A DNA stretch of 41,646 nucleotides, taken from positions 1 to 41,646 of the IMG/VR virus record IMGVR_UViG_3300035698_026476; one strand, given 5' to 3'. The position numbers and the translations under genes were made by a program. The stretch comes from a virus. The notes under the pieces are model-generated. The model was not told where the DNA came from. It worked only from the letters and a program-made list of their open reading frames with translations, and made no database searches. Shown here piece by piece: positions 1 to 41,646 of the stretch (within the stretch, counting starts at the first letter, position 1; the number at the start of each line of letters is the position of its first letter).

Positions 1-162
1 CCAACGAGCGGTATAGGGGGCCGGGGGGAGGACCCCCACGGGGGTAGGTAGTGAAATTTCAATAATATCAACCATTTGCGTGGGTGAGGGTGCCAGGGCA
101 GGGTCACAAGGTGATACCCCTCTCTTTCCTACACTACCTATCCTATTAGCTTGATCGTTCAT
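1..162 (-). CDS. small hypothetical protein, cut by the window edge
   Basis: An ORF starts with ATG at 162, has AGAGG just upstream, and stays open to the left edge (54 codons). It is rich in proline near its visible end (LPTPVGVLPPAPY) and no domain is recognised. It overlaps the end of the membrane-protein gene at 146-286. The window ends and begins with the same five bases (CCAAC). If the two ends are joined through those five bases, the frame continues 14 codons to a TAA that overlaps the terS ATG as TAATG, suggesting translational coupling to terS. If they are joined without overlap, it ends after eight codons. Function is unknown. Confidence 0.45.
   Translation of the reverse strand, partial: MNDQANRIGSVGKRGVSPCDPALAPSPTQMVDIIEISLPTPVGVLPPAPYTARW
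32..45. repeat. GC-rich inverted repeat near the terminase end
   Basis: ACCCCC and GGGGGT face each other across a two-base centre, next to further runs of five and six G at 16-28. It lies inside the partial ORF upstream of terS. Packaging sites often lie near terS, so a pac or cos role is possible but is only inference. Confidence 0.3.
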
Positions 163-286
163 TGATCCTCTCTTCTAACCATATCAACAGGGATGCCAGG
201 GTAGCTATAACTACTATCATCAATAAAACACACCATTCTCTCACTTTATGTACCACCTGTGCACCCTTTGACCCTGTTAAACTCAT
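146..286 (-). CDS. small single-span membrane protein, holin-like
   Basis: This 46-residue ORF starts with ATG at 286 behind an AGAGG-type site. A short polar N-terminus is followed by one strong hydrophobic stretch at about residues 18-36 (CVLLMIVVIATLASLLIW) and a charged tail (LEERINERSS). It is the first gene of the minus-strand transcript leaving the divergent promoter region and leads toward terS across the window edge. Size, single span and late-operon position fit a small holin or pinholin, but many phage membrane peptides look alike, so the role is a guess. Confidence 0.5.
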   Translation of the reverse strand: MSLTGSKGAQVVHKVREWCVLLMIVVIATLASLLIWLEERINERSS

Positions 287-309
287 TTAATGTACCTCTC
301 TTATATAAG

Positions 310-338
310 ATGATGAACCCCTTGCACCCAGGTGTCAA
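310..338 (-). promoter_or_regulatory. possible minus-strand promoter for the late operon
   Basis: Read on the minus strand, a perfect TTGACA (-35) at 338-333 is followed after 17 bases by CATCAT, a 4/6 match to the -10 box. It lies just upstream of the minus-strand gene starting at 286 and overlaps the plus-strand candidate. A more distant TATATAA is also present. Confidence 0.3.
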
Positions 339-350
339 GTTATTTTATAA
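322..350 (+). promoter_or_regulatory. possible plus-strand early promoter
   Basis: TTGCAC at 322-327 and TTATAA at 345-350 are separated by exactly 17 bases, a good sigma70-type layout upstream of the early gene block. The rest of 287-604 is very AT-rich with no supported gene, so it would be a long leader or hold further promoters. Its -35 box overlaps the spacer of the divergent candidate. Confidence 0.4.
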
Positions 351-604
351 AAAGATTTAATACTTGGGGGTGAAACCATTAACTATTTTAATAGTAACCT
401 CTTGATATTAAATTTCTTTATAAACTAATTTAAAATCATAAACTATTTTTATAGCTGTTTTATGTACCCAATTACATACTTTATTTATCTTTCCTTTTAC
501 TTTCACCTACTTATGAAATAACTCACCCTGTTGGCATGGAGGATGCATTACAAGTAACTTCAACCACGTTTTTAACATTAATCATTTAATAAGGAGACTA
601 AACA

Positions 605-769
605 ATGACTCAAATACATTACATCACAAAACTCGGTAAAGGTAAGATCAAGCTACAAAATTTAGCAAAACTTATGCCTAAGGAGTTCATAGATGAACTA
701 CTAAAGTACGGCAGTCATCAAGACAAAGATACTGTGTTTACAGTTGGTAGGAAAATAGTAACTAAATAA
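605..769 (+). CDS. small basic hypothetical protein
   Basis: The 54-residue ORF starts at ATG 605 with AAGGAG nine bases upstream. It is lysine-rich (K-L-G-K-G-K-I-K near the N-terminus) with no cysteine and no membrane segment. It is the first gene of the plus-strand early block, a position that in many phages holds host-takeover proteins. No family is recognised. Confidence 0.65.
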   Translation: MTQIHYITKLGKGKIKLQNLAKLMPKEFIDELLKYGSHQDKDTVFTVGRKIVTK

Positions 770-823
770 CTATTAATTTCACTTTTAATATTAACCATTT
801 CACCTAAATAAGGAGCAACACCA

Positions 824-1114
824 ATGACAACACCTAAAGAAGCCAACATAATATCATTCCACGAATTAAAAGAAGAGTGGCAAAAAGAAGCGCTCTCTAA
901 TTTAGATGAATATGCGGAAGAGGCTGTGTATCTTGAGCCTGATGAGAGTCACAGCCCTAAAGAGCATATATTAAAAGATTTAACTGAGTGTATGCCTTAT
1001 AAAGGGGATCACGAGGGTTTCAAGTATAACGCTTCTATCGGTATATCAAATAACTCTGGAATGCTCTTGAATATCAGTGACGATGGCGAAACAGCTGCCT
1101 ATATTTATGTCTGA
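824..1114 (+). CDS. acidic hypothetical early protein
   Basis: The 96-residue ORF has AAGGAG before its ATG. It is acidic, especially in the first half (EEAVYLEPDES), and soluble. No motif is recognised. It follows the first early gene by 54 bases and belongs to a series of small ORFs each with its own ribosome site. Confidence 0.65.
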   Translation: MTTPKEANIISFHELKEEWQKEALSNLDEYAEEAVYLEPDESHSPKEHILKDLTECMPYKGDHEGFKYNASIGISNNSGMLLNISDDGETAAYIYV

Positions 1115-1145
1115 TCAATCAACCTCAACCAAGGAGACCACAATT

Positions 1146-1403
1146 ATGAATTACTTATTAGAGATGTTTAAAAAGGATAACAATCTCACAGGTAAAGAGG
1201 CTGAAAATTATTATATTATTAAAGAATATAATGAAATATTTTATTCTATCTTAAATATTTACCTAACAATACATAAAACAAAGATTGTAACAGATAATAT
1301 ATGGGAAAGTGTTGTTAGATTAACAAAAAAGTATGATACCTCTCAAATGTTACAAACATATTATTGGCTAAAATGGAATAAAATATCTAATATTGAAGTA
1401 TAA
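1146..1403 (+). CDS. hypothetical early protein
   Basis: The frame is open from 1077, but the ATG at 1146 has AAGGAG at a proper distance and lies beyond the previous stop, so it is chosen (85 residues). The gene is very AT-rich. The product is rich in Lys, Asn, Ile and Tyr, looks helical and soluble, and has no recognised motif. Confidence 0.6.
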   Translation: MNYLLEMFKKDNNLTGKEAENYYIIKEYNEIFYSILNIYLTIHKTKIVTDNIWESVVRLTKKYDTSQMLQTYYWLKWNKISNIEV

Positions 1404-1416
1404 AGAGGCATAACCA

Positions 1417-1539
1417 ATGCATAACCTACGACTCAACCCCCAACGTCAAAAGCTGATAGCCTCCCTTATTATCAAAACTATGATCCAGAAGGCTATCCTC
1501 ATTAGAATCAACAATAAGAGAAAGGAAGGCAAATCATGA
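1417..1539 (+). CDS. tiny basic hypothetical protein
   Basis: A 40-residue ORF with AAGAGG upstream. It is basic, with an amphipathic or hydrophobic centre (LIASLIIKTMIQKAILIRI). Its TGA overlaps the next gene's ATG as ATGA, which supports translation. No family is recognised. Confidence 0.5.
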   Translation: MHNLRLNPQRQKLIASLIIKTMIQKAILIRINNKRKEGKS

Positions 1540-1739
1540 AACTTGGATACATAGGTAAAGACCAATACGGAAATAGATTTAAAATTGACAAATATCCCCG
1601 TAAAGAACTACTTGAGCAACTTTATGCCACAAATGCTGCAAAGATGTATGTTGATAAAGCAGACGGTTCTATTGAACATGTTGGTTATATTATTAAAGGT
1701 CATTGGATCAATATTTATGAAATTCATTCATGGAAATAA
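1536..1739 (+). CDS. hypothetical early protein
   Basis: A 67-residue ORF with AAAGGAAGG before its ATG. The sequence (MKLGYIGKDQYGNRF start) suggests a small beta-rich soluble protein. Tail-to-head ATGA overlap with the upstream gene. No motif is recognised. Confidence 0.6.
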   Translation: MKLGYIGKDQYGNRFKIDKYPRKELLEQLYATNAAKMYVDKADGSIEHVGYIIKGHWINIYEIHSWK

Positions 1740-1769
1740 CCTTAACAAAAGAAAGGAAAAGGTATAATT

Positions 1770-2072
1770 ATGGCCGATACAGCTAAAGTAATCTTAATAG
1801 AAGGTAATCCAAAGAAACCTGAATCAGCAGAACATATCATCAAATTTCCAGGAGGATCGATAGCAGTATGCAGGACAACCAATAATGAATATTGGGCACA
1901 TATCGAAGTATATCAAGATAATATAATCTCCGATACTCATAGAGAATCCATAAACGGAAAGATTATCAAAAGCAGACTTGATTATAATACTCCGCATGGA
2001 GTAATCAAAGAGATAACAGATCTTAAAGATTTATCACACATTGCTGTAAGAATTAGAACAAAAGGAGACTAA
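1770..2072 (+). CDS. hypothetical early protein
   Basis: A 100-residue ORF with GAAAGGAAAAGG upstream. It alternates hydrophobic and polar residues in a beta-like way (KVILIEGNP, GSIAVCRTTNNEYWAHIEVY). It is soluble and contains one cysteine. Function is unknown. Confidence 0.65.
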   Translation: MADTAKVILIEGNPKKPESAEHIIKFPGGSIAVCRTTNNEYWAHIEVYQDNIISDTHRESINGKIIKSRLDYNTPHGVIKEITDLKDLSHIAVRIRTKGD

Positions 2073-2076
2073 TCAA

Positions 2077-2265
2077 ATGATTTATATTCAACGAAAAGAT
2101 GCACATTACCTTGAAACAGTTGATGAGTTTGAAACTATTAAAGAGGCAAGAAGGTGTCTTGCGGAATACCGATTTGCAGATAGCGCAGGGCTGTACTATC
2201 TATCATCAAGGGCTTGTAAGGCATGGAATGCTGTGGGACATAATCGAAAAGGTAAAATCAAATGA
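2077..2265 (+). CDS. conserved-type small phage protein
   Basis: A 62-residue ORF with AAAGGAGAC upstream, starting four bases after the previous stop. The C-terminal half (KEARRCLAEYR then YYLSSRACKAW) resembles small proteins I recall from early regions of unrelated phages; function is not known to me. Its TGA overlaps the next ATG (ATGA). Confidence 0.65.
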   Translation: MIYIQRKDAHYLETVDEFETIKEARRCLAEYRFADSAGLYYLSSRACKAWNAVGHNRKGKIK

Positions 2266-2396
2266 AATTCAACCTAAATCATCTCATCTGGTGGGGAACC
2301 ATCCTCACCTTTAGCTTGTTCGTTCTGTTCTATGGTAACCCATGCCTGCACGAAATCACCCGTGTATGGCTCCTCAAGATCATCCTAAGCGTATAA
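2262..2396 (+). CDS. small membrane protein
   Basis: The 44-residue ORF is coupled to the upstream gene by ATGA. It has a hydrophobic span of about residues 8-26 (LIWWGTILTFSLFVLFYG) and a second hydrophobic C-terminal stretch (VWLLKIILSV). A membrane peptide of the early region; function unknown. Confidence 0.5.
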   Translation: MKFNLNHLIWWGTILTFSLFVLFYGNPCLHEITRVWLLKIILSV

Positions 2397-2409
2397 GGAG
2401 AAAATAACA

Positions 2410-2613
2410 ATGAAAACTTACAAGATAACAGAAAAACAAAACTTAAACAGCGTCCGGGCCGGCGAAACTATTGCTTTTAAAAGTTTAAGGGCTGCAAAGA
2501 TATACGCATCAAAAAATCAAGTTTGGTGCGAAACTGTATTAACAATAGAAGACGAAATGGGGTATTTATTATCCGCCAAAAGAGACAATCAAAAATGGAT
2601 AGATAATATTTAG
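2410..2613 (+). CDS. hypothetical early protein
   Basis: A 67-residue ORF with AAGGAG upstream. The middle (FKSLRAAKIYASKNQVW, then a beta-like ETVLTIEDE) suggests a small alpha/beta protein of the kind common in phage early regions. No catalytic motif is seen. Confidence 0.6.
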   Translation: MKTYKITEKQNLNSVRAGETIAFKSLRAAKIYASKNQVWCETVLTIEDEMGYLLSAKRDNQKWIDNI

Positions 2614-2652
2614 TAAATCAAACACTAACTTTAAGCAAAGGAGAAACAAAAC

Positions 2653-2820
2653 ATGTACAGCAAAAAAGAAACCCCTGGACTATTTGGAAACATCATATTT
2701 ATCTCAAAAATACACATTATTTTCAACTTGGTTATAAAAACTATTGTGCTCTGGAAGGTAATAGTTTTCTTAAACATCCTTGAATTTTATTTAAGACAAT
2801 TAATAATGGGAGGCAAATAA
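2653..2820 (+). CDS. small membrane protein
   Basis: The 55-residue ORF has AAAGGAG before its ATG. It is strongly hydrophobic over about residues 11-48, enough for one long or two short spans, with a GGK end. AT-rich. The next ATG begins one base after its stop. Function unknown. Confidence 0.5.
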   Translation: MYSKKETPGLFGNIIFISKIHIIFNLVIKTIVLWKVIVFLNILEFYLRQLIMGGK

Positions 2821-2821
2821 A

Positions 2822-3052
2822 ATGCACAACAAAAGAATGACACCAACACCAAAACGACAACGATATTTTGTCCAATATGATAATGATACGGATAATATTA
2901 TCATTGAAGATAAAACTAAATCCAAGACGCAATATTATGACGTTAGAGAGTTTATCTATGGTCAATCCTACTATAATGAACAGACAAGCAAATATCCTTT
3001 ATATGTTCATGGCATAGTATGGGATAACATTAAACTTTATAGGGGAGGATAA
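2822..3052 (+). CDS. hypothetical early protein
   Basis: A 76-residue ORF with GGGAGG upstream. Basic N-terminus (KRMTPTPKRQR), then a hydrophilic tyrosine-rich body. Soluble; no motif is recognised. Confidence 0.6.
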   Translation: MHNKRMTPTPKRQRYFVQYDNDTDNIIIEDKTKSKTQYYDVREFIYGQSYYNEQTSKYPLYVHGIVWDNIKLYRGG

Positions 3053-3054
3053 TT

Positions 3055-3204
3055 ATGTTCTGGGTATGGTTCGGAGAGCGCCTGGGGGAGAGATCCGGGG
3101 TAAATGAAACGACTGCAATATTTGCAGGTGAGTATAATAATCAACTAAAGAGAGGGTCAATCAGGGCCAAACTATACAGATATTGGGGATTAGGGTGGGA
3201 TTAG
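3055..3204 (+). CDS. small Trp-rich hypothetical protein
   Basis: The 49-residue ORF starts at ATG 3055 behind AGGGGAGGA. It is aromatic at both ends (MFWVWFG; YRYWGLGWD). It is the last gene before the repeat-rich region starting at 3205. Function unknown. Confidence 0.5.
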   Translation: MFWVWFGERLGERSGVNETTAIFAGEYNNQLKRGSIRAKLYRYWGLGWD

Positions 3205-3255
3205 ACAATTTCACCCTTAGCCATCTGAAATAACTATGGAATAATTCTGAGGGAC

Positions 3256-3277
3256 TGTCTCAAGTTAACCTGAGACA
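3256..3277. repeat. near-perfect 22-bp palindrome centred on GTTAAC
   Basis: TGTCTCA and TGAGACA flank GTTAAC, with a single mismatched base pair in 22 positions. No T-run follows, so a terminator is unlikely; a dimeric DNA-binding protein site (operator or initiator) is the simpler reading. It lies 52 bases after the last early gene and immediately before the first iteron. Confidence 0.6.
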
Positions 3278-3283
3278 CTTTGT

Positions 3284-3757
3284 GTAAACATATAAGTGGT
3301 TAAATCCTTAAGCGGAATCAACCCTATGTTTGCTATGTTTACACTATGTTTACGGGGCGAGTCGTCCTAACTATCTAAATCCTTTAGGGGATGTGAATAA
3401 AATTCCTTATGTTTGCAATGTTTACACAAATCTCAAATGAGCCAAAAGATGCTAAAAAAGGGGCCATTAAAAAAACCCTATGGATTCAACCACTTAGGCT
3501 ATGTTTAACTATCTACTTTATATATATATATATATATATTATTTATTTATTAGATAACATACTGACTCCATTAGGGGATCTTGTATCTGACAGATTACTT
3601 GGGGTGAGGTGAGGGAGGGGTTGGTGTAAACATGCAAACATTACTCGATTATGTTTAAGGATTCGGATGGTTCTATGTTTACACTATGTTTACCGATGTA
3701 AACATAAGGAATTTTCGCTCATTTTTACCCTATGGATTCAAGGGGTTCTATGTTTAC
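3284..3757. repeat. iteron-like array of ATGTTTAC repeats, candidate origin or control region
   Basis: Copies of ATGTTTAC or its one-base variants (ATGTTTGC, ATGTTTAA) start at 3326, 3335, 3346, 3409, 3418, 3501, 3651, 3675, 3686 and 3750; reverse copies are at 3284, 3626, 3634 and 3698. Several pairs are spaced 9 or 11 bases apart. Four copies are preceded by a GGATTC- or GGAATC-like box about 10-17 bases upstream, giving a composite unit. The span 3205-3928 has no convincing gene. Iterons beside an AT tract are typical of replication origins; an operator cluster is the alternative. Confidence 0.6.
3519..3539. repeat. (TA)10 tract, possible DNA unwinding element
   Basis: Ten consecutive TA steps followed by more AT-rich sequence lie between the iteron clusters. 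Easily melted tracts of this kind accompany origins. The overlapping ORF at 3409-3612 is judged spurious. Confidence 0.5.
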
Positions 3758-3867
3758 ATCCATTTCAGAAAAGGAGGAAATAACTTTTAAATACCCGAAT
3801 CCATAAGAGGATGTGGTAAACCATTTTAATCATAACCGCCTTTACAAGATTAACACCTAAAAACCAA

Positions 3868-3880
3868 GATGCAACATTTT
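3868..3880 (+). repeat. 13-bp direct repeat GATGCAACATTTT, copy 1
   Basis: An identical 13-mer recurs at 4268. Each copy lies 60-80 bases upstream of the chosen start of a zinc-ribbon gene, so they may be promoter-associated or mark a duplicated upstream region. Confidence 0.5.
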
Positions 3881-3928
3881 CATAACCATTTATGTATATT
3901 CAAACCACCAAAAAAGGGGGCCCATCAA

Positions 3929-4192
3929 ATGACCAAAATACTAATCGCTCATTGTAAGATATGCAAAGAGAAGGTAGCCATCCCCTATCCATCCTTGGGA
4001 TTATATAAAGGATGTTATACAAGGAGACTCCTTAAGTTGAATGAGGAGCGTCGAGGGGAGCTATTAAATAATTTAACACTTGCTATTAAAACATTTAATA
4101 TGTGTAAATCAAGTAAGAAGAGGGACTTACGGAAAAAGCTCCAATTACAGGTATTAAAACATTTAAACCTCCTCACAGGGGCCTACTCGTAA
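3929..4192 (+). CDS. small zinc-binding-like protein
   Basis: The frame opens at 3869, but the ATG at 3929 follows AAAAAAGGGGG and begins the domain-like part (MTKILIAHCKICKEK), so an 87-residue product is preferred. CxxC near residues 9-12 and further cysteines (GCYTRR, NMCKSS) suggest a zinc site. The rest is basic and helical. Possibly nucleic-acid binding; first gene after the origin-like region. Confidence 0.55.
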   Translation: MTKILIAHCKICKEKVAIPYPSLGLYKGCYTRRLLKLNEERRGELLNNLTLAIKTFNMCKSSKKRDLRKKLQLQVLKHLNLLTGAYS

Positions 4193-4267
4193 GTGGGGGA
4201 TTTAATTGGGGAATTAATTTCCTCATCAATTGGCACAAGGATTGCACCATCAACTATCCATCTTTAG

Positions 4268-4280
4268 GATGCAACATTTT
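4268..4280 (+). repeat. 13-bp direct repeat GATGCAACATTTT, copy 2
   Basis: Identical to the copy at 3868 and followed by similar AT-rich sequence with CATTTA and TTCA words. It lies in the 156-base gap between two zinc-ribbon genes. Confidence 0.5.
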
Positions 4281-4348
4281 TAATGGGATCATTTAATTCA
4301 GAACCATCTCATTCAGCATTTTATCCTACTAAAATAGGAGACCAAATT

Positions 4349-4873
4349 ATGGGAACAGAAAGAAACTGCTCAAATTGTGATTATAATATGAAAGGCAGGG
4401 AAATTTGCGGACATTGCGGAGTTAATTATAACAAATGGACCAAAGTACCCTTTGAGGCCCCACCTCGGGAATTTAACTTTCTAAAGGATATCACAGCACT
4501 CAAATTAGTTAAGGACAGGGCATGTAGAGAGAGGTTAAACTTCTATGTAGATGAGATGATTAACTTAAGTGAGGAGAAGAAGATATTCCTTATCCAAAAA
4601 GAAGGTGATCCCCTATGGATAGATTGGCTCATCGCCAAGGGCTACATTGAAGAGGTCATCCCCAAGAGGAGACTCCCCCAAAAAGGAGAGATATGGTATC
4701 ACCCTGGTTTAAATGAAAACCTCCTTTGTATTTATGCCTCAATCACATCTATTGATAAGTTTCATTTTGCCTGTAAACAAGGGAATACTTGCTCAGCCCG
4801 TGATGAAAACTATGTATATGAAAATATGAAACTCTCATATAGGGGTGTTCATAAAGGCGGATTCACCTTTTAA
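4349..4873 (+). CDS. zinc-ribbon hypothetical protein
   Basis: The ATG at 4349 has ATAGGAGACC upstream and begins right at the zinc ribbon, so it is preferred to the ATG at 4283. The 174-residue product has paired CxxC knuckles near the N-terminus (CSNCD and CGHCG), a helical charged middle (LVKDRACRERLNFYVDEM) and a C-terminal part with two more cysteines (FACKQGNTC). Probably nucleic-acid or protein binding in the replication module. No enzyme motif is seen. Confidence 0.6.
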   Translation: MGTERNCSNCDYNMKGREICGHCGVNYNKWTKVPFEAPPREFNFLKDITALKLVKDRACRERLNFYVDEMINLSEEKKIFLIQKEGDPLWIDWLIAKGYIEEVIPKRRLPQKGEIWYHPGLNENLLCIYASITSIDKFHFACKQGNTCSARDENYVYENMKLSYRGVHKGGFTF

Positions 4874-4890
4874 ATAGGATACCAATCAAG

Positions 4891-5154
4891 ATGACACTGG
4901 AAGAGAGAACCATCATTCAAAACATAACATCCCTTATTGGAACCTACCGGGGCCTCAACTCACCCCCGGAAGAGGAACCTCTTAACCAACTCTTCCTGGC
5001 AATCGAGGAAATCATATCTTATGTGTTGGAGGGTGATCTGAAGGATATGATACTCAGGGATGATGAGATCCACATCTCTTTGGCCACAGATTTTCGAACC
5101 AAGAAGCGGGCCATAGATGAGTTACTTTCAATCTTATACAAGGAAAGGAGGTAG
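4891..5154 (+). CDS. hypothetical acidic helical protein
   Basis: An 87-residue ORF of predicted helical character (LNQLFLAIEEIISYVLEGDLKDMI). Its ribosome site is weak. It sits five bases before the next gene, whose GGAGG overlaps its stop. No motif is recognised. Confidence 0.6.
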   Translation: MTLEERTIIQNITSLIGTYRGLNSPPEEEPLNQLFLAIEEIISYVLEGDLKDMILRDDEIHISLATDFRTKKRAIDELLSILYKERR

Positions 5155-5159
5155 GGAGG

Positions 5160-5351
5160 ATGGGTGAGTTATTTACAATTCCGGAATGGATAGAAAAAAG
5201 AAAAAAAGAGTATCAAACTTTATGTGCTTATTGGCGTGTATATGAAAATAATTTAATTTCATTTGAAGATAAGCATCGGTTTGTTACAGATAAGCTACCC
5301 AAATTGGTAGGAACCTTTAACAAGGAGGAACTCGATTGGAGGGTGGGTTGA
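5160..5351 (+). CDS. hypothetical protein
   Basis: A 63-residue ORF with an AGGAGGTAGGGAGG site. Charged and aromatic N-terminal half (PEWIEKRKKEY). Soluble; function unknown. Confidence 0.55.
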   Translation: MGELFTIPEWIEKRKKEYQTLCAYWRVYENNLISFEDKHRFVTDKLPKLVGTFNKEELDWRVG

Positions 5352-5403
5352 ATCAATTTGTGGCAAACAAACATTTAAAAATTTTAAAGAAAAAGGGGAA
5401 AAA

Positions 5404-5661
5404 ATGAAAATTAAAGAAAGCGAAATCAGGAAGATGATAGGGGAGTTAGGGAAGAAAACAGGAGTAACCTGCAACCTGGATGCCTCTTTTGAAGAGGGTA
5501 AAACTGCCTGGACATTATGGCTTTTAGATGGGGGTACTTCCAAAAGTTTTTATAGAAATTCCTTCCCTAGGATTCAGGCCGTCTACCAGGACCTTATGGA
5601 TGGAGGAACCCCATCTCAATATGAGGGGTTCCCTCTACCAGAGGAGGACATCCCTTTCTAA
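5404..5661 (+). CDS. hypothetical protein
   Basis: An 85-residue ORF with AAAAAGGGG before ATG. A helical N-terminus (ESEIRKMIGELGKKTG) is followed by beta-like sequence (TAWTLWLLDGG) and an acidic end (PLPEEDIPF). Its TAA overlaps a possible 23-codon ORF at 5661. Function unknown. Confidence 0.6.
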   Translation: MKIKESEIRKMIGELGKKTGVTCNLDASFEEGKTAWTLWLLDGGTSKSFYRNSFPRIQAVYQDLMDGGTPSQYEGFPLPEEDIPF

Positions 5662-5732
5662 TGACCTACTTATCCATGACATTAGGTAAATGCTTAATTA
5701 TTCGACAGGGGCTAAAAAGCTGGAAGGAATAA
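5661..5732 (+). CDS. possible 23-residue peptide
   Basis: A tiny ORF begins in a TAATG overlap with the upstream gene and ends two bases before the nuclease ATG. Its only support is this tight packing and the absence of other content in the 72-base gap. It may instead be spacer. Confidence 0.25.
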   Translation: MTYLSMTLGKCLIIRQGLKSWKE

Positions 5733-5733
5733 A

Positions 5734-6627
5734 ATGATAACCATAGATAATTCAATCCTTAAGGAGGTCAAGAAGTGCCACTTGAGTGCGGCATTGAGAT
5801 ACATTTATCACCTCCAAGGGGGGTGTGGGGTAGCGGGAGAGGTGGGATCATCCTTCCACCAAGGTCTAGAACAATGGATGTGGGGATCAACCCCGGAGGA
5901 TTGCCTTCTTGCGTTCGAGAAATACTATCGATCCAATGTCACCGTGGCTGAAATCTCAGATGATCGGTATGAATTTTCCAACTGTTATAAGATCTTCTCA
6001 GTATGGCTGGAAAAGAACCCCCTCTCGGAGAAACCATTCCGTGTCTTGGAAGCTGAGAAGGGAATCCTCTTCCCCCTCTCCTCGGATATTCAATTCTATG
6101 GAAAACGGGATGGGCTCATCGAAATGAAGCATACTTCCGAACGCCTACCCCTCGACCATAAGACCTGCAACAGAATTACCGATTGGAAAAAGAAGGCGTG
6201 GATGATGGGATCTCAATTTTCAGGTTATATGGAGGGATCAGTTCGAGAAGGCTACCCAGGAGATTCCCTCCTGGTGAATGTCATAGAGATATCCAAACTC
6301 CCCCTCTCGAAGCGTAAATGTTATATTCATAAGAAACCCTTCGAGGAGTGTTGGCCCCTCCATGTCTCATTCCAGGCCATTCTCGCTAAGCGGTCTCGGG
6401 CAAAAATAGAACTGTGGAAGAAGACCGCCCTTCAACTGGCCCACCAATTCATGGAGATGAAAGGGGAAGTGGGGCGGAATGGTCTTCAGAATATCCTCCC
6501 CACAGGATCATTTAATGATGATTGTCAATTTTGTGAATTTTTCAAGCTATGTAAGGAGGATTTCTCGGAAGTGGCATGGGGAAGGCTTAAAAGAAAAGAG
6601 TGGAACCCATGGCAAACAGGTCAATAG
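5734..6627 (+). CDS. PD-(D/E)XK nuclease, Cas4/RecB-like, with Fe-S cysteines
   Basis: A 297-residue protein with the layout of Cas4/RecB-family nucleases. A lone Cys at residue 15 (KKCHLSAALRY) precedes GSSFHQGLEQW; motif II appears in FYGKRDGLIE; the D-x-K motif is in LPLDHKTCN; a QFSGYMEG segment matches the QxxxY motif; and a C-terminal CQFCEFFKLC supplies three more cysteines. The 1+3 cysteine pattern is that of a 4Fe-4S cluster. Family role: DNA end processing in recombination. It precedes the Sak4-like ATPase, so joint action in recombination-dependent replication is likely. Confidence 0.85.
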   Translation: MITIDNSILKEVKKCHLSAALRYIYHLQGGCGVAGEVGSSFHQGLEQWMWGSTPEDCLLAFEKYYRSNVTVAEISDDRYEFSNCYKIFSVWLEKNPLSEKPFRVLEAEKGILFPLSSDIQFYGKRDGLIEMKHTSERLPLDHKTCNRITDWKKKAWMMGSQFSGYMEGSVREGYPGDSLLVNVIEISKLPLSKRKCYIHKKPFEECWPLHVSFQAILAKRSRAKIELWKKTALQLAHQFMEMKGEVGRNGLQNILPTGSFNDDCQFCEFFKLCKEDFSEVAWGRLKRKEWNPWQTGQ

Positions 6628-6662
6628 AACTTAATTTAACCCCTAAATGAAAGGATTAAAAA

Positions 6663-6908
6663 ATGAAACTTAAAATCTACCACCCCGAAGAGGAGAAACC
6701 CGAACCAGAGCAGGAAGTATGTCTTAGGTTAGAGCCTTATCTTAGTGATTCTGTTGTGCTTGTTGCCTGTGATGAAAGGGGAAACAAATTACCAGACGGT
6801 AATCTTCTCAGAATATCTAAGAAAGGGATCTATAGGTCAAGAAATATAAGTACTGCCATAGGATTTCCCTTAGACCTCAAGTCTCGATTGGAGGTCCTAG
6901 ATGATTAA
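6663..6908 (+). CDS. hypothetical protein in the recombination module
   Basis: An 81-residue ORF with GAAAGG upstream. Acidic, proline-containing N-terminus (HPEEEKPEPEQEV), then beta-like sequence (DSVVLVACDERGNKL). It overlaps the ATPase gene by eight bases, indicating coupled translation. No domain is recognised. Confidence 0.65.
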   Translation: MKLKIYHPEEEKPEPEQEVCLRLEPYLSDSVVLVACDERGNKLPDGNLLRISKKGIYRSRNISTAIGFPLDLKSRLEVLDD

Positions 6909-7719
6909 CATTCCAATCCATTGCATCCTGTACGGTCGTCCGGGAGCAGGAAAATCCACTTGTGCAGGCACCTTTCCCAAACCCATGTGGGTGGGCTTAT
7001 TTGACTCCCTCTCTAAGGCTCAACACCCCTTCTTCAGGTTGGGAGAAGTAAGTGGCCCATTCGATTTGGAAATCCATGGCGTCATCATCAAATGGTACTT
7101 GGTGAATACCCCGGATGGTCCCATCCATGTGGAGCTATTCCATGACTCCCCTTCAGTTCTGGAGACTGGCCGACCCGATGCATTCTCGAAGTTTCGTTTA
7201 AGGATGAGTACCCTTCATCATGAATTCGCCTATTGGAAATCAGGCGTCATAGATTCCATTACCTCCATGGCCCTGGCTGCCCGTCAAGAACATGAGAAAA
7301 TCTTCAACCCTCTTCCTGCAGGTAAGACCAAACAAACCCTAACCAAAGGGGATGGGGTTGATCCTCGCCATTGGTATGGAGGAGCCACCGATGACTTGGA
7401 GGAATATCTCGTAGTGAGAGCCAAGTCATTTCCCTTTAACTTGGTAGTCATTTGCCATATTGCGGTGGAGAAGAATGAACTCAATGGTCAACTTGTGCAA
7501 TCTGTGGCAGCTCCCGGCCGTCTATCCAAGAGTGAGTCCCTCCAGGCTAACTTTGCCGAACAATATCGGGTATATGTGGGAAAAGGTGAAGATGGGGAAC
7601 CCCTCCACATGTTGCAAACTCGAACTCGGGATGGATTCGCCGCCTCCACCGGAATAGGAGCCCCTGATCCATGTTGGCCTTCATTTGAAGGAATAACCTC
7701 ATTAATGGGGAAGGGATAG
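6901..7719 (+). CDS. Sak4-like RecA-fold ATPase
   Basis: A 272-residue ATPase with Walker A GRPGAGKST at residues 12-20 near the very N-terminus, as in phage Sak4/RecA-like annealing ATPases, and a Walker B-like GVIDSITSM around residue 117. Length and neighbours (Cas4-like nuclease upstream, candidate ssDNA-binding protein downstream) fit the Sak4 recombination module, in which the ATPase works with SSB to anneal single strands. It begins inside the preceding gene. A RecA/RAD51-type strand-exchange role is the alternative. Confidence 0.8.
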   Translation: MINIPIHCILYGRPGAGKSTCAGTFPKPMWVGLFDSLSKAQHPFFRLGEVSGPFDLEIHGVIIKWYLVNTPDGPIHVELFHDSPSVLETGRPDAFSKFRLRMSTLHHEFAYWKSGVIDSITSMALAARQEHEKIFNPLPAGKTKQTLTKGDGVDPRHWYGGATDDLEEYLVVRAKSFPFNLVVICHIAVEKNELNGQLVQSVAAPGRLSKSESLQANFAEQYRVYVGKGEDGEPLHMLQTRTRDGFAASTGIGAPDPCWPSFEGITSLMGKG

Positions 7720-7728
7720 GAGGGTGGA

Positions 7729-7935
7729 ATGACTAGATGGAATGAAGAAATGGAAGAATACCTTCTCACCCAAACCGCCTCCTCTCAACTTGCTATCCAA
7801 GTATCCGATGGGGATGAGGAATGGTGGCTCCCTCGGAATAGGGTGAATATAATCGAGGAGGAGAAACACCTCCTCACCCATAGAATCCTGGTGGAGATCC
7901 CAAATTGGCTTGCCCTGGATAAAGGCATCATCTAA
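7729..7935 (+). CDS. small acidic hypothetical protein
   Basis: A 68-residue ORF with AGGAGG six bases before ATG. Acidic and Trp-containing (VSDGDEEWWLPRNRV). It follows the ATPase by nine bases, so probably co-translated. No family is recognised. Confidence 0.65.
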   Translation: MTRWNEEMEEYLLTQTASSQLAIQVSDGDEEWWLPRNRVNIIEEEKHLLTHRILVEIPNWLALDKGII

Positions 7936-7936
7936 A

Positions 7937-8197
7937 ATGAAAGTCAAAACGTGTCCTCGTTGCGGCATAGAGTTAGTATTATTAGAGGAATTTTTTATAG
8001 GCACGAAAAGAAAAAAATCTTCTTTTTATTATATTTGCCCTAATTGTGAAGACGAATTTACAGGTAAAAGTGTTCTGGTTAAAAGATATCTTAATATTTT
8101 ATATTTAGATGAACAAATAGAAAGAATACAAACATCAGGTAACGCCTATAACAATTTTTTACCTTTAAATGAAGAGGAAGGAGGTGACTTTATCTAG
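7937..8197 (+). CDS. zinc-ribbon protein, AT-rich gene
   Basis: The ATG at 7937 begins directly at the ribbon (MKVKTCPRCGIEL); the upstream extension to 7910 would overlap the previous gene. The 86-residue product has CPRC and CPNC knuckles about 30 residues apart, a standard zinc-ribbon spacing. Base composition is markedly more AT-rich than the ATPase and polymerase genes, suggesting a later insertion. Possibly DNA binding. Confidence 0.65.
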   Translation: MKVKTCPRCGIELVLLEEFFIGTKRKKSSFYYICPNCEDEFTGKSVLVKRYLNILYLDEQIERIQTSGNAYNNFLPLNEEEGGDFI

Positions 8198-8280
8198 ACT
8201 TATTTATACAATTTTTTTATCTATAGTATTTACTTTACTTTTATGTACGCTATTAACCCTAACTAAAAGGAACAATCAAA

Positions 8281-8969
8281 TGACACTATGGCCATCGCAA
8301 CAAATTGACACATCGTTTACACTCCCCACGGGAGATTTTCAATTCCTCTGTGATACCCCGGAGATCGTTCGCACCAAAGACACCAACAAATTAATGGTGA
8401 GGATCCTGTGGCTTGCGGAAGAACCCTCCTCCCATAAAGGCCGGAAGCACACGGAATGGTATGTGGTAGCAGGAGATAACCCGGAAGAGGTTGACGCAAA
8501 CTGCATGGGAGCCAAGAACTTCAAGAGGTGCCTGGAATCCTGCCAAGTACCAGAACCGGAAACCCTTGAATTGGCTGTGGCGGCCCTCAAGGGTTCCAGG
8601 TGTGTGATTTCCATCCTTCGGTATACAGAAGAGGAAGGTCAACGGAAGGGCCAGGATGCCAACAGGATCCTCAATTATTTCAAAATCGGCCAAAGAACCC
8701 CCCTCGTTAAGGAGGATCTCCAGGGAGCAGGTGGGATGAAAGTACCGGGAATGCCCCAAGGAATGGCACCTCCAGGAGTCCCACTTACAGGCGCCCCACC
8801 GGTAGCCCCACCAATAGTTCCGCCCGGACCTCCTGTAGTAGCACCACCCATAGCACCCCCCGGAGGGGCAATTCAAGAGCCCATGATTCCATGTCCTAAG
8901 TGTGGAGTGGCGTTTCCGTCCTCACAGATTGGACCCCATATCGTGAGTTGTGTGGGACCTACAGTTTAG
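8281..8969 (+). CDS. candidate ssDNA-binding (DUF669-like) protein with proline-rich tail and zinc finger
   Basis: The frame is open from 8169, but the ATG at 8281 has AAAGGAAC upstream and starts the folded part, giving 229 residues. The N-terminal ~140 residues (GDFQFLCDTPEIVRTKDTNK..., later ISILRYTEEEGQRKGQDANR) resemble DUF669-type phage proteins found beside Sak4-like ATPases, thought to bind ssDNA. Then come about 50 residues dominated by Pro, Gly, Ala and Val, and a terminal zinc finger (CPKCG ... H ... C). The first 37 codons upstream would add a transmembrane segment if used. Family assignment is from memory. Confidence 0.6.
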
Positions 8970-9001
8970 GTGAGATAAGATAGTTAACCCAACAATAGAT
9001 A

Positions 9002-9028
9002 GGGAGGAGGAGGATCAACTCTCCTCCC
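9002..9028 (+). promoter_or_regulatory. intergenic hairpin
   Basis: GGGAGGAG pairs perfectly with CTCCTCCC across an 11-base loop, between the ssDNA-binding candidate and the next gene. No T-run follows, so it is more likely an RNA-processing, stability or attenuation element than a terminator. The 5' arm is itself Shine-Dalgarno-like. Confidence 0.45.
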
Positions 9029-9049
9029 TCTCGAAAGGATAGGACATAG

Positions 9050-9784
9050 ATGAATCAACTAATAGATATCACCCCCCAAACAACCCCAGAACAGAAGGCC
9101 ATTCAAGAGAGTGGTCAAAGTGTAGGTGCCGATCCCCGTTTCATAGAATGCCTTATGAAGCTCGCTCAATATAAGACCGCCAACTCATCCTTAGATGTAA
9201 CCGAAGATAACATCGGATATGCTGTGGATATCTTCTCAGGAGTTAAGGGGGTTATCAAGGACGCCGATAAGATGAAGAAGGAGGTCCTTGCATTCCCTAA
9301 GGCGTATGTATCTTCAGTGAATGGAATGTTTAAGCCGATCAAGGACGGCCTGGATTCCATCCGTAGATCCCTGGGGGAAAAGATTGACCGTCAAAAGCAA
9401 ATCCAGGAAACCGCAGAAAGAGCCCTCTATGAAGCTGCCTTGGAGGAGCAGAAGAAAAACGAACTTGAGGGTCAAATCCCTGTCCTAGGTGAGGGAACCT
9501 ATGAGGAGAGTGGATCAATGGAACCGATCAAAGCCCCCTCGAACATCCTAGAGTCGGATAGCGGAAATAAAGTCCACACCCGGACCGAGTTGAAGGTAGA
9601 AGTGACCGATAAGCTCAAGTTGTTGAAATCGATCATCTCCACCGCTAAAGGAAATGGTGACTTAGGGATCGACCTCATTGATATCCGCCAAGCCGACCTC
9701 AAGAGGGTCGTCAAGGAACGGGGTGGAATGAAAGGACGGAAAATCCCCGGAGTAACTGTGACCGAGAAAACCCTAACCATCTAA
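9050..9784 (+). CDS. coiled-coil protein of the replication module
   Basis: A 244-residue protein with AAAGGATAGG upstream. The middle (about residues 65-140) is helical and charged, with DKMKKEVLAFPKAYVSSVN and EKIDRQKQIQETAERALYEA, likely coiled coil. The C-terminus ends in IPGVTVTEKTLTI, resembling the end of phage proteins I recall next to single-strand annealing modules. No catalytic motif. It lies directly before the polymerase. Function unknown; possibly a recombination or nuclease-modulating partner. Confidence 0.65.
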   Translation: MNQLIDITPQTTPEQKAIQESGQSVGADPRFIECLMKLAQYKTANSSLDVTEDNIGYAVDIFSGVKGVIKDADKMKKEVLAFPKAYVSSVNGMFKPIKDGLDSIRRSLGEKIDRQKQIQETAERALYEAALEEQKKNELEGQIPVLGEGTYEESGSMEPIKAPSNILESDSGNKVHTRTELKVEVTDKLKLLKSIISTAKGNGDLGIDLIDIRQADLKRVVKERGGMKGRKIPGVTVTEKTLTI

Positions 9785-9802
9785 AGAGGAGACTCCACCC
9801 CA

Positions 9803-12274
9803 ATGAAACTTATTCCCCCTATCGGGCCCCTTGATGCATCGATCCTCCTTATAGGAGAGTTCCCTTCTCAAACTGAAGAACACCTTAGGGAGCCATTCTC
9901 AGGATCAAGTGGGGGACTCCTTAAACAGATATGGGCAGAAGTGGGCCTCATCAAGGATAATCTCCGAATAGATAACTTCCTCCAGTTCCGCCCCCATAAG
10001 AATACCATCTCATCGGTTCCGGAGGGTGTTTTAGAGAGTGCAACTTATCAACTCCACCAACGGATTGCCGCCCTGAAAGATCCCCTCGTTATTGTGCCTA
10101 CGGGAAATTACCCCTTGTTTGCCCTTACTGGAAAGGGAAAGGTAAAAGCCGCCTATAGGAAGAAATTTGGCTCATTCCTCTCTTCCACAACCAAGGCAGA
10201 GAAGGCTGCTTCCATTCACTCCCTTAGGGGGTCAGTTTACTTCTATGAGGATCTCAACGGTAGGAGGATCAAAGTCATCCCTACGATCCACCCCAAGGAT
10301 GTCCTGAAGATGTACAAATATAAGAAGCGAACCATCCGGGATTGGAAGTTGGTGGAGAGTGAGTCCCGGAGGAGATTTTATCCCACCCCCATTCGTCGCC
10401 ACTATGTGAATGATTCTACTGAAGTAGTAGAGAGATTCGCCTCCAAGGTCCGAACCTACAGGGGTGACCTTAAACTATCCATCGACATCGAAACATGGGG
10501 TGGGAGGTTGAATTGTGTGGGGTTCGCATACAGAGGGGAAGAATCCCTAACCATCGACCTCACCTCCAACCGGGATTTGTGGTTTCCATATGTTCGACGA
10601 TTATGCGAGGAGAAGGTGGATAAGATATTCCAAGGAGGATGGTATGACTATTATTGGCTCCTTCGGAAGGGAATAAAGATGGTTCAGTATAAGTGGGACA
10701 CCCTTGCCATGCACCATTGCTTAGATCCCACAGAATCCCATGACCTTGCCTTCCTAGCCTCTTACTTCACCACAACCCCCTATTGGAAGGATGAAGCGAA
10801 AGAAGCCGAGGAGATCCGAAAAAACGTATCCTCTCAAGGGGAGCTATTAAAATACAATGGCTTGGATGTTTGTGTTACATGGGAGGTTCAAAGGCGTCTA
10901 GAGGGGTTACTAGAGGAGGCTGGACTACTTTCCACCTACCACTCCCTCTATCCTACCCTCTATCCAGGGATGCTCTCCATGATGACCCATGGGGTGAGGG
11001 TGGATCGTCCTCGTCAAAAGGAATGGTCGGTAAGGTTGGAGGAGGAATGTGCTCAAATCGTAGCCCAACTCAACACACGGGCTGGAATGAACCTCCTGGG
11101 GAAGAAGGACTTCTCCGGAGATAAGCTCAAGGCATTCTTTTATGCTCGCCTTAGGTGTCCTAAACAGTATGCCCAAATGGGTCGTAAGGGAGGCAAGGAA
11201 CGTGGCATAACCCTGGATGAGAAGGCTCTTAAGAAGTTGATAATGCGGTATCCTCAAAAGGCCGAACCATGGGCTTCCATGGTCCTTCGTCATAGGGGAA
11301 TGAAGAAGAAAACCTACGTTTTAAGGAAGGGTCCCGACTCCGACCATAGGGTGAGATGCACCTACCGACCTACAACCGAACAAGGTAGGTTGGCGTCTTC
11401 TAAGAACCCCTACCGAACAGGATATAATCTCCAAAACATCGAACGGGAGAAGGGGGGCATCCGAACCACCTTCCACCCGGACTTTGATGAGTGGATCTTC
11501 ATCAGGATTGATATGTCTCAGATTGAAGATAGGGAATGCAAGATGTACACAGGGATCGATCGGATGAGGGAACTCGCCAACCGTCACCCTACGGTCTACG
11601 ATGCCCATACAGAAAACGCCAAATTAATTTTTCAAAAGGATGATATATCCAAGGATGAACGGTATTTTGGAAAGAAGGTAGTCCATGGAGCTCAACGTCT
11701 CATGACCGGAGTTAGGGTATCTGAAGAGTTATTGAAGGAAAACATCATCAAATCCCCTCGATATTGCCAAAAGTTGATTGATACCTATTTAGAAAAGAAC
11801 TATGAAATAAAAGACAATTATTTTCCCTTTGTAGAGGAACAACTCTATGGCCCAGGAGTGTTCTATAATTCTTGGGGGAGGAGGTTCGATCTTAGGGGGT
11901 GTAGAAAAGATTCTGAAGCCCTCCGAAAGGCTTGTTCTTTCTATCTCCAAAGTGAATGTGCTGATTTGATGAACCAATGGGGGGTGAGGGCATCATATGA
12001 TCTCATCCGGGAGAATGGGTTGAGGGCGTGCCTAAATATGCAAGTCCATGATGAAGTTATTATCTCTTCCCCTCCAGAGGAAGCTCATTTCATCGTTTCC
12101 CATTTATTTGCATCCCTGGAGCAACCTAGGGAGATTAGGGGTGGAACCTTGGTTGTACCCGCAGAACTAATCATTTCTCGCTCATGGGATGGTGGTGTGG
12201 AATTCCCTAAACTGCCATCCTCGGATGAACTAAACGAAGGAATAAATCACCTATTCAAGGGGGAAGGGGTATGA
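9803..12274 (+). CDS. fused uracil-DNA glycosylase-like / 3'-5' exonuclease / family A DNA polymerase
   Basis: An 823-residue three-part enzyme. Residues 1-190 match family 4-type UDG motifs (LIGEFPSQTEEHLREPFSG, FRPHKNT, TIHPKDVLK) but lack the cysteines of the usual Fe-S cluster. Residues ~220-370 carry the DnaQ-like exonuclease: ExoI IDIETWG, ExoII GGWYDYYWL with WDT, ExoIII YNGLDV. The polymerase follows: motif A RIDMSQIEDRE near 568, finger motif GKKVVHGAQRLMTG near 622, motif C VHDEVI near 748. All catalytic acids are present. The finger helix departs from the usual K-x3-[FYH]-G-x2-YG by lacking the second Tyr. Replicative polymerase of this phage. Confidence 0.92.
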   Translation: MKLIPPIGPLDASILLIGEFPSQTEEHLREPFSGSSGGLLKQIWAEVGLIKDNLRIDNFLQFRPHKNTISSVPEGVLESATYQLHQRIAALKDPLVIVPTGNYPLFALTGKGKVKAAYRKKFGSFLSSTTKAEKAASIHSLRGSVYFYEDLNGRRIKVIPTIHPKDVLKMYKYKKRTIRDWKLVESESRRRFYPTPIRRHYVNDSTEVVERFASKVRTYRGDLKLSIDIETWGGRLNCVGFAYRGEESLTIDLTSNRDLWFPYVRRLCEEKVDKIFQGGWYDYYWLLRKGIKMVQYKWDTLAMHHCLDPTESHDLAFLASYFTTTPYWKDEAKEAEEIRKNVSSQGELLKYNGLDVCVTWEVQRRLEGLLEEAGLLSTYHSLYPTLYPGMLSMMTHGVRVDRPRQKEWSVRLEEECAQIVAQLNTRAGMNLLGKKDFSGDKLKAFFYARLRCPKQYAQMGRKGGKERGITLDEKALKKLIMRYPQKAEPWASMVLRHRGMKKKTYVLRKGPDSDHRVRCTYRPTTEQGRLASSKNPYRTGYNLQNIEREKGGIRTTFHPDFDEWIFIRIDMSQIEDRECKMYTGIDRMRELANRHPTVYDAHTENAKLIFQKDDISKDERYFGKKVVHGAQRLMTGVRVSEELLKENIIKSPRYCQKLIDTYLEKNYEIKDNYFPFVEEQLYGPGVFYNSWGRRFDLRGCRKDSEALRKACSFYLQSECADLMNQWGVRASYDLIRENGLRACLNMQVHDEVIISSPPEEAHFIVSHLFASLEQPREIRGGTLVVPAELIISRSWDGGVEFPKLPSSDELNEGINHLFKGEGV

Positions 12275-12277
12275 TAG

Positions 12278-12523
12278 ATGAAAACAACCGTAACAATAGA
12301 AATCGAAGTAGAGGTGGAGTTTGGTGTCAGCCTTTTTTGTAAGGGTTCAAGGGATTCCCTTTGTGGGGTGGCAGGAGCAGGACCTCCCCTTGAACCGGAC
12401 ACCCCTGCAGAACTCGAAGATATAACCCTTGAGTATCCTAGTTTCGATGCTCTTGACAAGGATACTCAAGAACACATTAAAAGTGAATGCTGGAACAGCC
12501 TAGCAGAGGAACTAGATAAATAA
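12278..12523 (+). CDS. small acidic hypothetical protein
   Basis: An 81-residue ORF three bases after the polymerase stop, with GGGGGAAGGGG upstream. Beta-like start (TTVTIEIEVEVEFGV), Gly/Pro-rich middle, acidic helical end. It may be coupled to the polymerase. Function unknown. Confidence 0.6.
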   Translation: MKTTVTIEIEVEVEFGVSLFCKGSRDSLCGVAGAGPPLEPDTPAELEDITLEYPSFDALDKDTQEHIKSECWNSLAEELDK

Positions 12524-12529
12524 TTTAAC

Positions 12530-12703
12530 AGGCCAGTTGTGTAATTGGAAACGCATATTATATTCAGGTATCGGTTAACATCGATACTGACGAGCATCGG
12601 ACAGTTAAACCGAAAACGCTGATACTGACTACTGGATTCAGTTAGTCAAAATATAATATCAACTGAAAAGTTGTCCCGGTTCGAATCCGGGCTGGCCTGA
12701 CCA
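12530..12703 (+). tRNA. tRNA-like RNA (class II, Leu-like) with ~82-nt structured insertion in the anticodon arm
   Basis: A 7-bp acceptor (AGGCCAG with CTGGCCT), extendable to 8 bp by C12529-G12699, is followed by a D arm (GTGT AATTGGAA ACGC, with the GG and A14 of tRNAs), a class II variable arm (CAACT GAAA AGTTG) and a perfect T arm (CCCGG TTCGAAT CCGGG), with CCA encoded at 12701. The anticodon stem is a 10-bp helix, 12555-12564 with 12650-12659, enclosing about 82 nt. Removing that piece leaves loop TTCAAAA, anticodon CAA (Leu), with A as discriminator if the acceptor is 8 bp. The spliced stem would still be two base pairs too long, so a decodable tRNA is not certain. Confidence 0.7.
12566..12647 (+). 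ncRNA. structured insertion inside the tRNA-like RNA, possible intron or ribozyme
   Basis: Hairpin 1: GTATCG 12568-12573 with CGATAC 12582-12587. Its loop GTTAAC (12574-12579) is complementary to GTTAAAC at 12604-12610, giving a possible pseudoknot. Hairpin 3: TGACTACTG 12626-12634 with CAG-T-TAGTCA 12639-12648, one bulge. At 82 nt it is far shorter than known group I introns, and no group I core was found. Boundaries are ambiguous by one base (a C at both ends). Splicing or cleavage is inference. Confidence 0.45.
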
Positions 12704-12709
12704 ATTAAG

Positions 12710-12822
12710 CCCCGCCCCCTTTTATTAATCTTATAAAGGAGGTGCGAAATATGATAATTATAGTAAGATACATTCCATTACCGAATTGTAGGTGAATTAT
12801 CAGCACATGAACCGGGGCGGGG
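12710..12822 (+). repeat. 9-bp GC inverted repeat enclosing a micro-ORF
   Basis: CCCCGCCCC at 12710-12718 is the exact reverse complement of GGGGCGGGG at 12814-12822. In RNA it would close a 95-nt loop containing a strong ribosome site and a 14-codon ORF. Such pure GC arms are out of place in this AT-rich stretch, suggesting selection for pairing. Confidence 0.5.
12751..12795 (+). CDS. 14-codon leader-like micro-ORF
   Basis: AAAGGAGGTG precedes ATG at a good distance, then MIIIVRYIPLPNCR and stop. It lies entirely inside the loop of the GC inverted repeat and upstream of the gene at 12853. A regulatory leader peptide is possible; chance is the alternative. Confidence 0.35.
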   Translation: MIIIVRYIPLPNCR

Positions 12823-12852
12823 ACCTTTATTTAAAGAGAGGGGGGATTTGAA

Positions 12853-13197
12853 ATGGATACAATATTAAAAGAAAAAGCTTTAAGCGTTATCAGAAACCAT
12901 GTGAATAGAAATCAAATGATTTGCGAAGAGGGCATACTTGATTCAATTCTATGTTCTTTCGTTGTTATTACTAAACCTGTAGCGAAGTACGGAGACACCG
13001 TTAGTGTGTTAAACTATAGAAAGCGCCCTGCTGAGTTTGAAATTGGGAAAGTAACCTCATATAAACTCAAGGGGATCAGGGACGATTTACAATGGCAGTA
13101 CGAGGTTGTTTTAGATAGAAAATCAGACTTAGATAACCCGATCTTTCTAATTGTAGGGGACAGCGATGTGGAAATAATTAATGATATTTTAGAATGA
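12853..13197 (+). CDS. hypothetical protein
   Basis: A 114-residue ORF with AGAGAGGGGGG upstream. It is AT-richer than polymerase and helicase, and the sequence has a helical N-terminus and beta-like middle (DTVSVLNYRKRPAEFEIGKV). Its TGA overlaps the next ATG. No motif is recognised; part of the island between polymerase and helicase. Confidence 0.65.
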   Translation: MDTILKEKALSVIRNHVNRNQMICEEGILDSILCSFVVITKPVAKYGDTVSVLNYRKRPAEFEIGKVTSYKLKGIRDDLQWQYEVVLDRKSDLDNPIFLIVGDSDVEIINDILE

Positions 13198-13316
13198 GAA
13201 CTCTATCTCTAAAATGCCCTCAATGCTGGCGAGTCTTTGAATACGAAATTAAATCAGTTAAGCAGAAGCATGTAATGTATAAATATTGCAGGACAACTTT
13301 TATTGTAGATAAATAA
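13194..13316 (+). CDS. 40-residue zinc-knuckle-like protein
   Basis: It starts in an ATGA overlap with the preceding gene. CPQCW at residues 9-13 and a later KYC give three cysteines; with H29 they could form a small zinc site. AT-rich. No family is recognised. Confidence 0.5.
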   Translation: MRTLSLKCPQCWRVFEYEIKSVKQKHVMYKYCRTTFIVDK

Positions 13317-13339
13317 GCGCAGGCCGCAAAGGAGAAACA

Positions 13340-13453
13340 ATGAACATGTTTGAATTCATGTCTAACAGCCCTATATTAACATTTTTTATCTTTTTAATTG
13401 TAGGAGAAGTAATTTTAAAAGTTGTGAATTTAATTATGAATGTTCTTAAATAA
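13340..13453 (+). CDS. 37-residue membrane peptide
   Basis: AAAGGAG lies seven bases before the ATG. The body from residue 11 is hydrophobic (PILTFFIFLIVGEVIL), a single transmembrane span with a short basic end. AT-rich neighbour of the helicase; function unknown. Confidence 0.5.
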   Translation: MNMFEFMSNSPILTFFIFLIVGEVILKVVNLIMNVLK

Positions 13454-13473
13454 GCCCAACCAACGGAGACCCC

Positions 13474-14781
13474 ATGACCCTATACAATCTAACATGCCCA
13501 ATCTGCTTTCACCCATCCCCTTCTAAGGTTCTCCAACTGAAATGCCCCCAATGTAATCAATGGTCGGGAGCCCTCTCTCACACCCGCCACCTCTCATCTC
13601 TTTATGTTCATATGTCCGGGAAGGGTGAATGTCCTCCGGAGTTCCATAAGTGGGCCTTCATCTCGCTCATCTCAGCATTGCTAGAGAACCGTGTATACAC
13701 TGAACTCCTCTTAGATCAACCCCTCTATCCAAACTTATATGTATTCCTCATAGGACCCTCCGGTCTAGGAAAGGGAAACTCCATAGGAGGCGTGTGTACT
13801 CTCCATCGGCAACTTGAAGAAGAGGGTCAAATCCGCATCTACCGAGGGGACGCAACCAAAGCCTCCCTCACAGATCTCTTGTCTCAGGGTGAGTGGTCAG
13901 AACAAGAAGGTTCTCATAAGGATGCCTCAGCCAGGATGTGGCTCATAATGGATGAACTAAAAAATGACCTAGGACGCTATCAACTCGCCCAAGAGTTCAT
14001 TCAAATGATGACAGCCATCTTCACAGAGTCAGGAGGGGATCGTGATAGCTCAACTCGCACAGGGGGAGCCCAAAAGATCAAAGGCTCATGTGTGACATGG
14101 CTTGCAGGCTCCACTCAAGATTGGCTCTTAAAGGCTATAGGAAGGGATGCCATTCAAGGAGGGTTCGTCCCCAGGGGCCTTTATGTATTCCAGGAAAGAA
14201 CCTCTCGTAGGATACTATCTCCTGCTTATCCATTCGATAGGGAGAAAGTGAAGGAATTCATCTTAGGGGAGTTAAGGCGGATACGCTCCCTAAAGGGTCA
14301 AATGTACCTCACACCCAACGCTCACATCTACCTCAAGGATTGGTATGAGGGGGCTCCCCAAGAGGAGGATTCAGTCCTTGCCCCTATGTATTCCAGAGAT
14401 AGAGAAAAGGTCCTTAAACTATGCATGACCTTAGTGGCATGTGAGGGAAATGAGATGTTGATCCGTCAATCTCATCTATATGAGGCCATCACCTTGATGC
14501 ACAGCCTTCAGAACTCATTCCCGAGGTTGATTAAGTTGTCCACCCAATCGAAGGAATCCATCAATATAGATCTCATCTATGAAACCATTAAGAGAAAATC
14601 AAATGGAGGGGGATGGGTGGAGAACCGTGAGGTCCTGCAGGCGTTGGCTCGTAGGAATATCCTAACTGAACATGTCAAACAAGCGGTGGAAAATCTTGAA
14701 GCAATGTGTAAGATTGAAGTCGAAGAAGGAAAAAGGGGAGGAGGAAGATATAAAATCCCCTCCTCCGGAGAACCCCTCTAG
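13474..14781 (+). CDS. DUF3987-type replicative helicase/ATPase with N-terminal zinc ribbon
   Basis: A 435-residue protein with CGGAGA before its ATG. Residues 8-30 form a zinc ribbon (CPIC and CPQC). The ATPase core has a P-loop-like GPSGLGKGNSI near residue 93, where Gly and Asn follow the Lys instead of a direct Ser/Thr, as in relatives of DUF3987, and a Walker B MWLIMDE near residue 163. The C-terminus (ESINIDLIYETIKRK... VENLEAMCKI) looks like a winged-helix region. Likely the replicative helicase working with the upstream polymerase. Last plus-strand gene, convergent with the late operon. Confidence 0.7.
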   Translation: MTLYNLTCPICFHPSPSKVLQLKCPQCNQWSGALSHTRHLSSLYVHMSGKGECPPEFHKWAFISLISALLENRVYTELLLDQPLYPNLYVFLIGPSGLGKGNSIGGVCTLHRQLEEEGQIRIYRGDATKASLTDLLSQGEWSEQEGSHKDASARMWLIMDELKNDLGRYQLAQEFIQMMTAIFTESGGDRDSSTRTGGAQKIKGSCVTWLAGSTQDWLLKAIGRDAIQGGFVPRGLYVFQERTSRRILSPAYPFDREKVKEFILGELRRIRSLKGQMYLTPNAHIYLKDWYEGAPQEEDSVLAPMYSRDREKVLKLCMTLVACEGNEMLIRQSHLYEAITLMHSLQNSFPRLIKLSTQSKESINIDLIYETIKRKSNGGGWVENREVLQALARRNILTEHVKQAVENLEAMCKIEVEEGKRGGGRYKIPSSGEPL

Positions 14782-14787
14782 GTGAGA

Positions 14788-15087
14788 TTACCTTTTGAAA
14801 CGGATATGAAGATGAGTGGCCCTCAAGAGAACCCGGAAGGTAGGGCCTAGTCGTTTCTGCAGGTCATCCCTTACTTCTTCTTTTTGGTGCTCCATCAAGT
14901 TACGGGTACGAAAATCCGCTGCATCATTCCCATAGTGACCGCTTGAGGGGTTGTGATTCCCTTCATTGGTTGAGGTGAGAACACTCTCCACACCCCCAAC
15001 CCGTTGGTAGGAATTCTCTACGATAGAGAGAATCCCCCTAATCTCCGGATTCAACTTATCAATGTATACTCCAAGTTTAACAAGCAT
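14788..15087 (-). CDS. M15/hedgehog-like zinc peptidase, candidate endolysin
   Basis: A 99-residue protein with AAAGGGG before ATG. It has SGHYGNDAADFRTR, matching the S-x-H-x6-D zinc motif of M15/hedgehog-type peptidases, and a C-terminal HLHIRF giving the third zinc ligand. The acidic residue normally found just before that last motif is missing (LLRAT precedes HLH), so activity is uncertain. These enzymes cut peptidoglycan peptides. Its place at the end of the late operon suits a lysis gene. It is shorter than most family members, and a virion-associated or inactive role is possible. Confidence 0.6.
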   Translation of the reverse strand: MLVKLGVYIDKLNPEIRGILSIVENSYQRVGGVESVLTSTNEGNHNPSSGHYGNDAADFRTRNLMEHQKEEVRDDLQKRLGPTFRVLLRATHLHIRFKR

Positions 15088-15172
15088 CTTTAAACCCCTT
15101 TATGTTGTCGTTCCATGTTTCCCCTGTTTGTTTTATTTTAATTAATAAGCGTTTCGTTTTGGCTCCTTATAA

Positions 15173-16909
15173 CTATTTTTTAATAACACCATATTCTCTT
15201 AATGCAGCTTTTAATTGATTTACTTCTGTTTCTAAAGCGGCTAAATTTGCCCCGGAAGTATCTGCATTTGCCACCCTATGAATACCACCCGATCCTATGA
15301 TCTGCCAATTGGCACCATCGCTAATTATAGTCAAATATTGCCCGTAAGCATCGAGAATATAATCAGACTCACCACTGATTGTTTCAGCCCCTAATGGCGT
15401 AACAGTAAGGTTGTTACCTCCTGCGGCATGTCCATTTATCAATGTATAAACTCTACCCTCAAGCCCAACAGCGGTAGGAAGGTCAACGGTTCTATGCGCC
15501 GCCGTTGGGTCTGCACTTATAACAAAATTAGAAGATGTTGGGGTGTGACTCGTATCTCCTACATCAGTATAGTTAACTTCAATAGCACGATCTACATCAA
15601 GAGTCCCCAATATATGAGTAGAGCCTAGTATTCCATCAGACCCATCGCCTAACCAACCAGACCACTTATGATATGGGACGATCCTTGCACCAGAAGCTGT
15701 AACGTCCCATGTTGCAACCGTATTTGGATCTATCCCACCAATAGCATACCCTTCTTGGTCATGCCAAACCAAGGCCGTTGTGTACGTTTCGTAATACGGT
15801 CGCTCAAGCGCGAAGTACCCACTATTAGTACCGCCAGATATGTTGTGGCAAATATCAACAGATTCAATTATATTGTCCCTGTCAATACATTTATAAGTGT
15901 TAATCCACCTTATCCCTATTCCACCTGTTGCCGCCGTGAGAACATCGGAAACATAATTTTGCTCAACAACTAAAGTTGTGGTTGCCCCGTATGTTCCGTG
16001 ATTGTTTATATAAATTCCATAATCTGCCCCGCCATTTGCAAGTGAACGTCCGAGAATATAATTCCCCTTAACGCTACTATGTAATCCGCCAAGAATAGAT
16101 ATACCAGCCCCTCCAAATCTATCAATATACAGATCTTCAATACTTCCATAGAATAACCCACCGGCAAGCGATATCCCATTTCCAGTATTTGACGCATTGT
16201 CAGTAGATAAACGAAACCTTTCAAGCCTCATATTATCTTTTCTTGTTGTTTCATTACTGATAGCATTACCTGTGCCCGTATAGATAAGCCTTGATTCCAT
16301 TTGGTCTATACCAATAATGCTTGTTCCGCGAGTAGGGGACGCCCCGCCAGCGATTAACAGGGTTGTGTCATATGAGAAAGACTTTTTCGATACTATTATT
16401 GGAGCAAGGCTATCTATGGCTTTTTGCATTGCAAGTGAATTAACAACATCAGTATTACCGCTATCGGCACCCCAATTTTCAAAACCCATCTCTTGAGTAA
16501 TACCTAATATTTTACCAGTCCCCACGCAATTAAAAACATGCTGACTTGGTAAAGCGTCAAGCCCACCGTTGATCGTCAGGGTAACCCCTGTAGCTATTGT
16601 TATAATTGCCCCAGGCGCAGGATCAAGAGTAATATTAGAATTTGTCGTAAGATCTGCTGTTATGGCCCACACCCCCGGAGAGAGGTATAGTTTAACTTGA
16701 TTTGTAGATCCAATCTTCGCCTGGACATTTGAGATAGCCGCTCCAGTTCTCTCTCCTTCGGAAGCGAAAACATCCACCCCCACCCAATCCACCTTAGTGA
16801 GATCTTCTGTTCCACCAGTTATAGTAGCCCTAGAGAAGGTCTTCGTGGAAGTTCCATCCCATAGTTTGAAATCTTCTTTTCCTATAAATCCCTTAGTTAT
16901 TACAGCCAT
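15173..16909 (-). CDS. tailspike-like protein with right-handed beta-helix
   Basis: A 578-residue protein with AAGGAGG before ATG. An N-terminal attachment-like region (to about 110) leads to a long run of short beta strands rich in Gly, Asn and Ile (RLERFRLSTDNASNTGNGIS, SIEDLYIDRFGG, VEQNYVSDVL), the look of a pectate-lyase-type beta helix. A C-terminal beta domain resembles the end of the 266-residue protein encoded at 17832-18632, followed by a short coiled coil (LAALETEVNQLKAALREYG) fit for trimerisation. Likely the receptor-binding or capsule-degrading spike; no catalytic pair can be assigned by eye. Confidence 0.75.
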   Translation of the reverse strand: MAVITKGFIGKEDFKLWDGTSTKTFSRATITGGTEDLTKVDWVGVDVFASEGERTGAAISNVQAKIGSTNQVKLYLSPGVWAITADLTTNSNITLDPAPGAIITIATGVTLTINGGLDALPSQHVFNCVGTGKILGITQEMGFENWGADSGNTDVVNSLAMQKAIDSLAPIIVSKKSFSYDTTLLIAGGASPTRGTSIIGIDQMESRLIYTGTGNAISNETTRKDNMRLERFRLSTDNASNTGNGISLAGGLFYGSIEDLYIDRFGGAGISILGGLHSSVKGNYILGRSLANGGADYGIYINNHGTYGATTTLVVEQNYVSDVLTAATGGIGIRWINTYKCIDRDNIIESVDICHNISGGTNSGYFALERPYYETYTTALVWHDQEGYAIGGIDPNTVATWDVTASGARIVPYHKWSGWLGDGSDGILGSTHILGTLDVDRAIEVNYTDVGDTSHTPTSSNFVISADPTAAHRTVDLPTAVGLEGRVYTLINGHAAGGNNLTVTPLGAETISGESDYILDAYGQYLTIISDGANWQIIGSGGIHRVANADTSGANLAALETEVNQLKAALREYGVIKK

Positions 16910-16924
16910 CTTATTGCCTCCTTA

Positions 16925-16953
16925 ATATAAATGATATAAAACCGATATAACAA
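16925..16953 (-). promoter_or_regulatory. possible promoter upstream of the tailspike gene
   Basis: On the minus strand TTGTTA and TTATAT are separated by 17 bases, ending about 15 bases upstream of the tailspike start. It lies in a 127-base gap with no gene. The match is moderate. Confidence 0.2.
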
Positions 16954-17036
16954 CAGTTTCAGTATCCCCGGAACTCGCTAATTTACATTGTATCTGTGAG
17001 TTTACTCTTTGTATTTTCTATCATATTAAGTATTAA

Positions 17037-17831
17037 TTAATGTTTATCTGCATGCTCATACCATTCCGCACTATACGAAAAATCGTTATCTGCTGCACCA
17101 CTTGTAAATCTAAAAAGATAATTTGTGTCCTGCCTTAACACAAGCTCTTTATTTCTTGTAGATCCCCCAGTTTGGCCTTCCTTCGCTTTAGTTCCAGATC
17201 CTCCGTTTGACCCGCCAATTCTTAACCCAACATCATTAATTGTTGGGCCAGATTGAATGATTGACAGCGATTGATTTATCTCGTAAAAATCATTCTGGTC
17301 CCAATCGTTATCTGTTCCACCTGTAAGTTCCGCAACGGTTACAGTTGTTGCGTCATTGTCTGTTATGACCCCATATGAAGCATCTGTTATATTGTGTATC
17401 TTCCAATCGATAAGAGCATCAACTGTGAATGCTGCTGCTGAATCCGTCAATACTGTGGCGCTTGAGCCTGCTGGCGTATGCTTTCCACTAAAACACTTAG
17501 CCCTATTGTTTCCCCTTTGGGGAGCGACGGTTCCATCCATGTCAAAGTCCGCTAATTCATAGATATCAACCTGTAATTTTAGGGTCGACTCATAAGCAAA
17601 CACCAGATGCGACCAATGGGCGTTATTTGCTGTTGTGAAACCAAAGTCTAAAACCACCGCACTCCCAAGAGTTGTGAAATCCTCCATAAAATAATGACTA
17701 TTACTGTGTATTTCATGATGTTCATATTCAATTGTCTGAATACTATTAGTTGAGGCATCAATTCTAACCTCATCTGTTTCACCGTCCCCCGATCCCCATC
17801 TACCGTTTAATAATTTCCAAAATCCAGGCAT
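17037..17831 (-). CDS. putative virion/tail-associated beta protein
   Basis: A 264-residue protein starting one base upstream of the preceding stop region, tightly packed after the 266-residue gene. It is beta-rich, with Gly, Asp and Thr (DATTVTVAELTGGTDNDW) and a lectin-like feel in the first half (YFMEDFTTLGSAVVLDFGF). Between two fibre/spike proteins, it is probably part of the receptor-binding apparatus. No family is recognised. Confidence 0.6.
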   Translation of the reverse strand: MPGFWKLLNGRWGSGDGETDEVRIDASTNSIQTIEYEHHEIHSNSHYFMEDFTTLGSAVVLDFGFTTANNAHWSHLVFAYESTLKLQVDIYELADFDMDGTVAPQRGNNRAKCFSGKHTPAGSSATVLTDSAAAFTVDALIDWKIHNITDASYGVITDNDATTVTVAELTGGTDNDWDQNDFYEINQSLSIIQSGPTINDVGLRIGGSNGGSGTKAKEGQTGGSTRNKELVLRQDTNYLFRFTSGAADNDFSYSAEWYEHADKH

Positions 17832-18632
17832 TTATCGCCACCCTTCTGTTGCATTAAATTTAATTAAACCGCCCTCACCATCAGTAAAGGTGGCCGCAGT
17901 TCCCGCAGTTCCCCCAAGAATAGTTTCTGCTCCGTTGGGGTCTACATCTAAATCATTTCCACTGGAGCCGCAATTTATATATTCATATTCAGCACCTTCA
18001 ACCCCTACAGGAAGATTTATCTCTATAGCTCCTCCATCCGTATCACAATAGATCATGTGGTCTGTAGCGAGAACTGTATAAGGAGAATCCCCGTCATCTA
18101 TGAGGGTTGTATTGACTACCCTTCCTCCTTCAGAAGTAAGCAACCCCCCAACAATAAGACCCCCGTTAAGGGTTAGATCCTCAAAGACGGGACTATCCCC
18201 CGGACGGAGATCTTGGTCTACATCCGTCAACTCATCCCCATCATCTCCCCATTGGTATCCATTAAACTCATTGAAATATGGAATCTCATCCAGATTATAT
18301 TGATGGATGATCACCCCATTCACATCCTTAATAGAGAAGAGAACCCCATTCTCGAAAGTTCGCTCTCCCGTTATTACACTGCCATCCCCTTCGGTGGTTA
18401 TCCCTGCCGCTTCTGTCGTGACGAAGGTGGCTTCATTTGTCGTATTGTTGATTTGAAAAATAGAATTCTCATTTATCACCTCTTCAGGAAAATTAAAGGT
18501 TCCATCGTAGAAGGTGGGAGTTCCCCTAAGACCCTCCTGGCGATCCAATCGATCACTTATCCTATTAAGGAGGCTTCCAAGTCCTATCCAATCATCCTTG
18601 GTTATGAAATATCTTTCACCACTCTCAGCCAT
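17832..18632 (-). CDS. tail fibre-like adaptor protein
   Basis: A 266-residue protein. The N-terminus has a helical segment (WIGLGSLLNRISDRLDRQEG) likely to dock or trimerise; beta repeats follow; and the C-terminal ~90 residues (TVLATDHMIYCDTDGGAIEI, then DLDVDPNGAETILGG) are a beta domain common at fibre ends. A related domain occurs in the tailspike, suggesting shared trimer or branching architecture. It overlaps no neighbour; spacing is one base or less. Confidence 0.65.
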   Translation of the reverse strand: MAESGERYFITKDDWIGLGSLLNRISDRLDRQEGLRGTPTFYDGTFNFPEEVINENSIFQINNTTNEATFVTTEAAGITTEGDGSVITGERTFENGVLFSIKDVNGVIIHQYNLDEIPYFNEFNGYQWGDDGDELTDVDQDLRPGDSPVFEDLTLNGGLIVGGLLTSEGGRVVNTTLIDDGDSPYTVLATDHMIYCDTDGGAIEINLPVGVEGAEYEYINCGSSGNDLDVDPNGAETILGGTAGTAATFTDGEGGLIKFNATEGWR

Positions 18633-20495
18633 TTAGGGAGCCTCCTCATTGAAGAGTTCTCGTAGTTTTCTCCCTCCAAACCTCGAACCCGCCTTTACGC
18701 CACCCCGGAAGATGGGTTCAAACTTCCCCCCTATACCTTCTATTTGTTTAAGTAGCTTCTTAGAGGTAGGGGATAAAAGGGTCCATGCAGCTATAGCCCC
18801 ACTTGCTTCCGCAAGAGGTATAGCCACCTGAGGACTCAGCACCAAGGATGCTGCCGCTCCTCCTGCACCCCTTCGAGCAAACGAACTAACCCCCTCCTGA
18901 CCGGCCTCCTCTAGTTTGATGAAATCCTCTGACACCTCTAACATCTTGTCTCGTTGACGGAATATATTCCGAGATTCTTCTGGAAACACGCTCCTTATCT
19001 TATCAGCATTCGCATCCACATTCTCTACAAACACCAAAGGACGGATAGTTTTCTTTCCTGCTTCAGAGGTTTGTATGGCAGATTTGATCCCGCTTATCCT
19101 TGGATTCACACTCGAACCTTCATAGAGAGCCCTCAACCAATTAAATTTCAACGATTCCCACGCCTGTGCTCCCCCTTGGATATCTGTAGTAAGTTTCGGT
19201 GAGATGAGTTCCTGTTTAAGGGAGGTTAGATTCTCCGGAGAACTGTGCGCCCACAAACCATCTACAGCAACCTCAGGCTTATCTTTAAATAAGGGAACTG
19301 TCCCACCACTTGCCCGAGACATATCCGTCACCCTTGTTTTGATGGCAGGATTCTTCTTTATGAACTCGCTCGTAGCACCAAAGATTTGATCCCCCTTATC
19401 TTTTGCGGCCTTCGCCCCAGGACTAAGAACATCCAATTCATCCTTGAATATCCTCTTAAGATCCTCTTTGAACTTTACATTCTTTGAGGGGTCTTTGGGG
19501 AAACTTTTCCATATGTCCTTTAACAGGAACCGTATATCTTTCCCACCTAACGCCCCATCATCGAGAATATTATCTATCACCCGTCCTTCTAGTTTCGTAG
19601 GAGAGAACCCCATGAAGTTCTTCAAACGGGCGATGGCTTCCTTCCGGGTACGTTCTTGTCCGGCCTGCCCCATGAACTCTTGAACTTTATTCTCTAGGAA
19701 ATCCTGAACCTCAAAGACAGGTATCTGATCATTCGTTAGTTGAGAGAGATCTTCTATGTGAGGATTAAACTCCTTGAAGGCTTCATCCCAATTTGTTTTC
19801 TTAAGCCATATATCTCCCACCTGGGAGGCGGCATCCTTCACACTTACATTCGGAAGAACCTCGTTTATGAATTTCATGCTATCTTTGGTGGTGTCGTCTA
19901 CCAGTTTCTTCCGTATCTTCTTGGTTACTATGTCTCCTGCGAAGGTAGTCTTACGGGCGAGTTCTAATGCACCTCCTCCAACCTTCTTCGCTATCTTCCC
20001 TGCTATGGGGAGCCCTGCCTCGGTTGCAGCACTTATAGCGCCCTCTTGGGTTGGGTTGAGATTCTCACCCCCTGGAAGCTCTTGACTTACCTGAGCACCC
20101 CCGAAAGCACCTACCCCACTCCCTAGGGCTTTCAGGATTAACCTTACAGCTTTCGAACCCTTCATCGCTGCAGGAAGAACCGCACCCACAGGACCACCCA
20201 TTAATGCCCCGCCTGCCGTTTCTCCTGCAATTATAGGAAGCTCCCTCCCTGCAGCCTTCACACCCTCCCCTAGGACCGCGGCCCTTTGGGGAAAGGCTCC
20301 CTCCCCAATTTGTTCTACCGGGAGAGGTGAAGGTTTAGGGCTTAGCTTCCCCAAGAATACAAGTTTTTGTTCTGGTGCCATCTGTGTATAAGGAGCGTAT
20401 TGAGCATCAAGGAACTTATGTTGTTCCGTTTCTTCCATCCCGAGGAAGTCTTCATTTGTTAAGATTGATCTTGCTTCTTCATCTGATAGACCCAT
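18633..20495 (-). CDS. internal virion / ejection protein candidate
   Basis: A 620-residue protein. After a polar N-terminus, residues ~70-180 are Gly/Ala-rich and hydrophobic (AGETAGGALMGGPVGAVLPA, GSGVGAFGGAQVSQ), as in phage ejection proteins that enter membranes. A long charged helical body follows, then another Ala/Gly hydrophobic stretch near residue 545 (GGAAASLVLSPQVAIPLAEA). Its place next to two further alanine/glycine-rich proteins after the stabilisation gene matches the ejection-protein cluster of P22- and T7-like phages. Confidence 0.6.
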   Translation of the reverse strand: MGLSDEEARSILTNEDFLGMEETEQHKFLDAQYAPYTQMAPEQKLVFLGKLSPKPSPLPVEQIGEGAFPQRAAVLGEGVKAAGRELPIIAGETAGGALMGGPVGAVLPAAMKGSKAVRLILKALGSGVGAFGGAQVSQELPGGENLNPTQEGAISAATEAGLPIAGKIAKKVGGGALELARKTTFAGDIVTKKIRKKLVDDTTKDSMKFINEVLPNVSVKDAASQVGDIWLKKTNWDEAFKEFNPHIEDLSQLTNDQIPVFEVQDFLENKVQEFMGQAGQERTRKEAIARLKNFMGFSPTKLEGRVIDNILDDGALGGKDIRFLLKDIWKSFPKDPSKNVKFKEDLKRIFKDELDVLSPGAKAAKDKGDQIFGATSEFIKKNPAIKTRVTDMSRASGGTVPLFKDKPEVAVDGLWAHSSPENLTSLKQELISPKLTTDIQGGAQAWESLKFNWLRALYEGSSVNPRISGIKSAIQTSEAGKKTIRPLVFVENVDANADKIRSVFPEESRNIFRQRDKMLEVSEDFIKLEEAGQEGVSSFARRGAGGAAASLVLSPQVAIPLAEASGAIAAWTLLSPTSKKLLKQIEGIGGKFEPIFRGGVKAGSRFGGRKLRELFNEEAP

Positions 20496-20504
20496 CTTCT
20501 CCTC

Positions 20505-21950
20505 CTATAAACCTAACTTCTTAGTTAACTCTTCCGCTGTTAGAGGAGTTCCTTCTTCACCCCCATCCCCGCTGAATCCTTCCGCAGGTCCCGGAGCCGC
20601 CCCTCCACCTTCCGATAGGAATCCTTTAATATCAAAATCACTTCCTATCACAGAGGCTCCTTCAGGAGGAGTCCATGTCTCAAGACTTCGAGCATTAACT
20701 TCGTGAATTAACTCTCTAAGATCTCCCATTAGATCATTTGCAAAATCTGCTCTATCAGGAAAAGGAACTAATCTAGGAAATAACCCCCTAGCCCTGGCAA
20801 TATCTTGATCAGTAAGTGTGCCTCTCTCACCAAAGGCTCTAACGATCCTTGCAAGAACAGCCTCCTTCACCCTTTGATATCTTCCAGGTTTCGTAGATTC
20901 TCCGAATTGAAAATAAACTTGAAGATTTTTACTAAGGGCCTTTGTTATTCTATCCCCAGGAGTCTTCACATCAGCAAAGATCTCTTTAACAAAATTATCT
21001 AATTTATCTACGATAGCAAGAGCACTCTTGAGCTCCATCTGTTGAGTTATTGTTCCAACATTCACAGCGATGAACTCATTATCTAGGGCTTGCTGCATTG
21101 TCTTTATAGATGAGGGAAGTTTCGCCCCCGTTCGCTTATGAATGAACCCGCTCCTAGAGGATGGGGATAGAGGTTTGTTCATCTCCCCTAGGGATTTCAA
21201 CAGGGTTCCACCCACATCTCCACCCACCCCCTGCGCCCCTGCCTGAGGCTTCCCTCCAGTAACTTGGAGAACCTTCTCCCTTTGGGAAGCTTCATTTAGC
21301 CTTTTCATAGCCGCTTGAGGGGACTCATTCTTCAGCCTCGTTCCCTTCCGGACATCCCCGCTAGGGGTTTTAAATTCAAATGAAACCAACTCACTCTCCC
21401 GGAAGTCTTTAGTACTTTGCCGCCTATCCTCACTCTCATTAAACCGTCCTTGAGTCCCCTTCTCTCGCATCTCTGCAAGATCTTTTTGTTGTTTCAACTT
21501 AGCTATATCAAAAAGAGGAAGTTTTCCTTTACTCATTCCTTGAATAATTGCTGCAAGCATATTTGGATCACCACCAGGGGGTTGGCCTGGGGTGGGTTGC
21601 CCCGGAGCCTCATTCGCGCCGCTTGCTTGACTAATGGCTGTTCCTAGTTCATCTGTAGGTCCTACGCTTGAACCCTGTCTTAGTGCATCAAAACTTTCCC
21701 CGAACTTAGTTCCACCACCCCCATCCCCTTGCTGACTAAGGACATCCTCCACACTTCCCGGACCTTGAGGTTGCCCTATTTTTGCTAAATCAAGATAGTG
21801 TTGATAGAGATCATTTTCTGTTTTCGCAAGTTTAGCCTTTGCTGCGATAAGTGCTGTTTTGGAAGTCTCAGCCGCTAGATCTTGTTTACGTTTCCTCCCG
21901 GCTCCTACCCCTTTGAGGATTCCGCTTAATAATGCTAATTGAGCTACCAT
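20505..21950 (-). CDS. internal virion protein candidate, coiled coil
   Basis: A 481-residue protein with AAGGAGAT before ATG. The N-terminus has a hydrophobic start (MVAQLALLSGILKGVG) and a basic, Lys/Ala-rich helix; then a Gly/Pro/Gln-rich disordered stretch (about 70-150), a Lys/Glu-rich helix and a folded helical C-terminus. It is part of the three-gene ejection-protein-like cluster. No enzyme motif such as a transglycosylase is visible. Confidence 0.6.
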   Translation of the reverse strand: MVAQLALLSGILKGVGAGRKRKQDLAAETSKTALIAAKAKLAKTENDLYQHYLDLAKIGQPQGPGSVEDVLSQQGDGGGGTKFGESFDALRQGSSVGPTDELGTAISQASGANEAPGQPTPGQPPGGDPNMLAAIIQGMSKGKLPLFDIAKLKQQKDLAEMREKGTQGRFNESEDRRQSTKDFRESELVSFEFKTPSGDVRKGTRLKNESPQAAMKRLNEASQREKVLQVTGGKPQAGAQGVGGDVGGTLLKSLGEMNKPLSPSSRSGFIHKRTGAKLPSSIKTMQQALDNEFIAVNVGTITQQMELKSALAIVDKLDNFVKEIFADVKTPGDRITKALSKNLQVYFQFGESTKPGRYQRVKEAVLARIVRAFGERGTLTDQDIARARGLFPRLVPFPDRADFANDLMGDLRELIHEVNARSLETWTPPEGASVIGSDFDIKGFLSEGGGAAPGPAEGFSGDGGEEGTPLTAEELTKKLGL

Positions 21951-21961
21951 ATTATATCTCC

Positions 21962-22642
21962 TTATTTACCACCAAAAAGAGAACCAACTCCCTGTCCCAG
22001 ATCCCCTAACATCCCTGACTTAGCCGCCTGCTGTTGGGCCTGAGCACTCAACTCACCCCCTGCAAGTCCCGTTAGAGCGCTAAGAGAAAGGGCGGGAGTT
22101 CCAGTAGCCAACCCGAAGATCTTATCATATTCTCCTTGAGCGATACTCCCTTGCATATTAGTGAGATCCCCCGCCCGTGATCGGATATTCTCCCCAAGTT
22201 GTTCCTGAAGAACCCCACCTCCCGGAAGCGACTGCCTTGCCTGATCATTGGCTGTCTGGAATTGCTGCTCCAGGGCCATCTTTGAGGGGGCAAACAGAGG
22301 ACTTTGGGATGGATCAAAATCTCCTTGAAGAAATTTCTCCCCCCTTCCGATAATATTCTCCCTCATCCCGGAAGTCTCCTTAAATAAACCCTTTGCCATC
22401 TTGGATGCTGCATTCCCGGAGGGGCTTTGAGAAGGATCTCCTCCTCTTCCTTCTCCTCCTCCTAAAATACCTCCCACTCCTCCCCCTAAAGCAGCACCTC
22501 CTAAGAGACCTATAGGACCCCCTAATAAAGTAAGTCCCGCGCCTAAAAGAGCCCCTTCTCCACTAAAACCGCTTACAGCATTTTCTGCAGCCCCAAATAA
22601 GTCATTTTTTGTAGGATCTAAATTTATTCCATCACCACCCAT
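21962..22642 (-). CDS. glycine-rich internal virion protein candidate
   Basis: A 226-residue protein with GAGAGG upstream. Residues ~20-65 are a Gly/Leu/Ala hydrophobic region (GEGALLGAGLTLLGGPIGLL) that could insert in membranes. The remainder is Gln/Gly-rich and helical. Small ejection proteins of podoviruses have this composition; assignment rests on composition and position. Confidence 0.55.
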   Translation of the reverse strand: MGGDGINLDPTKNDLFGAAENAVSGFSGEGALLGAGLTLLGGPIGLLGGAALGGGVGGILGGGEGRGGDPSQSPSGNAASKMAKGLFKETSGMRENIIGRGEKFLQGDFDPSQSPLFAPSKMALEQQFQTANDQARQSLPGGGVLQEQLGENIRSRAGDLTNMQGSIAQGEYDKIFGLATGTPALSLSALTGLAGGELSAQAQQQAAKSGMLGDLGQGVGSLFGGK

Positions 22643-22643
22643 C

Positions 22644-23198
22644 TCACACCTCTCTTTTTATATATGAAATCGCCATCCCTATCTTCTCTTTTTTATATAC
22701 ATCATGTGCAATCAAGGGAACTACCCCCACCCGTTTCATCCCTATGGTTTCAATAAACTTAAGTGCGAAGGGGTTATTCACAGGGGTCTCCCCAACCAGA
22801 AGATCAAACAGAAACTCCCCATCTTCCTTCTTTATTCCAAACCACGCCTTCAGCATTTCCTTCATCATGGGTTTGGTGTGCTTCCCCCAGGCCACAGGAA
22901 AGCCGGTTCCATGAACAAGAGCGTAGTTTTGTTTCACCCCATTTAACCAGGTAATGGCCGCTATCTCTTTTTTGATGAAAATAAAGAACACCTTATTCAT
23001 GGGAAGCTTCAAATATTGAACAAACCCTTCCCTGTCGATAACCACCCCTGAATAAAACAGGGCCTCATGGAGACCATTCTCAACCAACTTATCCCAACAC
23101 TCCTTTATGAATGAATCCGGTATGGACCATGCCCCGTCATATTGTACATAAGGTAGTATCTTGTATTTTAATTCCTCTATTGATGTCCTATCAGCCAT
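22644..23198 (-). CDS. GNAT-like protein in the ejection-protein cluster
   Basis: A GTG at 23201 is in frame, but the ATG at 23198 sits five bases after AGGAGG and is preferred (184 residues). NPFALKFIETIGMKRVGVVP matches the late part of the GNAT acetyltransferase fold, and IAAITWLNGV fits a central strand. T7 gp13 is also GNAT-like and needed for virion assembly, so a structural or accessory role is likelier than a metabolic one. The acetyl-CoA P-loop (RxxGxG/A) is not evident. Confidence 0.55.
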   Translation of the reverse strand: MADRTSIEELKYKILPYVQYDGAWSIPDSFIKECWDKLVENGLHEALFYSGVVIDREGFVQYLKLPMNKVFFIFIKKEIAAITWLNGVKQNYALVHGTGFPVAWGKHTKPMMKEMLKAWFGIKKEDGEFLFDLLVGETPVNNPFALKFIETIGMKRVGVVPLIAHDVYKKEKIGMAISYIKREV

Positions 23199-23207
23199 CA
23201 CTTCCTC

Positions 23208-24917
23208 CTATTCCATTTCCATGGGATAAATTGTTGCAGGCCCACTCCCACTCACTTTCAAGGAGCATCTTCGCCCATTATTACTATCTACTAGTCGTTT
23301 CTTGGTAAGGCGGCTCCCACTCAGTGTATGTGATTGAATTGAAGTCCCGTCCAGGAGAATATCTCCTGTAGCCTCCGATCCGCTCTCCACATCCACATCA
23401 TACCTTATGAACCTTGGAAAATGCCTCCTCGTAGAGAGGGTATAGTTCTTAGATTCAACCTCCCAACTTATATCCGTCCCATCATCATCTGTCTTGGTTG
23501 AGTCCTCTAGGTGCCATACATACCCATCCTGATCTCCAACCAATAACCGATCATTCGTCTCATCTACGGTAATGGAAGCAATCTCATCCGTACCCCAACT
23601 ATAATATGCGCTCTTATTGGTGGTGAGATCCCATACAATTACATTCGTAGGATAGGTCTCCCCCACCCCCGGATACCCAAAGTAAAGAAGATCCTTGAAT
23701 TGTTTCAACCAGGCATTCCCTAGATCACCCGCTCCCGGAACCCCATTTACCGTCTCCCCCCTGAAGATGGGTTGGAGGGTCTCCTTGGTGATATTCCGGT
23801 CATCCCCACCCCCACTATAAAGGTAAACCCCATCACTCCCTACGTGGAAGATTCCCTTCCCTTGGACACTTTCCGCACCTAAAACCCCTTGAGCTCCGGT
23901 TATCGCCTCCATCTTGTAGGGGAAAAAGGTATTCGAACCTGTCCCTTGAATGAAGTATATCTTATTTTTAGTGAGATAATATGGTTGCCCATTATGAAAC
24001 ACCATCACCTGCCCAGGAAATTGAGGGGTAGAAACTTCAACAAAGTTCGCTACCGGCCAATACTCAGGTTGTTTTGCTTTTGAAAAGTAAAGAAGATTAT
24101 CTTTAATAATAAAACATGTTCCATTGAAGTTTGGTCCCGCCACATAGCTTCCCAGGGGTGGCCTGTCATGGTCTGTAGCAACCTCCGTTCCAAGTGCCGC
24201 ATCCACCTTCTTAGACTCATGAGCCGTACTTATTACAGTCACATAGGAATCCAAATAATATATCGCTCCATCACTTAAGGTTCGATATATTCCCACATGG
24301 GTTACTTGAGAATCACTACTTACATCCCAGGTAACTTTAAGGGTTTGACTAACCAACGCTACCCCATCCGTAGCCGCAGGGGATGGATCACTCTCGCTTA
24401 CTACAGTTGCTCCTTCAAGCCTCGCATAGGTGTATTTCGCGTTATAAGTTCCTGTGAGGGTGTTATCAGCCACATCCACAACAATAGTAGGGGCATCTTC
24501 AGGAGCCGCAATCCCCCATTCATACACACTTGAACCTTCAATTCTCTTCCGATCCGTTCCATTTAAGGCGAATACATTCTGAGTAGTGGAGTTATATGAA
24601 TTATACGCAATAGAGGACCACCTTGCGCTCGTTAGGGAGGTAGCTATGGAGGATTCATCCTCGTATATTATTGTATCCCCAAATCCATACCTTGTTCCTT
24701 CCTGCTCTCTTATGTGCCATATAGGTGTGGAGATCGCTGTCGAGTTGAGAATACTCCCCCCATCCCTCACTTGAAGCTGCCCATCCTGATCCCTCCGTAA
24801 ATTCTTACACCTTTGCATAGAATCAGAACTCACATTATATTGATCATTCGTTTGAGGAAGATCACTCGGGTTTGTGGCTATGTCAAACACACCTTTTGGA
24901 TTAAAAAATAAACTCAT
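23208..24917 (-). CDS. P22 gp10-like DNA stabilisation / tail hub protein
   Basis: A 569-residue beta-rich protein with AAAGGAG before ATG. It begins MSLFFNPKGVFDIATNPSDL and holds repeated beta blocks with GxxYxY and DxxxW patterns (RLLVGDQDGYVWHLEDSTK), the look of the propeller-like stabilisation proteins of P22-type phages. It follows two adaptor-like genes in the order adaptor, adaptor, stabilisation, as in P22 (gp4, gp10). It would plug the portal and join the tail. Confidence 0.6.
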   Translation of the reverse strand: MSLFFNPKGVFDIATNPSDLPQTNDQYNVSSDSMQRCKNLRRDQDGQLQVRDGGSILNSTAISTPIWHIREQEGTRYGFGDTIIYEDESSIATSLTSARWSSIAYNSYNSTTQNVFALNGTDRKRIEGSSVYEWGIAAPEDAPTIVVDVADNTLTGTYNAKYTYARLEGATVVSESDPSPAATDGVALVSQTLKVTWDVSSDSQVTHVGIYRTLSDGAIYYLDSYVTVISTAHESKKVDAALGTEVATDHDRPPLGSYVAGPNFNGTCFIIKDNLLYFSKAKQPEYWPVANFVEVSTPQFPGQVMVFHNGQPYYLTKNKIYFIQGTGSNTFFPYKMEAITGAQGVLGAESVQGKGIFHVGSDGVYLYSGGGDDRNITKETLQPIFRGETVNGVPGAGDLGNAWLKQFKDLLYFGYPGVGETYPTNVIVWDLTTNKSAYYSWGTDEIASITVDETNDRLLVGDQDGYVWHLEDSTKTDDDGTDISWEVESKNYTLSTRRHFPRFIRYDVDVESGSEATGDILLDGTSIQSHTLSGSRLTKKRLVDSNNGRRCSLKVSGSGPATIYPMEME

Positions 24918-24928
24918 CTTTCTCCTTT

Positions 24929-25993
24929 CTATCTGACAGAAGGATAACTATCCGGTAATCTGGCATGTCTTTGCCTACTTTGAGGTGAGGACATGTGGGT
25001 TTTGAGTTGGAAATCCCTATCCACTAACCTCTTCGCTTTCCACCTATCTACGATTTGAAGGGCTATCTTCTTACGGAAGCCCCAATAATCAGCCAACGAC
25101 CCAATCTCCCCATCTGTATTCATCTTGTATGCCCTCTCCAGGGTTCCATATTCAATATACTTCGTAAGGTAGGTTGGGAAATCACTCACATCTTCATCCT
25201 CAATGAGTTCTGAAGGTTCCTTTTTATATACGGTGAGGAGGTTATTATCCTTTGAAAGAAGATCCACCGCTATCCCGTCATCTTGGTTAGAATATGCTCC
25301 TGTATAATCGATGACCGCTCCATAGTCTTCTCCTGCCCCGGTAGCACTTAACCCCGCCACAACCATTCCTTCAGGGGTTGTATCACTCCAATCTACAGTC
25401 GATCTCAAGGGATAGATATAGATAAAATTCTCCAAAGTCTCACTTCTCCAATAGAAAGTTGACTTACCTGCCCTGGTTCTCCAGGTACGGTCATAACTCA
25501 TTACTTCTTTCTCTGTTATGGGTTCCAGGGGTTCTTTATCTACAGCCATGAAGATAGCCTCTAGAAAACCCTTAGCCGCCCATACAGGAGGAGCATCTGC
25601 AGGCGTACCAGAGGATGTCATCCACGCCTCCCACGGTTGGGTATAGAAATCCCCAAGCTCGCTATTAGGACCGCTTTGACCCGCTATGTGTTGAGCCTCC
25701 CACCGATATGTGCAAGCAATCTGCGCCTGATCATAGTAATTCCGATCCCCAATACACGAATATACATACCCTTTGGAGTGCTCACTATAGGACCATTCCC
25801 ACTCATGCATGTAGGACATTTGGAACAGGGGAGGAAGACGGACGATAGTGAGGTCCTGAATCTCCCCATGGACATTCTGGAAGCTCACTTGTTCAATATT
25901 AAATAACCTTAACAACTCGGTATCTGACCATATCTGCCCATCAGGATCTCGAAGAAACCTCCTTAAACGGGTTCGTTGTTCTCCCCAATTCAC
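24929..25993 (-). CDS. head-tail adaptor-like protein
   Basis: A 354-residue protein, start overlapping the previous gene's stop by four bases. The N-terminus (RTRLRRFLRDPDGQIWSDTELLRLFN) is the helical motif typical of phage adaptor proteins, and the C-terminus has an amphipathic helix (DYWGFRKKIALQIVDRWKAK). The middle contains beta segments (NFIYIYPLRSTVD). Likely binds beneath the portal. Family recall only. Confidence 0.6.
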   Translation of the reverse strand: MNWGEQRTRLRRFLRDPDGQIWSDTELLRLFNIEQVSFQNVHGEIQDLTIVRLPPLFQMSYMHEWEWSYSEHSKGYVYSCIGDRNYYDQAQIACTYRWEAQHIAGQSGPNSELGDFYTQPWEAWMTSSGTPADAPPVWAAKGFLEAIFMAVDKEPLEPITEKEVMSYDRTWRTRAGKSTFYWRSETLENFIYIYPLRSTVDWSDTTPEGMVVAGLSATGAGEDYGAVIDYTGAYSNQDDGIAVDLLSKDNNLLTVYKKEPSELIEDEDVSDFPTYLTKYIEYGTLERAYKMNTDGEIGSLADYWGFRKKIALQIVDRWKAKRLVDRDFQLKTHMSSPQSRQRHARLPDSYPSVR

Positions 25994-26661
25994 GGTCTCA
26001 CCTCCTCAACCTTTCCCCCGGTTTGTTTAAAGGATTGGTATTGGTAATTCTTTTCAGCACTCCAAGGATACTGCTCATTTAACCCTAGCCCCTTCATGTA
26101 GGCTTTGTGAAAGTTGAGAGCTCTCTTCGCATCCCCCCTTGAGGCATAATATTCCCCTACTGCATAATGAACTGCAGCCCACTTGAATTGATCTCTCAAT
26201 TTTACCCTATCAATATCCTCCTCATAACGGAAGGGAACCACTACAGCCTTTATCTCCAGCATATCAGTGGAAGCTGTAGGCGCAGGGTGGATTCCCAGGA
26301 TATTCTCCCCCACCATGAAATAAGACGTAGGAGATCCACTATTATATAACCATCGAGGATTATCTGATCTAAGCCCCACAAAATCCACCTGCGTGAGCCG
26401 CCTTTTCACACCATAAAGCCATACTTGGGTGATCCAACTCACATACTCACTTGTGAAGTTGAGTCTATAGAAATTAACATCCTTTCTTATGGGAAGCTTA
26501 TAAGAACGCTTCAACCCTCCTGTAAAAAGGGAGATCTCTTCTATGGCATCATTTATCGATCCCCTTATCTGATCAAACGAATCACTCCCCTCGGTGAATA
26601 CATCCGGAGAGGTGGTATTCTCTCCTATCATCTCAAGAACATGAGTTTCTATTTCATTCAT
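25990..26661 (-). CDS. head-tail adaptor-like protein
   Basis: A 223-residue protein. Its N-terminal helix (SFDQIRGSINDAIEEISLFTG) and IHPAPTASTDMLEIKAVVVP strands are typical of phage adaptor/connector proteins, with a helical C-terminus (KWAAVHYAVGEYYASRGDAK). It overlaps the next gene by four bases (coupled). Probably a portal-binding adaptor like P22 gp4 or T7 gp11. Confidence 0.6.
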   Translation of the reverse strand: MNEIETHVLEMIGENTTSPDVFTEGSDSFDQIRGSINDAIEEISLFTGGLKRSYKLPIRKDVNFYRLNFTSEYVSWITQVWLYGVKRRLTQVDFVGLRSDNPRWLYNSGSPTSYFMVGENILGIHPAPTASTDMLEIKAVVVPFRYEEDIDRVKLRDQFKWAAVHYAVGEYYASRGDAKRALNFHKAYMKGLGLNEQYPWSAEKNYQYQSFKQTGGKVEEVRP

Positions 26662-26864
26662 CGATTACACTCTTTGACAAGTTGAAGAACATTATCGTTT
26701 ATTTTATCTATTGTTTTTTCCATCCGGGTGAATTCATGCCTTTGTACGTAATTTTGAGGAAGGGAAGTTAAGGTATCCCAAGAACATGCTGCGATATATC
26801 CTAACATCGCCAATAAGATTCCAAATATAATTTCTGTTGAATTTTTCCCCATCCATTTCTTCAT
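26658..26864 (-). CDS. small membrane-anchored coiled-coil protein
   Basis: A 68-residue protein with GGGGATAGGG upstream. One transmembrane span at about residues 11-28 (IIFGILLAMLGYIAACSW) is followed by a charged helix (EFTRMEKTIDKINDNVLQLV). Holins, spanin-like and superinfection proteins share this plan. It overlaps the next gene by four bases. A lysis role is possible but unproved. Confidence 0.55.
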   Translation of the reverse strand: MKKWMGKNSTEIIFGILLAMLGYIAACSWDTLTSLPQNYVQRHEFTRMEKTIDKINDNVLQLVKECNR

Positions 26865-26878
26865 ACCCTATCCCCCTT

Positions 26879-27184
26879 TTAGATTCCTTCAGAATAAAAT
26901 ACAGTTACCTCAATTGTTCCTGCTGCAAGACTTATCCCACAATATAACCCATCATGGAATGGAACCCCTGGATCTGGAAGAGTCACCCCATTTAACCCTA
27001 GTGCGCTTGCATCATAGGTAGTTGTGGGTATCAATTCCGTTCCCTGAACAGGATTTGCATTATCATAGAAGGTAACTGTGGGATCATTTGTCCCATCCGT
27101 ACCAATCAAGAATCCGTGGAATTTCCCATCCTCTTCTGTTATCTTTCCGCTCTTTGTTATAAGCTTAGATTTAATTGCTGCCAT
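26879..27184 (-). CDS. putative small virion protein
   Basis: A 101-residue beta-rich protein (MAAIKSKLITKSGKITEEDG; NDPTVTFYDNANPV). Composition fits a capsid or tail decoration subunit. Overlaps the upstream gene by 14 bases. Function inferred from location only. Confidence 0.55.
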   Translation of the reverse strand: MAAIKSKLITKSGKITEEDGKFHGFLIGTDGTNDPTVTFYDNANPVQGTELIPTTTYDASALGLNGVTLPDPGVPFHDGLYCGISLAAGTIEVTVFYSEGI

Positions 27185-27536
27185 TTTTCCACCATCCCCA
27201 TAGCTTACGTTCTTTGGTTAGGATGTGCCTCATCCACACCCATCCTGTATTGAGAATATCTTCTTCCAAAAGGGTGATATGCTCCTCAAGGCGGGAGATT
27301 CTCATATTATAGGAATCTACATCCACATCTCCAACCCTATCCATCGCTACAGCCTCCGCAATTATCCTACTCGATAAGGCGACATCAGGAATCACATCAC
27401 CCTTCAGAATCTTCCCATAGAGCTTCTCAGCCCCTTCATAGATGAGCTCCTTCCGGACACCCTTTCGTTTCTTCCCACTCACTACAACCTGTTTGAGATC
27501 AACCCCTCTAGATTCATAATATTTCTCAATATTCAT
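27171..27536 (-). CDS. hypothetical protein of the head/tail region
   Basis: A 121-residue, basic, helical protein (KKRKGVRKELIYEGAEKLYG; MRISRLEEHITLLEEDILN) ending with Trp-rich WMRHILTKERKLWGWW. No enzyme motif. Possibly a small adaptor or DNA-contacting virion protein; function unknown. Confidence 0.6.
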   Translation of the reverse strand: MNIEKYYESRGVDLKQVVVSGKKRKGVRKELIYEGAEKLYGKILKGDVIPDVALSSRIIAEAVAMDRVGDVDVDSYNMRISRLEEHITLLEEDILNTGWVWMRHILTKERKLWGWWKNGSN

Positions 27537-27544
27537 CTCTTCCC

Positions 27545-27940
27545 CTATGTAGGATCTTTAATGGCTACTTCAAAAGAACCAACATTTACAGTATCACTTG
27601 TGGTGAGGGCTTTTGTTGCTGCAAGAGTGGTCACATAGAATAGTTTCGAACCTGCAGCAAGAGTAAGCGCAACCTCTGCAGCCGTTCCCGCAACTGCCAC
27701 AGATACCCCCGCTAAATCGCTTGTGTCACTAACGGCACAAGTAAGCTTCCTTCCCCCACCACTCGCATTATCCGCAGGTCCTGTGTAGTTTCCGCTATTT
27801 ACTGTTATACTTAATAGTTGATTTGACGAGGTGGCCTTAGCAAATGTATCCGCACTTGCAGTACACACATTTAACTTAGTTGCTGTAGCAATAACATCTA
27901 ATGCAGCATCTAAAACGTCATCATGGACTAGCTTTCCCAT
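27545..27940 (-). CDS. putative virion decoration-like protein
   Basis: A 131-residue protein starting MGKLVHDDVLDAALDVIATA. The rest is Ala/Thr/Ser/Val-rich beta sequence, as in small phage structural proteins I recall with the same opening. It starts inside the end of the 259-residue gene (coupled). Likely a virion component. Confidence 0.55.
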   Translation of the reverse strand: MGKLVHDDVLDAALDVIATATKLNVCTASADTFAKATSSNQLLSITVNSGNYTGPADNASGGGRKLTCAVSDTSDLAGVSVAVAGTAAEVALTLAAGSKLFYVTTLAATKALTTSDTVNVGSFEVAIKDPT

Positions 27941-28700
27941 TTATTTTCTCCTCTTCATGATAAGTTACTAACTTAGGAAACAATCGTTCCCCGTTTGTGA
28001 ATTTTAAATATGTTTCATCCCCATTTTCATATGCATAGTGAAGCCACTTCTTAAAGGTACTCGCCACCAGGAAATCAGGTTGAGTGCTGAAATGTTTATA
28101 AGGTTCAATACATGCCCGAATATATTCTTCCATTTGTTCTTCTTCAAGGGTCATTTCCGGAAGCTCATTAGAAGGCCCAAACTTTAATTCAAACTCTGTA
28201 CAATACCTCTTAAGGATAACATCCGTTTCAGGAATCATCTTTTCATCCACAGCCTTCCTTACTTCCTGATAGCGTTCTCTTCCCTCTTCTACACCTCTAT
28301 TATAGAAATATCCTCCGTAGTGTCCGTTTACTGTTCTACGAGGCTCAATCCCACACTTACTTGGATAATCAAGTTCCTTCTGAAGTTCATATAAATTAAA
28401 TAAATCCTCTACTGTCTTAGGTCTCACAACAATCTTATAGCATTCTCTGCAAGCTTTCGGAACAATATCAAGATGGTTGAAGAACAATTCATGGGCAAGA
28501 TCACACCTGTTGATATCATCATGTTTCACATACACCCACGGACCATCCCAAAAGATAGCCCTCTTTGTAGGGACCATTAATCCATCAGGAGCCCGTAGCA
28601 TATATGACCCGCTTGCCAGAAGAGGTTTAACCTTCGTTATGATATCTTTCTTATCCATCTCCATGTACAGATTCTTTCGGTTCTTCTTTGTGTTTATCAT
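27921..28700 (-). CDS. hypothetical protein with clustered cysteines
   Basis: A 259-residue protein with AGGAGG before ATG. It contains PKACRECYKIVVRP (CxxC) and CGIEPRRTVNGHYGGYFYNR, which together could bind a metal, and an acidic helical C-terminal half. Phages of this layout often carry a protein of this type near the adaptors, but no function is known to me. It starts inside the preceding 50-residue gene. Confidence 0.6.
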   Translation of the reverse strand: MINTKKNRKNLYMEMDKKDIITKVKPLLASGSYMLRAPDGLMVPTKRAIFWDGPWVYVKHDDINRCDLAHELFFNHLDIVPKACRECYKIVVRPKTVEDLFNLYELQKELDYPSKCGIEPRRTVNGHYGGYFYNRGVEEGRERYQEVRKAVDEKMIPETDVILKRYCTEFELKFGPSNELPEMTLEEEQMEEYIRACIEPYKHFSTQPDFLVASTFKKWLHYAYENGDETYLKFTNGERLFPKLVTYHEEEKINGKASP

Positions 28701-28803
28701 CCTTCCTCCTATCGTCAGGTTGATTAATCGGTTTCCCTTTATACTTGAGTATAAAAGCTAAGTCTATGATTCCATTCTTTGGTTTAAGATCTATATTTGC
28801 CAC
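28651..28803 (-). CDS. 50-residue hypothetical protein, GTG start
   Basis: AGGAGG lies five bases before GTG at 28803. The product starts (f)MANIDLKPKNGIIDLAFI and becomes very charged (DDRRKDDKHKEEPKE). It bridges the repeat-fibre gene and the 259-residue gene, which it overlaps by 50 bases. The excellent ribosome site supports it despite the size. Function unknown. Confidence 0.6.
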   Translation of the reverse strand: MANIDLKPKNGIIDLAFILKYKGKPINQPDDRRKDDKHKEEPKESVHGDG

Positions 28804-28817
28804 TTTTACCTCCTATT

Positions 28818-30035
28818 TTAATATACTTTCAAAAGAAGACCCTTTCTTCTTCCAAGGGACTCTCCGTCTATTGTTAAAGTTACCGTTCCTGCTACATGAT
28901 CGTGGATACAATTCTCCGGACTTAGTTGATACTCCACCTCAAGGGTTGAAGAATTCACTACGTGAGCGCTAAAGGAATTATTTGGATTAAGTGCGGTCGC
29001 CGTTATTATCGTTAAAGTTACAGCTCCTGCTGTGTGTAGGTGAGAGCTATCATCTAAGGTGAGTAGGAAATTCGCAGGAAGCCCTGGTTGACCCGCAGTA
29101 TGAAGATGAGATGAACTATCCAACCCAAGAGCATATTCCACGGTAAAGGAAGGTTGACCTGCAGTATGTATATGACTTCCAGGATTTGGATTAAGGGCTA
29201 TGATACTGTCAAGACTGACTGTTCCTGCTGTATGCAGATGACCACTATCATCCAAAGACAGCACAAACTCAACCGAAAGATTTACTGTTCCTGAAGTGTG
29301 AAGATGGGAAGATGCATTTAGAGCTAACTCATATCCAACCCCTAGAGAAGGCTCTCCCGCTGTGTGTAAATGGCTTGCAGCGTTAGGCTCAATCTCAACA
29401 ACACCACCAGCCGCTGCCTCTTCAAATGCTGCAATGCTGCACGCCCACAGCCCACTATTGTTTATAGTTGCCCCGGCTGTTTTTGTCCCGCTACCTATCT
29501 CGTAAGACATCGAATTTGGGGCATAAGTAGTTGACGTTATCTCACTTGGGATTTGATTTGTAACACCAGTAAAAGATGATATGCCTCCGTTACTTTGATA
29601 TGTAAACCCCCCAATATATAGTATCCCTGTTCCAGAAGGTGCAATTGACCCGCTAGATGCAGTTGACCCACTACCACTACTTGAATTGCTTGTGATTAAT
29701 GGGTCAGAGCTACTTTCCGCACCTGAAAACTCTGCAATAACTATTGATCTGTCATCACTGGTCCCGGCAATTAAGACGCTTGTTGAAAATGCCGCAGCAT
29801 TATAAAAATAATAAAGTTGATTTCGTGATTCGTTTCCCGAACTGACATCTGTAATTTCTGTATAGCTACCATTTGTTGCGTCTGATATCGTAGCTTCGTC
29901 AGGGTTACTGCTCCAAACATGGCTATTAACAATGACTAAATTACCAATAGTAGTTTCACTTGGAAAAGCCACACCGAAACTTGCGGTTGTCCCATCTACT
30001 GCCGCATACTGTCCTGTTACTAAGGCGATAGCCAT
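28818..30035 (-). CDS. fibre-like protein with tandem 22-residue HxH repeats
   Basis: A 405-residue protein. Residues 1-210 are Ser/Gly/Thr-rich beta sequence (SGSGSTASSGSIAPSGTG) resembling adhesin-type sandwich domains. From about residue 218 come eight units of 22-24 residues, each with S-H-L-H-T-A-G or a variant and a hydrophobic strand. Six have a clear H-x-H-T-x-G, one has HDHVAG, one is degraded. HxH motifs in trimeric fibres (T4 gp37) bind iron in a row; a metal-stabilised stalk is a reasonable inference. The C-terminus is basic (GRRKGLLLKVY). Confidence 0.65.
   Translation of the reverse strand: MAIALVTGQYAAVDGTTASFGVAFPSETTIGNLVIVNSHVWSSNPDEATISDATNGSYTEITDVSSGNESRNQLYYFYNAAAFSTSVLIAGTSDDRSIVIAEFSGAESSSDPLITSNSSSGSGSTASSGSIAPSGTGILYIGGFTYQSNGGISSFTGVTNQIPSEITSTTYAPNSMSYEIGSGTKTAGATINNSGLWACSIAAFEEAAAGGVVEIEPNAASHLHTAGEPSLGVGYELALNASSHLHTSGTVNLSVEFVLSLDDSGHLHTAGTVSLDSIIALNPNPGSHIHTAGQPSFTVEYALGLDSSSHLHTAGQPGLPANFLLTLDDSSHLHTAGAVTLTIITATALNPNNSFSAHVVNSSTLEVEYQLSPENCIHDHVAGTVTLTIDGESLGRRKGLLLKVY
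28821..29384 (-). repeat. tandem repeat coding region (eight ~66-bp units)
   Basis: The DNA encoding the HxH repeats is organised in units of about 66 bases, with GTATGAAGATGAG-like words recurring. Units are diverged at the DNA level, so expansion is old or under strong coding selection. Confidence 0.6.
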
Positions 30036-30430
30036 TATATGAGACTTCCTTCTGCTCGTATATCTTTAAGTGTCATCTTGCTTATTTTAACCCCTGAACG
30101 GAATCCGTTGCCATCAACTCTTATCCTGGCAGGTAACCCACCTATCCCATCGACCCTGAATCGTATGAATTGATTAGGATTAACCCCATGTTTTTCTGAC
30201 ACAAAACCATCAGGCCCATACCCCTCTACTTGAGCGTAAGCTACATCTTTCCACGCACCGTCTTTCCATACATCGATATCAAATCTTAGTCCTTTATTAG
30301 TTAGTAACTTATCAGCTTCATTGATTATAAAATCCACTTTCATAGCGTAATAATCTTTGGGAAAATTAAAGCCTGTGAACGCTCTCTTTTTAATGAAATT
30401 AAATTCTGATATATCTTTGATTGTTTCCAT
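30035..30430 (-). CDS. putative virion-associated beta protein
   Basis: A 131-residue protein (FNFPKDYYAMKVDFIINEAD; NQFIRFRVDGIGGLPARIRV) with beta-sandwich-like alternation. It abuts the repeat-fibre gene by one base and overlaps the next by one. Probably a structural accessory of the fibre; no motif. Confidence 0.55.
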   Translation of the reverse strand: METIKDISEFNFIKKRAFTGFNFPKDYYAMKVDFIINEADKLLTNKGLRFDIDVWKDGAWKDVAYAQVEGYGPDGFVSEKHGVNPNQFIRFRVDGIGGLPARIRVDGNGFRSGVKISKMTLKDIRAEGSLI

Positions 30431-30711
30431 TAATTATACCCAAAACTCGCTTTACCCTCCCAACCAACCCAATAATAAATAGATTCCCCTATAGGTTGAT
30501 TAGTCGTGTATGTTATTGTCAATGCTGTCATATTCTCAAACAAGAACCGGTTTGGTATTGTTCCCGGTTCAATTTCTTCTGTGTCGATTTCCAATGTGCC
30601 GTTGTGATTTATTATCTCCGTTCCTATCGGCAAATGCTCTGTCACCCAACCCTTTGTGGGCTTTGCTGCGGCCAGCGTTATCGTGCATTGATTACCGCCG
30701 AACTCATGCAC
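30430..30711 (-). CDS. hypothetical beta-rich protein, GTG start
   Basis: A 93-residue ORF beginning with GTG (read as Met) six bases after the upstream stop, without a clear ribosome site, so likely coupled to the gene before it. Sequence TALTITYTTNQPIGESIYYW is beta-like. Function unknown. Confidence 0.5.
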   Translation of the reverse strand: MHEFGGNQCTITLAAAKPTKGWVTEHLPIGTEIINHNGTLEIDTEEIEPGTIPNRFLFENMTALTITYTTNQPIGESIYYWVGWEGKASFGYN

Positions 30712-30716
30712 GATTA

Positions 30717-30899
30717 CTAAGGGTTTATAGGGACAACCACCGTCTCGACCACCGGCGTTTTCTCAACAACCACCACCGCATCATCAGGAACGGTAACAGT
30801 GTAGGCAGGATCACCGTCGATATTCACTGTTATTGTTATGTCAGCAAATGAAAGCGCCGCAATCATCGTAAACATTAAAACTAAAATTAACCTTTTCAC
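30717..30899 (-). CDS. small secreted protein
   Basis: A 60-residue protein with a standard signal peptide (MKRLILVLMFTMIAALSFA) and likely cleavage after AxA-like LSFA. The mature part is valine-rich and beta-like (DDAVVVVEKTPVVETVVV). It sits directly after a lipoprotein gene with a similar leader, so the two may work together at the envelope. Confidence 0.55.
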   Translation of the reverse strand: MKRLILVLMFTMIAALSFADITITVNIDGDPAYTVTVPDDAVVVVEKTPVVETVVVPINP

Positions 30900-30903
30900 A
30901 ATG

Positions 30904-31047
30904 TTATTCCTTTATTTCCACTTCAGGAGTTTCAACATTGATAATAACGGCTCCTTCATCATCAGTTACTTTAACATTACCTTTAAGAAAACAACCGGTA
31001 AACATAACTATCACCATTACCATCATCACTAATATAAATCTTTTCAC
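30904..31047 (-). CDS. 47-residue lipoprotein, GTG start
   Basis: AAGGAGG lies six bases before GTG at 31047. The product has MKRF followed by a hydrophobic leader and lipobox MFTGC, giving a lipidated Cys at residue 19 and a short acidic mature part (VTDDEGAVIINVETPEVEIKE). This is the shape of a small phage outer-membrane lipoprotein, for example a spanin-like or superinfection-exclusion factor. It is followed by the similar non-lipid secreted protein. Confidence 0.6.
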   Translation of the reverse strand: MKRFILVMMVMVIVMFTGCFLKGNVKVTDDEGAVIINVETPEVEIKE

Positions 31048-31127
31048 CTTAATCCTCCTTTAAAGGTGGGGCGAAGGGAGGATAGGGCTCCCCTCTTTAA
31101 GCCTTTGGCACCCCATAGAGGGCTCAA

Positions 31128-31487
31128 CTATATGAGCCCAAACCGGTGTAAACCTCTCCAACTTTCACCCCTGCCTTGCCAATCACCCATCTCATGTTCC
31201 TCCAAGGTTAGGGGATCTCGCATATACCCCATCTCCCCCCGCCCTAGGGTAAATTGATCATTCACCACATCATTTATCAGCAACCCATCTGCGTCACTTG
31301 CCTCCGTATAGATAGAAGTGGGCATCAAATACATCTCACTCCGGGTCGCGTTATCAGGGTTCGCAGGTAACTGGATAAGCTGAAATGGGGCATTCGTGTA
31401 CTTAGGACTTCCATCCGAAAATGTCCCTCTCTTATAGCGAATGGGGGTTACGATTGATAATTGGTCCAAAATATTAGGTGTCGGCAT
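31128..31487 (-). CDS. hypothetical protein of the accessory region
   Basis: A 119-residue protein with GGAG before ATG. Contains NAPFQLIQLPANPDN and several Met/Arg-rich segments, ending in WRGLHRFGLI. Soluble; no motif. It lies between the glycosyltransferase cassette and the lipoprotein genes. Confidence 0.55.
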   Translation of the reverse strand: MPTPNILDQLSIVTPIRYKRGTFSDGSPKYTNAPFQLIQLPANPDNATRSEMYLMPTSIYTEASDADGLLINDVVNDQFTLGRGEMGYMRDPLTLEEHEMGDWQGRGESWRGLHRFGLI

Positions 31488-31502
31488 CTTACATTCTCCT
31501 TT

Positions 31503-32249
31503 TTAATCTCGCTCTCCATCGAGAGCTATTTTAACCCTATCTGCATAAACTTCTTTATTCTCTTCCATGTATTTATCATAATCTTGGTAGGTCACCACCG
31601 GAGCCATCCCTATGTGGCCCAACTTGTAGGAACCATCAGCCCAAAACCTGTAACCAAATTTCCTCGCCTTCACACAGAAAGCTATATCCTCTCCAGCCCT
31701 CCAATCCAGCGTAAACCAAGGCTTAGGAGTATTAACAAACATCTCCCTTTTGGTGATGCAAGCCCCAAACCCTATAGCGTCTACCGCACATAGCGTAGGA
31801 GGAACCTCAACGATTGGAAAATGCTTAAACTCATCATCCGTATTATCCTCTACATAAACCACAGGAAGGGGTTGACCGGTTCGCCCATAGTACAGCGCGC
31901 TAATGGCATCCACCTTAGGATGATTAAAATGTCTCGCAAGATAACATCCCATATCCGGATTGAACACGTGATCCGCATCCAACCACATAAAATGGGTGAA
32001 GTGTTTACCTGTATATTCACACTTCTTGTGTAGAGCTTCCTCTGCGAGAGAGTTCCTGGCCCAATCCACTACAGTCCTTTCAGAGCACCCAAAGGAATAT
32101 ATCTTTAAGCCATTCATCCATGAATATGCTACCATATTCACCATCGATCTAACCCATTGAGGTTCAGCGTGCATTATAGGCGAAAGTATGCAAAGAGACA
32201 TCCCTCCATAGAGTTTCTTATCTTCTTTTGTAGGCTCATAGAGTGTCAT
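31503..32249 (-). CDS. GT-A fold glycosyltransferase-like protein
   Basis: A 248-residue protein. SLCILSPIMHAEPQWVRSM fits the first nucleotide-sugar binding strand; HFMWLDADHVF holds the DxD metal motif; GFGACITKREMF and DWRAGEDIAFCVKARKFGY (ED motif) match the acceptor side of GT2-like enzymes; LGHIG follows. It would transfer a sugar from a nucleotide donor. Part of an accessory cassette with a GT-B enzyme and a methyltransferase inside the virion operon; the acceptor (capsid, tail or host surface) is unknown. Confidence 0.7.
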   Translation of the reverse strand: MTLYEPTKEDKKLYGGMSLCILSPIMHAEPQWVRSMVNMVAYSWMNGLKIYSFGCSERTVVDWARNSLAEEALHKKCEYTGKHFTHFMWLDADHVFNPDMGCYLARHFNHPKVDAISALYYGRTGQPLPVVYVEDNTDDEFKHFPIVEVPPTLCAVDAIGFGACITKREMFVNTPKPWFTLDWRAGEDIAFCVKARKFGYRFWADGSYKLGHIGMAPVVTYQDYDKYMEENKEVYADRVKIALDGERD

Positions 32250-32250
32250 C

Positions 32251-32475
32251 TTAATTTACCTTCGCCACTTTCGATTGTGGACAATCCTTCCATGCCCAAA
32301 CCTTAGGGTGTTTGAATATTTGAATAATCATCTCTCTCAAGGAGAGATTACTCGGTCTCAACCTCCTTGTCCCACACTTCCCACACCCTTTATGCTCCTT
32401 GATATCCCACGGACTTACAACCTCTTTACAAAGATCGCACCTGAAAAACATTATTCCTTCGAATTCACTCATCAT
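32251..32475 (-). CDS. zinc-ribbon protein
   Basis: A 74-residue protein with AGGGGGA before ATG. FFRCDLCKEVV and GCGKCGTRRL give a two-knuckle ribbon, then a helix (LREMIIQIFK). It overlaps the HTH gene by 11 bases. Nucleic-acid binding or regulation is possible. Confidence 0.6.
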   Translation of the reverse strand: MMSEFEGIMFFRCDLCKEVVSPWDIKEHKGCGKCGTRRLRPSNLSLREMIIQIFKHPKVWAWKDCPQSKVAKVN

Positions 32476-32734
32476 TTCCCCCTATCATTAAATAAACAAT
32501 AAAAAATCTTTTATACTTTCTAAGACCTTTAACACTTGATGTAACACATTCTCCTTTTGCCTTATTATATAAAGAAAAAGATATATTTCTACAAAGTTTT
32601 GCTACAATTTGATGTACTCTTCCGGGAGTAATTTTATAAGTTTCCCCTAATTTTTTTAAGGTTACACCTTCTAAAGCATGTTTTGTAATTTCTTTATTTC
32701 TCTCCGTAAAACATGACTCATAATTTATTTTCAC
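32465..32734 (-). CDS. HTH protein, sigma region 4-like
   Basis: An 89-residue protein. TKHALEGVTLKKLGETYKIT and PGRVHQIVAKLCR form a helix-turn-helix close to sigma70 region 4 or LuxR-type motifs. AT-rich gene with a basic helical C-terminus. Possibly a regulator of late or accessory transcription; no DNA target is seen. Confidence 0.6.
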   Translation of the reverse strand: MKINYESCFTERNKEITKHALEGVTLKKLGETYKITPGRVHQIVAKLCRNISFSLYNKAKGECVTSSVKGLRKYKRFFIVYLMIGGNDE

Positions 32735-32735
32735 C

Positions 32736-33302
32736 CTATCCCCCTATCTTTTTAAAAATAAAACATTGTTCATGGATGAAATTCCGTAGGTGATTTGCAC
32801 ACCAATTAAGCACCCACGGACACCATTTAATCATCCATTCATATTTCCCAAACGGAACCTGAATATACTCAACTAATTGAAAAGGAACACTTCCAACTTC
32901 ACCTTCTGCCCATGCATTTGCTCCTGCACCATAAAGATCTCCATTAGAGTGTCTCGTTCCATTAAAAGAATGCCATGTGAATACATGAAGATGATCCCTA
33001 TAAGAGAGGGCTGTGCTATTTGAAACGTCTGGAACCCGTATTTCTATGATTCCACCCTTTTTAAGAACCCTAGAACATTCTTTGAAAGCTTTCCACCATT
33101 CCTCAAGGTGTTCAAACACATGAGTGGCGTAGATTCGGTCAATTTCCCCATCCTCCCATGGGTAGGGAAAGTTATTCAGATCATGTAGCACATCCGGATC
33201 ACATACCTTGTATGCGTCCACATTTGTCGCACCAATCATCTTTTTATAACCGCACCCCAAGTTAAGCACTTTTAGATTAATTTCCTGAACATCTTTTCCC
33301 AT
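32736..33302 (-). CDS. class I SAM-dependent methyltransferase
   Basis: The ATG at 33302 has AGGGGT five bases upstream and is preferred to that at 33323 (188 residues). Motif I VLNLGCGYKK, acidic NVDAYKVCD, DRIYATHVFEHLEEWWKAF (motif IV region) and SRVLKKGGIIEIRVPD are classic for small-molecule or sugar methyltransferases, close to those acting in glycan synthesis. It starts inside the GT-B gene, so probably acts in the same pathway. Confidence 0.8.
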   Translation of the reverse strand: MGKDVQEINLKVLNLGCGYKKMIGATNVDAYKVCDPDVLHDLNNFPYPWEDGEIDRIYATHVFEHLEEWWKAFKECSRVLKKGGIIEIRVPDVSNSTALSYRDHLHVFTWHSFNGTRHSNGDLYGAGANAWAEGEVGSVPFQLVEYIQVPFGKYEWMIKWCPWVLNWCANHLRNFIHEQCFIFKKIGG

Positions 33303-34342
33303 TTTACCCCTATCTCTTCCCACTCGTAGATTCCCCTCGTGTGGACTGCATTCTTAATCATTGCCCAATGTTTATCCTTATCTTCAAGAATCCCAAGAGC
33401 ATTCCTTACAATTTCAACCGTATGAATCATATAGTCATTTACTTGAAACCTCGTCAAAGAGCCATTCACCCCATCCTTCACCCACTCATTTGCTGATCCA
33501 AGATCTCCCGTTGTGACTATAGGCACCCCACTCGCAAGAGTTTGAAGAACATTATTAGAACATATCTCCGGATAATCTGTAGGAAGAATCATCAATCCCG
33601 CCCTTCCTAGTTTCTCCGCCCACTCCTCTTGAGGAAGCGGATCATTCAAGGTGACTTTCGATTCCGCCACCTTCTCATAATCTTCCCCATAGTCCCCTGA
33701 CTCATTAGGATGCTGAAGAGATAGATTACTATAGGCTTCCATCTTCAAGGATCTTCCCAACCTCGTCCTAATAGCGTCAAAGATCAATGGAAGCCTCTTG
33801 AGGCCCCTGTTTGGCGCACTCCCGTAGACAATATAATCTAAGTCTTTCTTCCGAGGATAAAACATCTCCCTATCCACACCATTAGGGATCAACCATGAAG
33901 CTCCTATCGTCTTATAGAATGTCCTCCATAGGTGTTCTGCATACCTACTCATGAATACAACCCCTGAGATTCCATGCATCATCTTTGGCTCCGGTATGAA
34001 CCCATTATGGGGGAGGTCATGAGTCCACAAGATTCTATGTTTCGATTCCAACCCACTATACCCTTCTCCAACCCCCCTGTTGAGGACGAGGAAATCCCAT
34101 TTCTCACCTTTGAGTTGGCACCTTCCATCTTTTGCACACCAAAGAACCCCTCCATCGGACCATTCATCCTTCTTTATGTCAGAGAGAACCATCACCTCAT
34201 GCCCTCTCTTCGCCAACTCGTTAGGGACTCGAACGAGAGAAGAGACCATCCCCCCTCTCGCCCGACTTTTCAAATCCCCTAGTGATTCTAGTTTGGTGGA
34301 AAAGTCCACAAATAGAATCTTGTATTTCCTCTTCTTAAACAT
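33272..34342 (-). CDS. GT-B glycosyltransferase (GT4-like)
   Basis: The ATG at 34342 follows AGGGGG; an upstream ATG at 34360 is also in frame. The 356-residue protein has an N-terminal Rossmann part (LVRVPNELAKRGHEVMVLSD) and the C-terminal donor domain: WLIPNGVDREMFYP, YGSAPNRGLKRLP and ILPTDYPEICSNNVLQTLAS (E-x7-E) with GVPIVTT. These are GT4 hallmarks. It uses a nucleotide sugar; acceptor unknown. First gene of the accessory cassette after the capsid genes. Confidence 0.85.
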   Translation of the reverse strand: MFKKRKYKILFVDFSTKLESLGDLKSRARGGMVSSLVRVPNELAKRGHEVMVLSDIKKDEWSDGGVLWCAKDGRCQLKGEKWDFLVLNRGVGEGYSGLESKHRILWTHDLPHNGFIPEPKMMHGISGVVFMSRYAEHLWRTFYKTIGASWLIPNGVDREMFYPRKKDLDYIVYGSAPNRGLKRLPLIFDAIRTRLGRSLKMEAYSNLSLQHPNESGDYGEDYEKVAESKVTLNDPLPQEEWAEKLGRAGLMILPTDYPEICSNNVLQTLASGVPIVTTGDLGSANEWVKDGVNGSLTRFQVNDYMIHTVEIVRNALGILEDKDKHWAMIKNAVHTRGIYEWEEIGVKWEKMFRKLI

Positions 34343-34372
34343 GTTCCCCCTATCTCGCATGCTTATTTCACC

Positions 34373-34804
34373 CTACAGTGCGCGAATAAAAGCCTTCGCT
34401 GTAGTGTTGAAAGAACTTGAGCCGGAGGCGGTAATTGCCTCACACAGAAAACCAAATGTCTTGGAGGTTCCAACCGATGTTGCAGGCTGCATTCCCCACT
34501 GATCACCAACCACAGTCAAGTTATCTCCGGTTGCAGAGGAACCTGCAGAAGCCCAAATTGCAATACTTCCACGATAACCATACACCTGGACCAACCCGTA
34601 ACCGTTATCAGCGATATCCGCATCTGCTACACCCGCGAAAGCCTGCATATCCGTAGTTGAAGCTTGTGTTACCCTTACACCATTTACACTCCCGCCTGTA
34701 TCAAAACATAACCCGTAGCCTGCTGTTGCTACCGATCCACTTACATTTTGTACTACGATGAAGGCAGTTTCTGCCGTTGTTCTACTGATTCTTTTAAATA
34801 ACAT
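34373..34804 (-). CDS. capsid decoration-like protein
   Basis: The ATG at 34804 follows AAAGGAGAAAG and is preferred to the ATGs at 34855 and 34831 (143 residues). The sequence is Gly/Ala/Ser/Thr/Val-rich beta (FIVVQNVSGSVATAGYGL; VQVYGYRGSIAIWASAG), as in head fibre or decoration proteins, and the gene directly follows the major capsid gene. Role inferred from position and composition. Confidence 0.55.
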   Translation of the reverse strand: MLFKRISRTTAETAFIVVQNVSGSVATAGYGLCFDTGGSVNGVRVTQASTTDMQAFAGVADADIADNGYGLVQVYGYRGSIAIWASAGSSATGDNLTVVGDQWGMQPATSVGTSKTFGFLCEAITASGSSSFNTTAKAFIRAL

Positions 34805-34876
34805 CTTACTTTCTCCTTTTGTGACTGACATAGATTGAGGTCCCCATCCCCACATCTACCGTTTTGTTAGAGCTTC

Positions 34877-34909
34877 AGGGGATCAGAAGGCCAACCCCTC
34901 TGATCCCCT
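34877..34909 (-). terminator. hairpin after the major capsid gene
   Basis: AGGGGATCAGA pairs perfectly with TCTGATCCCCT across an 11-base loop, 10 bases beyond the capsid stop. There is no T-run, so it may be a weak or Rho-dependent terminator or a stabilising mRNA end. Such hairpins commonly adjust expression after capsid genes. Confidence 0.55.
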
Positions 34910-34918
34910 CAAGTCATC

Positions 34919-36037
34919 TTATGCTGCGATATCCTGGTTAATTGCATAACAAACACCAAGTTTTCGCATATTACTAACTGCAGCGTTACCCATGAATAGA
35001 ATCTTCGCTGTTTTAGCTGTCTGATTTTCAGGCTCCACGAAGGGAGTCGTGATTATATCAGTTTCACTATCAACAAACAGATTATAGAAATTCGTATTCA
35101 AGAAGAACGCACTTCCCTTAGTGAGACTATCTGCCGCAACACCTAACTCAATATCCGGAACAATTTCATCCCATATCATCGTGGCACCCATCAATTTGAT
35201 GGTCTGAAAACCCATATCTGCCATCGCCGTATCACTATACCTCACCTGAGTATCCAGGGCATTATTATAGGTCTCGTAGGCGATCTGATCAGCCACAACC
35301 AAGTTCGGAAATCCACCACCACCCCTACCACAGTAATTGTACATCCTATGGAGGGCAATCTTCATTCCCTGGAAGGTTGTTACGGCCAGAGCAAATGAAT
35401 TCCCCGTTTCTTTACCTCCGGTATCAAGAACGGCTGTCTTATGTCTCCACCATGACTCATCTGCACCGGCAATATTACCCACATTTCCACCAACCGTGGG
35501 ATCTGTCTCATTGTCTTTCCGGAGAAAATAACCCAACGGATAAAGACCCTGGTTTCCACCACTACTCATTTCTGGAACAAATGTAGCACCATTTACAGTA
35601 CCACCCAAAAGATCCCCATTGAGTTTCTCCCTCATGGACATCTCAGCTTGCTTCAGCTTCGACTCCAGGAGGTTAATAAGGCGACCCTCTCCTGCATTCT
35701 GCCGTTCTTCCTTCCTGGAGATGGAGATCGTACCGCCAATCTCTGCCCACTCATAGAATGCGGTTGTCATGCCGTCCTGAGGGGTTGTATCAAGTGTCTC
35801 ATACCCACCCACAGTCTTGACGGTCTCATTATCCCCATACATCAAGGGTTGGGCTATCCTCTCACCACCATTTTGTTTCTTTACAGCCCCGCTTGCCCGT
35901 AGTTTTGCAAGAAACGCACTGTCTTTGAATATATTATCCACAAGAGTTTTCCGGTACGCAAAAAGCGTAGTCGTTAACAAATGATCATAATATACTGTAT
36001 TGGTGCTCGGAGCACCTGTATCACCTATTGTTGCCAT
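34919..36037 (-). CDS. major capsid protein
   Basis: A 372-residue protein with AAAGGAG before ATG. Helical N-terminus (FAYRKTLVDNIFKDSAFLAK), then IAQPLMYGDNETVKT, AEIGGTISISRKEE and a C-terminal part with FFLNTNFYNLFVDSETDI, typical of HK97-fold capsid proteins of this kind. Its location directly after the scaffold gene and its length support the call. It would form the icosahedral shell around the scaffold. Confidence 0.85.
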   Translation of the reverse strand: MATIGDTGAPSTNTVYYDHLLTTTLFAYRKTLVDNIFKDSAFLAKLRASGAVKKQNGGERIAQPLMYGDNETVKTVGGYETLDTTPQDGMTTAFYEWAEIGGTISISRKEERQNAGEGRLINLLESKLKQAEMSMREKLNGDLLGGTVNGATFVPEMSSGGNQGLYPLGYFLRKDNETDPTVGGNVGNIAGADESWWRHKTAVLDTGGKETGNSFALAVTTFQGMKIALHRMYNYCGRGGGGFPNLVVADQIAYETYNNALDTQVRYSDTAMADMGFQTIKLMGATMIWDEIVPDIELGVAADSLTKGSAFFLNTNFYNLFVDSETDIITTPFVEPENQTAKTAKILFMGNAAVSNMRKLGVCYAINQDIAA

Positions 36038-36055
36038 CGTTCAATTCTCCTTTTA

Positions 36056-36958
36056 TCAAGAAGGCTTAAGCCCCTTCTCCGCGGCACTTTGTTTAGCGAA
36101 GGCAAATGCCTCCTCAAAACTACTAATACCACTTGAGGCTTCTACCCCCGGTTTTTTTGTAATAGTCGAAATTCCTGCAACTTTCGTTGACTTCCCTTTC
36201 TCCTTTAATTTCTGAAGAACTTTCTGAGTAGCCTTTCCCTCCAGCACACTATCCGGAACACTTATCTTGTATAGCTTCCCCGGTTCTTTGAGGAGTTGTG
36301 GATAGGTTTTGAGGTTGCTCACGATAGCGCCTTCGTACTCCTTCCATGAAGGATCTATCTTCGTAAGCGCACTTTCAAATGAAGATCTCCGTATGGTGTT
36401 AACCTCACCAAGCATAGGAGCTAACTGCCCCTGGACTTCCCCTTTGAGGTCCTGCATCACAGAGGTCTTAAGAGTCTCTAGGACTTCCCCCCAAGTTTGA
36501 GGGTTGAAATCCTCCAACGGTGGGGCGGGGGTGGGTTGATTTCCAGTCCCTCCTCTTCCTTTCAACTCATAACCCAACTGAGTGGCCACCTTTTCAAGTG
36601 TCCCATGGGGATCTTCAATGAACGCTTGGTATGCCTCAGCATTCTTCCGCACTTCCGCAACATTCTGAGTTTTCTTCGTGTAGTCTCCCTGAAGGCTCTT
36701 CTGGAATGCATCAATTTGCGTTTTTACATCAGGATCAAGATCTTTTGTAATCCTCTCGTATTCTAAAGGATCATACAGAATATCATCTGACTTAGGGGCA
36801 GGAGTAACTTCACCTTCTCCTGCTGCTACAGAAGTATCCTCATCTACGATTGTTGGTTCTCCATCGTCAACTATAGGGATAGGTTCGGGTTTCCCTGTAA
36901 CAGGGTCCAAATCCACTTGTCCTACGCTGTCTCCGGTTCCATCGAGATTATCCGACAT
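36056..36958 (-). CDS. capsid scaffolding protein
   Basis: A 300-residue protein with AGGAAG upstream. Acidic disordered N-terminus (about 1-60), then charged helices (VKTQIDAFQKSLQGDYTKKT; NVAEVRKNAEAYQAF) and a basic helical C-terminus (LKEKGKSTKVAG; FAFAKQSAAEKG) suited to capsid contact. Classic scaffold composition and position between portal and capsid. No protease motif is seen. Confidence 0.75.
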   Translation of the reverse strand: MSDNLDGTGDSVGQVDLDPVTGKPEPIPIVDDGEPTIVDEDTSVAAGEGEVTPAPKSDDILYDPLEYERITKDLDPDVKTQIDAFQKSLQGDYTKKTQNVAEVRKNAEAYQAFIEDPHGTLEKVATQLGYELKGRGGTGNQPTPAPPLEDFNPQTWGEVLETLKTSVMQDLKGEVQGQLAPMLGEVNTIRRSSFESALTKIDPSWKEYEGAIVSNLKTYPQLLKEPGKLYKISVPDSVLEGKATQKVLQKLKEKGKSTKVAGISTITKKPGVEASSGISSFEEAFAFAKQSAAEKGLKPS

Positions 36959-37227
36959 TTCCTATCTTCCTTTCGCTCCTTTTTAGAGAGCTCCTTTTTA
37001 GGGTAAGGTTCTTTAGGGATGGGTGGGATAGGTTCTTCTTTAATTTCAACCTCAACCTTCTCCTCCACCACTAATTCCTCTACCACAGTTTTAAACACAA
37101 AATCTTTTAAATCTTCAAAACATGTCTTACAAAGGTCCATCTTCTCATCTGTGTTGGTGAAGTGAATCACCTCCACAGCCTTGACAGGACCAAGTTTCCT
37201 TTTATGACACCTATCACATATCTTCAC
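36922..37227 (-). CDS. Cys-rich small protein with acidic/Lys-rich tail
   Basis: A 101-residue protein with CDRCHKRK and CKTCFEDL knuckles in the first 40 residues, then a valine/glutamate/proline/lysine-rich tail (VVEEKVEVEIKEEPIPP). It overlaps the scaffold start by 37 bases. Likely zinc binding. Function unknown. Confidence 0.6.
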   Translation of the reverse strand: MKICDRCHKRKLGPVKAVEVIHFTNTDEKMDLCKTCFEDLKDFVFKTVVEELVVEEKVEVEIKEEPIPPIPKEPYPKKELSKKERKEDRKCRIISMEPETA

Positions 37228-37503
37228 CTATACCCACCTTTCCCTGTGAAGAGGTGTATCCCCTTGAGGGGTCACATCCTGCTTAACACACTCTTCCCTT
37301 CGTTGTTTATTTGTAGAGACGTAGGTTTGGAGAGTCTCATCATAGTATCCGTAAGCACCCACCCCCATGTTTATATTAGGGGTGCCTATGATTCTCTTCG
37401 TAGGAGATCCACAATCACACCTCCCCTTCTTTATGGAGGTATCTACGATTTTCTCCTCAACCATCCCACACCCCTGACATTCAAAATCATAAAGCCGCAG
37501 CAT
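37228..37503 (-). CDS. FmdB-like zinc-ribbon protein
   Basis: A 91-residue protein. MLRLYDFECQGCG with a later RCDCGSPTKRIIG is the FmdB-type putative regulatory zinc ribbon found next to portal genes in many podovirus-like phages. The C-terminal half is charged and unfolded in look. Its role in phages is not established. Confidence 0.7.
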   Translation of the reverse strand: MLRLYDFECQGCGMVEEKIVDTSIKKGRCDCGSPTKRIIGTPNINMGVGAYGYYDETLQTYVSTNKQRREECVKQDVTPQGDTPLHRERWV

Positions 37504-37686
37504 CTATTTTCCTTTCTTAGGAAAGGGTTTCTTTTTTGCCGCCTTGGGGACCTTCTTTTCCTTATCACACGTACAAAGATCTTTCTTTTTCATCTCCGTA
37601 CAGAAGGCGCATGTACTTACCATTGAGGTTCCCACCATATGCATCTTATTATAATTTACACATTTCTCATATTCACAAAATATCAT
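37504..37686 (-). CDS. 60-residue Cys/Lys-rich protein
   Basis: Starts behind AGGAGAAAG. CEYEKCVNYNKMH, TCAFC and LCTCDKE give six cysteines, then a very basic end (KKVPKAAKKKPFPKKGK). Zinc binding and nucleic-acid contact are plausible. Function unknown. Confidence 0.6.
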   Translation of the reverse strand: MIFCEYEKCVNYNKMHMVGTSMVSTCAFCTEMKKKDLCTCDKEKKVPKAAKKKPFPKKGK

Positions 37687-37707
37687 CTTCTTTCTCCTAT
37701 TATTGGG

Positions 37708-37887
37708 TTAAATCCCCATGGGCGTGAACATTATTTTCACATAATCTTTCATAAATTCAGCCCTTCGTTGCTTTTGTTCTTCATAATGTTCTTGCATTCG
37801 TTTATCTATATCATCCATAGACTTCTTCCATTCAGGAGATGTAACGAATTCTTTAACCTGTTTTCTTGTCCATTTCTTCATTTTCAT
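37708..37887 (-). CDS. 59-residue basic helical protein
   Basis: Begins three bases after the portal stop with ATGAAAATG. Sequence KKWTRKQVKEFVTSPEWKKS and MQEHYEEQKQRRAEFMKDYV indicates a single charged amphipathic helix or coiled coil. It fills the gap between portal and the Cys-rich gene. The ribosome site is weak, so translation probably depends on coupling to the portal gene. Confidence 0.6.
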   Translation of the reverse strand: MKMKKWTRKQVKEFVTSPEWKKSMDDIDKRMQEHYEEQKQRRAEFMKDYVKIMFTPMGI

Positions 37888-37890
37888 AAT

Positions 37891-39756
37891 CTACCCCGCT
37901 ATATTTCCTGCTCCAGGTTGGTTGAGGGATTGAACTCCTCCCGCCTGACCACCAACTACACTTAAAGGTTTATCTTCCGTCACTCCCGCCTGCGATCCAG
38001 GTTTCCCGCCTTCTCCTCCACCACCCATCATTATCTGACCAATAGCCCACAAATCATCAATAAGGGCATCATCTTCAATATGGTGCATCTCTGCAGTCTT
38101 CTTCAGGAGTCTCTTTGACAGGAGAAACTGAGGGGCCTGTCCTAGGAAGCTCATGAATGCCTGCCAACTCGCCCTCTCCATCTGGGGTAGCCTAGGGATA
38201 TTAGCCCCAATATTCACACTATATTCATACTCACCCTTTATGGCCTCATAATCATCTGTTCGAACTGTTTCCCACATCTCACCTTCAGGACCATGCACCT
38301 TGAACGCTTGATCTTCAGTTATGTGGGCCTGAACGGTTTGATCCAGTTTTCGGGCGATATTTCGGATGAAATCCATAACCAGGGACCTTGCATCACCTTC
38401 TTTAATATCCATCCTCTTGTCTAGGATGCCTGCCTGGGTAGCACTTTCAGCATTCGCTATCCCCGCAGTCTCAATGGCACCACTCGCACCCCCGAGGGTT
38501 TCGATGAGTTCCTGCTTGAGGGTATTCAGTTCCGCATACCGCATTTGATCCAGGGGCGCGTCTTGGATAGCTGCAATTGCCCCTAGTTGCGTAACTCGAA
38601 TAACAGTTCCATCATCTCCATATTCCAGTTTAGAAAGTTCAGCCTCATCCACTAGTGCGCTCTGTACGGCTTCATATTTCCGATTAAACCGTTTCCTATG
38701 TTTCTGTATGGAGGATCGAGCCTTATTATACTCATCTTGGGGACCAATTCCCGGACTCAAGGGTGGAATAGGATAAGGAGAATCATCCCTTTCAGTGAAA
38801 ACAAGTGTCTCAAAAGGATCTCCATCAATCCATCCCGGAATTGGTTCCTCATTCATTAAAGGAATCTCTCCCCCTTCTGCAATTGTCAACCACGTTCCCG
38901 TCTTGAGATTATAGATCTCCCAGGCAGAGAAAATATCATCTCCCTTCTTGGGGGCTTTTGCTCCCGTTACAGGATCTACATCCGAATTCCCAAGCTGAGA
39001 ACCCTTCTTTCGAAACTCCCTCGCACGTTCTTCATCATCCTTAACCACACCCTTTCCGAGCATCTTCCGAACAGCCTTTTTATTGTAGTTGGGATTCTTA
39101 AGAGCCTCACTCGGACGCATTCGAATTCTTTGGGCTCTCCAACTCCACGTATCTTCCAGTGTCCCGGCATCCTCATCCCACAGGAAATCATCAGGATGTA
39201 CCCGGGAGATCTTATAAGCCTCATTCACAGGAAGCATATCAGGTTCCACCAAAGGCTTTCCATCCCCTCCAACTAACTGTTCACCATCATCCCCTAGGAA
39301 GGGCTCTCCCGCCCTATCATTATCCACCTCTTCCAAAGCATAATGAACCTTCATCACCCCATAGGCGAAGTGGGCATCCAAAATTGTAAGCCTAGCCTTC
39401 GATTTAAGTTTCAACTCACCCTTCAGATAGTTGAGAAATGCTCCCCTCAACTTCCCCCTCTTCTCCCATAACTCAATCAACTGCTTATCCGGAACATAGG
39501 ACCTTTTCAATTTAACATAAAAATAAGGATCTACATCATATAAGGTAGGAAGCTGACTCTTCAGGTGGGTGTAGATCTTATTGATGGTGATCCAATCCTC
39601 CTCAGATTCTCCCGGATTCTGCTTCCCATCAAAGTATTCCCGTAACTTATCCACCTGGAAAAGACGCTTCCAATCCTCCCGGACTTTCTTCGCCCGTTGG
39701 ATCCGATCTTCCCAATCATCTTGTTTTTGAATATCACCCTTTTTAGTTCTTGCCAT
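37891..39756 (-). CDS. portal protein
   Basis: A 621-residue protein with AAGGTGAG before ATG. Charged N-terminus, then WITINKIYTHLKSQLPTLYD, a segment typical of podovirus-like portals, the stem/crown region with YKISRVHPDDFLWD and PIPPLSPGIGPQDEYNKARS, and a long C-terminal helical part ending in a Gly-rich tail. It forms the dodecameric DNA channel at one capsid vertex. Order terL, portal, scaffold, capsid is canonical. Confidence 0.85.
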   Translation of the reverse strand: MARTKKGDIQKQDDWEDRIQRAKKVREDWKRLFQVDKLREYFDGKQNPGESEEDWITINKIYTHLKSQLPTLYDVDPYFYVKLKRSYVPDKQLIELWEKRGKLRGAFLNYLKGELKLKSKARLTILDAHFAYGVMKVHYALEEVDNDRAGEPFLGDDGEQLVGGDGKPLVEPDMLPVNEAYKISRVHPDDFLWDEDAGTLEDTWSWRAQRIRMRPSEALKNPNYNKKAVRKMLGKGVVKDDEERAREFRKKGSQLGNSDVDPVTGAKAPKKGDDIFSAWEIYNLKTGTWLTIAEGGEIPLMNEEPIPGWIDGDPFETLVFTERDDSPYPIPPLSPGIGPQDEYNKARSSIQKHRKRFNRKYEAVQSALVDEAELSKLEYGDDGTVIRVTQLGAIAAIQDAPLDQMRYAELNTLKQELIETLGGASGAIETAGIANAESATQAGILDKRMDIKEGDARSLVMDFIRNIARKLDQTVQAHITEDQAFKVHGPEGEMWETVRTDDYEAIKGEYEYSVNIGANIPRLPQMERASWQAFMSFLGQAPQFLLSKRLLKKTAEMHHIEDDALIDDLWAIGQIMMGGGGEGGKPGSQAGVTEDKPLSVVGGQAGGVQSLNQPGAGNIAG

Positions 39757-39763
39757 CTCTATC

Positions 39764-41275
39764 TCACCTTACAGTCGAATAAGCAGCACCAATAGACACC
39801 CCATGTCTCTTTGCGTATTGCTTCGCCTTTATATATTTTGACCTCTCCGCTTGAAACGATCCCGGAGGAGGCCCAGGTTTTTGTTTCTTAGGTATAATTG
39901 GCCTACTCATGAAGCCATACCTTGTACAATCATACCCTTCATCAGGTTGATCCGTATCCACATCTTCAGGATTCTTCACATCCTCCCTCAGGTTGAGCAT
40001 TTCTTCCCACCATCTCTTGCAGGAGTTAAACACCACAAACATAGGATTCTCACCCACAAGCAAGCCTTCACCATCTATCTCTTCTTGTACCTTAAATCGT
40101 TGATGAACTTGTTGTTTCCCTCTTGCCCGATCATTATCAGCCTTCAGAAAGAACAACCCCTCTTTGGAGGCATCCTCCACAAAGGACGGCCCGAAATTCT
40201 TATTCGAACCCTTAATCTTGGTAGGCGCCCAACATGCAGGATCGGCCACCCGATATTTAATTTTCTCCTGTTCTTCATCGATAATCTCCCTACACATCTC
40301 AATATTGGTCTGCCTCACCCCTGCATTGGGATTATCATCAATCATCCCATAGTGTTCCCGGTATAGGTAAAGAACGCCATCGAAATCCAAAGCAAACCAA
40401 AGAGCACACCAAGGTCTAGCATATCCCCAATCATAAACCATGAATTTCTCCCACTCAGGAGGAATCGGAAATGGCTCACATCCATGAACATGTTGATTTA
40501 ACTCAACAAATACCTGACCCTCAAACGCATCCCACTCCCCTAACAGAAACCTCTTCCGTTCAAGTTCTGGAAGCATCTCTAGGCGCTTCACATATCCCGG
40601 GTCATTCATCGTTAGGGAGGGGTTATCATAAACTGTGGCAGGAACAAAACACCTTGTCTGTCCAGAGGCGGGATCTACATAGGTAACAGGGATGGCCATC
40701 TCTCTCATTTCCCCATCCCCACTCAAATATTGCTTAGATTCCTTCGGAGCGCATGTATCCACAAATCGATCTTTCACCCATACATGGCCTAGGCCACCCG
40801 GATTACTTGTACCTCTTATGCGGAGATCAAGATCGCTCACACTCCTCCTAACATTCGCCATAATGAATAGATAAATTGTCTTAGTGAATTCAGTAAGTTC
40901 ATCAAACCCAATGAAATGAAATTCTTTCCCGTGGTAGTTGTGCTTATCTTGCTCATGCTGGACATGGCCCAGGGATACCTTTCCACCTCCAGGGAAATAC
41001 CATCTATGTTCACTTGAAACATAATATCCCCCCATTTGGGGATAAAGAAGCCAACAACGGTCGATAACTTCCTGCAATCGAGGAAACGTTCTCCGTAGGA
41101 TAAGGCCGTGGTATTTTGGGTGCCATGCAAATCTTGTAGCCTCGACAATGAGGCAATCTGTTTTTCCCGGTCCCTTAGCTCCCCCGAAGAATACTTCAAA
41201 CTCATCCCGTTGGCAGAATTCCAACTGTGGTCCAGGATGGGGATACCAACTATATTGTCCCGTAGGTTCATTCAA
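39764..41275 (-). CDS. terL: terminase large subunit
   Basis: A 503-residue protein if started at TTG 41275 (AAGGGG six bases upstream, overlapping the terS stop by eight bases); the only in-frame ATG, at 41338, lies deep inside terS. The ATPase has FGGAKGPGKTD (Walker A) and FIGFDELTEF (Walker B). The nuclease has VYDWGYARPW, RVADPACW and DEGYDCTRYG with the metal-binding acids. It translocates DNA into the capsid and cuts it, partnering terS and portal. Start codon choice is uncertain. Confidence 0.9.
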   Translation of the reverse strand: MNEPTGQYSWYPHPGPQLEFCQRDEFEVFFGGAKGPGKTDCLIVEATRFAWHPKYHGLILRRTFPRLQEVIDRCWLLYPQMGGYYVSSEHRWYFPGGGKVSLGHVQHEQDKHNYHGKEFHFIGFDELTEFTKTIYLFIMANVRRSVSDLDLRIRGTSNPGGLGHVWVKDRFVDTCAPKESKQYLSGDGEMREMAIPVTYVDPASGQTRCFVPATVYDNPSLTMNDPGYVKRLEMLPELERKRFLLGEWDAFEGQVFVELNQHVHGCEPFPIPPEWEKFMVYDWGYARPWCALWFALDFDGVLYLYREHYGMIDDNPNAGVRQTNIEMCREIIDEEQEKIKYRVADPACWAPTKIKGSNKNFGPSFVEDASKEGLFFLKADNDRARGKQQVHQRFKVQEEIDGEGLLVGENPMFVVFNSCKRWWEEMLNLREDVKNPEDVDTDQPDEGYDCTRYGFMSRPIIPKKQKPGPPPGSFQAERSKYIKAKQYAKRHGVSIGAAYSTVR

Positions 41276-41597
41276 CTCCTTCCCCTTCCTTCCGTATAGG
41301 AGGCAACCCAATCGTGGGACCTGCAGCAACCTTGGCATCTACCTTGGAGGAACTCTCCTTAACAACCATCGATTCCAGGAACGACTTCCATATAGAAGCC
41401 TTTACGCTGGCCTGGACATTATCCTCATACACCAGCCTCAAACACGCCTTCTCAATAGGCTCCCCATATTCTTTAGCAAGCTCTTTGGCAGCTTTCTCTA
41501 TTTTCTTCTTAATCTTATCACTGAGGATCTTCGGAGGCTTAGGTTTCATCCCCGCTCCCGGTCTTGCACCCCCTCTTTTCCCCTTAACTTGTACCAT
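41268..41597 (-). CDS. terS: terminase small subunit
   Basis: The ATG at 41597 is preferred (109 residues), though the frame is open to the window edge. It begins MVQVKGKRGGARPGAGMKPK, the basic GGARPGAGxKPK opening common in small terminases, then a helical middle (KIKKKIEKAAKELAKEYGEP) and an Ala/Val/Pro-rich end. It binds the packaging site and recruits terL, whose gene overlaps its stop. Confidence 0.75.
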   Translation of the reverse strand: MVQVKGKRGGARPGAGMKPKPPKILSDKIKKKIEKAAKELAKEYGEPIEKACLRLVYEDNVQASVKASIWKSFLESMVVKESSSKVDAKVAAGPTIGLPPIRKEGEGVE

Positions 41598-41646
41598 TAG
41601 AGGGTCCCCTCCCCCAAGATCAATCTTGGCGAGCACTCGGGCCAAC

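Follow-up and report, generated by a model that had tools for sequence, protein, structure and literature searches.

A tRNA-like element with a structured domain in place of the anticodon arm, located between the polA and primase genes of a phage genome

Between the DNA polymerase and primase genes of the phage genome considered here lies an element with a leucine-type tRNA body and no usable anticodon loop, which raises the question of whether the RNA is an interrupted tRNA that decodes after processing or an RNA that uses the tRNA shape for something else. The window, that is, the whole stretch of DNA analysed, is an entire IMG/VR virus record of 41,646 bases. The element (12529-12703, + strand) sits between an 81-aa ORF (12278-12523, +), the stop codon of which is 5 nt upstream of the acceptor stem, and a 114-aa ORF. 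Upstream and co-directional is a gene for a family A DNA polymerase with a UDG-like N terminus (PolA; 9803-12274, +), and downstream, again in the same direction, one for a DUF3987-type DNA primase (13474-14781, +). The identified structural genes (15.2-41.3 kb) are on the - strand. No promoter or terminator belonging to the element itself was found above chance level. Just 3′ of it, an inverted repeat (CCCCGCCCC.../...GGGGCGGGG; 12710-12725 and 12807-12822) encloses a strong Shine-Dalgarno sequence and a 14-codon ORF (12751-12795), and may serve the next gene as a leader or attenuator.

The acceptor stem consists of eight pairs, evident in both sequence and fold, between CAGGCCAG (12529-12536) and CTGGCCTG (12692-12699), the latter followed by the discriminator A and an encoded CCA ending at 12703. 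The first-pass annotation had described a tRNA-like RNA with a replaced anticodon arm at 12530-12703, and all the parts it described are found there; its start left out the eighth acceptor pair at 12529, which is required because the CCA must fall one base after the stem. U8 is at 12537, and the D arm (GTGT / AATTGGAA / ACGC; 12539-12554), seen in the sequence and in the ARAGORN cloverleaf, carries the canonical tertiary-contact bases A14, A15, G18G19 and A21. The variable arm, CAACT-GAAA-AGTTG (12660-12673), is of class II and flush; it precedes U48 (12674), which is able to pair with A15, and the T arm CCCGG-TTCGAAT-CCGGG (12675-12691). Both arms are apparent in sequence and fold. The body thus possesses the acceptor, D and T arms, U8, A14, G18G19, the TTCRA T loop and the CCA of a canonical tRNA, and the 5-bp anticodon stem with a 7-nt loop and U33 is missing.

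In the anticodon-arm position is a continuous, perfect 10-bp A-U helix, visible as an inverted repeat and in the fold, with ATATTATATT (12555-12564) as its 5′ strand and AATATAATAT (12650-12659) as its 3′ strand. It had been reported to close 82 nt containing two hairpins; the helix and the hairpins stand, and the domain between its arms is 85 nt long (12565-12649), 82 nt being the piece removed if TTC is joined to AAAA (candidate intron, 12566-12647, +). Hairpin 1 (CGGTTAAC / GTTAAACCG region; 12565-12621) has alternative folds within 0.6 kcal/mol, and hairpin 2 (TGACTACTG-GATT-CAGTTAGTCA; 12626-12648) is predicted from the fold. The proposed loop-to-strand pseudoknot is possible only, as the nested fold uses the same strands and a second nested fold of the insert lies within 0.6 kcal/mol. 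A 9-base direct repeat, GATACTGAC, occurs inside the insert (12583-12591 and 12621-12629); since it offers the upstream GTATC a choice of two partners, the insert might alternate between folds.

The element is more than chance. Its whole-element fold has a z score of -5.0, with none of 200 dinucleotide shuffles equally stable; the 10-bp helix plus insert alone gives -4.4 to -4.9, and the insert without that helix -2.7. A descriptor covering the acceptor and T arm only (5-bp T arm, TTCRANY loop, flush 7-bp acceptor) picks out the element and produced no matches in 1.54 Mb of control sequence, either reversed or in five shuffles.

Standard tRNA finders miss genes of this sort. ARAGORN in its default mode (no introns) found no normal, uninterrupted tRNA fold at the element, and its tmRNA search there was empty. 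The Rfam check that had been proposed yielded no family at gathering score, and at E ≤ 5 the sole match was a chance overlap with the T arm. When TTC is joined to AAAA, with 82 nt removed, ARAGORN calls a tRNA-Leu(CAA) with an 8-bp acceptor, a class II arm, the loop TTCAAAA and an anticodon stem of 7-8 bp rather than the usual 5, which bears out the earlier expectation of a Leu loop on a stem two pairs too long. With introns allowed (-i), the native sequence is instead read as Asp(GTC) with 83 nt out, because an AATAT repeat lets the stem slip; this reading is less likely, as it is without nt 26, leaves five unpaired nucleotides before the variable arm, and combines a class II body with an Asp anticodon. 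Of all cut pairs enumerated, 14 restore a 7-nt loop on a 5-bp stem, with U33 in place and position 37 a purine; in none of these 14 is the anticodon CAA. One of the joins is readable as UAA, needing two extra nucleotides on each side of the stem, so that a 5-bp stem and a Leu anticodon are not wholly incompatible. UCA, the anticodon of tRNA-Sec, arises only by removing 84 nt, which also leaves two extra nucleotides on each side. A bulge-helix-bulge (BHB) motif, defined as two 3-nt bulges around a 4-bp helix, is absent from all of the enumerated cut pairs.

Among the records searched the element is a singleton. Blastn found no homologues in phage records, the 26-mer of the variable and T arms has no match in IMG/VR, and 8-mers from PolA or primase retrieved no close relatives there; terminase relatives have an identity of only some 40%, and PolA had no match in any of the 22 longer records tested. 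Alignment of PolA reached 80 loci, the closest relative being L143 (36% identity over part of PolA, 30% over primase), which has no such element in its polA-primase interval. A single-sequence covariance model recovered only the element itself in the window plus 36 related records, and had no match at E ≤ 1 in 27 further ones (63 PolA-related records in total). A pattern for the insert matched once in IMG/VR, inside a protein gene of L325, and was judged a chance match, and nearly all matches to the pattern AATTGGNAA..GGTTCRAATCC look like neighbouring tRNAs. In the search for a host tRNA donor or attB-like match, the 24-nt 3′ end had no exact matches in GTDB species genomes.

The acceptor/T-arm scan covered 1.54 Mb, made up of the window together with 36 related records (some included only in part). 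It returned seven matches, of which one is the window element and only one is a canonical tRNA-Leu; non-canonical tRNA-likes outnumber canonical tRNAs among the matches. The tRNA-like of L337/L099 (L337:5249-5416) is 168 nt long with a tRNA-Leu-like D arm and a fold z of only -1.3, and is separated by 4 nt from the gene before it and by 30 nt from the exonuclease gene after it. That of L356 (12057-12161, -) is 105 nt long with a CCA (z -2.3). In L363 (1938-2037, -; 100 nt, z -4.7) an 8-bp hairpin stands in place of the D arm and a 15-bp hairpin in place of the anticodon arm, and in L385 (472-524, -; 53 nt, z -3.1) a single hairpin lies between acceptor and T arm. ARAGORN called none of these four. 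A stretch in L380 with two T arms may hold two tRNAs of about 80 nt each with irregular D arms. What these tRNA-likes have in common is the acceptor/T half only, the part that charging enzymes, RNase P and RNase Z recognise; they differ from each other and are not sequence homologues of the element. Removing an insert from the anticodon arm cannot yield a normal tRNA in L363, L356 or L385, which in this group favours a non-decoding class over introns. Elsewhere, one tRNA-Leu-like body (AGTCAGG...TACAGGTTCGAATCCTGTCCTGACT) recurs in L173, L217:919-1012 (-), L235:762-887 (+), L236:9371-9474 (-) and L272, its anticodon arms being rearranged. Two tRNA genes, L284:762-904 (+) and L231:2454-2624 (-), have their additional 60-100 nt not in the anticodon loop but in the variable region, which in L231 includes a 14-bp hairpin.

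Seven IMG/VR contigs contain tRNA-Leu genes with a conserved insert of 32-36 nt (CTACGGAACATCTGC-loop-GCGGGTGTTCAAA) exactly between U34 and A35: L286:5454-5572 (+), L288:7141-7258 (-), L320:6617-6733 (+), L321:10535-10622 (+), L322:12721-12841 (-), L323:1027-1141 (-) and L324 near 5739-5859 (+). These Leu(UAA) genes are located in tRNA arrays of uncultured phages, and no other UAA-reading tRNA-Leu was called in the arrays of the seven contigs. Two-sided changes occur in all six helices counted, the insert hairpin included (15 two-sided pairs versus a shuffle mean of 6.0, a value reached in 0 of 500 shuffles); the covariation score is 0.43 versus 0.14, and 97% of cells are paired versus 30-49% when the alignment is slid. 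The insert is far more conserved than the tRNA bodies, and neither INPHARED nor the GTDB species genomes contain a match to it. It resembles a tRNA intron, if a very small one. The insert of the window agrees with it in the N34/A35 site only. The anticodon stem is 5 bp there as against 7-8 bp in the joined form of the window element, and the sequences differ, on account of which we do not place the latter in this family.

Could the element nevertheless be a pre-tRNA-Leu(CAA) in which C34 and A35 are separated by a structured intron of 82 nt, neither group I nor BHB, the removal of which results in a decoding tRNA? We consider this rather unlikely, though a serious contender. The TTC^AAAA join is called Leu(CAA) by ARAGORN, the class II arm, A73 and A15-U48 fit leucine, and introns are known from phage tRNAs: the same Rfam search did pick up group I introns in two contigs, L187 and L197, each within a tRNA gene, and the 32-36 nt Leu(UAA) inserts interrupt the same N34/A35 site. 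However, splicing would leave an anticodon stem of 7-8 bp, the intron boundary can be drawn in more than one way (with -i, ARAGORN favours the Asp reading), and the insert sequence is unlike that of the small-insert family. In addition, the element is the sole tRNA-like gene found in the genome, where TTG makes up just 15% of Leu codons. No known intron type fits the element. There is no group I match (RF00028), and 82 nt is less than the group I catalytic core of approximately 100 nt (PMC4033280), in agreement with the remark in the first-pass annotation that the insertion is too small for a known group I intron. Of its suggestion of a minimal intron, the Leu(CAA) join holds, and the group I or BHB signature and a stem of normal length are lacking.

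Two further explanations do without decoding. That a captured tRNA gene was disrupted by an inserted palindrome and is now a functionless, decaying or hybrid gene seems rather improbable to us: the element is a singleton without near relatives, and its insert has no other copy in the window or IMG/VR, but every arm of the tRNA core is intact, including the tertiary-contact bases and the CCA, and the insert adjoins the anticodon helix without a gap, lengthens it by perfect pairs, folds better than shuffles, and shows no visible target-site duplication. A mobile insertion was rejected, there being no second copy in the window. Still less probable is a processing mark ("tRNA punctuation"), whereby the fold would mainly guide RNase P/Z to cut the early transcript between its polA and primase parts, with the insert as filler. 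The flush intergenic site in a co-directional run, the like placement of the L337 element, and the retention of the RNase P/RNase Z-recognised half in all of the tRNA-likes found are in its favour; it leaves the full D and variable arms and the stable insert unexplained, and the polA-primase interval of L143, the closest relative, is without one.

The reading that we favour, at slightly below an even chance, is that of a non-decoding tRNA-like RNA in which a Leu-type class II body presents a structured domain on a 10-bp helix. The element combines a full tRNA core, tertiary-contact bases and CCA, yet has no usable anticodon loop; the anticodon stem of the joined form is 7-8 bp and not 5, further tRNA-likes exist in related phages, and the site is co-directional, 5 nt after a gene. 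Against this, the element is a singleton, the tRNA-likes of related phages are not homologous to it, and the joined form has a well-formed Leu loop, TTCAAAA, that an RNA with no decoding task would have no need to keep. Of the three options raised in the first-pass annotation, the evidence speaks most strongly for a tRNA mimic that is not there to decode, on account of the 8/5 acceptor, the overlong anticodon helix, the leucylation determinants and the other non-canonical tRNA-likes. In E. coli the anticodon of tRNA-Leu is not an identity element; leucylation is determined by A73, A15-U48, G18G19 and the D/T contacts U54/U55/C56/A58, and variants without the anticodon and variable arms stay active (PMC9976931). 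All of these determinants are present in the element when read with an 8-bp acceptor, E. coli rules being possibly not those of the host. Judged from its sequence, the element probably passes for a leucine tRNA with host enzymes and would be unable to read codons. An 8-bp acceptor in tRNA-Sec lowers affinity for EF-Tu approximately 100-fold (PMC7609411), and the determinants together with the 8/5 acceptor lead to the prediction of an RNA that is charged with leucine and kept out of translation.

Under the non-decoding reading, the element would be transcribed within the early polA-to-primase transcript and excised, with its encoded CCA kept, by host RNase P and 3′ processing enzymes acting on the acceptor/T half. 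The tRNA body would protect it, and LeuRS would probably charge it, since the anticodon arm is dispensable for leucylation. The 8/5 acceptor-T stack and the absence of an anticodon loop would then bar EF-Tu and ribosomal decoding, and the inserted domain might be the effector: most likely, as we conjecture, a decoy, or a surface that binds a tRNA-acting protein or RNA of the host. A bolder proposal, which we put forward as doubtful, is that small phages with PolA and a DUF3987 primase carry fast-evolving, non-decoding tRNA-likes that retain only the acceptor/T half and have effector domains in exchange for the lower one; the element would then be a naturally leucylated anti-host decoy displaying a folded RNA domain.

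A review from 2014 describes bacterial tRNA genes as structurally uniform save for group I and II introns (PMC4033280), to which tRNA-Sec-like species and allo-tRNAs are later additions (PMC7609411). The element resembles class II bacterial tRNA-Leu in the variable arm, A73, A15-U48, the D/T-loop contacts and the CCA, and differs by its 8-bp acceptor and by the 10-bp helix with 85-nt domain that stands for the anticodon arm. It shares with tRNA-Sec the 8/5 acceptor-T domain (8 + 5 pairs); the D stem of tRNA-Sec is 6 bp and that of the element 4 bp. A long acceptor, variable arm and anticodon stem, as in the element, are also features of tRNA-Sec, selC* tRNA-Cys and allo-tRNAs, the last being 8/4 or 9/3; unlike the element, all three retain an anticodon loop (PMC7609411). 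Irregular tRNA-like polycistrons from soil metatranscriptomes (Mukai et al. 2017), in the account given by PMC7609411, have odd arms and were not chargeable by E. coli enzymes; there they are mainly 8/4 with extra loops between the acceptor and D stem, and a replaced anticodon arm is not described (PMC7609411). Group I introns likewise interrupt the Leu anticodon loop, in tRNA-Leu(UAA) as well as other tRNAs, but possess a P3-P9 core and match RF00028, and the archaeal intron motif, BHB, was found at none of the cut pairs. The element matches no known family of small self-cleaving ribozymes (Rfam up to E = 5), and the earlier suggestion of a self-cleaving RNA has no support; a hammerhead-like string, CUGACGA...GAAA, appears by eye to be chance, stem II being missing. 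Like the element, tmRNA has tRNA-like ends and a longer helix with other structure replacing the anticodon stem; the element has neither a tag reading frame nor room for one, and its D stem is intact and accompanied by a class II arm. Finally, the engineered tRNA scaffold retains the acceptor, D and T arms and exchanges the anticodon stem-loop for an RNA of interest (PMC3753655). That scaffold is man-made, whereas the element is natural and built on a Leu-type body; if the non-decoding reading is true, it would be the natural counterpart of the laboratory design, with all leucylation determinants and no decoding, and a tool for asking what a phage gains from uncoupling the charging of a tRNA from decoding.
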